The position numbers were made by a program, and so were the translations under genes. From Bacteroidales bacterium (GTDB lineage Bacteria > Bacteroidota > Bacteroidia > Bacteroidales > UBA932): a stretch of 62,245 nucleotides of DNA. The notes beneath the pieces were generated by a model. The model saw only the letters and a list, made by a program, of their open reading frames with translations, was not told the DNA's origin and did no database searches. How positions within the stretch are numbered: the stretch's first letter is position 1; every line of letters begins with the position of its first letter. Location of the stretch: positions 1-62,245 of the forward strand of contig JAFZED010000049.1 of the NCBI GenBank assembly GCA_017560825.1. Reading direction: 5' to 3'. Shown here piece by piece: positions 1 to 62,245 of this stretch.

Positions 1-1291
1 CGTAGAGACCAGGAACTGTTGTCTGGAGGTTGTAGTCTACCCAGATACCACCCATTGTGTAGTGGATAGCAGGATAGATCATCATTGGCTCCTCGTATGG
101 ATTCACGTCAGTGATCTTTTCATACATCTGGAAGAGGTTACCGTAACGTGCTGCAATAACATCCTTACCAAGACGCTCGATAGCTGTCTTGAAATCGAGG
201 AATACAGCAAGTCCTGTGTTGTTTACACCGTAACCTGCATCGCAACGCTCCTTAGCGGCACGTGAAGCCACGTCACGTGGAACGAGGTTACCGAATGCAG
301 GGTAACGACGCTCGAGATAGTAGTCACGATCCTCCTCAGCGATCTGTGAAGGCTTCTTTGAACCGTTACGGAGAGCTTCTACGTCTTCCATCTTCTTAGG
401 TACCCAGATACGTCCGTCATTACGCAATGACTCTGACATAAGGGTAAGCTTAGACTGCTGTGTGCCGTGAACAGGGATACAGGTAGGGTGGATCTGTGCG
501 AAGCAAGGGTTTGCGAAATAAGCACCCTTCTTGTAGCACTGGAGAGCCACTGAACCGTTGCTGTTCATAGCGTTTGTAGAAAGGAAATATGCATTTCCAT
601 AACCACCTGTAGCGATAACTACTGCGTGTGCGCCGAATCTCTCGATCTTACCTGTCACGAGATTTCTTGCAATGATACCCTTAGCCTCACCGTTGATGAG
701 AACAACGTCGAGCATCTCATAACGAGGGTAGCTCTTTACAGTACCGGCTGCAATCTGACGGTTGAGTGCTGCATAAGCACCGAGAAGAAGCTGCTGTCCG
801 GTTTGACCACGAGCGTAGAAGGTACGGCTAACCTGCGCACCTCCGAAAGAACGGTTGGCGAGGAGTCCGCCATACTCTCTTGCGAAAGGAACTCCCTGTG
901 CCACGCACTGGTCAATGATGTTGTTGCTCACCTCAGCAAGACGGTAAACGTTTGCCTCACGTGAACGATAGTCTCCACCCTTGATTGTGTCAACGAAGAG
1001 ACGGTAAATAGAGTCATTGTCATTCTGGTAGTTCTTAGCGGCGTTGATACCACCCTGTGCTGCAATAGAGTGTGCACGACGTGGAGAGTCGCTGATGCAG
1101 AACACCTTGACGTTGTAACCAAGTTCTCCGAGTGAAGCAGCTGCAGACGCTCCACCGAGACCGGTTCCTACGACAATGACTTCGAGTTTCCTTTTGTTGG
1201 CAGGACTGACAACACGGATCTGAGATTTATGCTTTGTCCATTTTTCTGACAAAGGTCCCTCAGGAATCTTAGAAATAAGTTTTTCGGCCAT
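1..1291 (-). CDS. frdA: Fumarate reductase / succinate dehydrogenase flavoprotein subunit, 3' end cut by contig edge
   Basis: The first 430 residues are present, starting at ATG 1291 ([12 protein letters not shown]). This subunit interconverts fumarate and succinate on the inner face of the cytoplasmic membrane, with an iron-sulfur subunit and a cytochrome b anchor. I see a dinucleotide-binding GTGLGG at residues 42-47 and [11 protein letters not shown] at 71-81, whose His74 sits where FAD is covalently attached in this family. The later QIHPTC and SESLRNDGR stretches belong to the substrate and capping region. Length and sequence match the Bacteroidota type (about 650 aa). The gene lies 60 nt behind ruvB on the same strand. 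The cytochrome b gene that normally precedes it in Bacteroides is not there. I found no clear -7 box in the 60-nt gap. Confidence 0.93.
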
Positions 1292-1350
1292 TTTATAGTG
1301 TGTTATTGAAATTTCGGCACAATTTTAATGAATTTTACTCTAATTACCAA

Positions 1351-2379
1351 TTAAAATAAGGTAGGATCATCCAAATTTATGTTTCCTTTTTCAAGTCCCA
1401 GATGCCTGTAGGCAAGTTCTGTCGCTTCCCTGCCTCGAGGCGTCCTCATTATGAAGCCTTCCTTTATAAGGAAAGGCTCATAGACTTCCTCAAGAGTACC
1501 CTGGTCCTCACCCACTGCAGTAGCAATGGTATTGGCTCCGACAGGTCCTCCCTTAAACTTGGTAATTATAGTCTTAAGTATCTTATTGTCAATGGCATCC
1601 AATCCCCTCTTGTCTATATTCAAGGCATCAAGAGCATACCTGGCGATAGACAGGTCGACGGTGCCGTTGCCCATTACCTGGGCGAAGTCGCGGACGCGAC
1701 GGAGCAGGGAATTGGCAATACGGGGAGTTCCACGGCTGCGAAGAGCAATCTCATAAGCTGCATTCTGGTCTATCTCCACCTTTAATATAGAGGCGCTTCT
1801 CTTGACGATATTCACCAGGGTCATCGTGTCGTAGTACTCCATCGCACAGGTTATGCCGAAACGGGCCCTGAGCGGGGAAGTGAGAAGACCGCTGCGGGTG
1901 GTAGCACCGACGAGGGTGAAAGGATTAAGGGATATGCGTACAGAACGTGCACCCGGACCCTTGTCTATCATAATATCTATGACATAGTCCTCCATTGCCG
2001 AGTACAGGTACTCCTCCACGACAGGGGAGAGTCTGTGTATTTCATCTATGAAAAGGACGTCCCCTTCCTCGAGGGAAGTCAGCAGACCAGCCAGATCGCC
2101 AGGCTTGTCAAGGATAGGACCGGAAGTCACCTTCATATTGACTCCCAACTCATTGGCTATAATGTGCGCAAGAGTTGTCTTACCCAGACCGGGAGGGCCG
2201 TGGAACAGGACGTGGTCCAGGGACTCGCCCCTCATTTTTGCGGCCGCAACGAAGATCTTCAGATTCGCCACAATCTTATCCTGACCTGTAAAATCCTGCA
2301 GGTCCTGCGGACGGATTATTCCGTCCAATTCCTTATCTTTGCCATCATTGACATTGTGGGGATTGAAATCAGCCGCCAT
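1351..2379 (-). CDS. ruvB: Holliday junction branch migration ATPase RuvB
   Basis: The 342-aa length is normal for RuvB, the hexameric AAA+ motor that works with RuvA and RuvC to move Holliday junctions during recombinational repair. Walker A is GPPGLGKT at residues 61-68, Walker B is IDEIHRLS at 111-118, and the sensor region carries GATTRSG. The C-terminal winged-helix DNA-binding domain ends with the typical TPRGREATE and AYRHLG. The ATG at 2379 follows a perfect TATATTTG -7 box at 2402-2409. The frdA start lies 60 nt downstream, so the two may be cotranscribed although their functions are unrelated. Confidence 0.97.
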
Positions 2380-2401
2380 ATCACCAAAAAATAATTATAT
2401 A

Positions 2402-2409
2402 CAAATATA
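2402..2409 (-). promoter_or_regulatory. Bacteroidota -7 box for ruvB
   Basis: On the minus strand this reads TATATTTG, a perfect TAnnTTTG, about 22 nt before the ruvB ATG. No clear TTTG -33 element is visible at the usual 19-21 nt spacing. Confidence 0.6.
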
Positions 2410-2665
2410 CATATTTATTTAAAATTAATGATGATAATTTGGCTGTTGATATGTTGATAAGTTTTTTTACGTATTGATATACAATTGGTTATATATAGGG
2501 TAACCTGTTGAAAAACCTGATGTGAAGTTCTTGGAAAAATGTGGGAACAAAATTTTGAAATTCGGATCGACCGCCGTTATATACGGAAAAATCTGATTAA
2601 CGAATTTAGTTTTCATTAGTTTTTAACTGGGTTTTCAACCGGTTATCAACAGATTTTTGAGCAAA

Positions 2666-5600
2666 ATGTTGATAAGTACAGAATCCGTAAATCACATTGC
2701 GGATAAAATAGCTTCGAGTACTGAGGTCTTCTGCAGCGGACTGTTTCTTTCAGCCCGATGGTTTGTCGTGTCCGAGCTTGACCACGACGGAATCCAGCTG
2801 CTCGTGCTCCCTGACAGGGAGACTGCAGAGTATTGTGCAGCCGACCTTTATAATCTCATAGAAGGTGACAAGGTCTTCTTCCTGCCTGATTCTGGAAAGA
2901 GGCTTGAAAGGAGCAATTACAAGTCGTCCCTGAGCGTGCAGCGTACAGCGGCCGTGGGAAAGATCATAGAGTACAAGGAAGGCCAGATGCTTATAGTGAC
3001 CTATCCTTCGGCACTTGAAGAAGGAATTCCTGATCCGCGTAACATCAAGGACTCCCTTCTGAAGTTGTCTGTAGGAGATGAAATAAGTCACGAAGACATA
3101 GTCAACTCGCTCTTTGACAGCGGTTTCCAGAGGGTTGATTTTGTTGCGGAACCGGGACAGTTCGCCATAAGGGGAGCCATCGTCGACATATTTTCATATT
3201 CCTATAACAATCCTTTCCGTATCTCCTTTTTCGGCGACGAAATCGATTCCATAAATATATTCGACTGCAACACCCAGCTTTCAAAGGAAAAGGTGAGGGA
3301 AGCGGAAATATATCCCGACATATCCTCGTCAGAAGACGAGGCGGGAACGGTGAGTATCGTGGATATACTCCCGTCCGAGACGCTCGTATGGCTCGATTCA
3401 TCGGATATGTATAAGAATATGGACTTTTTCCCGACGATGGAAAGGTTCAGAAGGGTATATATGGAAGTGCCGCTTTCGCGACAGAATGAGGAGGCCATAA
3501 AATTCAATATATCACCGCAGCCATCGTTCAACAAGAATTTCGAGCTTCTCACCGCCGACATCAGGAAAAGGCTCGAAGAAGGCTACAGGGTGAGGATATA
3601 TGGAGAGAAGCAGTCGCAGCTGGACAGACTTCAGTCCATTCTTTCTCAGGACGGGGCAGTGCTGCCCGAGTTCATTGCGAAAAAGAATATCCATAATGGT
3701 TTTATCGATCACCAGAACAAGGTCTGCTGCTACAGTGACCACGAGATTTTCGACAGGTTCCATCGTGTAAGCATAAGACGAAGCGTAGAGAAGAGCGAGC
3801 AGCTAACCATCAATGACCTGACTTCATTTGCAATAGGGGACTATATAGTACATATAGACTATGGAGTAGGTATTTTCGGTGGTCTTGTCAGGATGAAGGA
3901 CGACAAGGGCAGAATGCACGAAGTGGTGAAGCTAATGTACAAGGATAACGATGTGGTCTTTGTCTCCGTACATTCTTTGCATAAGATATCACGCTATAAA
4001 TCAAAGGATTCCGAGCCTCCTAAGATACATAAGATCGGCTCGAAGGTCTGGCAGAATCTCAAGACCAGCACCAAGGCAAAGGTCAAGGATATAGCGAAGG
4101 ACCTTATAAAGTTATATGCGGAAAGAAAGGCGGCTAAGGGATATGCCTTCTCGGCCGACACCTTTATGCAGAAGGAACTTGAGTCTTCATTTATGTACGA
4201 AGACACTCCGGATCAGGAAAAGGCTATAAATGCAGTCAAGATGGATATGGAGGACGATTGTCCTATGGACAGACTTGTCTGCGGAGACGTGGGCTTCGGT
4301 AAGACCGAGGTCGCTGTCAGGGCGGCCTTCAAGGCCGTGGCTGACAGCAAGCAGGTCGCTGTGCTGGTGCCTACCACCATCCTTGCACTCCAGCATTACA
4401 ACACGTTCAAGAACCGTCTGAAGGACTTTCCTTGCAACATAGACTATGTAAGTCGTCTGAGGACAGCCAAAGAAGTCGCTGACATCCAGAAAAGACTCAA
4501 GGCAGGTACTCTGGACATAGTCATAGGTACTCACAAGCTGATAGGAAAGGGCTTTGAATTCAAGGATCTGGGACTTCTTGTCATCGATGAGGAACAGAAA
4601 TTCGGAGTAAGTGCAAAGGAAAAACTCCGCCAGCTCAAGGCTTCCGTGGACACGCTCACCCTGACTGCAACACCGATTCCAAGAACCCTTCAGTTCTCGC
4701 TTCTGGGTGCAAGAGACCTTTCCATAATAAACACACCTCCGCCTAACAGAATCCCAGTGCAGACAGAGATAATGCTCTTTGATTCCGATGAAATCAAGAA
4801 GATCATAAACTACGAGCTGAACAGGGGAGGACAGCTCTTCTTCCTCCATAACAGAGTGGAAGAACTCCAGGCCATCCACGACATCCTTCACCGTCTTGTG
4901 CCGGATATGAAGATCTGCGTGGCTCACGGCCAGATGGAGCCTAAGGTACTTGAGAACAAGATTCTTGACTTTATGGCAGGTGACTATGATATGCTGCTTT
5001 GTACAACAATCATAGAAAACGGACTTGATGTGCCTAATGCCAATACTATTATAATAAATCAGGCTCAGAATATAGGACTCAGTGACCTGCATCAGCTCCG
5101 CGGACGTGTAGGCCGTTCGAACAGACGTGCCTTCTGCTATCTTATAGTGCCTCCGCTCCTTACCATAACTGATGATGCCCGTCGCAGACTTAAGGCAATA
5201 GAGTCTTTCTCTGATCTTGGAAGCGGCTTCAACATAGCGATGCAGGACCTGGACATCAGAGGAGCTGGAAATCTTCTTGGAGCCGAACAAAGCGGCTTCA
5301 TAACCGATATGGGCTTCGAGACCTACCAGAAGATCCTTGCCGAGGCTATGGAAGAACTCGGCGTGGAGACAGGACTCACATCAAAGAACAAGAAGGACAG
5401 CTATGTGTCAGACTGCACCATCGAGACAGACCAGTTGGCACTCATCCCTGACAGTTATATTGATATAACCGCTGAAAAGATAAGGATATATAAGGAACTG
5501 GACTCGCTTTCATCCGACAAAGAACTTGACAATATGAAGTCAAGGCTTGAAGACCGTTTCGGACCTCTTCCGGAAGAACTTTCAAGACTGTTTGACATCG

Positions 5601-5851
5601 TAAGGATCAGACATCTGGGTGAAAAGCTCGGTTTTGAAAAGATCATCATAAAGAACGGAGTGATGATAGCCTTCTTCATATCCAATCCTCTTTCTCAGTA
5701 CTACCGCTCTGACAGATTTTCAAAGGTGCTTGAAGGCATAACGATGAATCCTAATGTGTTCGAACTCAAGCAGAATGACAACAGACTTAGAATAGTGTCA
5801 AGAAATGTGGACGGCATAGCCAAGGCATATTCATTATTGAAGAAATTATAG
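2666..5851 (+). CDS. mfd: Transcription-repair coupling factor Mfd
   Basis: This 1061-aa helicase-like translocase removes RNA polymerase stalled at lesions and recruits UvrA. Domains in order: a UvrB-like N-terminal region, the RNA-polymerase-interacting CarD-like domain (from about residue 385, IGDYIVHIDYGVGIFGG), and the RecG-like motor with Walker A GDVGFGKT (about 539-546), DEEQ box (VIDEEQKFG) and TATPIPRTLQ. Helicase motif VI appears as QLRGRVGRSNR, and a C-terminal TRCF domain follows. I chose ATG 2666 (MLISTESV); a TTG at 2657 would add three residues. The protein is somewhat shorter than the 1100-1150 aa usual in Bacteroidota, mainly at the N-terminus. coaX follows after 8 nt, so they are likely cotranscribed. 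Confidence 0.97.
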   Translation: MLISTESVNHIADKIASSTEVFCSGLFLSARWFVVSELDHDGIQLLVLPDRETAEYCAADLYNLIEGDKVFFLPDSGKRLERSNYKSSLSVQRTAAVGKIIEYKEGQMLIVTYPSALEEGIPDPRNIKDSLLKLSVGDEISHEDIVNSLFDSGFQRVDFVAEPGQFAIRGAIVDIFSYSYNNPFRISFFGDEIDSINIFDCNTQLSKEKVREAEIYPDISSSEDEAGTVSIVDILPSETLVWLDSSDMYKNMDFFPTMERFRRVYMEVPLSRQNEEAIKFNISPQPSFNKNFELLTADIRKRLEEGYRVRIYGEKQSQLDRLQSILSQDGAVLPEFIAKKNIHNGFIDHQNKVCCYSDHEIFDRFHRVSIRRSVEKSEQLTINDLTSFAIGDYIVHIDYGVGIFGGLVRMKDDKGRMHEVVKLMYKDNDVVFVSVHSLHKISRYKSKDSEPPKIHKIGSKVWQNLKTSTKAKVKDIAKDLIKLYAERKAAKGYAFSADTFMQKELESSFMYEDTPDQEKAINAVKMDMEDDCPMDRLVCGDVGFGKTEVAVRAAFKAVADSKQVAVLVPTTILALQHYNTFKNRLKDFPCNIDYVSRLRTAKEVADIQKRLKAGTLDIVIGTHKLIGKGFEFKDLGLLVIDEEQKFGVSAKEKLRQLKASVDTLTLTATPIPRTLQFSLLGARDLSIINTPPPNRIPVQTEIMLFDSDEIKKIINYELNRGGQLFFLHNRVEELQAIHDILHRLVPDMKICVAHGQMEPKVLENKILDFMAGDYDMLLCTTIIENGLDVPNANTIIINQAQNIGLSDLHQLRGRVGRSNRRAFCYLIVPPLLTITDDARRRLKAIESFSDLGSGFNIAMQDLDIRGAGNLLGAEQSGFITDMGFETYQKILAEAMEELGVETGLTSKNKKDSYVSDCTIETDQLALIPDSYIDITAEKIRIYKELDSLSSDKELDNMKSRLEDRFGPLPEELSRLFDIVRIRHLGEKLGFEKIIIKNGVMIAFFISNPLSQYYRSDRFSKVLEGITMNPNVFELKQNDNRLRIVSRNVDGIAKAYSLLKKL

Positions 5852-5859
5852 TTTTAGAT

Positions 5860-6564
5860 ATGGCCAATCTTATAATAGACATAGGAAATACAGCCCTCAA
5901 AGCCTGCTGGACAAGCGGAATAACCCTCGGAAAGATATTCCGTTATCAGGGGGAGGGGATAGTGGACTTCATATTATCTCTCACCTCAAAGGAAAAACCG
6001 CAGACCATTGTTCTTTGCAGTGTCAGAAACCTGTCGCCTCAGTCGATCAAGAGAATATCGTCGCAGTGCGAGAGGCTTGTAATAGTGAATGAAGATATAT
6101 TGGCAAGTCACAATATACCTTCTTACATATCCCCGGACAGGGCGGCTTCCATCATAGCTTCAAGATTCCTTTTCAATAAAAGGAACTGCACCATATTTGA
6201 TTTCGGCACAGTCCTTACTGTCGATTTTGTCGATGCAGAAGGACAGTACAAGGGGGGTAATATATCTCCGGGTCTGCGTACGAGATTCAAGGCGGTAAAC
6301 CGCTATGCCAAGTCCATTCCTCTTGTAGATGTTCCGGAAGAAACTGTAGAGACAGGTACGGATGTTGCAACGTCCGTCTCTTCCGGTGTAATTTCAGGCA
6401 TAATGTTTGAGATAGAGGGATATATGTCTCATCATCCGGAAAATATTAACGTTTTTACGGGTGGTGATGCAATTTATTTTGCAAAACGGATGAAAAACTC
6501 CATCTTTGTAGTTTGTAACCTGGTATTGATGGGTTTGGCTTTAATAGCTGTTGAATATGATTAG
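5860..6564 (+). CDS. coaX: Type III pantothenate kinase
   Basis: This 234-aa enzyme phosphorylates pantothenate with ATP, the first step of coenzyme A synthesis. Type III enzymes belong to the ASKHA fold and do not resemble E. coli CoaA. The phosphate-1 loop is IDIGNTALKACW near residue 6. The central FDFGTVLTVDFVD and GGNISPGLRTRF stretches fit the second phosphate and pantothenate sites, and FTGGDA near residue 202 is the adenosine motif. It lies 8 nt after mfd and overlaps the next gene by a few bases, so translation is probably coupled. Confidence 0.94.
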   Translation: MANLIIDIGNTALKACWTSGITLGKIFRYQGEGIVDFILSLTSKEKPQTIVLCSVRNLSPQSIKRISSQCERLVIVNEDILASHNIPSYISPDRAASIIASRFLFNKRNCTIFDFGTVLTVDFVDAEGQYKGGNISPGLRTRFKAVNRYAKSIPLVDVPEETVETGTDVATSVSSGVISGIMFEIEGYMSHHPENINVFTGGDAIYFAKRMKNSIFVVCNLVLMGLALIAVEYD

Positions 6565-7873
6565 AAAAATTGAAAGGTTAGTCCTGGTAGCAGTGTTTCT
6601 CGTCATAGGTTTTTGTGTGTCAGCACAGGATGGAACCTATGGCGCGTACTCTCCGTATTCTATCTACGGTATAGGTGACATAGCGAAGGAAGGTACGGCG
6701 TACAACAAGAGTATGGGAGGTGTGGGAATAGCCACAAGAAACCGTAAATTCATAAATTATACGAATCCTGCTGCAGTGACAGCCAGGGATTCATTGTCGT
6801 TTATGGCAGACTTCGGTCTGGATGCGCACAATACTGTCTTCAGACAGGGAGACTTGAGATCAGCTCACAACACATTCAATATTTATGACTTCGTGATGAC
6901 ATTCCCTATCTACAGGTCATCGGCCTTTATGGTAGGTCTCACTCCGTTCAGCAATGTCGGCTATGATTTCTCGTCAATAGAAAAAAATCCGGAAATCATC
7001 GGTAACACAGGCAACATCGAGTATGATTCGTATGGAAACGGAAGTGTGTATCAAGCGTTCATCGGTGCAGGTGTGACTCTGTGGAAGAATCTCTCAGTCG
7101 GTGCAGAGGCCATCTACTATTTCGGCAACCTGGACAAGATTACCAATATGAACTATTCCAACGATTCTTACAGATCCTTGAATTCCGGTAACGAAATCAC
7201 TGTAAGAGGATTGACTGGAAAGTTCGGCCTCCAGTACGAGCAGCGTCTCGGTGGTGATATGTCTATGATCATAGGAGCTACCTACCGTCTCGGTACCAAT
7301 ATGAAAGGTTATTCAAAGAACTTCAGATACGCGACACAGTCCAATGTAGTGGACTCTTTGAGACATACGGTTGACACACTTTCAGCTGCGGGAATGAAGT
7401 TCGGGGATGAAATAGGAATCGGTATTTCCGTCAAGAACGGAGAAAAGTGGAGTGCTGAATTAAACTATATAAGGTCAGATTGGTCTAACTCAGGGTTTGA
7501 CAAGACTTCGGGATTCAATGTTGCAGGCCAGTCAACATTCAGTTCGACCGTTTCACAGTCCATCAGAGCAGGATTTGAGTTCATTCCTAACAGAAATGAC
7601 ATCAGATACTATTTCAAGAGATGCGCTTACCGTTTTGGAGCATATTATGACAAGGCATATTACAAACTTGACGGAAACAACATCAATTCAATGGGTGTGA
7701 CGTTGGGTATGACCCTGCCGGTACATAATTATCACAACGGAATAAGTCTTGGAATGGACATAGGACAAAGGGCTAATATGAAGAATCCTTCAATGATCCG
7801 TGAAAGATATGTATCATTCGTCATAGGATTCAACATCCACGACATTTGGTTCAGAAAAGTACAGTACCAGTAA
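6557..7873 (+). CDS. Outer-membrane beta-barrel protein, unknown role
   Basis: This 438-aa protein starts at ATG 6557, overlapping the coaX stop by 8 nt. A signal peptide ends near CVSAQDG. The mature part begins with a glycine/tyrosine-rich stretch (GAYSPYSIYGIGD) and continues as alternating aromatic-ended beta strands typical of Bacteroidota outer-membrane barrels. MGGVGIA and YTNPAAV recall the FadL-like family of hydrophobic-compound channels, but I cannot assign a substrate. Its place between coaX and the TPR/lptC genes is, as I recall, a common Bacteroidota order and suggests a role in envelope maintenance. A transport function is not proven. Confidence 0.7.
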   Translation: MIRKIERLVLVAVFLVIGFCVSAQDGTYGAYSPYSIYGIGDIAKEGTAYNKSMGGVGIATRNRKFINYTNPAAVTARDSLSFMADFGLDAHNTVFRQGDLRSAHNTFNIYDFVMTFPIYRSSAFMVGLTPFSNVGYDFSSIEKNPEIIGNTGNIEYDSYGNGSVYQAFIGAGVTLWKNLSVGAEAIYYFGNLDKITNMNYSNDSYRSLNSGNEITVRGLTGKFGLQYEQRLGGDMSMIIGATYRLGTNMKGYSKNFRYATQSNVVDSLRHTVDTLSAAGMKFGDEIGIGISVKNGEKWSAELNYIRSDWSNSGFDKTSGFNVAGQSTFSSTVSQSIRAGFEFIPNRNDIRYYFKRCAYRFGAYYDKAYYKLDGNNINSMGVTLGMTLPVHNYHNGISLGMDIGQRANMKNPSMIRERYVSFVIGFNIHDIWFRKVQYQ

Positions 7874-7899
7874 AATATTAAAAACACAAATAACACTTT

Positions 7900-9225
7900 A
7901 TGAAAAAAATTGCACTGTTGATTTTTGTAGCTGCTGCAGCATTGTTCAGCAGCAAGGTATCTGCTCAGGGAAAATTCGGACCGGACAGTATCGAGTGTAT
8001 CAAGTATCTCTCATACTACACTGAGTACTACAAGCAGAAGAACTATGATGCCGCTCTTCCTAACTGGAGAAAGGCGTACAACATTTGCCCTCCGACTGCG
8101 AGATATTCACTTCTTTCAGACGGTACAACTCTCGTCCGCAGACTTATCCAGGCAAATGCAAAGAATGCAGCTTATAGAGAGCAGCTCATCGACTCTCTTA
8201 TGGTAATATATGATCAGAGAGTAGAGTTCTGGCCAAAATATGCTGTAAGCTCACTCAACAACAAGGCTCTTGATATGTACAACTATATGAAGGGCAACCC
8301 TGCAGAGCTTCTCACAGGTCTCAATGACATCGTTGCAAAGACCAAGGAGCAGACAAGACCTAACATCTTCCTTTTCCAGCTCAACACAGCTGTTGACCAG
8401 TACAAGGCAGATGCTCTTGGTGCCGAGGAAGTTATCAATATATATGAGAACGCAGTGAAGTATCTTGGTGAGGCTAAGCCTAAGAATGACGTTGAGGCAA
8501 GAAGCATCGCTCAGACAATCTCTGACATCGAGAGCCTCTTCATCACAAGCCAGGTTGCAAGCTGTGACAACCTCATCGCTCTCTTCGGACCAAGATATGA
8601 GGCTGACCCACAGAACCTTGATCTTGCAAAGAACATCGTAAGAATGATGGGTATCACTGAGGGATGTACAGACAACGACCTTTTCCTCAATGCTGTGACT
8701 ACAATGAACACACTTGAGCCTTCACACACTTCTGCTTACTATCTTTACAAACTTTACGCAGGTAGAACAGACGTTGACAATGCAGTGAAGTATATGGAAG
8801 AGGCAATCGCTTCTGAGGGTTCAGATGCAGTGACTGATGCAGGTTATGCTTACGAGCTCGCTACATTCTGCTTCAAGAACGGTAAGAACGCTCTTGCTCT
8901 CGAGTCAGCTCAGAAGGCACTTGACCTCGATCCTACACTTGCAGGTAGAGCTTATATGCTTATGGGTACAATCTGGGGCAGCGTATCTTGCTCAGGTAAC
9001 GAGATCGAGCAGAGAGCTAAGTACTGGGTAGCAGTAGACTATATGACTAAGGCTAAGAATGCTGACGAGACTCTTGCAGAGGATGCAAACAACCTCATCA
9101 GACAGTACGCTGCTTACTATCCACAGACAGCTGAGGCGTTTATGTATGACGTAACAGACGGTCAGTCTTACACAGTTTCTTGCGGCGGTATGAGAGCTGT
9201 AACAACTGTAAGAACACAGAAGTAA
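7900..9225 (+). CDS. Exported TPR-repeat protein
   Basis: A 441-aa protein with a signal peptide (cleavage near KVSAQGK) and repeated helical hairpins typical of tetratricopeptide repeats, for example the region DVDNAVKYMEEAIASEGSDA and the later ALESAQKALDLDPTLAGRAY. Codon choice (aag, ctc/ctt, gca/gct, aac) is strongly biased compared with neighbours such as coaX, which suggests high expression. It lies 26 nt after the barrel gene and 6 nt before lptC. A periplasmic scaffold role is plausible, but no specific function is visible. Confidence 0.8.
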   Translation: MKKIALLIFVAAAALFSSKVSAQGKFGPDSIECIKYLSYYTEYYKQKNYDAALPNWRKAYNICPPTARYSLLSDGTTLVRRLIQANAKNAAYREQLIDSLMVIYDQRVEFWPKYAVSSLNNKALDMYNYMKGNPAELLTGLNDIVAKTKEQTRPNIFLFQLNTAVDQYKADALGAEEVINIYENAVKYLGEAKPKNDVEARSIAQTISDIESLFITSQVASCDNLIALFGPRYEADPQNLDLAKNIVRMMGITEGCTDNDLFLNAVTTMNTLEPSHTSAYYLYKLYAGRTDVDNAVKYMEEAIASEGSDAVTDAGYAYELATFCFKNGKNALALESAQKALDLDPTLAGRAYMLMGTIWGSVSCSGNEIEQRAKYWVAVDYMTKAKNADETLAEDANNLIRQYAAYYPQTAEAFMYDVTDGQSYTVSCGGMRAVTTVRTQK

Positions 9226-9231
9226 TCCGAC

Positions 9232-9858
9232 TTGAAAAACATCAGACATACATTAAAGATGATGGCAACCGCTCTGGCGGTTGCTTTCATCGTTTATTCT
9301 TGTAAAGGAAAGCTAAGTGAAGCCGAAGCTCTGAATCTTGCTGAAACTCCGGTACAGATAGTGGAGGATATGTTTATGCAGCAGACAGAGAACGGTATGG
9401 TCAAGATGAGGGCCGAGTCTCCTCGAATGGAAAAGTACGAGAAGGACACATTGCAGTACGAACTGTTCCCTGCAGGTTTTTTCGTATATGCATTCGATGA
9501 ATCGGGAAAGCTTGAAACAGAGATAGTTGCCGATAATGCCCGTCATATGAAGTACAAGGATGGTAGAGAGACTTGGGAAGCATATGGCAACGTAGTGGTC
9601 AAGAACCTCATCAACCAGGAGGTAATGGAGACAGACACCCTCTATTGGAACCAGGAGACTGAGATGATATATACCCATTGCTATGTCAGGATCATATCTC
9701 CTGACGGCTTTGCTCAGGGTTACGGAATGGAGGCGGATCAGCGTGCGAGAAGCTACACTCTGTTCAATAATTTCAACAACTACGCTTTTGTAGTCAAGGA
9801 CAGTACGGAAGTTTTGATAGATTCGGTCAATTTTATTGGTCCATTTCCAAAAAAATAG
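9232..9858 (+). CDS. lptC: LPS export periplasmic protein LptC
   Basis: A 208-aa lipoprotein of the LptC family, which receives lipopolysaccharide from the inner-membrane LptB2FG transporter and passes it across the periplasm. The lipobox is IVYSC, followed by beta-strand-rich OstA/LptC-type sequence (YEKDTLQYELFPAGFFVYAF, TLYWNQETEMIYT). I chose the TTG start at 9232, which lies 6 nt after the preceding stop and gives a proper basic n-region (KNIRHTLK). The first ATGs, at 9259 and 9262, would remove that part of the signal. lptE, another part of the same machine, lies 10 kb away at 19231. Confidence 0.88.
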   Translation: MKNIRHTLKMMATALAVAFIVYSCKGKLSEAEALNLAETPVQIVEDMFMQQTENGMVKMRAESPRMEKYEKDTLQYELFPAGFFVYAFDESGKLETEIVADNARHMKYKDGRETWEAYGNVVVKNLINQEVMETDTLYWNQETEMIYTHCYVRIISPDGFAQGYGMEADQRARSYTLFNNFNNYAFVVKDSTEVLIDSVNFIGPFPKK

Positions 9859-9880
9859 ATATAGATTGGGATAAAATTGC

Positions 9881-9888
9881 TATCTTCG
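9881..9888 (+). promoter_or_regulatory. Possible -7 box before the PpiD-like gene
   Basis: TATCTTCG differs from TAnnTTTG at one base. It sits 49 nt upstream of the next start in the gap after lptC, so the chaperone gene may have its own promoter. No convincing -33 element. Confidence 0.35.
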
Positions 9889-9937
9889 CACCCCAATATT
9901 GTATTTTTTACGATAATAATCTAAAACAATTTATAAA

Positions 9938-11920
9938 ATGGCAGCACTTGAAACAATTCGTGTCAAGTTCGGAGTCCTGATAACAGTGCTTATCGCAGTA
10001 GCGCTGTTGTCTTTTATCATTGACCCGAACACACTTCAGTCAGTTTCATCGTCTATGTCTTCAAAGTATGATGTAGGTGAAATTGACGGCAAAGCAATTT
10101 CTTATGTTGATTTCCAGGCAGATGTAGACAAGTACTCTGCAATCAACGAGATTATGTCAGGTTCTACAGCAAAGGACGAGCAGATGCACGCGGCTATCAG
10201 AGAGACTGCTTGGCAGGCACTCGTAGACAAGTACCTCTTTGTGAAGAACGCAAACAAGGGTGGTATCTATGTAGGAAAAGAGGAGATGAGCGACATCATC
10301 GCAGGTAACATCGAGTCTCCAGTATTCACTCAGAACCCTATGTTCTTTGATGAGAACGGTGTATTCTCTACAGCTATGGTACGTGAGTTCCTTGACTATA
10401 TGGAGACTGACCAGACAGGTAGACTTCAGCTTTACTGGAACTACCTCGTTGAGACAGCAAAGACTCAGGAGTATTACACTAAATATATGTCTCTCTTCAC
10501 TCAGGCTGACTTCGCAAACGCTCTTATGCTTACAAACGAGGTTGCTGATGCAAACAACACTTTCAATGTAGAGTTTGTAATGGTACCTTTCGGTTACGCT
10601 AAGGACAGCACAGTGGTTGTTTCAGACAGCGAGATCAAGGCTTACTACAACGCTCATAAGAAGTTCTTCAAGCAGCAGGCAAGCAGAGACATCGAGTACG
10701 TAGTGTTCGAGGTTGTTCCTTCAGCAGACGACATCGCAGCTGCAAACCAGGCTGTTGCTGACGTTTACGAGCAGTTCGCTACTACTGACAATATGAAGGC
10801 TTTCCTTCTTGCAAACTCAGACAGACAGTACGACAACCGTTGGTATAAGGCTGGTGAACTTAACTCAGTTGCAAAGGTAGTCAACGACTATGCTTTTGGT
10901 GACAAGGCTTCAGTTTCAGAAGTTCTTACATCAGGCAAGACTTTCTACGCAGTACGCGTTATGGAAGAGGCTATGGTTCCTGAGTCACTTTATGTTAAGT
11001 ATGCTCCTGCAAACTCTGACGATGTAGACAGCGCACTTGAGGCAGCTGAGCCTATCTGGATCACTCAGACAGCTGGTTTCGAGGATGTTATGACTGCAAA
11101 GAAGAACACAACTGTAACAGTTAACGGTCTTACTTTCCAGGTTCTTGACACTAAGGATCCTGTTGCAAAGAAGAGAGTTGCAGTTCTCGAGAAGGCAGCT
11201 ATCGCAGGTAAGGAGACAGTAAACTCTTACTATTCAAAGGCTAACACTTTCGCAACAAAGACTGCAGGCAAGTATGAGAACTTCAAGAAGGCTTGCGAGG
11301 AGGAGAACGTTTATGCTCACCCAGTGAACAAGATGCTTGAGAGCGCTAACCGTCTCGGAGCTATCGAGAACACTAAGGAAGTTACAAGATGGGCTTTCGA
11401 TGCAAAGAAGGGTGCAGCTTCAAACATCATCACTGTTGACAACAACTACTTCATCATCGCAGCTCTCAAGGGCATCCACGAGGAAGGCTACACTCCAGTA
11501 GAGGAGGCAGCAAGAACAATCGAGACTACCCTCTACTCACAGAAGCTTGGTGACAAGAAGGCTCTCGAGGTTGCTGAGAAGATTGAAGGTCTTACTTCAA
11601 TGGAGGCAATCGCTGAGGCTCTCGGTACAACAGTAAGCACTAAGGACGGTGTTGCATTCGGTTCAGACAATGTACGCGCTCTTGATCCTACATTCGTAGG
11701 TGCAGCTTCTGTAGCTGAGACTGGCAAGATCTACGGTCCTGTAGCAGGTGGCATCGGAGTTTATGTCTACAAGGTAACAGACCGTGAGACAGGCGCATTC
11801 TTCACTGAGGACGACGCAAAGGCACGCGATGCACAGATGGTTCAGTACACTACTCAGATGGTTCTTCCAGTTATGATGGATGACGCTGATGTTAAGGACA
11901 ACAGAGCACGTTTCTATTAA
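9938..11920 (+). CDS. PpiD/SurA-like periplasmic peptidyl-prolyl isomerase
   Basis: A 660-aa membrane-anchored folding factor. A single N-terminal transmembrane segment (residues ~12-29, GVLITVLIAVALLSFII) is followed by a SurA-N-like region starting VGEIDGKAISYVDFQ. A central region around residues 230-350 resembles the PPIC rotamase domain, and the C-terminal part contains further parvulin-like repeats. PpiD proteins assist newly exported proteins at the Sec exit in the periplasm. Codon usage is that of a highly expressed gene. Weak key-residue conservation means isomerase activity is inferred from family, not seen. A strong terminator follows 24 nt after the stop. Confidence 0.82.
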   Translation: MAALETIRVKFGVLITVLIAVALLSFIIDPNTLQSVSSSMSSKYDVGEIDGKAISYVDFQADVDKYSAINEIMSGSTAKDEQMHAAIRETAWQALVDKYLFVKNANKGGIYVGKEEMSDIIAGNIESPVFTQNPMFFDENGVFSTAMVREFLDYMETDQTGRLQLYWNYLVETAKTQEYYTKYMSLFTQADFANALMLTNEVADANNTFNVEFVMVPFGYAKDSTVVVSDSEIKAYYNAHKKFFKQQASRDIEYVVFEVVPSADDIAAANQAVADVYEQFATTDNMKAFLLANSDRQYDNRWYKAGELNSVAKVVNDYAFGDKASVSEVLTSGKTFYAVRVMEEAMVPESLYVKYAPANSDDVDSALEAAEPIWITQTAGFEDVMTAKKNTTVTVNGLTFQVLDTKDPVAKKRVAVLEKAAIAGKETVNSYYSKANTFATKTAGKYENFKKACEEENVYAHPVNKMLESANRLGAIENTKEVTRWAFDAKKGAASNIITVDNNYFIIAALKGIHEEGYTPVEEAARTIETTLYSQKLGDKKALEVAEKIEGLTSMEAIAEALGTTVSTKDGVAFGSDNVRALDPTFVGAASVAETGKIYGPVAGGIGVYVYKVTDRETGAFFTEDDAKARDAQMVQYTTQMVLPVMMDDADVKDNRARFY

Positions 11921-11943
11921 TAGAAGACAGGCTTGAATATTAT

Positions 11944-11979
11944 ATCCTCCGATTCTGTTCAGAGTCGGAGGATTTTTTT
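11944..11979 (+). terminator. Rho-independent terminator after the PpiD-like gene
   Basis: A stem with left arm ATCCTCCGATTCTG and right arm AGAGTCGGAGGAT (one G-U pair, small loop) is followed by a run of seven T. The T-run merges into the -7 box of the next gene. Confidence 0.85.
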
Positions 11980-11986
11980 ATTTTTG
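11979..11986 (+). promoter_or_regulatory. -7 box for the thioredoxin-like lipoprotein gene
   Basis: TATTTTTG is a perfect TAnnTTTG, 21 nt before ATG 12008. It overlaps the T-tract of the preceding terminator, and it favours ATG 12008 over an upstream start at 11933, which would lie before the promoter. Confidence 0.6.
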
Positions 11987-12007
11987 TACGCATTGATTTT
12001 AAAACAG

Positions 12008-12517
12008 ATGAGAAGGCTATCACTAATATTTTTACTTATCTCTGCGCTTTTGATGGTGTCCTGCATAAAGGATGACGTCAGAGGGGCCGATCTGAAGGTT
12101 GGTGATTCTCTTCCTGATTTCGAGGTCGTGATGAGTGACGGAACAACTGTCTCCGACGACTCATTGAAAGGTTCTGTCTCGGTTATAGTCTTTTTCTCCA
12201 CCATCTGTCCCGACTGTCAGCAGGTACTGCCTGTAATTCAGCGGATATATGACAAATATGCATCAGAAGGTGTCGTTTTTGCCCTTATAAGCCGCGAGCA
12301 GGATGAAAGGGATATAAGTACCTATTGGGCGGATAACGCCCTTTATATGCCGTATTCTGCGCAGCAGGATAGGCGAATATATGAAAAATTCGCGAAAGCG
12401 GGGATTCCCCGTATATATATAAACGATAAGGACGGAACCATCCGATATATCTATACCGACGATCCCGTCCCTTCTTATTCTGAACTTTGTTCTTCGCTTG
12501 ACGCGCTTATACGTTGA
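12008..12517 (+). CDS. TlpA/AhpC-like thioredoxin-fold lipoprotein
   Basis: A 169-aa thioredoxin-fold protein with lipobox LLMVSC near residue 18, so it is anchored to an envelope membrane. VGDSLPDFEVVMSDG is the peroxiredoxin/TlpA entry motif. The redox pair is CPDC at residues 67-70, and the cis-proline segment is GIPRIY. Such proteins reduce disulfides or haem-binding cysteines in the periplasm. The partner is unknown. The ATG at 12008 follows a -7 box at a sensible distance and gives a clean lipoprotein signal; an in-frame start at 11933 would lie inside the preceding terminator region. The 3' end overlaps the convergent ychF by 11 bp. Confidence 0.85.
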   Translation: MRRLSLIFLLISALLMVSCIKDDVRGADLKVGDSLPDFEVVMSDGTTVSDDSLKGSVSVIVFFSTICPDCQQVLPVIQRIYDKYASEGVVFALISREQDERDISTYWADNALYMPYSAQQDRRIYEKFAKAGIPRIYINDKDGTIRYIYTDDPVPSYSELCSSLDALIR

Positions 12518-13610
12518 AAAGGAAGTGCATAATGTCTCCGTCCTGGACGACGTATTCTTTTCCTTCGATGCCGAGTTTGCCGGCTGCGCGGCAGGCTGCT
12601 TCTGATTTGAGCTCTACGAAGTCGTCGTATTTGATTACTTCTGCGCGGATGAAGCCTTTCTCGAAGTCTGTGTGGATGACTCCTGCAGCCTTAGGTGCCT
12701 TGTCGCCTACGTTGATTGTCCAGGCGCGGCATTCGTCTGCTCCTGCTGTGAAGTAAGTACGGAGGTTGAGGAGTGAATATGCGCTCTGGATGAGTCTGAT
12801 CACGCCTGACTCCTCAAGTCCCATCTCTTCAAGGAACATCTGGCGCTCCTCGTAGCTGTCGAGTTCTGCGATGTCTGACTCGATCTTGGCTGAGATGATA
12901 AGGATCTCTGCATCCTCGTCCTTTGTTGCTTCACGCACTCTTTCCACATACTCATTTCCGTCCTTTGCAGATGCCTCGTCTACGTTGCAGACGTACATTA
13001 CAGGCTTGTTTGTGAGGAGGTAAAGCTCTTTTGCGAGCTGCTCTTCCTCTGCATTTTCAGGCTTTACTGTGCGGCAGGATTTGCCCTGCTCGAGTGCATT
13101 CTTGTATCTTACGAGAAGATCGTAAAGGATCTTCGCCTTTTTATCACCACCTGTTGTTGCCTGCTTCTGAACCTTTGAAATACGGTTCTCTACAGTCTCA
13201 AGGTCCTTGAGCTGGAGCTCGCAGTCGATTACTTCCTTGTCTCTTACAGGGTCTACGCTTCCGTCAACGTGAACGATGTTCTGGTCGTCGAAGCAACGGA
13301 GTACGTGAAGGATAGCGTCAGTTTCGCGGATGTTTGCAAGGAACTGGTTGCCGAGACCTTCACCTCGGCTTGCACCCTTTACAAGTCCTGCGATGTCTAC
13401 GATTTCCACTGTTGCAGGAACCACTCTCTTTGGATTGCAGAGGCCTTCAAGCACCTCAAGACGCTTATCTGGAACATTGGTTGATCCGATGTTTGGTTCG
13501 ATTGTGCAGAAAGGGAAGTTTGCGCTCTGGGCCTTTCCTGAACTTACACAGTTGAACAAAGTTGATTTTCCTACATTAGGAAGTCCTACGATTCCACATT
13601 TAAGTGCCAT
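12507..13610 (-). CDS. ychF: Universally conserved Obg-family ATPase YchF
   Basis: A 367-aa P-loop NTPase of the Obg/OLA1 group, associated with ribosomes and redox/oxidative-stress signalling in other bacteria. G1 is GLPNVGKST near residue 9, and the G3 region is DIAGLVKGASRGEGLGNQF. The usual NKxD base-specificity motif is NVDE (in YVCNVDEAS), the change that makes YchF prefer ATP over GTP. A C-terminal TGS domain (WTINVGDKAPKAAGVIHTDF and GKEYVVQDGDIMHFLFNV) completes the family architecture. A TAAATTTG -7 box lies 36 nt upstream. The gene converges on the thioredoxin-like gene with an 11-bp overlap of coding ends. Confidence 0.96.
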   Translation of the reverse strand: MALKCGIVGLPNVGKSTLFNCVSSGKAQSANFPFCTIEPNIGSTNVPDKRLEVLEGLCNPKRVVPATVEIVDIAGLVKGASRGEGLGNQFLANIRETDAILHVLRCFDDQNIVHVDGSVDPVRDKEVIDCELQLKDLETVENRISKVQKQATTGGDKKAKILYDLLVRYKNALEQGKSCRTVKPENAEEEQLAKELYLLTNKPVMYVCNVDEASAKDGNEYVERVREATKDEDAEILIISAKIESDIAELDSYEERQMFLEEMGLEESGVIRLIQSAYSLLNLRTYFTAGADECRAWTINVGDKAPKAAGVIHTDFEKGFIRAEVIKYDDFVELKSEAACRAAGKLGIEGKEYVVQDGDIMHFLFNV

Positions 13611-13646
13611 TTTCTTCTATTCTTTTATCAATTTCTTTATCGGGCG

Positions 13647-13654
13647 CAAATTTA
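13647..13654 (-). promoter_or_regulatory. -7 box for ychF
   Basis: Reads TAAATTTG on the minus strand, a perfect TAnnTTTG, 36 nt before the ychF ATG. Confidence 0.6.
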
Positions 13655-13740
13655 CGGTAACTTTTTCTTTTTCTTTAAATTATTTCTCTTTTTTGGGGTA
13701 GATTTTTCTCTTTTTTAAACATTGTCTTGGATGGGGAGGG

Positions 13741-13748
13741 TATCTTTG
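13741..13748 (+). promoter_or_regulatory. -7 box immediately before the nuclease/phosphatase-fold gene
   Basis: TATCTTTG matches TAnnTTTG and ends only 4 nt before ATG 13753. If used, the transcript would be leaderless or nearly so. Confidence 0.5.
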
Positions 13749-13752
13749 GAAA

Positions 13753-14718
13753 ATGAAAGTGATTGTTTGTGTTGTTGTGTTGTGCCTCTCCTTTATTTTT
13801 GAGGCTTCTTGCAGCGAGAGAGGGGATTCTCTGGTTGTGGTGTTTTGGAATGTAGAGAACTTCTTTGACTATTTTGATGGAGGGACAGGGGATTCAGACA
13901 GGGAATTTTCCTCTATGGGAGCCCGGCATTGGACAAAGAAGAAATTCTATGCAAAGTGCGATGCTGTGGCCAAGACTGTCTTCTGGCTGACGGACAGGTA
14001 CGGGAGGATGCCGGATGTGATAGGTCTTGCAGAGGTCGAAAACAGGGGAGTGCTTACAAGGATGCTCAGCAGTACTCTTATGCGCAAGTATGACTATGGG
14101 ATAGTCCACAGAGAATCTGGTGACAGGCGTGGAATCGATGTTGCTCTGCTGTACCGGAAATCAGTGATGGACACTCTGTCCACTTCATTTGTGACCCCTG
14201 TCTATGAAGGGAAACCTATGCAGACGCGAGATATTCTCCACGCCAGGATGTCCATTGCAGATGGCTCAGTGGCTGATTTTATAGTCAATCACCATCCTTC
14301 CAAGTTCGGAGGAGAGGAAGAGTCGAGAGGCAGGAGGGATGCTGCAATGGAGACCTTGAAGCATTTCTGCGATTCATTGAAAGGAGATCATATGATAGTT
14401 ATGGGTGACTTCAATGACACTCCTGATGCAAAGCAGTTCAGAATTCTTGACGGACTTTTGATAAATAAGGCTGAAGGTCTTCACCAAAGACGGGAAGGGA
14501 CTATAAGATACGAAGGTAAATGGGAACTTATAGATATGTTTATGACAAGTCCTTCTCTGGATGTAGAAAGCCGGATGGAGATAGTTAGAGTGCCTTTTCT
14601 GATGACGTATGAGAAAAAGCATCCCGGAGAAAAACCACTTCGAACCTATGTGGGACCTCGATATACAGGCGGAGTCAGTGACCATTGCCCTATAGTGCTG
14701 CGTGTTTATTTTCAATAA
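13753..14718 (+). CDS. Exported endonuclease/exonuclease/phosphatase-fold hydrolase
   Basis: A 321-aa member of the EEP superfamily (DNase I-like), with an N-terminal signal sequence ending near EASCS, possibly a lipoprotein. Metal-binding and catalytic motifs run in the usual order: VFWNVENFFD (Asn/Asp start), VIGLAEVEN (metal Glu), RGIDVALLYRK, MGDFNDTP (Asp/Asn pair) and SDHCPIVLRV (catalytic Asp-His). Substrates in this family range from nucleic acids to phospholipids and sugar phosphates; nothing here decides between them. The gene stands alone between the ychF and galK promoters. Confidence 0.85.
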   Translation: MKVIVCVVVLCLSFIFEASCSERGDSLVVVFWNVENFFDYFDGGTGDSDREFSSMGARHWTKKKFYAKCDAVAKTVFWLTDRYGRMPDVIGLAEVENRGVLTRMLSSTLMRKYDYGIVHRESGDRRGIDVALLYRKSVMDTLSTSFVTPVYEGKPMQTRDILHARMSIADGSVADFIVNHHPSKFGGEEESRGRRDAAMETLKHFCDSLKGDHMIVMGDFNDTPDAKQFRILDGLLINKAEGLHQRREGTIRYEGKWELIDMFMTSPSLDVESRMEIVRVPFLMTYEKKHPGEKPLRTYVGPRYTGGVSDHCPIVLRVYFQ

Positions 14719-14724
14719 TAAATC

Positions 14725-14755
14725 ATTGTCAAGTCTCGATATATTCTTATATTTG
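14725..14755 (+). promoter_or_regulatory. Promoter of galK
   Basis: ATTG at 14725-14728, a 19-nt spacer, then a perfect TATATTTG at 14748-14755. This fits the Bacteroidota consensus TTTG-N19-21-TAnnTTTG. The leader to ATG 14816 is about 55 nt. Confidence 0.7.
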
Positions 14756-14815
14756 AAGGATTTTCATTCCCATTTCGGGATTTGAACAGGAATTATCAAA
14801 TAAAATAATAACACT

Positions 14816-15952
14816 ATGAAACAGAAAATAGCTGAGAAATTTCAGACATTGTTTCTTTCAGAAGGCGAGTTCTTCGCTTCTGCCGGACGTATCAATCTTA
14901 TAGGCGAACACACTGATTATAACGGTGGATTTGTATTCCCTGGTGCAATCGACAAGGGAATGATCGCTGAAATAAGCCTTAACGGTACAAATAAGGTGTG
15001 CGCCTATGCACTTGATCTTGATGAGTATTCAGAGTTCGGTCTGAATGAGGAGGATGTTCCTGCTCAGGGATGGGCAAAGTATATTTTCGGTGTCTGCCGC
15101 GAGATTATCAAGAGAGGTGGAAATATAGCCGGATTCAACACTGTATTTTCAGGCGATGTTCCTCTTGGAGCCGGTATGTCTTCTTCAGCTGCTCTTGAAA
15201 GCACTTACGCATATGCTCTGAACGAACTTTTCAATCTTGGAATAGACAAGTTCGAGCTTGCACGTATAGGCCAGAGCACTGAGCATAACTATGTAGGCGT
15301 TAAATGCGGAATTATGGACCAGTTTGCTTCTGTTTTCGGCAAGAAAGGCCATCTTATGCGTCTTGACTGCCGTTCAATGGAGTTCGAGTATTTCCCGTTC
15401 GATCCTGAGCAGCACGGCTACAAGCTTGTTCTTCTCAACTCTTGCGTAAAGCACGAACTGGTAGGTTCCCCTTATAATGACCGTCGCGCTTCCTGCGAAA
15501 GAGTTGCAAAGATCCTCGGCCAGGAGTTCCTTCGCGGAGCGACAATGGAGCAGCTTGATGCAATCAAGAACCAGATCTCTGAAGAAGATTATATGCGTGC
15601 ACGCTATGTGATCGGTGAGGAAAAACGAGTTCTTGATGTCTGCGATGCGCTCGGAAAGGGTGATTATGAGACAGTAGGTGCCAGAATGTACGAGACACAC
15701 TGGGGTATGTCAAAGGATTATGAGGTTTCTTGCGAGGAACTTGACTATCTGGCTGAAGTTGCCAAAGAGTGCGGAGTCACAGGATCACGCATTATGGGAG
15801 GCGGTTTCGGAGGTTGTACAATCAACCTTGTGAAGACTGAACTCTATGACGCTTTCATTGAAAAGGCTAAGACTGCCTTTGCAGAGAAATACGGACACGA
15901 GCCGGTTGTAATCCCGGTTGTGATCAGCGACGGAGCACGCAGACTCGCATAG
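14816..15952 (+). CDS. galK: Galactokinase
   Basis: A 378-aa GHMP kinase that phosphorylates alpha-D-galactose to galactose 1-phosphate in the Leloir pathway. It has the galactokinase signature GRINLIGEHTDYNGG near residue 23, the ATP-binding glycine/serine loop VPLGAGMSSSAALE, the catalytic-Asp region KCGIMDQFASVFGK, and the third GHMP motif SRIMGGGFGGCTINL near the C-terminus. Length is normal. A short membrane-protein gene follows after 17 nt and shares its terminator. galM, the mutarotase of the same pathway, is 30 kb away at 45631. Confidence 0.96.
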   Translation: MKQKIAEKFQTLFLSEGEFFASAGRINLIGEHTDYNGGFVFPGAIDKGMIAEISLNGTNKVCAYALDLDEYSEFGLNEEDVPAQGWAKYIFGVCREIIKRGGNIAGFNTVFSGDVPLGAGMSSSAALESTYAYALNELFNLGIDKFELARIGQSTEHNYVGVKCGIMDQFASVFGKKGHLMRLDCRSMEFEYFPFDPEQHGYKLVLLNSCVKHELVGSPYNDRRASCERVAKILGQEFLRGATMEQLDAIKNQISEEDYMRARYVIGEEKRVLDVCDALGKGDYETVGARMYETHWGMSKDYEVSCEELDYLAEVAKECGVTGSRIMGGGFGGCTINLVKTELYDAFIEKAKTAFAEKYGHEPVVIPVVISDGARRLA

Positions 15953-15969
15953 ATACATACCTTATATAT

Positions 15970-16170
15970 ATGAACAATAAGATATTTAAAATCACCTATG
16001 CGGCAATCATTGCCATCATCTTGGTTGCCCTTGTTGTCTTCCTTATAATGCAGATCTGTTCAGGAGTAGAAGGTAACATTGCCACATTATACACAGCGAT
16101 GTATGTCCTTCTCATCATATGGGCTGCAATCAGATTATTTTCACTGATAAAGGAAATAAGGAATATGTAA
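15970..16170 (+). CDS. Small two-helix membrane protein of unknown function
   Basis: A 66-aa protein that is almost entirely two hydrophobic helices (residues ~8-28 and ~38-57) with a charged KEIRNM tail. It lies 17 nt after galK and ends just before a strong terminator, so it should be made from the galK transcript. I do not recognise the family; a link to sugar uptake would be guesswork. Confidence 0.6.
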   Translation: MNNKIFKITYAAIIAIILVALVVFLIMQICSGVEGNIATLYTAMYVLLIIWAAIRLFSLIKEIRNM

Positions 16171-16182
16171 ATACAAAAAAAT

Positions 16183-16211
16183 GGCTGGTCCAGATGGGCC
16201 AGCCACTTTTT
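16183..16211. terminator. Bidirectional terminator between galK operon and TPR lipoprotein
   Basis: GGCTGGTCC-AGAT-GGGCCAGCC, a 9-bp stem with one G-U, is flanked by an A-run on the left and seven T on the right. It can therefore end transcripts from both converging sides. Confidence 0.9.
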
Positions 16212-16226
16212 TTCTATCAGCGTATA

Positions 16227-17873
16227 TTATCTGTACATTGCGAACTCAATGTCCTTAGCTGATCTTTCTGCAAGCTTCTCGCAAGCGTTAGCTGTCTCGA
16301 GGTTCTTCTTTACAGCCTCTGCGTTGCCCTGACGAGCAGCAGCAACTGCGCGGAGGTAAGCAGCCTTAGCAGCGCCCTTCTCGCAGCAGCACTCAAACTC
16401 AGCAGCTGGAGCGTTGTTTCCGTTGAGGAGAGCTACGAGAGCAGCGTTGAAGCTCTTCTTTCCAGCGAGCTTAGCAGCAGCCTCTTTGTAGTTTCCGTTG
16501 AGTACGTCGATAACAGCGAGGTTCTCCTTTGCAGTCTCGTTGTTAGCAGCAGCGAAGTAACGGCCTGCCTGACCATAGTCAGCGTCGCGGAGAGCGAGAA
16601 CACCCATTGCGTTGTTCCAGTCAGCATCCTGCTCGCACTTCTTGAGGGCAGCCTTAGCCTTGTCATTCTCACCCATAACGATGTATGTAGCAGCGAGGTT
16701 GTACTGAGCTGTGTTGCTGTCGTACTTCTGAGCAGCCTTCTTGTAGAGCTCCACCTTCTGAGCGCAATCCTTAACGAGAGTAGCAGCGCGGAGGAGTGCA
16801 GCCTCGTCGAGAACGTCGATGTTCTCCTCTACGAGCTCGAGGAGCTCATCGTTAGAGTAGTTAGTGAACTCAACGTTAGCGATGAATCTTGCACGACGGA
16901 GAGCTGGAAGGATGTCCTTAGCAAGAGTCTTGTAAACGTTAGACATATTCTTGATCTCCTGCTCACGAACAGCTGGATCGCTGTACATAGAGAGAACGCG
17001 GATGATGAGGTCCTTGTCCTTGAGGTCTGAAGCAGCGATGAGCTCCTGGAAACCTTCCCAGTCCTCAGCTACGCTTGTAACGTTAACCGGACCTTCAACT
17101 TTGTTCTTCTTTGTTACCTTGTTGAATGCCTTCTCTGCAGAAGCCGAACGGTTGTTAGAGAGCTTCTCATTGAGCTTCTCTGTACCGTCTGGTGAAGCGT
17201 AAGCAACGATGTCAGTGCTTACGAGGTTCTTGCGCTCGTTAGCCTTGATCTCCTCGAGAGCAGCCTGGAAATCCTTGATTGATGCAGACTTGAGCTCGCT
17301 GTTTCTTACATTTGAGCTGTTGATCTGGTAAAGGATCTGACCCTCAGCTGTCTGCTTGATGACATCCTGGTAGCCGTCAGCCTTGAAATCTACCTTACCG
17401 TTCTCGCAAACGAGCATATAAGTAGTGTTTGCACCGTCAGCAACCTTCTTAGTAGGAAGAGTTGTGTACTTTCCTTTGTGTCTTACAACGCCACGAAGCT
17501 CGAGGTAAGACTTCTCCATACCTGGAACATACTTGAAGCTTACAGGCTTAGTGATAGTTGCACCGTTTGAAGGAACTACCTCGTAGTTGTCCTTAACCTT
17601 CTCACCCTGGAAGATGTAAGGCTCCATAGCAACCTCACCACCCTCGTAAACGAGTACTGGAGTAACCTCGAGGATAGCCTTTGGATGGAAGTAATCCTCT
17701 GGATAAGAAACTGTAACGTCAGTGTTGATTTCACCAGCTACAACTTCAAGAACAGCGTCGCCGTAGCCTACATTAACGTTCTCAGACTGTTTTGCCATCT
17801 CTGCAGGAGAACCGCAGGCAGCTGCAGCGATTCCGAGAACAGCAATAGACAAAAGATTGTTGATTTTTCTCAT
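16227..17873 (-). CDS. Lipoprotein with OmpA-like domain and TPR repeats
   Basis: A 548-aa lipoprotein (lipobox IAAAACGS, Cys near residue 20). After two beta-rich segments (residues ~35-170), an OmpA-C-like region is visible around 215-290 (IVAYASPDGTEKLNEKLSNNRSASAEKAF in shortened form: YASPDG then NRSASAEKAF). This matches the peptidoglycan-binding fold's NRRA-type helix. The C-terminal half is helical TPR-like repeats rich in alanine, ending GNAEAVKKNLETANACEKL. Codon bias is extreme (gca/gct, aag, gag, ctc), indicating high expression. A TATCTTTG -7 box lies about 60 nt upstream. Likely a cell-wall-anchored envelope scaffold; the exact role is unknown. Confidence 0.8.
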   Translation of the reverse strand: MRKINNLLSIAVLGIAAAACGSPAEMAKQSENVNVGYGDAVLEVVAGEINTDVTVSYPEDYFHPKAILEVTPVLVYEGGEVAMEPYIFQGEKVKDNYEVVPSNGATITKPVSFKYVPGMEKSYLELRGVVRHKGKYTTLPTKKVADGANTTYMLVCENGKVDFKADGYQDVIKQTAEGQILYQINSSNVRNSELKSASIKDFQAALEEIKANERKNLVSTDIVAYASPDGTEKLNEKLSNNRSASAEKAFNKVTKKNKVEGPVNVTSVAEDWEGFQELIAASDLKDKDLIIRVLSMYSDPAVREQEIKNMSNVYKTLAKDILPALRRARFIANVEFTNYSNDELLELVEENIDVLDEAALLRAATLVKDCAQKVELYKKAAQKYDSNTAQYNLAATYIVMGENDKAKAALKKCEQDADWNNAMGVLALRDADYGQAGRYFAAANNETAKENLAVIDVLNGNYKEAAAKLAGKKSFNAALVALLNGNNAPAAEFECCCEKGAAKAAYLRAVAAARQGNAEAVKKNLETANACEKLAERSAKDIEFAMYR

Positions 17874-17935
17874 TACGTGTAAAATTAAAGTTATGGTTAT
17901 AAATATACTTATTCTATTATAGTAATATCAACCGA

Positions 17936-17943
17936 CAAAGATA
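17936..17943 (-). promoter_or_regulatory. -7 box for the OmpA/TPR lipoprotein
   Basis: Reads TATCTTTG on the minus strand, a perfect TAnnTTTG, with a leader of about 60 nt. Confidence 0.6.
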
Positions 17944-17995
17944 ATCAATTTTTACATTTTCTAAGCTTTGTACTGCATATTTTCAAGCGTTTTCG

Positions 17996-18003
17996 TAACT
18001 TTG
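17996..18003 (+). promoter_or_regulatory. -7 box for the sigma54 activator operon
   Basis: TAACTTTG, a perfect TAnnTTTG, sits 7 nt before ATG 18011, so the leader would be very short. Confidence 0.6.
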
Positions 18004-18010
18004 CGGCACT

Positions 18011-19231
18011 ATGACGAATCAGGATCTACAGAGTTTAAAGAATAAGTACGATATAATCGGAAATGACCCTGCATTAAACAGGGCCTTGGAAATCGCTGTG
18101 GCTGTCGCTCCCACTGACATAACAGTGCTTGTGACAGGAGAAAGCGGTGTCGGAAAGGAGAACATCCCGAGAATCATCCATAACAGCAGTCCGCGCAAGA
18201 GAGGCAAGTACTTTGCGATCAACTGCGGTGCAATTCCGGAAGGAACTATAGATTCGGAACTCTTCGGTCACGAGAAAGGCTCCTTTACCGGAGCCAACGA
18301 GATGAGAAGAGGTTATTTTGAGGAGGCAGACGGTGGAACGATATTCCTTGATGAAATAGCGGAAATGCCTATGGCTTCGCAGGCGAAGCTTCTCAGAGTC
18401 CTTCAGTCCGGAGAATTCATCAGAGTGGGTTCGTCGAAAGTGCTGAAGACAGATGTCAGAGTGATTGCTGCGACAAACGTGAACCTGATGCACGCTGTTT
18501 CGAAGGGCAAGTTCCGTGAAGATCTCTATTACAGACTCAATGCCGTGACAGTGATGATGCCTTCTCTGCGTGAGAGGCCGGGTGACATAAACCTGCTTTT
18601 CAGAAAGTTTGCGTCAGATTTTTCCGCAAAATACGGATTCAGCAAGGTTGTGCTTACCGAAGATGCTTCCATCCTTCTGAGAAAATACAGATGGCCTGGT
18701 AACATCAGGCAGTTGAAGAATGTAGCTGAAGCAGTGTCTGCGATGGAGTCGATGAAGATGTCAGCCGCTTCTGACAAATGTGTCATAGATGTTGACATTC
18801 TCTCAAGATATATCCCTCGTGAAGAGCCTAACCTCCTCCCTGCGAAGTCGTCTTCGTACCAGGATTCTCCTGAAGCCGCTACTGAAAGAGAAGCCATAAT
18901 AAGATCGATAATCCAGTTGAGGCAGGATGTGGACTATCTAAAGAGCATAATCACCGGAGCGGCTCCGAGCCGTCCTCAACTTCCTACTATTGCTCCTCCA
19001 GAGACAATGCAGACTCCGACACAGGAAATGTCTGAAAGATATGACGACATCGACGAGGATCCGGAAGAGCAGGATTTTGACGAGCCTGAAACAGAAGTTC
19101 TGTCCATTAAGAGTTCCAATATGGAACTGATAGAGAAGGTGCTTCGCAAGCACGGTGGCAACAGAAAGGCCGCGGCCGCAGAACTGGGAATATCCGAAAG
19201 GACATTGTATAGAAAACTAAAGCAGAAATAA
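18011..19231 (+). CDS. Sigma54-interacting AAA+ transcription activator
   Basis: A 406-aa NtrC-type activator without a receiver or sensor domain at the N-terminus: the AAA+ module starts almost at once. Walker A is GESGVGKE (residues 43-50). The sigma54-contacting loop is GSFTGA (90-95; GAFTGA is more common). The Walker B region is GGTIFLDEIAEM, and the R-finger and sensor segments follow (LYYRLNAVTVMMPSLRERPGDI). A low-complexity acidic linker (~residues 280-370) leads to a Fis-type helix-turn-helix (GNRKAAAAELGISERTLYRK). Its stop overlaps the lptE start by one base. The position before lptE and secG is, as I recall, conserved in Bacteroidota, hinting at envelope-related control. Confidence 0.92.
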   Translation: MTNQDLQSLKNKYDIIGNDPALNRALEIAVAVAPTDITVLVTGESGVGKENIPRIIHNSSPRKRGKYFAINCGAIPEGTIDSELFGHEKGSFTGANEMRRGYFEEADGGTIFLDEIAEMPMASQAKLLRVLQSGEFIRVGSSKVLKTDVRVIAATNVNLMHAVSKGKFREDLYYRLNAVTVMMPSLRERPGDINLLFRKFASDFSAKYGFSKVVLTEDASILLRKYRWPGNIRQLKNVAEAVSAMESMKMSAASDKCVIDVDILSRYIPREEPNLLPAKSSSYQDSPEAATEREAIIRSIIQLRQDVDYLKSIITGAAPSRPQLPTIAPPETMQTPTQEMSERYDDIDEDPEEQDFDEPETEVLSIKSSNMELIEKVLRKHGGNRKAAAAELGISERTLYRKLKQK

Positions 19232-19758
19232 TGATGAAGAAAGCAATATTGTCATTCGCAGGTGTCGTGGCGGCAGTCCTTATAGCTCTGCCGATGCTTC
19301 AGTCGTGCGGCATATATTCGTTCACAGGTACATCCATCCAGCCGGATGTGAAGACAGTGACAATCAACTACTTTGAGTATCTGGCGCCGAAAGTGAATCC
19401 TTCACTCAGCAACGACATCACACAGGCTCTTCAGGAGAAATTCATCAAGCTTACAAAGCTGGAACTGGTGGATATCGACGGAGACCTCGAGATCGTGGGA
19501 TCTGTCACAGGTTATGACGTAAAGGCTACAGCCATCACTGCCAACGAATCAGCGGCAATGAACCGTCTGACTGTCAATGTGAAGATAAACTTTATAAACA
19601 GGAAGTATCCTGAAGAGGATTTCGAGAACAAGTCATTTTCTGCCTATGCGGACTTTGACGCGACTCAGTCTCTTGATGCGGTCGAAGCATCTCTTTGTGA
19701 GGAAATCATAGAGAAACTCTGTGAGGATATGTTCAATGCAACCGTCGCAAACTGGTAA
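19231..19758 (+). CDS. lptE: LPS-assembly lipoprotein LptE family
   Basis: A 175-aa lipoprotein (lipobox LQSCG near residue 26) whose mature part starts IYSFTGTSIQPDVKTVTINYFE, the pattern of the Bacteroidota LptE family. LptE plugs the LptD barrel and delivers lipopolysaccharide to the cell surface. Start ATG 19231 overlaps the preceding stop (TAATG); a second ATG follows at once at 19234. lptC is 10 kb upstream in another operon. Confidence 0.85.
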   Translation: MMKKAILSFAGVVAAVLIALPMLQSCGIYSFTGTSIQPDVKTVTINYFEYLAPKVNPSLSNDITQALQEKFIKLTKLELVDIDGDLEIVGSVTGYDVKATAITANESAAMNRLTVNVKINFINRKYPEEDFENKSFSAYADFDATQSLDAVEASLCEEIIEKLCEDMFNATVANW

Positions 19759-19762
19759 CGGA

Positions 19763-20365
19763 ATGGGAGAATATATAGACTTGAAGAATCTTACTATTGA
19801 CGAGCTTGCGGGCGTCGTCAATCTTTACCCGTGGTTCGGTGGCGCTCGAAAGGAGCTCTGCGAGCGTATGAGCGGCCTTGGCGGACCTGACTGGAGCGAA
19901 GCCCAGTTCCGTGATGCGGCGATGTATGTCGCCGATAGAGGAAAGATGTTCCGCCTGCAGCACTCGGCGAAGGGCGGTGATTGGACTGACGCAGATGTGG
20001 AACAGCTGCTGAAGTCATATATATCCGAACCTGAAGTTCCTGCCTCTGAAGAAGGCAGGCCTGTGCGAGAGAGGAAGGTATATGCCGGAGTAGGTGATTA
20101 TTTTTCTCAGTCGGATTATGATGATGTGCGCAGGGCTGACGACAATGTGTTTTCACGCTATGCGGCAAAAGCGGGGCAAGGTAAGGCCGTTTATGAGGAG
20201 TCAAGTTCAGAATTTGACCTTTATACAGAGACGTTGGCAAAAATTTACCTCGAACAGGGCTATCCGGAGCAGGCAAAAGTCATTTATTCAAAACTAATTT
20301 TGGCATATCCGGAAAAAAGTGCTTACTTTGCATCCCTTATTGAAAAAATCGACGAATTAAATTAG
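19763..20365 (+). CDS. Conserved hypothetical protein with C-terminal TPR-like motif
   Basis: A 200-aa soluble-looking protein without a signal peptide. I chose ATG 19763 (MGEYIDLKNLTIDELAG), 5 nt after the lptE stop; earlier in-frame starts at 19721 and 19736 would overlap lptE. The C-terminus (FDLYTETLAKIYLEQGYPEQ then AKVIYSKLILAYPEKSAYF) is one clear tetratricopeptide-like helical pair. It sits between lptE and secG, as in other Bacteroidota by recall. The molecular function is unknown. Confidence 0.72.
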   Translation: MGEYIDLKNLTIDELAGVVNLYPWFGGARKELCERMSGLGGPDWSEAQFRDAAMYVADRGKMFRLQHSAKGGDWTDADVEQLLKSYISEPEVPASEEGRPVRERKVYAGVGDYFSQSDYDDVRRADDNVFSRYAAKAGQGKAVYEESSSEFDLYTETLAKIYLEQGYPEQAKVIYSKLILAYPEKSAYFASLIEKIDELN

Positions 20366-20377
20366 TAATTGAACGAT

Positions 20378-20719
20378 ATGAACGTACTTTTTACAGTTTT
20401 GACAGTGCTTGTACTTATTGCAAGCGTTCTCATCACACTCATCGTGCTTCTCCAGAACGGAAAGGGCGGCGGACTTGCTAGCAACTTTGTTGCAGGTAAC
20501 CAGACATTCGGCGTACGCCAGACTGCTGACATCCTCGAGAAGATCACTTGGGGTCTCGTAATCTTCATCTTCGTAGTTTCAGTAGCTACAACATTCTCAC
20601 TTGGCAACAAGGCTGCTGATGTTGACTACACTGAAAAGATCGAGGCTGAGGTAGCAGCTCCAGAGTTCCCTGCAGAGCTTCCTTCTGCTGAGGTTCCTGC
20701 TGAAGAGTCAGCTAACTAA
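20378..20719 (+). CDS. secG: Sec translocase subunit SecG
   Basis: A 113-aa small membrane protein with two transmembrane segments (residues ~2-24 and ~51-73), joined by the conserved cytoplasmic loop LLQNGKGGGLASNF. SecG assists SecYE and SecA in protein export. An acidic, proline- and alanine-rich tail (EVAAPEFPAELPSAEVPAEE) extends beyond the core, as in other Bacteroidota. I use ATG 20378 rather than the TTG at 20369. Confidence 0.93.
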   Translation: MNVLFTVLTVLVLIASVLITLIVLLQNGKGGGLASNFVAGNQTFGVRQTADILEKITWGLVIFIFVVSVATTFSLGNKAADVDYTEKIEAEVAAPEFPAELPSAEVPAEESAN

Positions 20720-20784
20720 TAAGGAAAGCACGTCTGTCTGACATTTTGTCAGTAAACAGACTTTGGAATATAATTTGACTTTAA

Positions 20785-20810
20785 GCCGTCTGTTCGGAAG
20801 AACGGACGGC
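20785..20810 (+). terminator. Hairpin after secG
   Basis: GCCGTCTGTTC-GGAA-GAACGGACGGC forms an 11-bp stem with one G-U pair and a GGAA loop. No T-run follows directly, so termination may be factor-assisted. Confidence 0.6.
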
Positions 20811-20865
20811 TGTAAGTGTATATACACGGGTCTATATTATATTAATATTAAACTTTATTTGATTT

Positions 20866-23007
20866 ATGGCAGAAAATAAGTTTGAAAACCTCAGCAGATT
20901 TGCGGTCAATCTCAACGAGAAGGCCTCTCAGGGTAAACTTGATCCTGTCATCGGCAGGGATGAGGAGATAAGAAGAGTACTTCAGATCTTGAGCAGAAGG
21001 ACAAAGAACAATCCTATATTGGTAGGAGAACCGGGAGTCGGAAAGACTGCGATTTCAGAGGGAATCGCGCAGAAGATAGTAGACGGTGACGTGCCGGAAA
21101 ACTTGAAGAGCAGGAAGATATATTCGCTTGACCTTGGCGCACTTATAGCGGGTGCAAAGTATCAGGGAGAGTTTGAGGAACGACTTAAAGGCGTGGTGAA
21201 GGAGGTCGTTGACAGTGATGGTGAGATCATTCTTTTCATCGATGAGATCCACACCCTTGTGGGAGCAGGAAGGACCTCAGGAGCGATGGATGCGTCGAAT
21301 ATATTGAAGCCGGCCCTCGCCCGTGGCGAGCTCAGAACCATCGGTTCTACGACTCTGGACGAGTATCAGAAATATTTCGAGACCGATAAGGCGTTGGAAA
21401 GACGTTTTCAGATGGTGATGGTGGAGGAACCTTCGCCGGCTGCTTCCATATCCATAATGAGAGGCCTTAAGGAGCGATATGAAAACCATCATAAGGTGCG
21501 TATCGAGGACGATGCCCTCATCGCGGCGGTAGAACTTTCGCACCGCTATATTACCAGCCGATTCCTTCCTGATAAGGCCATTGACCTTGTGGATGAGGCG
21601 GCTTCGAAGCTCCGTCTTGAGATGAATTCGGTGCCTGAACCTATCGCTGAACTTGACAGCCGCATACGTCAGCTGGAGATTGAGCGTGAGGCTATCAAGC
21701 GTGAAGGAGTGTCTTTGAAGATGGATAAGATAAAGAGCGAACTCTCTGAACTTGAAGCAAGAAGGAAAGATTTGCGTAAGCGTTGGGATGAGGAAAAAGG
21801 CATACTGTCGGAGCTTCAGGACGCACGTCAGAAGATGGAGGATTACAAGATCCAGGCGCATAATGCCGAGAGGGTAGGAGATTATGGAAAGGTGGCGGAG
21901 ATACGCTATGGAAAGATGTCTCAGGTACAGGCGAGGATAGAGGAACTAACTGCAAAGCAGGCTTCCATCGAGAATCCTATCATCACTGAAGCTGTGACTC
22001 CGGAAGACATCGCTGAAGTGGTTGCAAAATGGACTGGAATCCCTGTGAACAGGATGTTGGAAAGTGAGAAGACCAAGCTCCTGAGGATGGAGGCAGAACT
22101 TCATAAAAGAGTTGTAGGCCAGGATGTTGCAATCGAGGCTGTAGCTGATGCTGTGCGTCGTTCGCGTGCCGGTCTGCAGAACGAGAAACGCCCTATCGGA
22201 TCCTTCCTTTTTATGGGTACGACAGGTGTCGGCAAGACTGAACTTGCAAAGGCTCTTGCTGAGTTCCTCTTCAATGACGAGAATATGATGACCCGAATCG
22301 ATATGAGCGAGTATCAGGAGCGTCACACCGTAAGCCGTCTGGTGGGTGCGCCTCCTGGATATGTCGGCTATGATGAAGGAGGTCAACTGACTGAGGCAGT
22401 GCGTCGCAAACCTTACTCTGTGGTGCTTCTTGACGAGATCGAAAAAGCCCATCCTGATGTGTTCAACACTCTCCTTCAGGTGCTTGACGATGGTCGTCTG
22501 ACTGACAATAAGGGTCGTACTGTCGACTTTAAGAACACAATCCTGATTATGACCTCAAATGTCGGTGCAGACATTATCCAGGGATATATGGAAAGGCTGC
22601 CGCTTGAGGGAGAAGCACGTGCTGATGTGCTTTCTGAGTGCCGCTCTCAGGTGCTTGAAGTGCTCAAGCGCACTGTCCGTCCGGAGTTCCTGAACCGAAT
22701 AGACGAAGTCATAATGTTTGAGCCACTTTCTCAGACTGACATCCGCGAGATCTTGAAGATGCAGATGCGTGACCTTCAGGAAAAGCTTGCTGAAAATGGG
22801 GTGACAGTGGAGTTTACTCAGGAATTCGAGGATTATATGGCCACCAAGGGTTATGAGCCGGCATATGGTGCCCGCCCTATCAAGCGACTTATGCAGAAAG
22901 AGCTCATAAACATCCTTGCAAAATCCATCCTTGAGGGGCGTGTCAGGAAAGATTCTGTCATAGCCATAAGTATGGCTGACGGTCAGATAGTTGTCAGCAG
23001 CAGATAG
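20866..23007 (+). CDS. clpB: ClpB-type disaggregase lacking the N-terminal domain
   Basis: A 713-aa Hsp100 ATPase that would pull proteins out of aggregates with DnaK. It has both AAA+ modules (first Walker A GEPGVGKT ~residues 53-60, second GTTGVGKT ~451-458) and the M-domain coiled coil between them (~residues 265-370, including [17 protein letters not shown]), which separates ClpB from ClpA. The C-terminal [10 protein letters not shown] is typical. The usual ~150-residue Clp_N substrate domain is absent: the protein starts [16 protein letters not shown], exactly where the first AAA+ linker begins in full-length ClpB (~860 aa). This resembles the short internal-start isoform of E. coli ClpB, but here it is the only form encoded. 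Confidence 0.92.
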
Positions 23008-23015
23008 TCTTTTTC

Positions 23016-23043
23016 TGTCACATCGAGCGCAGTCGAGATGTCT
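23016..23043. repeat. REP-like palindromic element after clpB
   Basis: TGTCACATCGAGCGCAGTCG and the following GAGATGTCT form an imperfect palindrome of the widespread GAGCGnAGTCGAG family. Two relatives (GAGCGAAGTCGAG) lie inside the YfhO gene at 50443-50466 and 52237-52264. Here it occupies the 3' flank of clpB. Confidence 0.65.
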
Positions 23044-23054
23044 GTATAAATATA

Positions 23055-23086
23055 TTTGTAAAATACAGCGGATTGTACTAACTTTG
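23055..23086 (+). promoter_or_regulatory. Promoter of the PEGA-domain gene
   Basis: TTTG at 23055-23058, a 20-nt spacer, then TAACTTTG at 23079-23086: a full match to the Bacteroidota consensus. ATG 23116 lies 29 nt beyond the -7 box. The sequence also contains TATATTTG at 23051-23058, a second possible -7 box. Confidence 0.8.
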
Positions 23087-23115
23087 GGAGTTATATCGTT
23101 AGAAAATAACTTCCT

Positions 23116-24669
23116 ATGAGAAATATAATCCGCTTTATTGTTGCTACGCTCGCGCTGTGTTTCAGTGTTGCGATGCACGCACAGACAGTAGCTCAGTCAT
23201 CTACTCTCGTCCTTGACGAAAAATCCCTTGAGGCTGTGAATGCCGATGCAGTGACAGGTCTTGCACTTGACCCTATCGGAAAGGACCGTTCAAACCGTCC
23301 TTGTGCGCGTATCAAACTGCATATCAACAGAATGACTCCTGAGGAAATCGGCCAGATCGAAGTACGTACCATCGGTGGTAACGTCCTTGTGATGAAGCAG
23401 CAGCTTGCTTATGAGGGCAACGGTATCATCATCGAGCTTACTGCCCGCAAAGGTACCCGTTTCTACCTCCACCACGATAAGTTCGGTGACTCGAACGCCG
23501 TGACTGTAGACCTTGAAGCAAACAAGGAGTACAGAATGGAGGGCTGGAACGACATCACTCTTCCTGTAACTGTGGTCTGTATGGCTCCGGGAGCTGAGGT
23601 TTTCCTCGATGGAGTTTATCAGGGACTCATCGGCCACGACCATATGCTTACTCTTCAGGGCGTGTCTGCAGGTCTTCACGACCTTCGTCTCGTGCTCGGA
23701 GATGACGAGTCTTTCAAGCAGATTACAGTGTCCACTGAACTCGTGACTTTCCACGTAGAGCTTAAGAATAAGGATCTCCTCCACGGTACCTTGACATTTA
23801 ATCTCAATCCTCATAATGCTGTGTTGGAGATTGATGGCGAGACCCTCACATCTGAGGATGGTGTGATCAACAGAAGAACCCGCCACGGTTCGTATGGCTA
23901 CACAGTTTCTGCAGAAGGTTATCACTCTATCGAAGGTACTGTTTCTATCGACACCACAAACGTAGTCCGCAATATCGTCCTCAAGCAGATGATTACAAAC
24001 CTTACATTGAATGCTGCAGACGATGTGAAGGTGTGGATCGACGGCGAGAAGGTCGGAGAAGGAACTTGGAAGGGAGCCCTTGCACCGGGAAGCTATGAGA
24101 TAAAGACAAAGAAGGGTGCTTATTATCCTGCTTACTCTACTCTTACCCTTACTCCGGATATGGACGAACTCACAGTGGATGCACCAGAGCCGACAGTTCC
24201 TTATGAGAAGAACCTTCTTGTGATGCCTGTGGCAAGTGTTTATCCAAGTATGTCATACGGACTTATGCTCGGTTATGTGCAGACAGTCGGAGGTTATGCA
24301 AAGTTCAGAAGCAATTTCGATTTCACAGCAGGAGCATACAATTCAACCAGCGACTGCAACATCGAAGGCGGTGGCTACCTCTGGCCATCAGGTGAGAAGA
24401 CAGAGACTATTATGAATGTCACAGGAGGTCTCCTTATCCGTGCAGCCAAGTTTATGTATCCTTACTTCGGAGCTGGCTACGGCTCAAGAAACGTTCTCTG
24501 GAAAGACACTGACGGAGCGTGGGTAGGCATCAGCGACTACTCATTCGCAGGCCTCAGCGCAGAAGCCGGAGTCATCTTCAAGTTCGGTCCTGTGTCACTC
24601 TCTGCAGGTGTATCCAACACCGCATTCAAGTACACAGCAGCAGAGGTCGGCCTTGGTGTAATGTTTTAG
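23116..24669 (+). CDS. Exported PEGA-domain protein
   Basis: A 517-aa protein with a signal peptide ending near MHAQTVA. At least three PEGA-type beta domains are visible: around residues 155-215 (GAEVFLDGVYQGLIG), 220-290 (PHNAVLEIDGETL) and 295-350 (DDVKVWIDGEKVGEGTW). PEGA domains are short beta folds common in surface proteins that bind cell wall or other proteins. The C-terminal 140 residues are glycine/aromatic-rich strands (GYVQTVGGYAKFRSNFDF) ending in F, suggesting a small outer-membrane barrel or barrel-like end. It lies just before the first giant surface lipoprotein but is separated from it by two hairpins. Confidence 0.8.
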   Translation: MRNIIRFIVATLALCFSVAMHAQTVAQSSTLVLDEKSLEAVNADAVTGLALDPIGKDRSNRPCARIKLHINRMTPEEIGQIEVRTIGGNVLVMKQQLAYEGNGIIIELTARKGTRFYLHHDKFGDSNAVTVDLEANKEYRMEGWNDITLPVTVVCMAPGAEVFLDGVYQGLIGHDHMLTLQGVSAGLHDLRLVLGDDESFKQITVSTELVTFHVELKNKDLLHGTLTFNLNPHNAVLEIDGETLTSEDGVINRRTRHGSYGYTVSAEGYHSIEGTVSIDTTNVVRNIVLKQMITNLTLNAADDVKVWIDGEKVGEGTWKGALAPGSYEIKTKKGAYYPAYSTLTLTPDMDELTVDAPEPTVPYEKNLLVMPVASVYPSMSYGLMLGYVQTVGGYAKFRSNFDFTAGAYNSTSDCNIEGGGYLWPSGEKTETIMNVTGGLLIRAAKFMYPYFGAGYGSRNVLWKDTDGAWVGISDYSFAGLSAEAGVIFKFGPVSLSAGVSNTAFKYTAAEVGLGVMF

Positions 24670-24675
24670 TAAAAC

Positions 24676-24694
24676 TCAATGCACAAAGCATTGA
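24676..24694 (+). terminator. Small hairpin after the PEGA gene
   Basis: TCAATGC-ACAAA-GCATTGA, a perfect 7-bp stem, 6 nt after the stop codon. Weak alone; it precedes the stronger hairpin at 24711. Confidence 0.5.
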
Positions 24695-24710
24695 CATATA
24701 ATCATTTATA

Positions 24711-24746
24711 GAATATGCCTGCTCCCTTCTGGCGGCAGGCATATTC
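24711..24746 (+). repeat. Palindromic hairpin, ATGCCTGC family, likely terminator
   Basis: GAATATGCCTGC and GCAGGCATATTC form a perfect 12-bp stem around a 12-nt loop. No T-run follows. The inner ATGCCTGC/GCAGGCAT stem with a 12-nt loop recurs at 54174-54201, so it may be a dispersed palindrome that doubles as a terminator. Confidence 0.6.
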
Positions 24747-24787
24747 CGTATTCGGTTGAGAATCAGCACTTTATAAAACTTATAAAA

Positions 24788-27700
24788 ATGCGCGCAAATT
24801 CGATTAAACTCTCATTCGTCTATATCCTTTCACTTTTAGCGATTGTTTCTTGTCTCCAGGAGGAGCGTTCGCCGGAGGACATCCTCGTGCCGTCGCCTGC
24901 TCAGGTTGAGACTTCTGACGCATCGTTGATGCTTGCTTCGAAGGTGCCGACTGGTTCTGAGAGGTTGGTGCAGGAGTGTGGTTTTTACTACAGCAAGGAC
25001 AAATCTATGGCTGATACCCGTAAGGTGGCAGGTATGCTGGCTGCCAATAATTTTACGGCTGAGCTGCCAGACAGGACTTATGGTACTACCTATTATATAT
25101 GTGCATATGTGACCAATGGTCACGGCTCGGAGATCCGTTCGGATCTTCGTACCTTCCAACTTGACGAACTTGAGGAATATGTGGAGTTCGGTCAGGTGAA
25201 TATGGTGTCATTTGATCCTTCGTCAAAGCAGCTGATGATAACCATTGACACAGACATATGGGCAGGTGTTAGCGTGAGTGAGGCCGGAGTGTGCTATGGT
25301 GCAGAGCCGACTTCTCTTTCGATAGAAGGAGATCATAAGGAAGGAGTCTATAGGTCTGAGACCCGTGCTGAAGCAGGAGTGATAGAGATTCTTCTCAACA
25401 ACTTTTCAGAGGCGACCCAGTATTACCTCAGACCTTATGTGAAGGACGGAGATTATCTTTCATATGGTGAGGTTGTTCCGTTCTATATTCCTGCTGTTGC
25501 GAAGGTTTCTACATTCGAGGCTGAGGGGGTAACTGCTTCAGGAGCAACCCTTTCCGGAGAGGTGACAGATGAGTGCGGTTCGGCTGTTACGGAGCGTGGA
25601 TTCGCTTGGATTGAGGGCGATGCTGTGCCTACCATCGAGGATAGTCATATGGCAGTAGGCAGCGGCCTCGGTGCTATGACCGCAACCGTTGAAGGTCTCG
25701 ATCCTAATAAGAAATATACATTCAGAGCCTACGCGACAAACGCTTCCGGCACCGCCTACGGCGAAGCTAAGGTCTTCACGACCCTTGTCGCTCTGCCTTC
25801 GCTTGCGGCTTCGACAATTTCGAATATTACTTCAACTTCCGCTACCTTCAACGGAGTCCTTGCGAACGACGGTGGCGAGAGTGTTTCCGAGGTCGGATTC
25901 TACTACAGCACTGAGAAGGAAGTTAACCCTGAGACAGCGCAGAAGGTAAGCCTCGAGTACTCGACTTATCAGAAGTCTGCTAAGGAACTCTCAGCAAACA
26001 CCCTTTACTCCGCAATCCAGTCGGCTCAGGCAGCCGCCTCAGACGAAGGCGAGTTCTTCTCTATTGACGTCTACAGCCTCGGCATCAAGACAAAGTACTA
26101 TGTGAAGTCTTACGCTGTGAACTCAGCCGGAGTGGCTTACGGTTCAGTAGTCAACTTCGAGACATCCGGTGAGATCGCAACCATCAAGACCGTCGGCTCA
26201 AGCGAGGTTACAACAAGCAGCGCAGTCCTCTCTGCAAACATTACAACCGACAACGGCGAGAAGATCACCGAGCGCGGTTTCGTGTGGATGGAAGGTGCAG
26301 GCAATCCGACTACAGAGTCGAACAAACTCAAGGTCTCAGGCGAGGTGGGCGAGTACACTGCCACCCTCGAAGGCCTCGATCCGAATAAGAAATATTCATT
26401 CAGGGCATATGCAATCAATGCGGAAGGAACAGCCTACGGCGACGTGATGAGCTTTACGACAAAGGTGGATTTGCCGGCGTTGTCTAATGTCGTTATCCCA
26501 TCGCTGTCTTCAACTACTGCGACTCTTACCAGCAAGGTGACATATCACGGTGGTGAGACTATTACAGAGGTCGGATTCTACTATAGCACTGAGTCTGATG
26601 TTGATCCGGAGACTTCGCAGAAGGTAAGCCGTATATATTCTGAAGACACCTTCTCTATCGAAGTCGCAAACCTCGGTATCAACACCAAGTACTATGTCAA
26701 GGCATATGCAATCAACTCAGCAGGAACTGCTTATAGTGAGATAAATAGCTTTAAGACAGAGTCTTCTGTGCCGTCGGTTCAGACAATTGGCGTTGCTGAT
26801 ATTACCCCTGAAAGCGCACTCCTCTCAGGCTCAATACTCAGCGACAACGGAGCATCCATCACCGAGCGCGGCTTCGTCTGGATCCAGGGTGACGGAACTC
26901 CTACGGTAGATTCTCATAAGCTCACAGCCACCGGCACAACTGGTGAATTTACATCATCGCTTACCGGTCTTGAGCCAAACAAGAAGTACAGCTTCCGCGC
27001 CTATGCAACCAACTCAAAGGGTACAGCTTATGGTGAGATTATGACATTCTCGACAGTAGCCGGTCTCCCTGCCCTCTCATCTGTTGACGTCTCGGCCATC
27101 ACATCCACTTCCGCAACCTTCTCCAGCACCGTCACTGACCACGGCGGCGAAACCGTATCAGAAGTCGGTTTCTACTACAGCACAGACGAAACTGTAGACC
27201 CTGCAACCTCAGTAAAGGTAACCCAGAAGTACGCCAAAGACGTATTCACATCCCAGATAGCCGACCTTGCAATCTTCACAAAATACTACGTCAAAGCCTA
27301 CGCAACAAACTCGGCGGGAACTGCTTATAGTGTAATATATTCGTTTACTACACTTGCTTCTACGCCAATTGTAAATACAATAGGTTCATCGGAAGTAACG
27401 TCTACAACTGCCGTCCTTTCCGGAACAGTTGTAGCTGATAATGGAGCAGAAGTTACAGAACGTGGCTTTGTATGGATGTTGGGAGAGGGTGTACCTACGA
27501 TAGACTCTTATAAAATTACTACATCAGGTAAGATTGGAGATTACACAGCTACAGTTAAAGACCTTGCCCCTAATCAGAAATATTCGTTCCGTGCATACGC
27601 GGTCAACTCTGTAGGTACATCTTACGGAGAGATAATGTCATTCACAACAAGCATATCCAAGGCTTCATTAGCTTCTGTGACAATTTCCAATATTGAGGAG

Positions 27701-30700
27701 ACCTCTGCCACAATTTCGAGCAAAGTTACTGGTCACGGAGGTGACACTGTCTCTGAAGTTGGTTTTTATTATAGCACAGAAGAGGCTGTAGATCCAGAGA
27801 AGTCTGTCAAGGTTAACCGTGTTTACTCAAGCGACTCGTTCTCTATTTCGATCAGCGGACTTGCAATCAACACCAAGTACTATGTGAAAGCCTATGCAGT
27901 AAACTCTGCAGGCACTGTGTACAGTGACGTTGCAAGCTTTACAACTCTTGCATCTACTCCTGTTGTCAATACAGTGGGCTCATCAGAGATATCTTCTACA
28001 GGTGCAGTACTTTCCGGAACAGTCGTAACCGACAATGGCGCTGCAATCACTGAGCGCGGTTTCGTATGGCTTAAGGGAACAGATGCTCCGACAACATCAT
28101 CCAACAAGGTGAAGGTTGAAGGCGCTACCGGTGACTTCACTGCAACAATCAGCGGACTCGATCCGAACCGGAAGTATTCATTCCGAGCATATGCAATCAA
28201 CTCTAAAGGTACTGCATATGGTGACATAATGATCTTCAATACAGTCGCAGGCCTTCCTGCACTTTCTGCAATGAAGGTAAGCAGCATCACTACAACCTCT
28301 GCGACATTCACCTGTACCGTGACAAATCACGGTGGCGAGACTGTGTCTGAGGTGGGATTCTACTACAGCAAGGAGGAATCAGTTGATGTTGAGACAGCCC
28401 AGAAGATAAGTGAAGTCTATAGCTCAGATACATTTACTCTCAAGGCAGAAGACCTTGAAATCGGTCAAAACTACTATGTGAAGGCGTACGTAAAGAACTC
28501 TGTAGGAGAGGCTTACAGCGCGGTCATTGCCTTCAAGACCACAAGCACAGCACCGTCTGTCAGCACGATTGGCTACACAAAACTTTCCGCTACAAGCGCG
28601 GAGCTTTCTGGACAGGTTATGGATGATAATGGAGAAAACATCACAGAACGTGGTTTTGTGTGGGTGAAGGGAACAAGTACTCCGACAACATCGTCTTCAA
28701 AACAGTCTGTAGAAGGAACAGTCGGAGACTACACTGCAACAATCACCGATCTCGAGCCTAACCAGATCTACTCATTCCGTGCCTACGCAATTAACTCCAA
28801 AGGAACAGCCTACGGTGACGTGATGCAGCTTCAGATTGCCGTTACTCTCCCGACAGTAACGACAAACGAGGTAATAGGCATCACCAACACCACAGCAACC
28901 TCTGGTGGCGTCATCATCTCAGACGGCGGTGGAGAAATCCTTGCCAAGGGTGTGGTTTGGAGTATGAGGCAAAATCCTACTCTGGAATCCTCAAATATGA
29001 CCAATGAAGGCGAAGGAACAGATGCCTTTACAAGCCAATTGTCAGGTCTTACTCCGGGCATACCTTACTACGTCAGAGCCTATGCAACCAATGTGATGGG
29101 TACAACCTACGGTGAGGAAAAACAATTTACCACAACCGGTGAAATTCAAGGAACTCCTCTCGAAGCCTCGAATAGCTTCATCATCTCCAACGCAGGCACC
29201 TACACCTTCCAGACAGTCAAAGGAAACAGCTCAGAATCAGTCGGCTCAGTAGCCTCAGCCGAAGTCCTCTGGGAGTCCTTTGGCACAGACGAGCAGCCAG
29301 AAGTAGGTTCACTCGTTCCGTTTGCCGTCTACAAAAACGGAAAAATAACTTTTGGAACCCCAGATCAGCATCGCGAAGGAAATGCAGTGATTGCTGCAAA
29401 GGACGCATCTGGTACTATCCTTTGGTCTTGGCACATCTGGCTGACAGATGAGCCTCAGGAGCAGGTCTATTATAACAATGCGGGCACAATGATGGACCGT
29501 AACCTTGGTGCTACATCTGCTACTCCTGGCGATGTGGGTGCATTGGGACTTTTGTATCAGTGGGGTAGGAAGGATCCTTTATTGGGTTCCTCTTCGATAA
29601 GAGAAAACATAGAGGCAAAATCAACCATCACTTGGCCGTCTGTCGTATCGTCAAATTCCTCGAATGGTACAATCTCTTATGCCACCGAGCATCCTACTAC
29701 CTTTATAACAGGTAATGGTAGTAATTATGATTGGTATTACCCGGGTTCATCATCAACCGACAACACCCGTTGGCAGTCATCTAAGACGATTTACGATCCT
29801 TGTCCTGCAGGTTGGCGTGTTCCCGATGGCGGAAGTGATGGTGTTTGGTCGAAAGCACTTGGTTCATCTTATTCCGTGGCATACGACAGCACCAATGAGG
29901 GTATGAACTTCTCCGGCAATTTCGGCGATGCTTCCACCATCTGGTATCCTGCTTCGGGTAATCGCAGCATCGGCGATGGGGCGCTGTACAGTGTCGGCGG
30001 CACTGGCACCTATTGGTCAGTTACTCCTAACGATTACTACGCTTACCGCCTGTACTTCAGCTACAATGGCAGCGTCTTTCCGTCCGACTACAGCTATCGA
30101 GCGTACGGGTGTGGCGTCCGTTGTCAGAAGGAAGGTACAGGCGGAGGCCCTATGTATGACAATAACTTTTCGACTTCTGGCGCAAGGAGTCTTTCAAGTG
30201 CCGGTACAGCCAATAGTTATATTGTCTCTGGAGCAGGAGTTTACAGTATCTCACCAGTAAAAGGAAACAGTTTGGAGTCTGTAGGTTCTGTTGCATCAGC
30301 AGAAGTCCTTTGGGAGACTTTCGGAACAGACGAGAAAATCTATAAAGGCTCCCTTGTGTCAGGAGCAAAATATGAGAACGGCAAGATCTATTTCAAAACA
30401 GCTGACTCCTATCGTGAAGGTAACGCCGTCGTCGCCGCAAAAGACGCGTCAGGCACCATTCTTTGGTCTTGGCACATCTGGTTGACCGATGAGCCAGAGG
30501 GTCAGGTTTATTACAACAATGCCGGCACTATGATGGACCGCAACCTCGGTGCGACATCTGCTACTCCTGGCGATGTGGGTGCTTTGGGACTTTTGTACCA
30601 GTGGGGTCGTAAGGATCCTTTCTTGGGTTCCTCTTCGATAAGCGAAGAAATAGACGCAAAATCGACCCTCACCTGGCCATCTGCGGTTTCGTCAAACTCT

Positions 30701-31189
30701 ACAAATGGCACAATAGATTATGCGGTTGAGCATCCTACTACCTTTATAACAGGTAATGGTAGTAATTATGATTGGTATTACACGGGTTCATCATCAACCG
30801 ACAATACCCGTTGGCAGTCATCTAAGACGATCTACGATCCTTGTCCTGCAGGTTGGCGTGTTCCCGATGGCGGAAGTGATGGTGTCTGGTCAACTGCGCT
30901 CGGTTCTTCGTCATATTTTAAAGATGACACATTATACGACAGCAGCAACGCGGGAATAAACTTCTCCGGCAATTTCGGCGATGCTTCCACCATCTGGTAT
31001 CCTGCTTCGGGTCATCGCTACTACGTCGGTGGGGCGCTGCTCGGTGTCGGCAGCTATGGCAACTATTGGTCAGTTACTCCTAGCAATTACGACGCTTACA
31101 GCCTGCACTTCGACTACTATGGCAGCGTCTATCCATCCAGCAGCAGCTATCGAGCGAGCGGGTTAGGCGTCCGTTGCGTCCAAGAGTGA
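24788..31189 (+). CDS. Giant surface lipoprotein: FN3-like stalk with two FISUMP modules bearing DGR-type variable regions
   Basis: A 2133-aa lipoprotein. The lipobox AIVSC is followed by LQEE, an acidic +2 to +5 signal like the Bacteroidota surface-export signal. Two N-terminal beta domains (to ~residue 232) lead into about twelve ~95-residue fibronectin-III-like repeats. These alternate between an ERGFVW type and an EVGFYYS type, and all carry the KYSFRAYA or KYYVKAYA edge strand. From ~residue 1457, two FISUMP modules follow (GTMMDRNLGAT, GLLYQWGRKDP, YDPCPAGWRVPDGG, YWSVTP, VRC). Each ends in a hypervariable segment (residues 1719-1779 and 2070-2130). The likely role is a long adhesin or ligand-binding receptor with a diversified tip. 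No promoter box is evident in the 41 nt upstream. Confidence 0.9.
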   Translation: MRANSIKLSFVYILSLLAIVSCLQEERSPEDILVPSPAQVETSDASLMLASKVPTGSERLVQECGFYYSKDKSMADTRKVAGMLAANNFTAELPDRTYGTTYYICAYVTNGHGSEIRSDLRTFQLDELEEYVEFGQVNMVSFDPSSKQLMITIDTDIWAGVSVSEAGVCYGAEPTSLSIEGDHKEGVYRSETRAEAGVIEILLNNFSEATQYYLRPYVKDGDYLSYGEVVPFYIPAVAKVSTFEAEGVTASGATLSGEVTDECGSAVTERGFAWIEGDAVPTIEDSHMAVGSGLGAMTATVEGLDPNKKYTFRAYATNASGTAYGEAKVFTTLVALPSLAASTISNITSTSATFNGVLANDGGESVSEVGFYYSTEKEVNPETAQKVSLEYSTYQKSAKELSANTLYSAIQSAQAAASDEGEFFSIDVYSLGIKTKYYVKSYAVNSAGVAYGSVVNFETSGEIATIKTVGSSEVTTSSAVLSANITTDNGEKITERGFVWMEGAGNPTTESNKLKVSGEVGEYTATLEGLDPNKKYSFRAYAINAEGTAYGDVMSFTTKVDLPALSNVVIPSLSSTTATLTSKVTYHGGETITEVGFYYSTESDVDPETSQKVSRIYSEDTFSIEVANLGINTKYYVKAYAINSAGTAYSEINSFKTESSVPSVQTIGVADITPESALLSGSILSDNGASITERGFVWIQGDGTPTVDSHKLTATGTTGEFTSSLTGLEPNKKYSFRAYATNSKGTAYGEIMTFSTVAGLPALSSVDVSAITSTSATFSSTVTDHGGETVSEVGFYYSTDETVDPATSVKVTQKYAKDVFTSQIADLAIFTKYYVKAYATNSAGTAYSVIYSFTTLASTPIVNTIGSSEVTSTTAVLSGTVVADNGAEVTERGFVWMLGEGVPTIDSYKITTSGKIGDYTATVKDLAPNQKYSFRAYAVNSVGTSYGEIMSFTTSISKASLASVTISNIEETSATISSKVTGHGGDTVSEVGFYYSTEEAVDPEKSVKVNRVYSSDSFSISISGLAINTKYYVKAYAVNSAGTVYSDVASFTTLASTPVVNTVGSSEISSTGAVLSGTVVTDNGAAITERGFVWLKGTDAPTTSSNKVKVEGATGDFTATISGLDPNRKYSFRAYAINSKGTAYGDIMIFNTVAGLPALSAMKVSSITTTSATFTCTVTNHGGETVSEVGFYYSKEESVDVETAQKISEVYSSDTFTLKAEDLEIGQNYYVKAYVKNSVGEAYSAVIAFKTTSTAPSVSTIGYTKLSATSAELSGQVMDDNGENITERGFVWVKGTSTPTTSSSKQSVEGTVGDYTATITDLEPNQIYSFRAYAINSKGTAYGDVMQLQIAVTLPTVTTNEVIGITNTTATSGGVIISDGGGEILAKGVVWSMRQNPTLESSNMTNEGEGTDAFTSQLSGLTPGIPYYVRAYATNVMGTTYGEEKQFTTTGEIQGTPLEASNSFIISNAGTYTFQTVKGNSSESVGSVASAEVLWESFGTDEQPEVGSLVPFAVYKNGKITFGTPDQHREGNAVIAAKDASGTILWSWHIWLTDEPQEQVYYNNAGTMMDRNLGATSATPGDVGALGLLYQWGRKDPLLGSSSIRENIEAKSTITWPSVVSSNSSNGTISYATEHPTTFITGNGSNYDWYYPGSSSTDNTRWQSSKTIYDPCPAGWRVPDGGSDGVWSKALGSSYSVAYDSTNEGMNFSGNFGDASTIWYPASGNRSIGDGALYSVGGTGTYWSVTPNDYYAYRLYFSYNGSVFPSDYSYRAYGCGVRCQKEGTGGGPMYDNNFSTSGARSLSSAGTANSYIVSGAGVYSISPVKGNSLESVGSVASAEVLWETFGTDEKIYKGSLVSGAKYENGKIYFKTADSYREGNAVVAAKDASGTILWSWHIWLTDEPEGQVYYNNAGTMMDRNLGATSATPGDVGALGLLYQWGRKDPFLGSSSISEEIDAKSTLTWPSAVSSNSTNGTIDYAVEHPTTFITGNGSNYDWYYTGSSSTDNTRWQSSKTIYDPCPAGWRVPDGGSDGVWSTALGSSSYFKDDTLYDSSNAGINFSGNFGDASTIWYPASGHRYYVGGALLGVGSYGNYWSVTPSNYDAYSLHFDYYGSVYPSSSSYRASGLGVRCVQE
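25489..29140 (+). repeat. Twelve alternating FN3-like repeats encoded in the first giant lipoprotein
   Basis: Units of roughly 280-330 nt alternate between type A (TERGFVW, PNKKYSFRAYA) and type B (SEVGFYYST, INTKYYVKAYA), so the natural period is an A-B pair near 190 residues. One B unit (about 25800-26160) has an extra insertion (YSTYQKSAKELSANTLYSAI). The units at about 27350-27900 are more AT-rich in silent positions than their neighbours. The paralogous gene at 33091 has only six such units before its FISUMP modules. Confidence 0.8.
29942..30124 (+). other. Variable region 1 (VR1), internal FISUMP module of the first giant lipoprotein
   Basis: A 61-codon segment from WYPASG to GVRC. Aligned by hand to VR2 (30995-31177), 24 codons differ, 22 of them change the residue, and 21 of those 22 keep base 3 as C or T. 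Framework codons (TAT TGG TCA GTT ACT CCT, GGC, GTC, CTG, TTC) are identical. The variable codons are reachable from AAC/AAT by changing only A. This is the pattern of DGR variable repeats. Confidence 0.8.
30995..31177 (+). other. Variable region 2 (VR2), C-terminal FISUMP module of the first giant lipoprotein
   Basis: Same length (183 nt) and framework as VR1, ending GTC CGT TGC, 4 codons (VQE and stop) before the gene ends. Variable codons include CAT, TAC, TAC, GTC, CTC, GGT, AGC, TAT, AAC and GAC, all ending in C or T except one TTA. A perfect 14-bp inverted repeat starts 23 nt after it, which would suit a DGR target with a downstream cruciform. Confidence 0.8.
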
Positions 31190-31200
31190 TTCGGACAGCG

Positions 31201-31235
31201 GTTCATATGAGCCCTGCTCGCGGGCTCATATGAAC
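31201..31235. repeat. Perfect 14-bp inverted repeat after VR2
   Basis: GTTCATATGAGCCC and GGGCTCATATGAAC flank a 7-nt loop (TGCTCGC), 12 nt after the stop codon. It could be a terminator stem (a weak T-rich stretch TTGCGTTTT follows). It could also be a hairpin/cruciform of the kind that lies beside DGR target sites in the Bordetella phage system. Confidence 0.75.
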
Positions 31236-31255
31236 TTGCGTTTTGATGTCTTATT

Positions 31256-31292
31256 CTCGCGCCTGGCGCGAGACGGCAGGCGCGAAGCGCCT
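31256..31292. repeat. Two adjacent GC-rich hairpins
   Basis: CTCGCGCC-T-GGCGCGAG at 31256-31272, then AGGCGC-GAA-GCGCCT at 31278-31292. They follow the 14-bp inverted repeat in the 3' flank of the first giant gene. Confidence 0.6.
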
Positions 31293-31338
31293 CAAAATTC
31301 GTGTGTTACCTAAATTACTGCACAGTAGTGTTTTACGC

Positions 31339-31373
31339 AAAATCACCTGCGGCAGATGGCGCAGGTGATTTTT
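31339..31373. terminator. Bidirectional terminator, AATCACCTGCG family
   Basis: AAAATCACCTGCG and CGCAGGTGATTTT enclose an 8-nt loop, with A-run and T-run flanks. It lies between the convergent first giant gene and the Rpn remnant. The same stem core with another 8-nt loop recurs at 50002-50037, also between convergent genes. Confidence 0.85.
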
Positions 31374-31400
31374 GCAATGTGCTGAATGTTATTAGTTTAG

Positions 31401-31814
31401 CTACTTCAAGGCATTGACTTCTTCTGGCGTCAAGCCGGTAAGCTCGCAGATAAGTTCTATGGGTAGTCCTTTTGCAAGCATTGCTGCCGCAATCTCTGTA
31501 CTACGTTTTGCGGTGCCAATCTCAATGCCTCTCTCCTCACCGATTGCAATACCTCGTGCTTCACCGACTTTTTCAGCATAGTCGATGGTATTCGCGTAGT
31601 CGCTTTCTGCATATAGACTTCTCATATAGTTCCTGATTTCATTTGCCGTAAAATTATTCAATTCCGACAAATCATACAAGACCCGGAAGAATTCTTCGTC
31701 GCGTTTGAACATAAATTTCGCCATCACATTACCAAACATTGCCTTACCGTGGCTCTTCTGAAGACTGCTCAGCAGCCTCTCTCTTTCTTCGTTTTTCTCC
31801 TTGAACTTTTCCAT
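31401..31814 (-). pseudogene. C-terminal remnant of an Rpn/PD-(D/E)XK transposase-like nuclease
   Basis: 137 residues that match only the tail of Rpn-type recombination-promoting nucleases: helical LSELNNFTANEIRNYMRSL, the AEKVGEARGIAIGEERGIEIG glycine/glutamate repeat (given here as IGEERGIEIG), and the closing LAKGLPIELICELTGLTPEEVNAL. The N-terminal ~170-residue PD-(D/E)XK catalytic domain is absent. The frame has a TAA eight codons before the ATG, so the gene is truncated and not merely mis-started. Together with the broken hip genes it marks this islet as decaying accessory DNA. Confidence 0.75.
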
Positions 31815-31898
31815 ATGACCGGTATTAATAAATTACATACGTCCGTTGTCAAAAAGAATAAAAATCAAAGTCCAGGTGTCGAGGAGCAGCTACGGCTA

Positions 31899-31923
31899 TT
31901 ATTTGTTCCTAAATAACAAATAA
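31899..31923. repeat. Inverted repeat upstream of the hipB-like gene
   Basis: TTATTTGTT and AACAAATAA form perfect 9-bp arms around CCTAAAT. The left-arm sequence TTATTTGTTC recurs as a direct repeat inside the start of the next gene (32000-32009). Confidence 0.5.
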
Positions 31924-31928
31924 CCTAT

Positions 31929-31946
31929 CATAAATGTAAATTTATG
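31929..31946. promoter_or_regulatory. Operator-like palindrome before the hipB-like gene
   Basis: CATAAAT-GTAA-ATTTATG, 7-bp arms. It lies 32 nt upstream of the -7 box, a suitable place for autorepression by the HTH protein that follows. Confidence 0.4.
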
Positions 31947-31977
31947 TAAATTTTTATGTGATTAATCATCAAATTTG

Positions 31978-31985
31978 TATATTTG
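31978..31985 (+). promoter_or_regulatory. -7 box for the hipB-like gene
   Basis: TATATTTG, a perfect TAnnTTTG, ends 7 nt before ATG 31993. The transcript should be nearly leaderless. Confidence 0.6.
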
Positions 31986-31992
31986 CATCATT

Positions 31993-32328
31993 ATGAATGG
32001 TTATTTGTTCAGGGACCTCTATGCGAAGTCCAATAATGATATTGTTGCGGAATTGGGGAAGCGTTTTCGTGACTATAGGATAGCGTTGCGACTGACGCAG
32101 AAGGAAGTTGCGGATCAGACAGGCGTGTCAGTTATGACAATCGTGCGCTTTGAAAGAGGTGAGGGGTCTGCAATCAGGTTGGACAATTTTGTAGCATTGA
32201 TGCGTGCTATCCAGAAATTGGATGGCATAGCAGATGCAATCCCCAATATGCCTGCAAGTCTCTATGATGGGCCACGTGAGGATTCTAAAGTTAAATACAG
32301 AGTAAAAAAGCGCAAAGATGAAAAGTAA
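31993..32328 (+). CDS. XRE-family HTH regulator, HipB-like antitoxin
   Basis: A 111-aa protein whose Cro/C1-type helix-turn-helix runs from about residue 20 to 75 (LRLTQKEVADQTGVSVMTIV then RFERGEGSAIRLDNFVALMR). A basic tail (KYRVKKRKDEK) follows. ATG 31993 is favoured because the -7 box overlaps the alternative TTG start at 31975. The order HTH gene then HipA-like kinase is that of hip toxin-antitoxin modules. The HipN-type small gene that Bacteroidota usually place between them is missing. It may remain active as an autorepressor even though its toxin is broken. Confidence 0.78.
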   Translation: MNGYLFRDLYAKSNNDIVAELGKRFRDYRIALRLTQKEVADQTGVSVMTIVRFERGEGSAIRLDNFVALMRAIQKLDGIADAIPNMPASLYDGPREDSKVKYRVKKRKDEK

Positions 32329-32348
32329 TATAATCTCTGTATGTCTGT

Positions 32349-33074
32349 ATGGGAAGGAAATCTGTAAGATACAGTGGCAAGGTGGCTACCGCCAAGGATT
32401 TCACCCAATATATCTTGAAGTTCAAGGATTCAGATGTTTGGCCTACCGCAGAAATAGAATATGTCTACTATCAAATGGCGGTGGATAGTGGTATTGATAT
32501 GGAAAAGTCATCGTTGTTGACAATCGCTGGAACAAAACATTTCCTTACAGAGAGATTTGATAGGAAGCACGGGTCCAAGCAGCATTCTGCAACTTTGCGC
32601 TCGCTTTGTGGAGAGGTGACTTCATATGATGAATTGTTCGGCATATGAAGGTCTCTTGGTTTGCCTTACCGTGATCTGGAGCAAGTGTTTCGACGTGCAG
32701 TCTTTAATTATCTTGCAGGTGTTTCTGATGATCACGATAAAAACTTCTCCTTCTTGATGTCAGAAAAAGGTGTTTGGAGGCTGTCGCCAGCATATGACGA
32801 GACCTTTACAGTCAATTATAAAAATAGGTTTATCGGAGATAGACACGCTATGACAATAGCAGGGAATGACAGACTTGTCTCGCGAGATCAACTATTGAAA
32901 TTTGCATCTGAAAATGACATACGAAATGCCGATGATATCATTGATGAAGTAATTTCTAAATTGATGACTTTTGAACAGAAATCTGCAGATGCAGGAATTG
33001 ATGTCGCATTCATAGAAATTATATCTGAATATATAAGTTCACAAATCAATAAAGTAAGCCGAAAGAATCGTTAA
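32349..33074 (+). pseudogene. hipA-like toxin kinase, 5'-truncated and split by an in-frame TGA
   Basis: Two segments in the same frame, 32349-32648 and 32661-33074, are separated by a TGA at 32646-32648. Joined, they give a HipA kinase core: KDFTQYILKF and EIEYVYYQMAVDSGIDM (N-lobe), FLTERFDRKHG, LGLPYRDLEQVFRRAVFNYL, the catalytic SDDHDKNFSF, and LSPAYD as the metal-binding Asp. The N-terminal subdomain and glycine-rich phosphate loop are missing. HipA phosphorylates glutamyl-tRNA synthetase and induces growth arrest in E. coli; this copy should be inactive. Sequencing error at the TGA cannot be excluded, but the missing N-terminus argues for real decay. Confidence 0.78.
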
Positions 33075-33090
33075 ATTAACTGATCTGGAA

Positions 33091-36000
33091 ATGAAAAAAC
33101 TACTCACATACACCCTTTTACTACTCGCAGTTGTCTCCTGCCTCCAGGAGGAACGCTCCCCGGAGGATATCTTGATTCCATCCCCCGCGCAGGTTGATTG
33201 CTCGGAGGCGTCGTTTTCACTTACTTCGAAGGTGCCGAATGGATCGGAGAAGTTGGTTGAGGAGTGCGGTTTCCTTGTCGGAACGACAAAAGACTTCGCG
33301 GATGCTGTGACAGTTGAGGGAACGATGACGGCCAACGCTTTCGCGGCGGAGCTTCCGATGCGAAAGTATGGGGCGACTTATTATATATGTTCGTATGTTA
33401 CCAATGGCCACGGGTCGGAGATCAGGTCGGATGTTCGCAGTTTTGCATTGGAGTCGCTGGACAAGTATGTCAAGTTCGGTGCTGTGACTGTGCGTTCGTA
33501 TGATATGGCGTCGAAGACGGCGGAGCTTTCGCTGGCTGCGGACATATGGGCAGGAGTGGAGGTGAGCGAGGCGGGCCTTTGCTATGGTGAGTCAGAGGTA
33601 CTTTCCCTCGAGGGCGATTATGCGGCCGGTTCGCTTGCGGACGACGGCGCTATATACATAACCATCAATGGTTTTATCGACGGTGATAAGTACTATCTGC
33701 GACCATATCTCAGGGATGGCGAGTACCTTACCTATGGTGATGTGGTGGAATTTTCTATTCCTGCGGTGCCTGTGGTCAAGACCGCTGATGTGGCTGAAGT
33801 CACTTCTGAAGGGGCGGTGCTTTCGGGCGAGGTTGTCAAAGGCGCTGACATCAGCGAACGTGGTTTTATGCTTGCCGAGGGCGAGAGCAGTGCTGCGGAT
33901 ATGAAGCAGAAGAAGGTCGTTGAGGGAACCATAGGTGAATATACGCTTGCTTTGGAGGGGCTTCTGCCTAATCAGAAATATACATATTGTGCTTATGCGG
34001 TGAATCCTACCGGCACTTACTATGGTCCGGTCAAGTCGTTTACTACGAAGGTTGGACTTCCTGTGGTGGCTTCTGTGGTGGCATCATCGATCACATCTAC
34101 ATCTGCAACGCTTTCAGCTACCGTAAAGAGTCACGGTGGCGAGACTGTGTCGGAGGTAGGATTTTATTACAGCACTGATGAGGCGGTGGACATCGAGACT
34201 GCGACAAAGGTTAATAAGCCTTACTCTCAGGATGCATTCTCGATCGATGTTACTGATCTGGCTGTCAATACGAAACATTATGTGAAGTCATATGCAAAGA
34301 ACTCTGCTGGTGTTGCCTACAGTGATGTGGAAAGCTTTACGACAGCTGTGTCTTCGCCTTCTGTGAAGACTGTCGGCTTCTCTGCAGTAACATCTGCAAG
34401 TGCTGTCCTTACTGGTCTTGTGGTGAGTGACAATGGTGCTGCAATCACTGAGAGAGGATTCGTGTGGGTGAAGGGCTCGGACACTCCGACTACGGATTCG
34501 AACAAACTGAAGGTTGATGGTACGACAGGTGAATATACCTACACTCTCGAAGGTCTGGAGCCGAACCAGAAGTTCTCTTTCCGTGCATATGCGATAAACT
34601 CGAAGGGTACTTCGTATGGTGAGATTATGAACTTTACCACAGTTGCCGGTCTTCCGTCTTTGTCGGCTACCAAGGTGATAAGCATTTCTGAGACTTCTGC
34701 TACGTTTACTTGTACGGTGACTGATAATGGTGGTGCAACTGTTTCCAAGGTCGGTTTCTACTACAGCACAGATGCTGAGGTTAATCTTGAATCGGCCCAG
34801 AAGGTGGAGGAAGACTACAGCTCGGATAATTTCACCATCTCTGTAGATGGGCTTGAGGTCGGAACTGATTATTATGTGAAGGCTTTTGTGGCCAATTCGG
34901 CAGGAGAGGTGCAGAATGCGATAGTTCCATTCAAGACTGTAAGCGCAGCTCCGACCGTAAGGACTATAAAATATGAAAAAGTCTCGGCGACAAGCGTCAG
35001 ACTGACCGGAGAGGTTCTGGATGACAATGGTGAGCGCATCACTGATCGAGGATTTGTTTGGGATAAGGCAGAAGATGAGGTGTTCCCATATAAAGCACAG
35101 GTGCTTGGTGAGACCGGCGAGTTTTCAACCGTCATTGAGGATCTTCAGCCTAATCAGAAATATGCCTTCCGTGCCTACGCAACCAACTCGGTGGATACAT
35201 CTTATGGTGAGATCCTTGAGTTTGAGATTGTTGTCGGTCTTCCGACCGTAAAGACTGCAGAAGTGACCGACATATCGGATAACGTAGCAGTGTGTGGCGG
35301 CTCGGTAACATCTGACGGCGGTGGCGAGATCCTGGCGAAGGGTGTGATATGGAGCAAGCAGCCAAATCCTACCGTCGATCTTGCGACAAAGACCGATGAG
35401 GGCGAAGGAACAGAGTCCTTCACAAGCCGTCTGACCGACCTGAGTGCAGGATTTACCTATTATGTTCGTGCATATGCAACCAATGCAGTAGGCACTGCAT
35501 ATGGCGAAGAAAGGCGATTCACTACCACCGGCGAGATCCAGTCGGTAGCGCTCGAACCTGCCAACAGCTTCATCATATCATCATCGGATATATATTCATT
35601 CGCCGCCGTCAAGGGCAACAGCACCGAATCGGTCGGTGAGGTCGCATCGGCCGAGGTACTTTGGGAATCATATGGTACCGAAGAGGATATAACCACAGGC
35701 TCTCTGGTCGCATTCGCATCATATGCGAACGGAAAGATAACCTTCGCTACGGCTGACACCTACCGCGAAGGTAACGCCGTCGTCGCCGCAAAAGACGCCT
35801 CAGGAAAGATTCTTTGGTCTTGGCATATATGGATGACTGACCAACCGCAGGAGCACATATATCCGAACAATGCAGGTACAATGATGGACCGCAACCTGGG
35901 TGCTACTTCTTCTGAACCTGGTTCGGTGGGGTCTTTGGGCTTGCTTTATCAGTGGGGTCGTAAGGATCCGTTCCTGGGAGCTGGTACAATGGAAGGTGCT

Positions 36001-38973
36001 TCTCCAAAGTCTACTGGAATGTGGGAGGCACCGGCTGTCTCAGATGCTTCTAATGGAACGATAGAGCGCGCGATTGAGCATCCGACTCAGTTTATTTTCT
36101 CTGATGAAAAGAATATGGATTGGCAGTATATCCCAGATAACACCCGCTGGCAGTCTGAAAAGACAATGTACGACCCTTGTCCTGTCGGCTGGCGTGTGCC
36201 TGACGAAGGCGAGAATGGTGTTTGGAGTACTGCTGGATTTTCGAAGACCGTCTACGATGGCGCCAATGAAGGAATGTCTTTCGACATCACTTCTCCGGCG
36301 ACGACTTGGTACCCGGCTGCGGGTCACTTTACTAATCACGGTGATCCTTCATTTATGAATGGTAATGCATATTATTGGTCAGTTGCTATTGCCGGCGAAT
36401 ATGCGTATTCACTTTACTTCCATTCCGGCGGAGGTGTCGATTCGATGTTTCCGGCCTACCGTTCATGTGCTTACTCAGTCCGTTGCCAGAAAGAAGGTAC
36501 CGGCGGCGGCCCTCAGTACGACAATGACTTCTCGACTTCCAGTGCTACTCACCTTTCAGCGGCTGGTACCGCGAACAGCTATATTGTCTCCGGCGCCGGA
36601 ACCTACAGCATTGCTGCCGTGATGGGAAATAGCTATGAGTCAGTAGGTTCTGTTGATTCGGCTGAAGTGCTTTGGGAAAGTTTCGGAACTGATGAAAAGG
36701 TTACCAAAGGTGACCTTGTTGCGGGAGCGAAATATGAAGACGGTCTGATCTACTTCAAGACAGCTGATTGGTTCCGCGAAGGAAATGCCGTCATTGCAGC
36801 AAAGGATGCCTCTGGCACCATCCTCTGGTCTTGGCATATATGGCTGACCGACCAGCCTCAGGAGCAGATATATTACAACAATGCAGGTACGATGATGGAC
36901 CGCAACCTGGGTGCGACAAGTGCCACTGCGGGTGATGTGGGTGCTTTGGGCCTCCTTTACCAGTGGGGCCGTAAGGATCCGTTCTTGGGATCTTCTTCTA
37001 TCAGCAGCAACACAGAAGTCAAATCAACGATTACTTGGCCGTCTGCCGTATCTTCAGATTCTTCGACAGGTACAGTAGATTTTGTTACTTCTCATCCGAC
37101 GACTTTTGTGACTGGTGGTTCTTCCTCATCTAATGATTGGCATTATTCTTCTCGCGACAACACGTTATGGCAGTCGGAGAAGTCAATATATGATCCATGT
37201 CCACTTGGTTGGCGTGTACCAGATGGTGGAGATAATGGTGTGTGGGCAACAGCGAAGGGTTCATCATCGTCTTACACCAGAAGTTATGACAGTACAAATA
37301 AAGGAATGAACTTTTCCGGTGATTTCGGTCTTGTCTCAACCATTTGGTATCCTGCTCCGGGTTATCGCTACGACTACGACGGGTCCTTGAGCAATGTCAG
37401 CTACGGCGGCTACTATTGGTCAGTTGCTACATTCGATTACTACGCTTGCACCTTGAACTTCAGCGACAATGGCGAAGTCAGTCCATCAAGCAACGATCAT
37501 CGGGCCGACGCGCGGTCTGTCCGTTGCCAGAAAGAAGGCACAGGTGGCGGTACAGATGGAGGCACAAAGTATGACAACGACTTCTCGACCTCTGGCGCAA
37601 GAAATCTTTCTGATGAAGGTACTTCAAACAGCTACATCGTGTCAAGCGCAGGAACATACAGCATATCTCCTGTAAAAGGTAATAGCAGCGAGTCCATTGG
37701 TTCCGTTGCCTCCGCAGAGGTCCTCTGGGAAACATTTGGTACCGATGAGAGGATCTTCAAGGGTAATCTGATTTCAGGCGCACGATACGAGAATGGTCAT
37801 ATCTACTTCAAGACAGCAGATTCTTACCGCGAGGGTAATGCTGTGATAGCCGCAAAAGATGCCTCTGGTACAATTCTATGGTCATGGCATATCTGGCTGA
37901 CGGACGAGCCTCAGGATCAGGTATATAACAACAATGCCGGCACAATGATGGACCGTAACCTTGGTGCTACATCTGCTACTCCTGGAGATGTAGGTGCTTT
38001 GGGCCTGTTGTACCAGTGGGGCCGTAAGGATCCTTTCTTGGGTTCTTCATCGATAAGCAGCAGTACCGTGGCAATGTCTACCATCACCTGGCCATCAGCA
38101 GTGTCGTCAAATTCCTCGAATGGTACAATCTCTTATGCTACCGAGCATCCGACAATCTTCATTAAGTATAACAGTAATAATTACGATTGGTATTACACCG
38201 GTTCGTCGTCAACCGACAACACCCGTTGGCAGTCATCTAAGACGATTTACGATCCTTGTCCTGTAGGTTGGCGTGTTCCCGATGGCGGTGACAATGGTGT
38301 CTGGTCAACTGCGCTCGGTTCTTCGTCAGATTTTGAAGATTACATATTATACGACAGCAGCAACGCGGGAATAAACTTCTCCGGCAGGTTCGGCTCTGCA
38401 AGTACAATCTGGTACCCAGCTTCGGGTTGTCGCGGCCTCGACGATGGGGCACTGAACATTGTCGGCTACGACGGCTACTATTGGTCAGTTACTCCTAACA
38501 GCGACTACGCATACGGCCTGCACTTCAACGACCTTGGCAATGTCGATCCGACGGACTTCACCTATTGGGCGAACGGCTTCTCGGTCCGTTGCTTCAAGGA
38601 AGGTTCAGGAATCGATATGCCAGGAGCGGAGGTACTAACGTATTCTCTGGATAGTGTTACAGAAAGTAGCGCTATTCTCTATGGGGAGGTAGTGTCCGAT
38701 GGCGGATTGCAGATTATTGAACGTGGATTTGTTTGGGAAGAAGGAGAAGGGACTCCTACGATTTCTTCAAACAAGCTTACGGTGAGCGGAACAGTTGGTG
38801 AATTTAGTGCGGAACTCAATGGATTGAAATCAGATCAATTGTACTCATACAGTGCATATGCAATTAATGCAGGAGGTGTGATTTCATATGGCGGTATAGT
38901 AGTGTTCAGAACTCAGGCATATGGTCCGGATTCGTCTACTCCTGATTGGGAGTTTGATCCGGGTCTTAACTGA
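33091..38973 (+). CDS. Second giant surface lipoprotein: shorter FN3-like stalk, three FISUMP modules with variable regions, C-terminal FN3-like domain
   Basis: A 1960-aa paralogue of the protein at 24788. The N-terminus is nearly the same (lipobox AVVSC, then LQEERSPEDIL). Two beta domains and six alternating ERGF/EVGFYYS repeats lead to three FISUMP modules starting near residues 820, 1155 and 1507. Variable segments lie at residues 1073-1132 (A), 1419-1479 (B) and 1774-1834 (C). Unlike its paralogue it ends with one more ERGFVW-type repeat and a DPGLN tail, so all its variable regions are internal. A terminator at 38982-39016 and an inserted IS follow. I infer a surface receptor or adhesin with several diversifiable binding domains. 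Confidence 0.9.
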   Translation: MKKLLTYTLLLLAVVSCLQEERSPEDILIPSPAQVDCSEASFSLTSKVPNGSEKLVEECGFLVGTTKDFADAVTVEGTMTANAFAAELPMRKYGATYYICSYVTNGHGSEIRSDVRSFALESLDKYVKFGAVTVRSYDMASKTAELSLAADIWAGVEVSEAGLCYGESEVLSLEGDYAAGSLADDGAIYITINGFIDGDKYYLRPYLRDGEYLTYGDVVEFSIPAVPVVKTADVAEVTSEGAVLSGEVVKGADISERGFMLAEGESSAADMKQKKVVEGTIGEYTLALEGLLPNQKYTYCAYAVNPTGTYYGPVKSFTTKVGLPVVASVVASSITSTSATLSATVKSHGGETVSEVGFYYSTDEAVDIETATKVNKPYSQDAFSIDVTDLAVNTKHYVKSYAKNSAGVAYSDVESFTTAVSSPSVKTVGFSAVTSASAVLTGLVVSDNGAAITERGFVWVKGSDTPTTDSNKLKVDGTTGEYTYTLEGLEPNQKFSFRAYAINSKGTSYGEIMNFTTVAGLPSLSATKVISISETSATFTCTVTDNGGATVSKVGFYYSTDAEVNLESAQKVEEDYSSDNFTISVDGLEVGTDYYVKAFVANSAGEVQNAIVPFKTVSAAPTVRTIKYEKVSATSVRLTGEVLDDNGERITDRGFVWDKAEDEVFPYKAQVLGETGEFSTVIEDLQPNQKYAFRAYATNSVDTSYGEILEFEIVVGLPTVKTAEVTDISDNVAVCGGSVTSDGGGEILAKGVIWSKQPNPTVDLATKTDEGEGTESFTSRLTDLSAGFTYYVRAYATNAVGTAYGEERRFTTTGEIQSVALEPANSFIISSSDIYSFAAVKGNSTESVGEVASAEVLWESYGTEEDITTGSLVAFASYANGKITFATADTYREGNAVVAAKDASGKILWSWHIWMTDQPQEHIYPNNAGTMMDRNLGATSSEPGSVGSLGLLYQWGRKDPFLGAGTMEGASPKSTGMWEAPAVSDASNGTIERAIEHPTQFIFSDEKNMDWQYIPDNTRWQSEKTMYDPCPVGWRVPDEGENGVWSTAGFSKTVYDGANEGMSFDITSPATTWYPAAGHFTNHGDPSFMNGNAYYWSVAIAGEYAYSLYFHSGGGVDSMFPAYRSCAYSVRCQKEGTGGGPQYDNDFSTSSATHLSAAGTANSYIVSGAGTYSIAAVMGNSYESVGSVDSAEVLWESFGTDEKVTKGDLVAGAKYEDGLIYFKTADWFREGNAVIAAKDASGTILWSWHIWLTDQPQEQIYYNNAGTMMDRNLGATSATAGDVGALGLLYQWGRKDPFLGSSSISSNTEVKSTITWPSAVSSDSSTGTVDFVTSHPTTFVTGGSSSSNDWHYSSRDNTLWQSEKSIYDPCPLGWRVPDGGDNGVWATAKGSSSSYTRSYDSTNKGMNFSGDFGLVSTIWYPAPGYRYDYDGSLSNVSYGGYYWSVATFDYYACTLNFSDNGEVSPSSNDHRADARSVRCQKEGTGGGTDGGTKYDNDFSTSGARNLSDEGTSNSYIVSSAGTYSISPVKGNSSESIGSVASAEVLWETFGTDERIFKGNLISGARYENGHIYFKTADSYREGNAVIAAKDASGTILWSWHIWLTDEPQDQVYNNNAGTMMDRNLGATSATPGDVGALGLLYQWGRKDPFLGSSSISSSTVAMSTITWPSAVSSNSSNGTISYATEHPTIFIKYNSNNYDWYYTGSSSTDNTRWQSSKTIYDPCPVGWRVPDGGDNGVWSTALGSSSDFEDYILYDSSNAGINFSGRFGSASTIWYPASGCRGLDDGALNIVGYDGYYWSVTPNSDYAYGLHFNDLGNVDPTDFTYWANGFSVRCFKEGSGIDMPGAEVLTYSLDSVTESSAILYGEVVSDGGLQIIERGFVWEEGEGTPTISSNKLTVSGTVGEFSAELNGLKSDQLYSYSAYAINAGGVISYGGIVVFRTQAYGPDSSTPDWEFDPGLN
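36307..36486 (+). other. Module A segment equivalent to a variable region, diverged
   Basis: It corresponds in place to VR1/VR2 but is one codon shorter (180 nt) and differs at framework and silent positions as well. Several codons at variable positions cannot come from AAY by A-changes alone (for example GCC at the start of the second variable block, and ATG). It looks like an older module no longer matched to the template. Confidence 0.55.
37345..37527 (+). other. Variable region B in the second giant lipoprotein
   Basis: 183 nt with the same framework (TAT TGG TCA GTT, GGC, GTC, GTC CGT TGC). Codons at the variable positions (TAT, TAC, GAC, TAC, AGC, AAT, TAC, TAC, AAC, AGC, GAC, AAT, AGT, AGC, AAC, GAT, GAC) again end in C or T and are A-derived from AAC/AAT. 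There are more framework differences than between VR1 and VR2. Confidence 0.7.
38410..38592 (+). other. Variable region C in the second giant lipoprotein
   Basis: 183 nt. Variable positions read TGT, GGC, CTC, GAC, AAC, ATT, TAC, GAC, TAC, AAC, AGC, GGC, CAC, AAC, GAC, CTT, AAT, GAT, GAC, TTC, ACC and AAC, all ending in C or T. The framework is close to VR1 and VR2, including ACT CCT after TAT TGG TCA GTT. Confidence 0.75.
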
Positions 38974-38981
38974 TCTTAGAG

Positions 38982-39016
38982 ACCTCCGACACTTTTGTGG
39001 GGTTTGTGTCGGAGGT
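38982..39016 (+). terminator. Terminator hairpin after the second giant lipoprotein
   Basis: ACCTCCGACAC and GTGTCGGAGGT form a perfect 11-bp stem 9 nt after the stop. The stem sequence recurs in the hairpin at 40732-40772, on the other side of the IS. Confidence 0.75.
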
Positions 39017-39021
39017 GCACT

Positions 39022-39029
39022 GAAAAAAG
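39022..39029. repeat. Left target-site duplication of the IS
   Basis: GAAAAAAG, identical to 40722-40729 on the far side. Confidence 0.85.
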
Positions 39030-39081
39030 GAGAGCACTGAAAAAGGGTTCACTTTTATAAGTGCCTAAGATTTGAGTATAT

Positions 39082-39141
39082 GAATAACCTTCTGAGAAAT
39101 TTGATTTTTGTTAAAAAATCGATTCTCAGAAGGTTATTTCT
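39082..39141 (-). terminator. Long hairpin at the transposase 3' end
   Basis: AATAACCTTCTGAGAA and TTCTCAGAAGGTTATT pair over 16 bp around a T- and A-rich loop, inside the IS just after the transposase stop. It probably ends transposase mRNA and blocks outside transcription. Confidence 0.7.
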
Positions 39142-39164
39142 TATGATGAGAATAATATTTCCTT

Positions 39165-40625
39165 CTATTTGGTCGTTTTGATGCCCAAGAGCGTCAATAT
39201 TCTCTTTAGATTTGACGCAAATACACACATCGCCCCCTGCATTTTCATACTTTCCAATCCGTATGAAAGTGCCCTAGAGTATCCATAAGCATTCTTAAGT
39301 TCGGCATTCTTGGCTTCGATCATATATCTAAGCTTGTATTTTTCATCAAAGAAGGCTGAATTTTCGAACTTCATGTAGTCTTCATGAGTCTCGCTCAATA
39401 TTCTTATGCTTCTGCTTTTGCTTTTTGCCCCTGTCTTCAAACATTTGGACTTGAGAGGGCATTTTTTACATTTTACTTTTGAGAAATTGAAGACAAGTCT
39501 ATCATTGATCCCTCCTTTCTCTTTGGCAATTCTGGAACTCATTGCAAGATGTCCTGCCGGACACTGCATTGTGGCTGCATCCTTGTTGTATATAAAGCCA
39601 TCATCTCTGTTATCGTCGGCGGAGTAGACAGCGGGGTTAAGTTTTGCGACTAGCTGTATCTCATCCTCAGCGCATTTCTCAATGTTTCCCTTGCTGCTGT
39701 ACGCAGCATCTGCAACAACTGTATCTACCTCTATACCTGCGTCTTCTGTTTTGTGTATCACATCCTGCAGATAGTTTCCATCCGCCTTTTCTCCGGATGT
39801 GACCACGACTCCGGTTATAAGGCGGTTGTCAGACAAGGCAATATGAGACTTGTAACCGTAGAACTTTCTTGTATTCGATTTATGACCCGCTCTTGCATCT
39901 CTATCATCGCTGGTTGTGCAATGATCCATTATATCTTCACAGGTCTCCTGAAGAAGATTCAGTTTCTCGGACACGGCAGGCAGTTCTGCATACTGGCTTT
40001 CTTTGATTATTTCTATCAGTTTTTGCGTATAAGAGATTTCCTCTGACAGATTCTGTCCCTCGTATTTTCGAGGGAATGACTTCTTCATCTCTTCGTTAAA
40101 GGCATAAATAGATTTGCGCAACGCAGATGAACGTTTACGTAATATCTCAAGAGGAAGCTGAGGATTGGAGCGAGATGTAGTGTGTGTCGCGTCAACAATA
40201 ATGGTCTTGGAGAACTTTATTCCTTTGGATAAAGCAATCTCTATCGTCTTACCAACAAGCATATCAAGCAGATTCATGTCCTTAAGACGGAGCTTTCTGA
40301 ACTTGGTCAGTGAACTGGACTCGATAACATCGTCTTCAGGCATCATACCCAAAAAGTACTTAAATGACAAGTCATATCTGGAACGTTCTACAACATCTGC
40401 ATCAGACACCTCATATATTGTCTTGAGTAATAGATATTTAAACATTCTGATAGGATTGATTGCAGAACGTCCTGTGCTTTCACTATACTTTGAACGAAGT
40501 TCGTCATATACAAAGGAAAAGTCAACCAATTCATTTAATTGGCGGAGCAGATTGGTTTTTGGGATGAGCATATCATACAATCTGATATGGTCACTCAATG
40601 GCAATATGGAATCTTGTTGGAGCAT
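39165..40625 (-). CDS. IS1182-family transposase
   Basis: A 486-aa DDE transposase. The N-terminal part (LRQLNELVDFSFVYDELRSK, GRSAINPIRMFKYLLL) is the DUF772-type domain of this family. The DDE core includes IIVDATHTTSRSNPQ (first Asp), VDTVVADAAYSSKGN (second Asp) and the C-terminal RYMIEAKNAELKNAYGYSRA (Glu). A cysteine-rich insertion (CPAGH, CKKCPLKSKCL) sits before the last acidic residue, as in other IS1182 members. The frame is open and full length, so the enzyme is probably active. Confidence 0.93.
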   Translation of the reverse strand: MLQQDSILPLSDHIRLYDMLIPKTNLLRQLNELVDFSFVYDELRSKYSESTGRSAINPIRMFKYLLLKTIYEVSDADVVERSRYDLSFKYFLGMMPEDDVIESSSLTKFRKLRLKDMNLLDMLVGKTIEIALSKGIKFSKTIIVDATHTTSRSNPQLPLEILRKRSSALRKSIYAFNEEMKKSFPRKYEGQNLSEEISYTQKLIEIIKESQYAELPAVSEKLNLLQETCEDIMDHCTTSDDRDARAGHKSNTRKFYGYKSHIALSDNRLITGVVVTSGEKADGNYLQDVIHKTEDAGIEVDTVVADAAYSSKGNIEKCAEDEIQLVAKLNPAVYSADDNRDDGFIYNKDAATMQCPAGHLAMSSRIAKEKGGINDRLVFNFSKVKCKKCPLKSKCLKTGAKSKSRSIRILSETHEDYMKFENSAFFDEKYKLRYMIEAKNAELKNAYGYSRALSYGLESMKMQGAMCVFASNLKRILTLLGIKTTK

Positions 40626-40721
40626 TGTTATCTGTTGAATTTCAATGCTTTAAGTTATAAATAAAAATTGGACTATGCAAATTTAAATGCATAATCCAAT
40701 AATTACTTTTTCAGTGCTCTC

Positions 40722-40729
40722 GAAAAAAG
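40722..40729. repeat. Right target-site duplication of the IS
   Basis: GAAAAAAG, matching 39022-39029. Confidence 0.85.
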
Positions 40730-40731
40730 AG

Positions 40732-40772
40732 GGGACCTCCGACGGTATTGGCGGGAAAATGTCGGAGGTCCC
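40732..40772. terminator. Terminator-like hairpin sharing its stem with the one at 38982
   Basis: GGGACCTCCGAC and GTCGGAGGTCCC form a perfect 12-bp stem with a 17-nt loop. It lies 34 nt beyond the 3' end of the convergent CpXC gene. Before the IS inserted, the two matching hairpins were about 25 nt apart. Confidence 0.7.
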
Positions 40773-40806
40773 AGAGTGCTGTCCACGGAAAGTGCAGGAG
40801 GCACGG

Positions 40807-41469
40807 CTATGCCATCACGCTGGCAAGCCAGTCGGCGTCGATGCGGGCGAAGCCTTCGGCGGGTTTGATCTGGGGGTTGCGGTCGAGGATGGCTTTGCAG
40901 TCCTGGTAGACGTTCCAGCCTATGTTTACGCCGAGCATCTGGCCGCCGAGGGGGTACATAAAGGTGAGGAGGCGTTCGTCGCCTTCACCTTCGCTGCGGT
41001 AGAAGTGGAAGGTTGAGGCCAGGAATTCTTCCTTCTGCTCTGCTCCGACGCTTTTCTGGAGCATTTCGAGTTTGGTGATGTACTTGCACATTTCCAGAAC
41101 TACGTCATCAAGTCCAGCTTCATTGATAAGGACCTTCTCCATCAGTGAGCCCATATCGTTCACGCGGCGCAGGGTGTATCCTCCCATTGCCTTTGTGTGC
41201 ATTGTAATGGCCTTCATCTGGGTTTCGGAGATTTCACCGGAAGGGATGAACCACAGCATCAGCTTTGCAGCAGGGTCGTGGTAGAGGGTTTCGTATCTGG
41301 CGAGGTTTACCTGGCCGCAGTGAGGACATTCCCACAGGAAGAGGGAGCCGTCCTTTACTTTGGCTTTGAGTTCGGGATTGTCTGCTATATTGATGCTTTT
41401 GTAGACTGTTACTGTGTGCTGCTGGCCGCATTTGCTGCAGGGCGCGATGGCTTGGTTGATGATTGACAT
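40807..41469 (-). CDS. CpXC zinc-ribbon protein
   Basis: A 220-aa protein whose N-terminal ~70 residues form a CpXC domain: CSKCG (residues ~11-15) and CPHCG (~48-52) supply a four-cysteine zinc site. The rest is alpha/beta with no recognised catalytic motif. There is no signal peptide, so it is probably cytosolic. It starts 4 nt after the upstream 1019-aa gene and is therefore cotranscribed with it. Function unknown. Confidence 0.75.
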   Translation of the reverse strand: MSIINQAIAPCSKCGQQHTVTVYKSINIADNPELKAKVKDGSLFLWECPHCGQVNLARYETLYHDPAAKLMLWFIPSGEISETQMKAITMHTKAMGGYTLRRVNDMGSLMEKVLINEAGLDDVVLEMCKYITKLEMLQKSVGAEQKEEFLASTFHFYRSEGEGDERLLTFMYPLGGQMLGVNIGWNVYQDCKAILDRNPQIKPAEGFARIDADWLASVMA

Positions 41470-41473
41470 ATGT

Positions 41474-44400
41474 TTAGAATGTTACATTAAAGGTCGGTGT
41501 GAATTTCCAGCGGGCTATTTCTATGCCGCTGGCTTCGGAGATGGATTGGAGGGCGGGGCCGCCGTTGTATGAGGCCGAAAGGCCGATTGAGCAAGGCCAG
41601 CCGAGGGTGAGGATGCTGTTCAGGTCAAGAGCCAGTTCGGTACCTGCAGACCAGAGATTGCCTTCTCCGGTTATGGTGTAGTCGAAGTGAGGTGCAACGA
41701 CCAGTCTCTTGACGGCGAAGAATGATCCTCCGATGGAAACATCTCCAATGTATATAGGAACTGCATACTCGGCAGTCACTTTAGCAACCACGTCACTTCT
41801 TATCGAGAGCCAGCTCGTCAGAGAATGGTTGGATGAGAGTCCTCGTGGAAGGAAGTTGGTTGCAGACTGGCCGAACGGTGCGTCGTTGAGCTTTTTCTGC
41901 ACGAGTCCTGTAAGTCTCACTCCGTGTTCCGGCAGCAGTCCGGGCACATAGCCATAGGTGTAGAAATAACCTATAGGTGACAGATACTCCCTGCTTTCAA
42001 GGCTTGCTGCAGCACCTATTTCCGCTCCGATTCCCCATTTTGGATAGACAGCAGAGTTCGGTGTCGCAAGCGAGGTGTAACCTCTCAGGGATCCGGACAG
42101 ACTGTGACGGAAGGTGTTTCTTCCGCTTGTGCTTTCACGGAACGACGGATTCATCAGTCCTTTCAGCTCTCCGTCCTCCTGCATCTGATAATGAGTCTCC
42201 ATTCCCAGGATTGAAGCGGAAGTGTTGAACATATCGTTGTTGATCGAATATGTCACCTTCGGTATGAAACCTCTGTACCATCCTCCGGATGAGAGGTTGA
42301 ATGGAATATAGGCAGAGAAGATACCTTCGACGTAAGGTGTCGCCAACTCCTGTGAAGCGATCTCCATCATATAACTGTTCTTCTCCATTTCGTAGGTATT
42401 GACATTGTACTGCCTTGCTGCTCTGTCATTTACATTGACCTTAGCTTCGAGAACCGGGTAAAGTCCTGTGTAAGTGATCCTTGCGTGTCCGGAGTGACGC
42501 CACACCTCCGGGTTGTACGGATCCTTGTGGGCTGAATAGCCGAACTCACCTGTCGATGTGGAAAGCTTGTTCTGGAAGATGCCGGTTGCTCCGAGCGAAG
42601 CTGCCTGCCAGATGTGGTCAAAGGACATATTCATAATCCTGTCAACATTCACATACACCGGTGCCCACGAGTGCAGGCCTATCATATGAGGCACCTTCCT
42701 GTACCTCTTTGGCTCGGATATATTCACAGACAGAGGCTCGCCAGCTCCCTTAGAAACTGCGTACTCCCTTTCCTGCTGTGTGACTTTCTCAGCAATCGGG
42801 TACTTGTGCAGCTGAGAGAAGTCTACTGCCCTGTCCAGCAGCGAGTCCACCGGGGTGCGGAAAATCCTCATTCCCCCAAGGGTCTGTGAGGAGTAGAGCA
42901 GATACTTTCCGTCAGAACTGTACTGGAAGTCAGAGGCTCCATATCTTAGAGAAGTACGCTGACGGACAATGCCTGAAGCAGGGTCAAGCTGATACATCTC
43001 GTTGACTCCGGTCCTGTCGCTTGTGAACATCAGTTCGTCGCCATATGCCTTTAAATCTTTGATTTTCAGCGGTTCCGGATCAAGGGCGGTTTCCCACTCC
43101 CCGTTGTCGCAGATACGGTATATTCCATAGCCGTTTTCAGATATGGCTGATACATATATATGGCCTCCGGCCATAGCGCTCTCCACCACCTGAAGGGTGT
43201 CGGGAGCCGCCACGGTGCAGATGGTATGGCCATCTGCGCCGTCCATTATATCTATATATGACTTTCCGTCGATTTCATATCTCGTCGTCATCATTTCCCC
43301 TCCTTTGCTGGTCGGTGCCGGGTTGTGAAGGAGTCTGTCGCTCTTGACTGTGTGTTTCTTGCCGTCCTTTATGTATCTGATGATGGACTTGGTCTCGAGG
43401 TTCCATCTTTCATCCTCCAGAGTCTCGCTCCAGTAGAGGCTCTGGAGGTCTTCTGACCACTGCAGGGAGGAGGTGTAGTAGGGCAGTCTTGTGAGCATTT
43501 CTTCCTTGCCGTCGCCGCTTATGCGTACGATTGCCGGTGTCTCGACGTGACCTTGTCTGATGGCATAGATGTCGTTTCCCGCAACTGTGGTGCCTGTGTA
43601 GTCTGTGTACCATCTGGTTTCTCCGGTGACGGGCTCTGAGTAGATGTAAGGCTTTCTTGCATCTGCTGAGGCACTCCAGAGAGTGTACATAGTGTCGCGG
43701 ATCTCCTGGAACATAGCCTCCTTCTTCTTGCCGCTGATTTCTCTGTCCAATTTATTGAATGTCATCAGATTCTGAGGCTTGTGGGCTGCCCTGTTGTAGC
43801 CGGTGGCCATATAGTCGGTGCAGTCGTAGAGGTACCTCATACCGCCTACGGTCAGGTAGCCGAGCGAGTAGTAGTCAGGGCCGTAGTACTTCTGTGACGG
43901 GAATCTCCATTTGACCCAGGACCTGTAGTCTCCCTGGTCGAAGGCTACCCAGTAGTAGTTCAGAAAGTCGGCTGTTCTGCCTCTTCCGGAAGGGGTGAGG
44001 GCTGTCTCTATGATGACAGCGTCGCCTTCCATTCGTGCTATGGTAGGGTAGACAATGGATGCAAGGATGTTGAACATCTGTCCGAAGAACCAGTTTCCCG
44101 GTTTAAGGTTGTCTGTCATTCCGAACTGCATCTGTGCAACGTGGCGGGATTCGTGAACGGAAAGCATTGTGGACCAAGGCATTGGCTCTGGATTGTAGGC
44201 CGATGGTATGGTGAAGAGGTCCATACGCTTCGGAGCCCAGGCCACTGAGCCGTTGGCAGCGTTGTAGGCGTGCATAACGACAGGCATCTTGTAGCCGCTG
44301 AACAGATAGCCGGCGGTTCTGGACACGGGGATGCGGTATTTTTCAAGTTTTTCCGCATACACGCGGGCCAGGGAGTCGGTCTTTTCCGGATAGATTATCT

Positions 44401-44533
44401 TGAAATTCTCGGTTTCAATCGAATACCACCGTGCCTTTCTGGGGTCATCTCCAGTGACATAGAACTGAGCCGAGGCCAGCTGGGGTAGGATCAGAAGTGC
44501 TGCGGATATGATGATTCTATATATTTTATTCAT
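41474..44533 (-). CDS. Large exported protein with HExxH peptidase-like domain, beta-propeller and C-terminal barrel
   Basis: A 1019-aa protein with a signal peptide cut near LASAQF. Residues ~30-210 resemble a peptidase-MA/gluzincin domain: HESRH at 127-131 fits HExxH, and EGDA in ARMEGDAVIIE fits the downstream glutamate. Residues ~290-590 are WD40/TolB-like propeller blades (QLDPASGIVR, SSDGKYLLYSS). The final ~380 residues read as an outer-membrane beta-barrel ending in TFNVTF, a C-terminal aromatic as recognised by the BAM machine. Protease activity and surface location are inferred. A TAGATTTG -7 box lies 27 nt upstream, divergent from the DUF5106 gene. Confidence 0.75.
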   Translation of the reverse strand: MNKIYRIIISAALLILPQLASAQFYVTGDDPRKARWYSIETENFKIIYPEKTDSLARVYAEKLEKYRIPVSRTAGYLFSGYKMPVVMHAYNAANGSVAWAPKRMDLFTIPSAYNPEPMPWSTMLSVHESRHVAQMQFGMTDNLKPGNWFFGQMFNILASIVYPTIARMEGDAVIIETALTPSGRGRTADFLNYYWVAFDQGDYRSWVKWRFPSQKYYGPDYYSLGYLTVGGMRYLYDCTDYMATGYNRAAHKPQNLMTFNKLDREISGKKKEAMFQEIRDTMYTLWSASADARKPYIYSEPVTGETRWYTDYTGTTVAGNDIYAIRQGHVETPAIVRISGDGKEEMLTRLPYYTSSLQWSEDLQSLYWSETLEDERWNLETKSIIRYIKDGKKHTVKSDRLLHNPAPTSKGGEMMTTRYEIDGKSYIDIMDGADGHTICTVAAPDTLQVVESAMAGGHIYVSAISENGYGIYRICDNGEWETALDPEPLKIKDLKAYGDELMFTSDRTGVNEMYQLDPASGIVRQRTSLRYGASDFQYSSDGKYLLYSSQTLGGMRIFRTPVDSLLDRAVDFSQLHKYPIAEKVTQQEREYAVSKGAGEPLSVNISEPKRYRKVPHMIGLHSWAPVYVNVDRIMNMSFDHIWQAASLGATGIFQNKLSTSTGEFGYSAHKDPYNPEVWRHSGHARITYTGLYPVLEAKVNVNDRAARQYNVNTYEMEKNSYMMEIASQELATPYVEGIFSAYIPFNLSSGGWYRGFIPKVTYSINNDMFNTSASILGMETHYQMQEDGELKGLMNPSFRESTSGRNTFRHSLSGSLRGYTSLATPNSAVYPKWGIGAEIGAAASLESREYLSPIGYFYTYGYVPGLLPEHGVRLTGLVQKKLNDAPFGQSATNFLPRGLSSNHSLTSWLSIRSDVVAKVTAEYAVPIYIGDVSIGGSFFAVKRLVVAPHFDYTITGEGNLWSAGTELALDLNSILTLGWPCSIGLSASYNGGPALQSISEASGIEIARWKFTPTFNVTF

Positions 44534-44559
44534 ATATGAGCATAGTTCGGTATAATACG

Positions 44560-44567
44560 CAAATCTA
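44560..44567 (-). promoter_or_regulatory. -7 box for the HExxH/propeller gene
   Basis: Reads TAGATTTG on the minus strand, a perfect TAnnTTTG, 27 nt before ATG 44533. Confidence 0.55.
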
Positions 44568-44578
44568 ATAATTTTTTA

Positions 44579-44586
44579 TATTTTTG
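44579..44586 (+). promoter_or_regulatory. -7 box for the DUF5106 thioredoxin-like gene
   Basis: TATTTTTG, a perfect TAnnTTTG, 20 nt before ATG 44607. The two divergent -7 boxes here are only 11 nt apart. Confidence 0.6.
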
Positions 44587-44606
44587 TCTGCACTAAATTT
44601 AAGGCA

Positions 44607-45554
44607 ATGAAACATATAGGCTTAATCATTATAGCAGCAAGCATAATCTGTGCTTGCGGACAGAACAAGAAGGTAGAAAAGTTCGTGCCGGTTCCTTTCC
44701 CGGCAGCAACGATTCCGGGAATGATCACAGACCAGAATGAAGCGGTGGAGTACCTGTCGCTGCATTATTGGGACGGCATCACGGAGACAGAAAGAACTTA
44801 TCCTTCTGACTCTCTGATAGTCAGTGGAGTACGTATGTCCGATGTGGAGCAGAAATTCGCTGACTGGACCTCTGTCCTGTCGATGGCGACACCGCAGGTG
44901 GTTGAAAAGTCAGTGGCAAGGCTTTATGACAGGGCTCTTGCGTGCGAGAGGAAGAATCCGTCATCGAATGTGTTTGAGACCTTCTGTGACCTGACATATA
45001 AATACCTATATGACCCGAATTCCCCTATGAGGAATGAGGATATATATTATCACTTCGTGAAGAGGCTTGCCTCGTACGAAGGTATATCCCAGGAAATGAG
45101 GGACAAATATGCGTACGACGCGAAGATGTGTTCGCTGAACAAGGTCGGAACGGTCGCGGCTGACTTCCGCTTTGCCGACAAGACCGGAAAGATCCGTACC
45201 CTTCACAGCATCGAGGCGCCGGTGACCCTGCTGTTCTTCAGCAACCCCGGATGTACTATGTGCTATGATATAATCCAGACGCTGAGCGGCTCTGAAGCCA
45301 TATCCGAAAGGATAGCCGCCGGCCAGTTGGCCGTCCTCAACATATATATAGACGAGGACCTCGAGGGCTGGCGTTCATATATGCCTATATACCCTGAAAA
45401 TTGGTACAACGGCTTCGATCCTGACCTGGTGATCCGTACCGAGAACCTCTATAATGTCAGGGCCATCCCGTCCCTATACCTCTTGGACGAGAACAAGAAG
45501 GTCCTTTTCAAGGACGTACCCGAACAGACCCTTTTCCGCGTCTTGGGACTCTAA
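44607..45554 (+). CDS. DUF5106-type thioredoxin-like lipoprotein
   Basis: A 315-aa lipoprotein (lipobox ICAC, Cys17). Residues ~30-180 form the helical DUF5106 region seen in Bacteroidota (YLSLHYWDGI, FETFCDLTYKYLYDPNSP). The C-terminal half is a thioredoxin fold with redox pair CTMC at residues 216-219 and cis-proline AIPSLYLLD. It is probably periplasmic and in thiol-disulfide exchange; the partner is unknown. Confidence 0.85.
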   Translation: MKHIGLIIIAASIICACGQNKKVEKFVPVPFPAATIPGMITDQNEAVEYLSLHYWDGITETERTYPSDSLIVSGVRMSDVEQKFADWTSVLSMATPQVVEKSVARLYDRALACERKNPSSNVFETFCDLTYKYLYDPNSPMRNEDIYYHFVKRLASYEGISQEMRDKYAYDAKMCSLNKVGTVAADFRFADKTGKIRTLHSIEAPVTLLFFSNPGCTMCYDIIQTLSGSEAISERIAAGQLAVLNIYIDEDLEGWRSYMPIYPENWYNGFDPDLVIRTENLYNVRAIPSLYLLDENKKVLFKDVPEQTLFRVLGL

Positions 45555-45581
45555 TTTCATAGGGCAATTTATAGGAATTTC

Positions 45582-45630
45582 AGCTTTTTTATCCTAATTT
45601 TGAAGATTGTGAACATTAGGATAAAAAGCT
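45582..45630. promoter_or_regulatory. Inverted repeat spanning the galM promoter and leader
   Basis: AGCTTTTTTATCCTAA (45582-45597) and TTAGGATAAAAAGCT (45616-45630) pair over 15 bp with one bulged base. The left arm overlaps the -7 box and the right arm abuts the galM ATG at 45631. It could be an operator, or an RNA hairpin covering the start. Confidence 0.55.
45595..45602 (+). promoter_or_regulatory. -7 box for the galM-thyA-folA operon
   Basis: TAATTTTG, a perfect TAnnTTTG, 28 nt before ATG 45631, within the inverted repeat. Confidence 0.6.
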
Positions 45631-46680
45631 ATGGAAATTGTAAAGGAAATCTGGGGCAAGACCTCTTGCGGTAAGGAAATCATTAAATATATCGTAAAGA
45701 ATGCCAGCGGTGCTTATGTTGAATTATGTAATATAGGTGCCGCACTTATCAGTGCTGTCGTTCCTGACAAGGACGGGAATATGGCGGATGTGGTGCTCGG
45801 CTATGCTAAGCCGGAGAGCTATTTCGGCGACGGACCTTGTATGGGCAAGGTGCCGGGACGTTTTGCAAACCGTGTCTGCGAAGGCCGCTTCACTCTTGAC
45901 GGGGTGGAGTACAATCTTCCTATAAACAACGGTCCGAACCATCTTCACGGTGGTCCTGAGGGCTTCCAGAACAAGGTCTGGGAAAGCCGCGAGCACGAAG
46001 GTGGAATAGAATTCCTTTACTACAGCGAGGATGGCGAAATGGGTTATCCCGGTGCTCTCAAGACAGTTGCCCGCTATGAGTGGACGGAGGAAAACGAACT
46101 TCGTCTTACCATTACAGCCGAGGCTGATGCTCCGACTGTACTCAATCTTACAAGCCACGCTTATTTCAACCTCAACGGCGAAGGAAGCGGAACAATCCTG
46201 AACCACACCCTGAAATTCAACTGCTCAGAGTATCTCCCTACAACTCCTTCGCAGATCCCTCTCGGAGAGAGCGAGCCTGTAGCCGGCACTCCGATGGACT
46301 TCGTCAACGAGAAGCCTCTCGGACAGGACATAAAGGCGGATTTCCCTGCATTGAACTATGGAAAGGGTTACGACAGCTGCTGGGTGATCGACGGAGCAGA
46401 GGCGGGTCAGCTTCAGCTTTGCGCAGAGCTCTACTCTCCTGAAAGCGGCCGCCAGCTTACCCTCTACACAACACAGCCAGGTGTGCAGCTTTACACAGGA
46501 AACTGGCTCTCAGGCTGCCCGGAAGGCAAGAACGGCCACATCTACAACGACTATGAGGGTGTAGCAATCGAGTGTCAGAACTACCCGGATGCTCCGAACA
46601 AGGCAGATTATCCTTGCTGCGTCCTCCGCCCGGGAGAGGTCTACGAACAGGCAATAATCTTTGCATTCGGCGTCAGATAG
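45631..46680 (+). CDS. galM: Aldose 1-epimerase (galactose mutarotase)
   Basis: A 349-aa beta-sandwich epimerase that interconverts alpha and beta sugars, feeding galactokinase. Key positions: [16 protein letters not shown] (first catalytic-site His), [12 protein letters not shown] (catalytic His), the substrate Asp in YDSCWVID, and [14 protein letters not shown] (catalytic Glu). Length and motifs are standard and there is no signal peptide, so it is cytosolic. thyA follows after 38 nt. Confidence 0.94.
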
Positions 46681-46718
46681 TCTTAAGGCAGTATGTAAAA
46701 CGAACGGAGAAACTTATT

Positions 46719-47513
46719 ATGAAACAGTATTTAGATTTACTTCGCCATATCCGTGAAAACGGAACAATGAAATCCGACCGTACCGGCACCGGTACACAGA
46801 GTGTCTTCGGTTATCAGATGCGCTATGACCTCAGCGAGGGTTTCCCTCTCCTGACTACAAAGAAGGTGCATCTGAAGTCCATCATCTATGAGCTCCTGTG
46901 GTTCATTGCCGGAGACACCAACGTGAAGTATCTTCAGGACCACGGTGTGACTATCTGGGACGAATGGGCTGACGAAAACGGTGATCTCGGACCAGTGTAC
47001 GGCCACCAGTGGCGCAGCTGGCCGACTCCGGACGGACGTACGATAGACCAGCTTTCCAATGTGATCAACCAGATCAAGAACAGTCCGGACTCGCGTCGTA
47101 TGATCGTTTCAGCCTGGAATGTCGCTGAGGTGGAGAAGATGGCTCTTCCTCCTTGTCATTCGCTGTTCCAGTTCTATGTGGCTGACGGCAAGCTTTCGTG
47201 CCAGCTCTATCAGAGAAGTGCAGATGTGTTCCTCGGTGTTCCTTTCAACATCGCTTCATATGCGCTCCTCACTATGATGATAGCACAGGTATGTGGTCTT
47301 CAGCCGGGAGAATTCGTTCACACTACAGGTGACACACACATCTATGTAAATCATTTCGAGCAGGTCGCAACACAGCTTTCACGCGAGCCGCGTGCTCTTC
47401 CTAAGATGAAGATAAATCCGGATGTGAAGGACATCTTCGACTTCAAATACGAGGACTTCGAGCTCGTTGATTACGATCCGTATCCAAGAATTCCGGCTCC
47501 GGTAGCAGTATAG
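46719..47513 (+). CDS. thyA: Thymidylate synthase
   Basis: Exactly 264 aa, the E. coli length. It methylates dUMP to dTMP with methylenetetrahydrofolate, producing dihydrofolate. The nucleophile is Cys146 in [12 protein letters not shown]. The phosphate-binding Arg is in [11 protein letters not shown], and [17 protein letters not shown] is the folate/dUMP motif. ATG 46719 ([11 protein letters not shown]) is chosen; longer in-frame starts would run into galM. folA follows 4 nt later, the common thyA-folA pairing. Confidence 0.98.
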
Positions 47514-47517
47514 TCTT

Positions 47518-48009
47518 ATGAAGAAGTGTATAATAGTAGCAATTGCTGACAATAATGCCATAGGTAAGGACAATGCCCTCCTATGGCATATTTCTGAAGA
47601 CTTGAAGTTCTTCAGAAGCACCACCGTGGGATGTCCGGTCATAATGGGCCGCAAAACATATGAATCCATTGGAAGACCGCTTCCGAAGAGACTTAATATA
47701 ATTGTATCCCGCAAGGGATATGATGCCCCTGAGGGTGTTGTAGTGGTGGATTCCATAGAAAAGGGATATGAAGTCGCTAAGGAGCAGGGTGCAGAAAAGT
47801 GCTTCGTCATCGGCGGCGGCCAGATCTACGCCCAGGCAATGCAGATTGCGGACGAAATGGTCATAACCCACGTCCACACAGTCATTGAAGATGCCGACAC
47901 CTATTTCCCAGCCATCGATCCGTCTATATGGCAAGTCGCAGAGCGCAGTGAGCTCAAGACCGACCCAGAAAGCGGATATACATTCGAATTTGTCAAATAT
48001 ATAAGATAA
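47518..48009 (+). CDS. folA: Dihydrofolate reductase
   Basis: A 163-aa enzyme that regenerates tetrahydrofolate from the dihydrofolate made by ThyA. Motifs: IAIADNNAIGKDNALLWH-type N-terminus (seen as NNAIGKDNALLWHISEDLKF), catalytic acid in WHISEDLKFF, VIMGRKTYESIGRPLPKR for NADPH, and VIGGGQIYAQAM. Standard length. It follows thyA by 4 nt and precedes the transporter by about 10 nt. Confidence 0.97.
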   Translation: MKKCIIVAIADNNAIGKDNALLWHISEDLKFFRSTTVGCPVIMGRKTYESIGRPLPKRLNIIVSRKGYDAPEGVVVVDSIEKGYEVAKEQGAEKCFVIGGGQIYAQAMQIADEMVITHVHTVIEDADTYFPAIDPSIWQVAERSELKTDPESGYTFEFVKYIR

Positions 48010-48019
48010 CTTGACCTAT

Positions 48020-49366
48020 ATGAAGCGAGATAGTTTCGGCAGCCGTTTCGGTGCCCTTGTTGCGATGGCCGGTTCGGCGGTAGGACTTGGCAACCTCTGG
48101 CGTTTTCCTTACCTGGTAGGCGAGAACGGCGGTGCGGCTTTTATTATAGTATATGTAATTCTGAGCTTTGTCATATGTCTTCCGATCTTTGTATCGGAGT
48201 TTGTCATCGGCCGCAGAAGCCAGAAGAATGCCTATTCTGCATTCAGGGATCTTTCAGGCGGTTCTGCCTGGCGTTGGGTCGGACTGTTCACTATCATAGT
48301 CCCTCTGATTGTGCTCTCATACTATAGCGTAATCGGTGGCTGGTCAATAGAGTATCTTCTGAAATCCCTTACCTTCTCTTTCACAGGAGGGGAGTCTCAA
48401 AGTGTACTGAGCACAATGTTCTCAGATTTCGTTTCTTCAGCGTGGGGCCCTTTGCTTGGTCACACCGGTTTTCTTCTTTTGACAACTCTTATCGTGATGG
48501 TGGGAATCAAAGACGGAATCGAGAAGTTCAGCAAGGTGATGATGCCTATGCTCTTCTTTATCGTGATAGGCATAGCCATATATTCGATGACCCTTCCGGG
48601 AGCAAAGGCCGGTCTGGACTATCTGTTCAACCCTGATTTCTCAAAGATAAACGGCAAGGCGATTGCTGCAGCTCTTGGTCAGGCCTTCTTCTCCCTCTCG
48701 CTCGGCTTCGGAACCATAATGACATATGCCTCTTATGTGGACAAGAAGGAAAACCCTCTCTTTCAGAGTGTTGCGACAGCTTCTTCTGACCTTCTGTTCG
48801 CTCTTGTGGCAGGAATGGCCATTATGCCTGCGGTCTTTGCCTTCGGTATCAGCCCTCAGACAGGTCCCGGTCTGGTTTTCGAGACTCTTCCATATGTCTT
48901 CGGACAGATGCCTGCAGGTGGATTCATTGCCATACTTTTCTTCCTTGCTCTTCTTGTTGCAGCCGTGACTTCTTCCATTTCGATGCTGGAAGTTGCTGTG
49001 GCCTACCTTGTTGAGGAGAAGAAAATATCGCGTATATGGGCTTGTGTGATCCTTTTTGCCATCTGCTGGGTCGTAGGAGCAGTCTGCTCGCTTTCATTCG
49101 GTCCGCTTTCGCATATAAAGATAGACGGAGGCAACATCTTCGACTTCTTCGACAACCTTTCGTCGAATATATTGATGACCCTTGGAAGCCTTCTTACTGT
49201 GCTTTTTGTAGGCTGGCGCCTCAAGAAAACCGATGTATATGACGAATTCACCAACGGCGGCACCCTCAGCACAAATGCCAGAATCTTCGGTGTCCTGTGG
49301 TTTCTGATCCGTTACATCTGTCCTCTTGCGATCATCTTGATCTTTGTGTCAGGTCTGATAAGCTAA
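48020..49366 (+). CDS. Sodium-dependent NSS (neurotransmitter:sodium symporter) family transporter
   Basis: A 448-aa membrane transporter with about 11 hydrophobic segments. The family signature is at the start (SAVGLGNLWRFPYLVGENG), containing the unwound TM1 Gly-x-Gly-Asn that binds Na+ and substrate. Bacterial members (LeuT, MhsT, TnaT) import amino acids with sodium; the substrate cannot be read here. I use ATG 48020, since the TTG at 48011 begins directly after the folA stop. It ends the galM-thyA-folA operon. The tryptophanase gene 12 kb downstream makes an aromatic amino acid substrate tempting but unproven. Confidence 0.9.
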   Translation: MKRDSFGSRFGALVAMAGSAVGLGNLWRFPYLVGENGGAAFIIVYVILSFVICLPIFVSEFVIGRRSQKNAYSAFRDLSGGSAWRWVGLFTIIVPLIVLSYYSVIGGWSIEYLLKSLTFSFTGGESQSVLSTMFSDFVSSAWGPLLGHTGFLLLTTLIVMVGIKDGIEKFSKVMMPMLFFIVIGIAIYSMTLPGAKAGLDYLFNPDFSKINGKAIAAALGQAFFSLSLGFGTIMTYASYVDKKENPLFQSVATASSDLLFALVAGMAIMPAVFAFGISPQTGPGLVFETLPYVFGQMPAGGFIAILFFLALLVAAVTSSISMLEVAVAYLVEEKKISRIWACVILFAICWVVGAVCSLSFGPLSHIKIDGGNIFDFFDNLSSNILMTLGSLLTVLFVGWRLKKTDVYDEFTNGGTLSTNARIFGVLWFLIRYICPLAIILIFVSGLIS

Positions 49367-49457
49367 ACTAAATGGCACTGGATAAGTCCTGAGTATATGC
49401 ATCAGTGTGTGCGCAGACAACTAACTCCCAGAAGATTAAAGTTACTGTAGCTACGGT

Positions 49458-49495
49458 GGCGACGCAAGTTTTATCGTCCAAAAACTTGCGTCGCC
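49458..49495. terminator. 15-bp perfect hairpin downstream of the NSS transporter
   Basis: GGCGACGCAAGTTTT and AAAACTTGCGTCGCC around an 8-nt loop, about 90 nt after the transporter stop. It is stable enough to be a terminator, with the T-run placed inside the stem. Confidence 0.6.
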
Positions 49496-50001
49496 GCATT
49501 TATGAGTGTAGTCCGGAGACCACTGTGACGTTTTTGTACTAAATTATGATGCAGTGGTAGCTAAAATGTCAGCAAAATGTGCTTTTAGGCTACCACTGTC
49601 TCGATTATATGCTTATAAATGACACAGTGGTCTGCGAAAGACTAAATAGTGGTCGGCTAGAACCAAGGTCGACCACTCAAAATAAGCCGCGCGAGCTCTG
49701 CCTAAAGGCTCGCACGACTTGCTTTGTGCCTACCTTAACCGGCACCCTGACTCCATAACAGCCGATCTCTTGTAAGTTCGTCTTGAAATACGCTGAAGAG
49801 CGAGTGCACTTTTATAGGTTTTTTGTACGCGGTCCCTCCCTAAAAGTAGGTACCGCGTACACTTGCTTTCTGTAAGTTATTGAGTGTTAGTGAATTGTAA
49901 AAACCGCACGTACTTGGTCCCCGCTTGATTTGCCGGACAAACCTGAAGCCAGGCTTTTAAAACCTCCAGGCCACATCTTTAAGTCAGCTTAGCGCTTAAT
50001 A

Positions 50002-50037
50002 GAGAATCACCTGCGTCATTTGGCGCAGGTGATTCTC
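50002..50037. terminator. Bidirectional terminator, AATCACCTGCG family
   Basis: GAGAATCACCTGCG and CGCAGGTGATTCTC, a perfect 14-bp stem with an 8-nt loop, 24 nt beyond the YfhO stop. It shares its core with 31339-31373. Confidence 0.75.
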
Positions 50038-50061
50038 AGTAAGTCGTTGGGTTATAGACCT

Positions 50062-52776
50062 TTAGTTATTTTTGCGGTGGAAGACGATCATTCCGGCAGC
50101 GGATGCGATCAGCAGGAGGATGAGGGCGATCGAGCTTGCGCGGGATATGTCCTCTCCAAGCTGGTATGAATCAGGCTCGAAGCGCATTATGAGCTGGCCT
50201 TCACCTTCTGGAATGATGGCGCCGCGGAGCATCCAGTCTGCGCGGAACAGTTCTACAGGATGTCCTTCTGATGTTGGCTGGTAATGGCCTCCACGTACTT
50301 CTCCATATGCTCCAGCTGGCTCGATCCAGGCTTTCCATCCTTTCGGATAGTAGATCTCGCTGAAGATTGCTGCGCGTTCTGTGTCTGTGCTGAACTCGTA
50401 GCGGAGTTCATTCGGTGCGTAGTGTGAGAGGGATATGGAAGGAGATGTCTCGACTTCGCTCGACAGGGCAGATGGGGCACTCGACGTGACAGCAGACATT
50501 CCCGACATATTCTTCATTGCCTCCTGAGCCCATGCGAAGTCATTGCCGATGATGGCTGTTGTGCGGAGGTCTGCGCCTTCGATGAAGGCTATTTCCTCAT
50601 CTGGATTGGCTGCAGGCACGAAGTCTGACACGAACCAGGCGTTGCCGTAGGCATATGGGTTCCTTACCGGTGAGAAGTCTGAGCCGAGGATGATATATTT
50701 TCCATTCAGCATTGAAATGACCTTCAGCTCCGGAAGAGCTGCCTCTACTTCCTGTACGGTTGCAGCGTTCTCTGTGGCGTCATATACATCATATATTTCC
50801 TCTGTTATATACCTGTCGATCAGGTCCTGGTAGCGCTGGAGCTTGACAGGGCTGTAGCCGCCTATGCACTTGTGGTGGTAGCTCTGGATGGCGTCATTGA
50901 ATGTGTTGACGCTGATGTCCAGCACGCGGTAGTTCGGGTCTTCATCAAGGTGGATGATCTCATCTACAAGACGTGGCTCATAATGGGCGGTGAAGTCTTT
51001 CGGAGTGACGAAATGGCTCTTGTTGAGGTACCTCTTTCCTACGCTTGCAAGGTCTATCCACACAAGGAATATGACTGCAACTGCCACAATGCTCATTCTT
51101 CCAAAGCGTACGGCTGATCCCTTAGGACCTGCTGCATCAGCCTTTGGCTTTCTGAATGCCCAGATCAGGAGGACGAATACGGCTGAAATCAGCAGCAGCG
51201 AGTGAATGGCATCCTTCTTCAGAAGTGCCTGACGGTCAGCGATAAGCGCATCTACAAGGATGTCAGGCTGTCCTGCGTCCGCACTGCCTGTGAACGAACC
51301 TGCAAGACCAGGGATGAGCGCGCAAAGGAGGCAGAATCCGGCTGTGATTCCGAATGCTATGTAGCCAGCCTTCATAAACTCCTTCTTCTGATATTTCTCC
51401 TTCATAATCCTGTCCAGGACGTAGAAACCGAGCATAGGGAGAGTCACCTGGAGAACTATCAGGGCCATAGACACTGTCCTGAACTTGCTGTACATAGGTG
51501 CATAGTCGAACCAGAGCTTGGTAAACCACATAAAATGATTTCCCCAGGCCAGGAAGACAGCGATTACAGTAGCAGCCACAAGCCACCATTTCTCGCGTCC
51601 TTTGCAAAGGATGAGTCCAAGGACGAAAAGGAATATGGTGATGGCTCCCATATACATAGGTCCGGCAGTGAACGGCTGAGGACCCCAGTACAGAGGCATA
51701 TGCTTGAGTGTCTGGCGGAGGTTTGGCTGCCCGGCTCTCTTCAGGAGTTTTCCTGTCTCGGAATCCATTGCAAGCTCTCCGGAAGAAGAACCTCCGTTGA
51801 AGTTGGGAATCAGCAGGTTAGGCATCTCGCTGATACCATATGACCAGGCAGTGGCATAGTTCAGGTCGAGTCCCTTGTCGTTGTGGCCGTTTCCGCTTCC
51901 TGAAAGCTCAGAACCGCCGCGCATCGTGTACTGAGTGTACTCGTAGGTAGGGATGAGCTTGTTCGCGTTGGTCGCGATGCCGACGACGCCGATGAAAAGG
52001 AGCAGCGCCGACGCCGCGAAGAAGCGGCGGATCAAGGTGCTGCGTCGTGCCTTGTCCTGGCATATATATATGAAAAGGCCGATGGCGTAGGCGAATATCA
52101 CTATGGCCAGGTAGTATGTGATCTGCAGGTGGTTGGCCTTGATCTGCATACTCAGGGCGAAGGCGAAGAGAGTCGCTCCCAGAACAGTCTGCGGCAGCCA
52201 GGCTTTCCAACCCTTTTCTACGTCACCTTCTTTCTTGTCATTCCGAGCGAAGTCGAGGAATCTCATAGCCGCCTTATATGTGAATATGACTCCCGCCAGC
52301 ACCCAAGGGAAATAGGCTATAGCCTGCATCTTGGTGTTGTGGCCGACCTGGATGATCTGCATATTGTAGGAACAGAATGCTATCGCGATGGCTCCGGCGA
52401 TGGCGACAAGCTTGCTTGTGCCGATGGACAGCATAAGCAGGAAGCCTCCGATGAGGGCTATCAGAAGGTAGCTCGCAGGACGGCGTCCTGTCAGCAGGAA
52501 GTCATAGATCGCGTCGGTCCAGTCACCCTCGAAACTGTCGATTGTGGCTGTCGTAGGCATTCCTCCGAACATAGAGTTTGTCCACGCGGTAGGATCCTCC
52601 GGGTGGGCCTGATTGTGGGTCACCGCTTCGTTTGCCATACCTTTCCACGAGGCTATATCGCTCTGGTTCACGATCTTGCCGTCGAGTACCTGAGGCGTGA
52701 AGCCGTAGGCCAGGCCGATGAAAAGCAGGAGGATGCCTGCGTATATTCCGATGTTCTTCAATACTGTTCTGTTCAT
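50062..52776 (-). CDS. YfhO-family integral membrane protein
   Basis: A 904-aa protein of the YfhO family: about 12 transmembrane segments in the first ~560 residues, a large extracytoplasmic domain, and a final membrane helix (ASSIALILLLIASAAGMIVF). YfhO proteins resemble GT-C glycosyltransferases and in Bacillus help decorate lipoteichoic acid. The neighbouring glycosyltransferase fits a role in surface polysaccharide modification. I use ATG 52776 (MNRTVLKN), 6 nt after the upstream stop; ATG 52791 would add five residues and overlap. Two REP-like palindromes are translated in frame: RFLDFARNDK near residue 180 and SSEVETSP near residue 775. Confidence 0.88.
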   Translation of the reverse strand: MNRTVLKNIGIYAGILLLFIGLAYGFTPQVLDGKIVNQSDIASWKGMANEAVTHNQAHPEDPTAWTNSMFGGMPTTATIDSFEGDWTDAIYDFLLTGRRPASYLLIALIGGFLLMLSIGTSKLVAIAGAIAIAFCSYNMQIIQVGHNTKMQAIAYFPWVLAGVIFTYKAAMRFLDFARNDKKEGDVEKGWKAWLPQTVLGATLFAFALSMQIKANHLQITYYLAIVIFAYAIGLFIYICQDKARRSTLIRRFFAASALLLFIGVVGIATNANKLIPTYEYTQYTMRGGSELSGSGNGHNDKGLDLNYATAWSYGISEMPNLLIPNFNGGSSSGELAMDSETGKLLKRAGQPNLRQTLKHMPLYWGPQPFTAGPMYMGAITIFLFVLGLILCKGREKWWLVAATVIAVFLAWGNHFMWFTKLWFDYAPMYSKFRTVSMALIVLQVTLPMLGFYVLDRIMKEKYQKKEFMKAGYIAFGITAGFCLLCALIPGLAGSFTGSADAGQPDILVDALIADRQALLKKDAIHSLLLISAVFVLLIWAFRKPKADAAGPKGSAVRFGRMSIVAVAVIFLVWIDLASVGKRYLNKSHFVTPKDFTAHYEPRLVDEIIHLDEDPNYRVLDISVNTFNDAIQSYHHKCIGGYSPVKLQRYQDLIDRYITEEIYDVYDATENAATVQEVEAALPELKVISMLNGKYIILGSDFSPVRNPYAYGNAWFVSDFVPAANPDEEIAFIEGADLRTTAIIGNDFAWAQEAMKNMSGMSAVTSSAPSALSSEVETSPSISLSHYAPNELRYEFSTDTERAAIFSEIYYPKGWKAWIEPAGAYGEVRGGHYQPTSEGHPVELFRADWMLRGAIIPEGEGQLIMRFEPDSYQLGEDISRASSIALILLLIASAAGMIVFHRKNN
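50443..50466. repeat. REP-like palindrome inside the YfhO gene (copy 1)
   Basis: AGATGTCTCGACTTCGCTCG followed by ACAG. In the gene's sense it reads CTGTCGAGCGAAGTCGAGAC, translated LSSEVETS. Same family as 23016-23043. Confidence 0.7.
52237..52264. repeat. REP-like palindrome inside the YfhO gene (copy 2)
   Basis: GTCATTCCGAGCGAAGTCGA then GGAATCTC. On the coding strand it gives RFLDFARND, the well-known peptide shadow of this intergenic repeat family. It lies in a loop between two membrane helices. Confidence 0.8.
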
Positions 52777-52781
52777 ATTTT

Positions 52782-54095
52782 TTATATGCATTTATCAAAC
52801 AATTCCGCCATACGGCGTGTTAGGTTGCGTCTTGTAAACTGGGAGATGTCCGCGTCGTCGACGGTCAGTGTGCCCTCGAGGTGCTTCTGCCAGCAGAAGT
52901 CGAGGTACCTTCCTATCGATGTCTTGTCGTCCCATCCGAGCACGATGCCTGTCTTTGTGGAGTTCAGGATCATCGACATTGCTCCGTCAGTCTGGCCTAT
53001 GCCCAGTACCGGACGCCAAGATGCGAGGTATTCGAAAAGCTTGCCTGGGAGAACTGCCCTGTACTCCGGCTCCTTTCTGAGCGGGAGTATCAGAAGGGAA
53101 GCCTTACGCTGTTCCTCGATGGCTTTAGCGTGAGGCTGGTAGCCCATATTTATGACATTTTCAGAGAGTCCCGCTTCCTTGAGTGATGCCGTAATCTGCT
53201 CGTCAGTCTTTCCTATGAGTTTGATTTTCAGTGCTTTTCTGAACTCATCGTCCTTGCGGCATTTTTCTGCAAGGACCTCCCACAGCACTGTCGGATTGCC
53301 GTCTGCAGCGAAGAGTCCTGTGTGGGTGATGGTGAATTCCCTGCCTGGTCCTCCGGCTGCTTCTTCGCATTTCCCTGCTGGGAAGTCGCACTCGTCGTAG
53401 CCGTTGGTGATCAGTTCCACCGGAGTCAGTGTCATAGCCTGGAATTCCTGCTGGACAAGAGGTGACACTGCTACTACTGCCGTCGCGTCATCCAGCACCT
53501 TCTTCTCCATCTTGTGGTGCCATCTCTTCGTGGCTCTGGTCATAGACAGGTGCTTGAAATAGAATATCTTTGTCCAAGGATCGCGGAAGTCTGCAATCCA
53601 AGGGATACCTGTTTCAAGAGAGAGTCTGCGGCCTATCAGGTGCATTGACTGAGGAGGACCGGTGCTTACAATGAGGTCTACAGGATGCTCTTCAAGGTAC
53701 TTCTTCAGGAATTTTACTGAAGGAGTTATCCACAGACAGCGGGGATCCGGACGGAAGAAGTTTCCTCGCACCCACATAGCTACCTTCTGCACGAAGGACT
53801 TGTTCTGGGCATTCACAGGGTTTACTTCCACAGCTTCCTTGCTGTGTCCTGACCTGCGGAGCAGCTTCTTGTATATCCCGTAAGGTTCCAGAATGCGCCT
53901 CCGGATAACCTCCGCCTCCGCCGGCACTTCCGCCTCCAGGGAGGCGTCCACCGCCAGCTGCTCCGGATTCTCCGGAGTGTATATCACCGGCTGCCAGCCC
54001 TCCGAAGGCAGGTACTTGGCGAACTTCACCCAACGCTGAACTCCCGAGCCGCCTGTCGGTGGCCAGTAATATGATATTATAAGCACCCTTTTCAT
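52782..54095 (-). CDS. GT-B fold glycosyltransferase (GT4-like)
   Basis: A 437-aa protein without membrane segments. The N-terminal Rossmann half starts RVLIISYYWPPTGGSGVQRW, the acceptor-side glycine motif of GT4-type transferases. The donor half has VINMGYQPHAKAI and LPGKLFEYLASWRPVLGIG, where the EYLA region corresponds to the nucleotide-sugar-binding EX7E segment. The sugar donor and acceptor are unknown. ATG 54095 is chosen because a TACCTTTG -7 box lies 8 nt upstream; a start at 54125 would precede the promoter. The YfhO gene follows after 5 nt, so the pair likely modifies a cell-surface glycan. Confidence 0.88.
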   Translation of the reverse strand: MKRVLIISYYWPPTGGSGVQRWVKFAKYLPSEGWQPVIYTPENPEQLAVDASLEAEVPAEAEVIRRRILEPYGIYKKLLRRSGHSKEAVEVNPVNAQNKSFVQKVAMWVRGNFFRPDPRCLWITPSVKFLKKYLEEHPVDLIVSTGPPQSMHLIGRRLSLETGIPWIADFRDPWTKIFYFKHLSMTRATKRWHHKMEKKVLDDATAVVAVSPLVQQEFQAMTLTPVELITNGYDECDFPAGKCEEAAGGPGREFTITHTGLFAADGNPTVLWEVLAEKCRKDDEFRKALKIKLIGKTDEQITASLKEAGLSENVINMGYQPHAKAIEEQRKASLLILPLRKEPEYRAVLPGKLFEYLASWRPVLGIGQTDGAMSMILNSTKTGIVLGWDDKTSIGRYLDFCWQKHLEGTLTVDDADISQFTRRNLTRRMAELFDKCI

Positions 54096-54102
54096 AAACA
54101 CA

Positions 54103-54110
54103 CAAAGGTA
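54103..54110 (-). promoter_or_regulatory. -7 box for the glycosyltransferase-YfhO operon
   Basis: Reads TACCTTTG on the minus strand, a perfect TAnnTTTG, 7 nt before ATG 54095. Confidence 0.6.
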
Positions 54111-54173
54111 AACAAAAACTTCCAAAATAAAGCGATGTTATGTAAATGATTGTAAATCAGCGCTTTCCTCAAA

Positions 54174-54201
54174 ATGCCTGCCGGCAAAATGCAGCAGGCA
54201 T
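54174..54201. repeat. Palindromic hairpin of the ATGCCTGC family between divergent promoters
   Basis: ATGCCTGC and GCAGGCAT with a 12-nt loop, the same core and loop length as 24711-24746. Both flanking genes point away, so it does not end either gene. Confidence 0.55.
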
Positions 54202-54266
54202 AAGCGGTAAGTGATTGATGTGTAGTGACTTATGTGTTAGGTGTTTTATGTTTGAGGGAAAATCTG

Positions 54267-54274
54267 TAAATTTG
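54267..54274 (+). promoter_or_regulatory. -7 box for mutS
   Basis: TAAATTTG, a perfect TAnnTTTG, 22 nt before ATG 54297. Confidence 0.6.
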
Positions 54275-54296
54275 CCTTGATATAAAAGAATATAAA

Positions 54297-56948
54297 ATGG
54301 CAGAAAAGAAACCGACCGAAACACCTATGATGAAGCAGTTTTTCGCCGTGAAGGCGGAACATCCGGAGGCAGTGCTTCTGTTCAGGTGCGGCGATTTTTA
54401 TGAAACATATGGAGATGATGCCCTGACCGCCAGCAAGGTGCTCGGCATCGTCCTTACAAAGCGTTCCAGCGCGACTCCTGGTGCCATTCCGATGGCAGGA
54501 TTCCCTTATCATTCACTCGAAACTTATCTTCCGCGACTGGTGCGCGCGGGCTATAAGGTGGCGGTGTGTGACCAGCTTGAGGATCCGAAACTCACAAAGA
54601 AGATAGTCAAGAGAGGAATCACCGAACTGGTGACTCCCGGCATAGCCTTCAGTGAGCAGCTTCTGGAGCAGAAAGAGCACAACTACATTGCCGGCCTGAC
54701 ATTCTACAAGGATAAATGCGGTGCGGCATTTCTGGATGTTTCCACAGGAACCTTCCAGGTAGCGGAAGGCTCGCTAGACTATATAGGAACCCTGCTGGGT
54801 TCGTTCTCTCCAAAGGAACTTCTTGTTCCTAGAGGCTACGAGAAGGGAGTGAAGGAGAAGTACGGTGACCACTACTATGTCTCCACCCTCGAAGAATGGG
54901 CCTTTGTCTATGACAATGCAGTAGAGAAGCTCAAGAGACAGCTTCAGGTGGACTCCCTCAAAGGTTTTGCAGTGGATTCATTCCCTCTGGCGGTGACTTC
55001 GGCAGGAGCGCTCATCATCTACCTTGAGCAGACCCAGCATACAGGCCTCACCAACATATGCTCCATCTCACGAATCGACGAGAACTCGTTCGTATGGATG
55101 GACAGGTTCACATTCCGCAACCTGGAGATCTTTGCTTCCACAGTAGGAAAGGAAGGTACATCCCTCGTCGAGGTGATGGACAAGTGTTCTTCGCCTATGG
55201 GAGCGCGAATGCTCAGGACCTGGCTGGCGATGCCGGTGATGGATCTGGAGGAACTTGAGAACAGGTACTCTGTTGTCCAGCATTTCATCGACAATGGAGA
55301 TGACCTGATGCGTCTGCAGACTATGATAGGCGATGTTGGAGACCTTGAGCGTATAATTTCCCGTGCAGCGGCAGGAAAGATTATGCCGCGTGAGGTGATG
55401 CAGCTGCGTCGAGGCCTCAGCCAGACTGCTCCTATAATGAGTCTGTGCGGCGGCAAGGGCGTTCAGGCGCTTGACGAACTGATCTCTAAGATGGGTGACT
55501 GCGCAGAGCTTCTGGACTACCTCGGCAGGACAATGCATCCCGAGACTGCAGCCCAGCTCGGAAAGGGCGACGTCATCGCGCCGGGTGTCAACGAGGAACT
55601 CGACGAGCTCAGGAAGATAGCCCGCCACGGCAAGGACTACCTCCTCGAGGTGCAGCAGCGCGAGATCGATCGCACAGGCATATCGTCCCTGAAGATCGGC
55701 TTCAACAACGTCTTCGGCTACTACCTCGAAGTGCGCAACGCCCACAAGGACAGCGTGCCTCAGGAATGGATAAGGAAGCAGACCCTGGTCAATGCGGAAA
55801 GATATATAACCGAAGAGCTCAAGGAATACGAACAGAAGATCCTCGGTGCCGAAGAACGTATATATGCCCTTGAGGTCCAGATATATAACGAACTGGTGGC
55901 GAAGATTCAGGCGAATATATCGATAATCCAGAAAAACTGCCGTCTCATCGCGAGACTCGACGTTCTCAGCGGCTTCGCCGACCTCGCAGTGACAAACAAG
56001 TACTGCCGTCCGGAGATGAACGACAGCAAGGTCATCGACATCCGTCAGGGCCGCCATCCTGTCATCGAGACAATGATGCCGGTGGGCGAGGAGTTCATCG
56101 CAAACGATGTCCTCCTGGACAATTCCGGTCAGCAGGTAATCATCCTCACCGGACCGAATATGGCCGGTAAGTCAGCCCTTCTTCGTCAGACAGCACTCAT
56201 CGTCCTTATGGCTCAGGTGGGTTCCTATGTTCCTGCTTCTAAGGCAGTTATAGGCTACTGCGACAAGATATTCACCCGTGTGGGAGCGTCCGACAACATA
56301 TCAAGAGGCGAATCTACCTTTATGGTGGAGATGCTCGAGACTTCGATGATCCTGCACAACCTTTCGTCGCGTTCGCTGGTGCTCTTGGATGAGATCGGCC
56401 GCGGTACGTCGACATATGACGGAATGTCCATCGCCCGTGCGATAGTTGAATATATCCACGAATATGGCGACGGCGCAAAGACCCTCTTTGCGACGCACTA
56501 CCACGAATTGAACGACCTTGAGGAAATATATCCGCGGGTGAAGAACTATCATATCGCAGTGAAGGAGGTGGGCAAGAATGTCATATTCCTCCGCAAGATG
56601 GTCGAGGGAGGCGTTCAGCGAAGCTTCGGTCTTCACGTTGCGAGGATGGCGGGAATGCCGAAGCAGGTGCTTGAATCGGCTGAAAGGACTCTGGCGGCGC
56701 TGGAAGGAGAGACATTGACTCAGGCAGGAGAAGGGAAACGTTCAAAGGCATCACGCGCTCTCAAACCTCACAACATCAAAGAAGGCCGCGTTGAGAGCGA
56801 CGGCTCCCTCCAGCTTTCGTTCTTCCAGCTCGAAGACCCTCTCCTGTCTTCGCTCAAGGAGGAGCTTGACAATGCCGACCTCAACAATATGACCCCTCTC
56901 CAGGCCTTTGACCTGCTGAGGAGTATGAAGGAACAACTTGGATTATAA
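54297..56948 (+). CDS. mutS: DNA mismatch repair protein MutS
   Basis: An 883-aa mismatch sensor. The mismatch-wedging Phe-x-Glu motif is FRCGDFYETYGDDA near residue 32. The lever and clamp domains lead to the ABC-type ATPase: Walker A GPNMAGKSALLRQ (residues 619-626 for the core), signature RGESTFMVEMLET, Walker B VLLDEIGRGTSTYDG, and H-loop ATHYHEL. The length is typical of MutS1 in Bacteroidota. The GH97 gene follows after about 18 nt, so repair and glycan genes may share a transcript. Confidence 0.98.
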   Translation: MAEKKPTETPMMKQFFAVKAEHPEAVLLFRCGDFYETYGDDALTASKVLGIVLTKRSSATPGAIPMAGFPYHSLETYLPRLVRAGYKVAVCDQLEDPKLTKKIVKRGITELVTPGIAFSEQLLEQKEHNYIAGLTFYKDKCGAAFLDVSTGTFQVAEGSLDYIGTLLGSFSPKELLVPRGYEKGVKEKYGDHYYVSTLEEWAFVYDNAVEKLKRQLQVDSLKGFAVDSFPLAVTSAGALIIYLEQTQHTGLTNICSISRIDENSFVWMDRFTFRNLEIFASTVGKEGTSLVEVMDKCSSPMGARMLRTWLAMPVMDLEELENRYSVVQHFIDNGDDLMRLQTMIGDVGDLERIISRAAAGKIMPREVMQLRRGLSQTAPIMSLCGGKGVQALDELISKMGDCAELLDYLGRTMHPETAAQLGKGDVIAPGVNEELDELRKIARHGKDYLLEVQQREIDRTGISSLKIGFNNVFGYYLEVRNAHKDSVPQEWIRKQTLVNAERYITEELKEYEQKILGAEERIYALEVQIYNELVAKIQANISIIQKNCRLIARLDVLSGFADLAVTNKYCRPEMNDSKVIDIRQGRHPVIETMMPVGEEFIANDVLLDNSGQQVIILTGPNMAGKSALLRQTALIVLMAQVGSYVPASKAVIGYCDKIFTRVGASDNISRGESTFMVEMLETSMILHNLSSRSLVLLDEIGRGTSTYDGMSIARAIVEYIHEYGDGAKTLFATHYHELNDLEEIYPRVKNYHIAVKEVGKNVIFLRKMVEGGVQRSFGLHVARMAGMPKQVLESAERTLAALEGETLTQAGEGKRSKASRALKPHNIKEGRVESDGSLQLSFFQLEDPLLSSLKEELDNADLNNMTPLQAFDLLRSMKEQLGL

Positions 56949-56966
56949 CACTATAACACATTGAAT

Positions 56967-58916
56967 ATGAGACGTTTTGCTTTAATGCTTTCAGCATTGC
57001 TTGTTGCAGTGGGACTTTCTGCTGCACCAAAGACCTATGAACTCGCATCTCCCGATGGAGGACTCCGTGTTTCCATCAGTGCAGGTGACGGAATTTCTTA
57101 CACCCTGACTTCAGGGGAGGATGTCCTTCTGGAGAATTCGGCTATCGGTATGTTCACCACCGACGGACAGGTCTTCGGTGGAGTGCAGCCTGTTTCGAAG
57201 GCTGTCAGAAAGACAGATGCCGACTACAATGAGATCACCCTCAAGTTCAAGAAGTTCTCTGTAGTCTTCCGTGCTTATGACGAAGGAATGGCTTACCGTT
57301 TCATCTCAAACCTCAAGACTCCTTTCAAGGTCGAGCAGGAGATGGCAAGATTTGCCTTCCCTCAGGACTGGAATATGTGGGCGGCTTATGTGACTCAGCA
57401 CACAGAGACTTTGGAAAGCCAGTTCTACAACTCATTCGAGAACCGCTACTCCTACACTCCTGTCAGCGAGTGGAACAAGGACCGTCTGGCCTTCCTTCCT
57501 CTTATGGTGGACGGCCCCTCTGGCAAGAAGATCCTCATTACAGAGGCTGACCTTATGAACTATCCGGGAATGTACCTCTACAACTATGACGCAGGTCAGG
57601 TCCTCAGCGGAAGATTCGCACCATATCCTGCAGAAGTGAAGCAGGGAGGTCACAACAACCTTCAGATGGAAGTACAGTCAAGAGAGGGATATATCGCTAA
57701 GTGTGAAGGCGTTACCACTTTCCCTTGGAGAGTTGTCGCTGTGTCTGAGAATGATGTGGATATGGTTACAAACAACCTGGTGTACAAGCTTGCAACACCT
57801 GCGGATCCTGCAACAGACTGGAGCTGGGTGAAGCCGGGCAAGGTCGCTTGGGACTGGTGGAATGACTGGAACATCCGCGGAGTGGACTTCAAGTCAGGTA
57901 TCAATAATGACACCTACAAGTACTACATCGATTTCGCTTCGAAGAATGGCATCGAGTATGTCATCCTTGATGAGGGATGGTCTGTGAACGGTGCTGCCGA
58001 CCTCTTCCAGGTAGTGCCTGAGATCGACCTTGAAATGCTTGTGAAATATGCAACAGAACGCAATGTGGGCCTGATTCTCTGGGCTGGCTACTGGGCATTT
58101 GACCGTGATATGGAGAAGGTCTGCGAGCACTATTCTAAAATGGGAATCAAGGGATTCAAGATCGACTTTATGGACCGCGATGACCAGTATATGGTAGATT
58201 TCCATCGCCGTGCTGCAGCAACGACTGCAAAGTACAGAATGATGGCGGACTTCCACGGAACCTACAAGCCTACAGGTCTTCACAGGACTTATCCTAATGT
58301 AGTGAACTATGAGGGTGTCCACGGTCTGGAACAGATGAAGTGGAGCGACGTTACAGTCGACCAGGTTACATATGACGTGACAGTTCCTTACATCAGAATG
58401 GTGGCAGGTCCTATGGATTACACCCAGGGTGCTATGAGAAACGCCTCAAGAGGAAATTACCGTCCTGTGAACTCGGAGCCTATGAGCCAGGGAACACGCT
58501 GCCGTCAACTTGCGGAGTACGTGGTGTTCTACTCACCTCTCAATATGCTTTGTGACTCTCCGTCAAATTATATGAAGGAGAAGGAGTGCACAGAATTCAT
58601 CGCTGCTGTCCCTGAAGTGTGGGACGAATCACGCGGCCTCGCCGGCAAGGTAGGTGAATATATCGCCATTGCCCGCCGCAGCGGTTCTGACTGGTACGTC
58701 GGTGCTATGACAGACTGGTCTGCACGTGAGATGACCCTTGACCTGAGCTTCCTTCCAGAGGGCTCTTATCAGGTAGAACTCTACAGGGACGGTGCAAACG
58801 CCGATCGCGCAGCAAGCGACTACAGAAAGGAGATCGTTGACCTTCCTTCTGACAAGAAAATCAACATCAAGATGGCTCCAGGCGGTGGCTGGGCTGCAAA
58901 GATTTCATTGAAATAA
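56967..58916 (+). CDS. Glycoside hydrolase family 97 enzyme
   Basis: A 649-aa exported enzyme (signal cleavage near LSAAPKT). GH97 comprises alpha-glucosidases such as SusB and alpha-galactosidases of Bacteroidota. The N-terminal beta-sandwich (SPDGGLRVSISAGDG) precedes the barrel: WDWWNDWNIRGVDFKSGIN, YVILDEGWS, GFKIDFMDRDDQYMVDF, and VNYEGVHGLEQMKW with the conserved Glu. The Asp in KIDFMDRD occupies the place of the nucleophile in the retaining (alpha-galactosidase-like) branch, so I lean to that subgroup, with limited certainty. ATG 56967 is used (MRRFALML). The GH3 gene follows after 4 nt. Confidence 0.92.
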   Translation: MRRFALMLSALLVAVGLSAAPKTYELASPDGGLRVSISAGDGISYTLTSGEDVLLENSAIGMFTTDGQVFGGVQPVSKAVRKTDADYNEITLKFKKFSVVFRAYDEGMAYRFISNLKTPFKVEQEMARFAFPQDWNMWAAYVTQHTETLESQFYNSFENRYSYTPVSEWNKDRLAFLPLMVDGPSGKKILITEADLMNYPGMYLYNYDAGQVLSGRFAPYPAEVKQGGHNNLQMEVQSREGYIAKCEGVTTFPWRVVAVSENDVDMVTNNLVYKLATPADPATDWSWVKPGKVAWDWWNDWNIRGVDFKSGINNDTYKYYIDFASKNGIEYVILDEGWSVNGAADLFQVVPEIDLEMLVKYATERNVGLILWAGYWAFDRDMEKVCEHYSKMGIKGFKIDFMDRDDQYMVDFHRRAAATTAKYRMMADFHGTYKPTGLHRTYPNVVNYEGVHGLEQMKWSDVTVDQVTYDVTVPYIRMVAGPMDYTQGAMRNASRGNYRPVNSEPMSQGTRCRQLAEYVVFYSPLNMLCDSPSNYMKEKECTEFIAAVPEVWDESRGLAGKVGEYIAIARRSGSDWYVGAMTDWSAREMTLDLSFLPEGSYQVELYRDGANADRAASDYRKEIVDLPSDKKINIKMAPGGGWAAKISLK

Positions 58917-58920
58917 TCCT

Positions 58921-61161
58921 ATGAAGAGACTTTTATTCATCGCATCCGTCATCTTTCTGATGGCGGGTTGCGGTGCTCCGAAGACCGAAGCGGAGAAATT
59001 CGCTGACGATCTTCTTGCAAAGATGACCCTCAGGGAGAAACTCGGCCAGATGAGCCAGTTCCGACCAAGGTCGGGAGTGGTCACAGGACCGGAAGGATTT
59101 ACCTACGACCTTGAGGAGATGATCAAGGCCGGCGAGGTCGGTTCTATCTTGAGCCTCAGGGAGTTGGAATATTTTGAAATATATCAGCGTCTGGCTGTTG
59201 ACAGTTCGCGTCTTGGTATTCCTATCCTTTTCGCGCACGACATCATCCACGGATGTAAGGTCATATTCCCTATAAACCTCGGTTCTTCGTGTACCTGGGA
59301 CGTTGAGGCGACGAGGCAGTCTGCCCGCGTGGCTGCTGTCGAGGCTTCGGCGATGGGACTTGCCTGGACCTTCTCTCCTATGTGTGACATCTCTGCAGAC
59401 CCTCGTTGGGGCAGGGTATCGGAAGGATCAGGTGAAGACCCTTATCTTGCAGCCAAGCTTTCTGCCGCAATGGTCGAGGGCTATCAGGGTGAGGACCTTT
59501 CCGACAGCACTACCATCCTTGCCTGCGTGAAGCATTTTGCCGCTTACGGTGCGCCCGAGGCCGGCAGGGAGTACAACACAGTCGATATGTCAGAGAGAAT
59601 GTTCCGTGACCGCTATCTCCCGGTGTATCAGGCAGCCTTGGAAGCTGGTGCAGCGACTGTAATGTCATCTTTCAACGACTACGACGGCATCCCTGCTTCC
59701 GGAAACAAGTGGCTTCTCAAGACTGTACTCCGAGACGAGCTCGGTTTCGACGGCTTCGTTGTTTCGGATTATGACGCTGTGCACGAGATGGTAAATCACG
59801 GAGTTGCAGCCGATGGAACTGATGCGGCGAGACTGGCCTTGGAGGCATATCTGGATATGGAAATGACCTCGGGAGACTACATCAACCACGGTGAGGAACT
59901 CGTGCGTGACGGAATCATATCCGAGAAACATATCGATGAACTTTGTCGTAACATATTGATAGCCAAATACGAACTTGGTCTCTTCGAGGATCCGTTCAGG
60001 TACGGCGGTGCAGAGAGGTTTGCCCGTGAGACCTATAAGCCTGAATCCATAGCCCTTGCCCGCAAGATAGCCCGTGAATCTATGGTGCTTCTCAAGAATG
60101 AGGGTTCGGTCCTTCCGCTCAAAGAGGGACAGAAGATTGCTATGATCGGTCCGTTCATCTCTGACGCCAGGGCTATGAACGGCACTTGGGACGGTTTTTC
60201 AGAGGCCGGCAGGACTGTGACCATCGAACAAGGTATGAAGGCGCGTTTCCCTAAGGGTTCGTTGACATTTACCAGAGGTTGCGATGCCTATAATCACATA
60301 TCCGGAGGAGTTGCTGCTGCAGTCAGTGCTGCACGTGCAGCTGATGTGGCTGTGCTCACGCTCGGTCTGCCGGGAAATCACAGCGGTGAGACATCTTCGA
60401 TGACTTCTGTCGAGCTTCCGCAGGCTCAGAAAGAACTTCTTGCCGCAGTCAAGGCTACAGGTAAGCCGGTGGTAGTCCTGCTTGTTACAGGCCGTCCTAT
60501 GGCCTTGGAGTCGGTTGATGAGCTGATGGATGCACTTCTGGTGGTGTGGCATCCGGGAACTGCCGGCGGTGATGCCTTGGCGGATCTTCTCAGCGGTGAT
60601 TATTCTCCGTCAGGTCATCTCACAATGTCCTTCCCTCGTTGCGATGGCCAGATTCCTATCAGGTACAACCACAAGAGTACCGGTCGTCCTATCAATAAGG
60701 AAATCGACTACACGCAGAGCCACAAGGCCAAGAAGAATTATCTTTCAAGCTACCTCTTCACACCGAACACGCCTCTCTACTCGTTCGGTTACGGCCTCAG
60801 CTACACAGAATTCTCGTTCAGCGACCTTCAGGTTCTCAATCCGGAGGTGGCATTGGGTGAGGATGTGATTATCAAGGTGCGCGTGAGCAACGTCGGCGAT
60901 GTCGAAGGAACAACAGTAGCCCAGCTGTATATGAGGGATATGGTGGCGTCCACAACAAGGCCGGTGCGCGAGCTCAAGGGCTTTGAAAGGGTGACCCTCA
61001 AGCCGGGCGAATCGACCGAGGTCGAGTTCGTTCTGACAGCCGGGGATATGTCATTCTGCAGGGAGGATATGCAGTTCGCTCAGGAGCCTGGAGAGTTCGG
61101 AATCTGGGTAGGTGAAAGCTGCGAGGCCGAACTTAGTACAAGTTTCGTAGTAAAAGAGTGA
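58921..61161 (+). CDS. Glycoside hydrolase family 3 beta-glycosidase (BglX-like) lipoprotein
   Basis: A 746-aa lipoprotein (lipobox LMAGCG). The GH3 N-terminal barrel has KHFAAYGAPEAGREYN and the nucleophile Asp in GFVVSDYDAVHEM. The C-terminal GH3 domain contains LPGNHSGETSSMTSVELP, which includes the likely acid/base Glu, and GRPMALESV. A fibronectin-III-like domain closes the protein (VSNVGDVEGTTVAQLY, LKPGESTEVEF). BglX-type enzymes release glucose or xylose from beta-linked oligosaccharides. Paired with the GH97 enzyme, it suggests envelope-located trimming of mixed alpha/beta glycans; no SusCD genes are adjacent. Confidence 0.94.
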   Translation: MKRLLFIASVIFLMAGCGAPKTEAEKFADDLLAKMTLREKLGQMSQFRPRSGVVTGPEGFTYDLEEMIKAGEVGSILSLRELEYFEIYQRLAVDSSRLGIPILFAHDIIHGCKVIFPINLGSSCTWDVEATRQSARVAAVEASAMGLAWTFSPMCDISADPRWGRVSEGSGEDPYLAAKLSAAMVEGYQGEDLSDSTTILACVKHFAAYGAPEAGREYNTVDMSERMFRDRYLPVYQAALEAGAATVMSSFNDYDGIPASGNKWLLKTVLRDELGFDGFVVSDYDAVHEMVNHGVAADGTDAARLALEAYLDMEMTSGDYINHGEELVRDGIISEKHIDELCRNILIAKYELGLFEDPFRYGGAERFARETYKPESIALARKIARESMVLLKNEGSVLPLKEGQKIAMIGPFISDARAMNGTWDGFSEAGRTVTIEQGMKARFPKGSLTFTRGCDAYNHISGGVAAAVSAARAADVAVLTLGLPGNHSGETSSMTSVELPQAQKELLAAVKATGKPVVVLLVTGRPMALESVDELMDALLVVWHPGTAGGDALADLLSGDYSPSGHLTMSFPRCDGQIPIRYNHKSTGRPINKEIDYTQSHKAKKNYLSSYLFTPNTPLYSFGYGLSYTEFSFSDLQVLNPEVALGEDVIIKVRVSNVGDVEGTTVAQLYMRDMVASTTRPVRELKGFERVTLKPGESTEVEFVLTAGDMSFCREDMQFAQEPGEFGIWVGESCEAELSTSFVVKE

Positions 61162-61239
61162 TAATTGATTAAAAATCATTACCTTTATCGGTTGATAATC
61201 TGAAAATTTTAATAAATAACATCTAAAATATTGACAATT

Positions 61240-62079
61240 ATGGAATTACCTTTTGCAGAATCGTACAAGATCAAGATGGTAGAGCCTCTTCGCAAGAGTA
61301 CTCGCGAGGAGCGCGAACAGTGGATCAAAGAGGCTGACTACAACCTCTTCCAGCTCAAGTCAGATCAGGTATATATCGACTGTCTCACAGACTCAGGTAC
61401 AGGTGCAATGAGCGACCGTCAGTGGGCTGCTATGATGATGGGTGACGAGAGCTACGCAGGTTCTTCATCTTTCTTCCAGCTTAAGGAGACTATCACAAAG
61501 ATTACAGGTTTCGAGTATGTTATCCCTACTCATCAGGGTCGTGCAGCTGAGAACGTGCTTTTCAGCCACCTCGTAAAGGCTGGTGCCATCGTTCCAGGTA
61601 ACTCACACTTCGACACAACAAAGGGTCACATCGAGAGCCGCAAGGCATTCGCAGTTGACTGCACAGTAGATGAGGCAAAGGACACTCAGCTTGAGATTCC
61701 TTTCAAGGGTAACGTAGACCCTAAGAAGCTTGAGAAGGTACTCGCAGAGAGCGCTGACCTCGTTCCTTTCATCATTGTTACAGTTACAAACAACACAGCA
61801 GGTGGACAGCCTGTATCAATGCAGAACCTTCGTGAGGTGCGTGCAATCGCTGACAAGTACGGCAAGCGCGTGATCTTCGACTCTGCACGTTTCGTTGAGA
61901 ACGCTTACTTCATCCGCACTCGTGAGGAGGGTTATGCAGACAAGACCATCAAGGAGATCTGCAAGGAGATGTTCTCACTCGCTGACGGTATGACAATGTC
62001 ATCAAAGAAGGACGGTCTCGTGAATATGGGTGGTTTCATCGCTACACGTCACGAGGACTGGTACGAGGGTGCAAAGAGC
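61240..62079 (+). CDS. tnaA: Tryptophanase, truncated at a chimeric junction
   Basis: 280 residues of a PLP-dependent beta-eliminating lyase. Tryptophanase splits tryptophan to indole, pyruvate and ammonia. The sequence (MELPFAESYKIKMVEPLRKS) is very close to Bacteroides tryptophanases, while tyrosine phenol-lyase is the nearest alternative. Seen: TDSGTGAMSDRQW, PTHQGRAAEN, FDSARFVENAYF and the PLP lysine in MSSKKDG (Lys257). The reading stops matching right after WYEGAKS (62079), where about 190 further residues should follow. The remaining bases belong to a different, GC-rich genome. A TACCTTTA at 61180-61187 is a weak -7 candidate. Confidence 0.9.
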
Positions 62080-62164
62080 CATGCGCAAGGCCCTGATGGA
62101 TTCCAGCATGCCCGACTCCGCCGACCGCATCTGCGACATCATCGCGGAGCTTGCCAAGAAGTAA
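62080..62164 (+). CDS. C-terminal fragment of a foreign GC-rich gene (assembly chimera)
   Basis: In the frame of ATG 62081 this reads MRKALMDSSMPDSADRIC and continues DIIAELAKK to a TAA at 62162-62164. It resembles the C-terminus of a MurG/GT28-type glycosyltransferase, but a 28-residue tail is too short to be sure. It is out of frame with tnaA and GC-rich. The true start lies outside this contig. Confidence 0.55.
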
Positions 62165-62169
62165 CCCCC

Positions 62170-62175
62170 AGGAGG
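62170..62175 (+). promoter_or_regulatory. Strong Shine-Dalgarno AGGAGG in the foreign tail
   Basis: AGGAGG, 7 nt before ATG 62183. Such a site is typical of Bacillota and unlike every other gene start in this window. Confidence 0.8.
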
Positions 62176-62182
62176 GAACAAC

Positions 62183-62245
62183 ATGGATACGAAACAGAAG
62201 AATCGCCGGACCGCCGCCCCGGCACGGCGGTCCCGGAGCACCAAG
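62183..62245 (+). CDS. 5' end of a foreign gene, cut by the contig edge
   Basis: 21 codons, MDTKQKNRRTAAPARRSRST and K, highly basic. They could be the cytoplasmic N-terminus of a cell-division or sporulation membrane protein following a murG-like gene, but the family cannot be named from this. Confidence 0.5.
   Translation, partial: MDTKQKNRRTAAPARRSRSTK

Follow-up and report, generated by a model that had tools for sequence, protein, structure and literature searches.

The diversity-generating retroelement (DGR) of BPP-1 combines adenine-specific mutagenesis with a hairpin downstream of the variable region (VR), according to the available text of its description (PMC3240598). It resembles the locus studied here in both respects and differs from it in that its hairpin has 7-10 bp and a GRNA tetraloop, compared with stems of 14-18 bp and loops of 7-12 nt in our genus, and in that its target is a phage tail protein rather than a bacterial stalked surface protein. 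The DGR of Treponema denticola has several remote target genes, 62% of them with lipoprotein signals, and isolates occur that possess target genes but neither the reverse transcriptase (RT) nor the template repeat (TR); it belongs to another phylum, and the available part of that study describes no scar of recombination between TR and VR (PMC4891356). Incomplete DGR loci with remote targets, some of which are best explained by activity in trans, are described for Thiohalocapsa PB-PSB1, where the accessible text names a donor locus in the same genome for some targets, whereas none was seen in the genome studied here (PMC10907252). Remote targets are said to be missed by RT-centred surveys (PMC8144416, available portion), and a review, as far as its text was available, mentions Bacteroides DGRs whose targets are tip pilins (PMC12632263). 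Orphan DGR targets and activity in trans thus already have published precedents. Our literature search found no paper linking DGRs with FISUMP.

We analysed a stretch of 62,245 nucleotides (hereafter the window) from a Bacteroidales bacterium together with genomes of its genus, which are labelled G followed by a number (the window genome being G000, with C10 and C72 among its contigs), while loci are labelled L. The window encodes two paralogous variable proteins (VPs), both on the forward strand. The first (24788-31189, 2133 aa) consists of a lipoprotein-like start, a stalk of fibronectin-III-like repeats and two C-terminal FISUMP-like domains that carry VR1 (29942-30124) and VR2 (30995-31177). 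The second (33091-38973, 1960 aa) has three FISUMP-like domains with VR3 (36307-36486, 60 codons), VR4 (37345-37527) and VR5 (38410-38592). Fibronectin-III-like repeats were detected in both proteins by profile search, what we take to be a lipobox was read by eye at the start of both, and further VP copies are located on contigs C10 and C72. A preliminary description, made from the sequence alone, had named the fold FISUMP and counted it among the C-type-lectin-like folds that DGRs often target. In a profile search 21 of 51 domain copies matched at E 0.001, but the scores for the domain (TIGR02145) of 35.4 and 36.5 bits lie below the curated cut-off of 41.65, and the domains are therefore called FISUMP-like only. 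As regards the putative C-type-lectin-like fold, a structure model of the VR domain was of low confidence (pLDDT 46), and a PDB sequence search with this domain gave no match better than E 0.19, that one being to SH2 domains. Judging by the domain order, the VRs likely form the varying binding tip of a stalked surface lipoprotein.

A 137-aa ORF 3' of VR2 (31401-31814, reverse strand), which has no Pfam match, resembles by eye the terminal part of a PD-(D/E)XK transposase-family nuclease (PF12784; L008, 11328-12368, reverse strand) found at full length behind the VP of C72. The second VP of the window is flanked by a 137-aa ORF with a HipA C-terminal match (32661-33074) and by a DDE transposase (39165-40625, reverse strand).

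VR1 and VR2 were compared codon by codon, by simulation and with TRs. They span 183 bp each, align without gaps and in frame with the ORF at 24788-31189, and differ in 24 of 61 codons, of which 22 are replacements and two are silent (codons 47 and 61); the changes at codon positions 1, 2 and 3 number 16, 14 and 3. In 21 of the 22 replacement codons the third base is unchanged and is C or T every time, the exception being codon 57 (TGT/TTA), so that the codon pattern given in the preliminary description was borne out. The same description held that ordinary divergence or selection would not protect third positions, and our chance model agrees with it: when codons were redrawn for the same residue pairs, with usage taken from ten window ORFs, the third base stayed unchanged in 7.8 of 22 codons on average and in 17 at most (20,000 draws). 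C or T third bases also prevail at the 24 codons listed as variable when nineteen VRs are pooled (442/456, versus 57% in four window ORFs), the pool comprising VRs of exactly 61 codons that start with WYP, from the window, L007, L008 and L039-L071, with other lengths excluded. Upstream of the VRs (29162-29929, 13 blocks of 20 codons, 4 gapped columns) the two domain copies have 73 silent differences, and from 29930 onwards they have two. Along the upstream part these differences are unevenly spread, the 20-codon block from 29702 having none, and the VR is therefore not the only homogenised tract. As an explanation, simple gene conversion of VR1 and VR2 was rejected, since it would copy the variable codons too, and 5 of 24 are common to both, close to the mean of 3.6 over 171 VR pairs.

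By screening the loci for N-rich readings, an AAC-rich copy of the VR was recognized in a congener, G039, where it lies some 1 kb beyond a VR and behind an Avd-like gene. In this TR, which is near-identical to the template guessed in the preliminary description, 26 of the 28 positions that distinguish VR1 from VR2 in codons 3-53 are A (Fisher P 7e-13), in support of the adenine-template mechanism put forward earlier; across the whole repeat it is 26 of 33. Within codons 3-53, mismatches to it affect 25/52 A versus 4/101 non-A positions in VR1, 25/52 versus 5/101 in VR2, and 27/52 versus 3/101 in the VR of C10 and likewise in that of G039, and template C was changed at none of 41 positions in these four VRs. 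The corresponding counts for VR4 are 23/52 A and 24/125 non-A, and for VR5 24/52 and 8/125. A physical A-rich template beside an RT, which is found in other congeners (see below), also bears on a history of ordinary duplication and later positive selection on the binding residues, with no template involved. The 22 replacement versus 2 silent codon differences in the VR would suit such a history, but the template and the third bases, kept more often than in any simulated draw, speak against it, and we rejected it as having practically no probability. Given the 21 of 22 third bases kept and a TR that carries A where the two VRs differ, we conclude that VR1 and VR2 are very probably targets of a DGR.

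The TR of G039 is close to the template of these VRs without being identical to it. The share of mismatches that face A is 25/29 for VR1 and 25/30 for VR2 in codons 3-53, and 25/37 (68%) for both over the whole repeat including the tail, the lower value being due to differing tails. This is below the share of 75% given as usual for DGRs in the available part of a survey (PMC8144416), which argues that the G039 TR is not the exact template. Moreover, codon 55 varies in the window VRs, and the G039 TR has TCC there, without an A. In the TRs of G342, G186 and G357 codon 55 is AAC, but their tail (GYS or GQS) and framework are different, and VR1, VR2 and the VRs of C10 and G039 have a common framework and a GxGVRC tail along with the varying codon 55. 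It follows that none of these four TRs, among which the exact template of the window VRs was not found, is that template, and that another one existed. With up to 2 mismatches allowed, the template pattern was present in 4 of 400 genus genomes (G039, G186, G342 and G357), the window genome not being one of them; the reversed pattern, used as a control, gave 0 among the matches listed. The template sequence guessed in the preliminary description, TTCAACAACAATGGCAACGT, recurs letter for letter in G342, G186 and G357, each time beside an RT and an Avd-like gene.

The DGRs of these three congeners (G186, SUYM01000019.1; G342, SUYQ01000017.1; G357, JAFQFD010000029.1) are comparable to the window in the C-terminal framework of the VP, an AAC-rich TR, an Avd-like gene and a hairpin after the terminal VRs checked, and they differ in that an RT adjoins the TR, while the window genome holds only a TR stub. 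In all three, VP, Avd, TR and RT stand in a row, with phmmer matches for VP, Avd and RT in L095, L096 and L097, and in G186 a second VP follows the RT. G039 possesses Avd and TR without an RT. One form that the cassette takes in the genus is VP - Avd - TR - RT, in which the RT, aided by the Avd-like protein, would copy a template RNA with AAC or AAT at the variable codons and misread its adenines. The resulting cDNA would replace the VR of the surface-protein gene, so that codon positions 1 and 2 are rewritten and the framework and third bases are left intact.

The motifs LPIG[ND]LTSQ and YVDD were present in all six RTs checked, and the SQ motif is a mark of DGR RTs. The best solved-structure match of a congener RT was 8ub7 (E 1e-38), which is named 'Reverse transcriptase' only, and its PHROG match was to reverse transcriptase (E 4e-93); the Avd-like protein of G039 matched the PHROG 'Avd protein of DGR' (E 1e-4). 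Among 400 genomes of the genus, 32 hold an RT of this group (E 1e-40). The TR query matched in 26 of 400, with the best two candidates per genome scored, and among the 30 loci that it yielded an RT reading frame lies within the locus in 12 genomes. An N-rich TR without RT was seen in these 30 loci only in G039, by a test that required a YWS or WWS motif and that gave no TR in four RT-bearing loci. A phage origin was set aside; the TR pattern has 0 exact matches in viral contigs, 99 phage records matched the congener RT, each with <60% identity, and three viral-contig loci had 41-47%.

The Avd-like protein at L072 6830-7534 has a MutS-I-like N-terminal part, below the Pfam cut-off, and an Avd-like C-terminal part. 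In G019 (L074, 4062-4526 and 9093-10489) a DGR is accompanied by a further Avd-like fragment and another short match to an RT start, and a second stretch there looks by eye like a template. The DGR of G054 (L073) has its Avd split over two reading frames, and by eye the genes beside it resemble those of conjugative transposons.

VR2 is the one C-terminal VR among the five in the window and also the one with a hairpin at its 3' side; an inverted-repeat scan found none after VR1, VR3, VR4 or VR5, which are all internal. This candidate DGR target hairpin or cruciform (31201-31235, forward strand) is a 14-bp perfect inverted repeat with a 7-nt loop that starts 23 nt after VR2, beyond the stop codon. 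It is followed by TGCGTTTTG (31237-31245, forward strand), and the DNA fold of 31178-31300 has a z of -7.0. A scan of 50 VR ends classed 38 as terminal by its own rule, and 13 of these had no stem by its criteria, so not every terminal VR of the genus has the hairpin; several other terminal ends gave inverted repeats at a different placement. Among 22 VR ends picked for recognisable tails (21 terminal and one ending some codons later), a choice that favours hairpins and left out 17 terminal ends, 19 show a stem of 14-18 bp with GTTTTG (14) or a sequence that differs from it by one base (5) behind the stem, and three do not. After many terminal VRs the sequence of the stem varies and its pairing is kept, a pattern as expected if hairpin structure rather than sequence matters. 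For BPP-1 it was shown, according to the available text, that the structure of the stem and not its sequence is important (PMC3240598). VR1, which has no such hairpin, may have been diversified while it was still C-terminal and would now be frozen.

The preliminary description had proposed looking for a DGR-type RT and an AAC-rich template in the same genome. In the window genome's assembly, which is 77% complete, a 3' stub of a template was present, but Pfam and DGR-RT protein searches found no RT, and neither a full TR nor an Avd was found. That description would have given up the DGR reading for a complete genome devoid of both, which a 77% assembly is not. The same kinds of search found no RT in G039 (94% complete) or G106 (95%). 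The G039 locus and contig C10 are collinear, but C10 lacks the Avd and the 5' part of the TR and retains a 3' TR stub that is identical to the TR tail of G039 in 79 of 80 positions. This tail is 88-89% identical to four VP tails (C72, L061, L063 and L067), a match that includes the stop codon and a hairpin arm, compared with 64-72% for the tails of three RT-adjacent TRs and 64-78% for six other VP tails. Because the TR tail is thus a VP tail, we posit that the RT in cis was probably deleted by recombination of the TR with the VR of a downstream VP, before the loci of C10 and G039 parted. The fact that TR and VR are direct repeats would favour such an event, and Avd and most of the TR were probably deleted later in the window genome. 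In G039, the VP-Avd-TR locus is flanked on either side by a copy (95%) of a stretch that includes the 3' end of mrp (L072, 3386-3563 and 8082-8260), as if the cassette had arrived as a unit bounded by direct repeats.

Next to this scar, 28 of 153 positions are different between the VR of C10 and that of G039, 26 of them being template A, while their flanks differ at 0/48 positions just upstream and at 2/147 downstream. Farther upstream than some 60 bp the two loci are diverged (10/80 to 29/100, ungapped), and the VR could therefore lie in a swapped tract. The differences may stem either from later diversification in trans or from VR swaps from other VP genes. In our main reading, diversification may have gone on after the RT loss, with machinery in trans provided by an unassembled locus or by other cells of the population. 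Swapping is credible since the VP gene is a mosaic between G000 and G039 (L007 versus L072), with blocks of 0 silent differences alternating with diverged blocks, compared with a dS of 0.47-2.0 for five neighbouring genes. VP modules thus seem to move between species.

These observations bear on whether the VRs are still being diversified. One explanation, to which we give nearly an even chance, is that the VRs were made by a DGR and have since the local loss of the RT only been moved among VP genes and species by homologous recombination, as a fossil repertoire. An assembly without RT or usable TR, the mosaic VP genes, the early end of C10/G039 identity upstream of the VR and the internal VRs without hairpin are all in keeping with it, as are T. 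denticola isolates that lack RT and TR and keep 2-6 target genes, which in the available text the authors read as leftovers (PMC4891356). It is harder to reconcile with a common scar beside VRs that differ at 26 template-A positions, which needs later diversification or VR swaps, and with the Avd of G039, which is intact and has a dN/dS of 0.05 and 0.06 against two RT-adjacent Avds (a third comparison being saturated), values that mostly reflect older history. The other explanation, which we rate somewhat short of even, is an active DGR with its RT and TR in the unassembled 23% of the genome or in an unbinned element, from where it would reach VR2, and other terminal VRs, in trans. It would account for the further template required by VR1, VR2 and the VRs of C10 and G039 and for VRs that differ mostly at template A beside the shared scar, and it fits the 77% completeness; activity in trans and structural variants with an intact RT are reported in the accessible part of the Thiohalocapsa study (PMC10907252). 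Against it, the far more complete G039 also has no RT, and the missing template could have gone long ago. The variable patches in the window are hence either frozen relics or served by an unassembled copy.

A broader reading is that a DGR can outlive its RT in cis, in that TR and VR recombination deletes the RT and the orphaned targets are still diversified by an RT from elsewhere, a shared, non-resident mutator. Its source would be a mobile element or a further cassette within the population. We regard this reading as unlikely on present evidence. The contig C10 of the window genome and contig C2 of G039 are a pair of loci on which diversification after RT loss could be examined directly with reads.

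The present analysis adds DGR-diversified multi-tip surface proteins with FISUMP-like tips in a genus of Bacteroidales that has gut members (one matching record comes from a goat caecum), and it suggests how the RT of a DGR may be lost. If a DGR can indeed outlive its RT in cis, the target genes in some genomes of this genus would depend on a mutator that is not resident in them.
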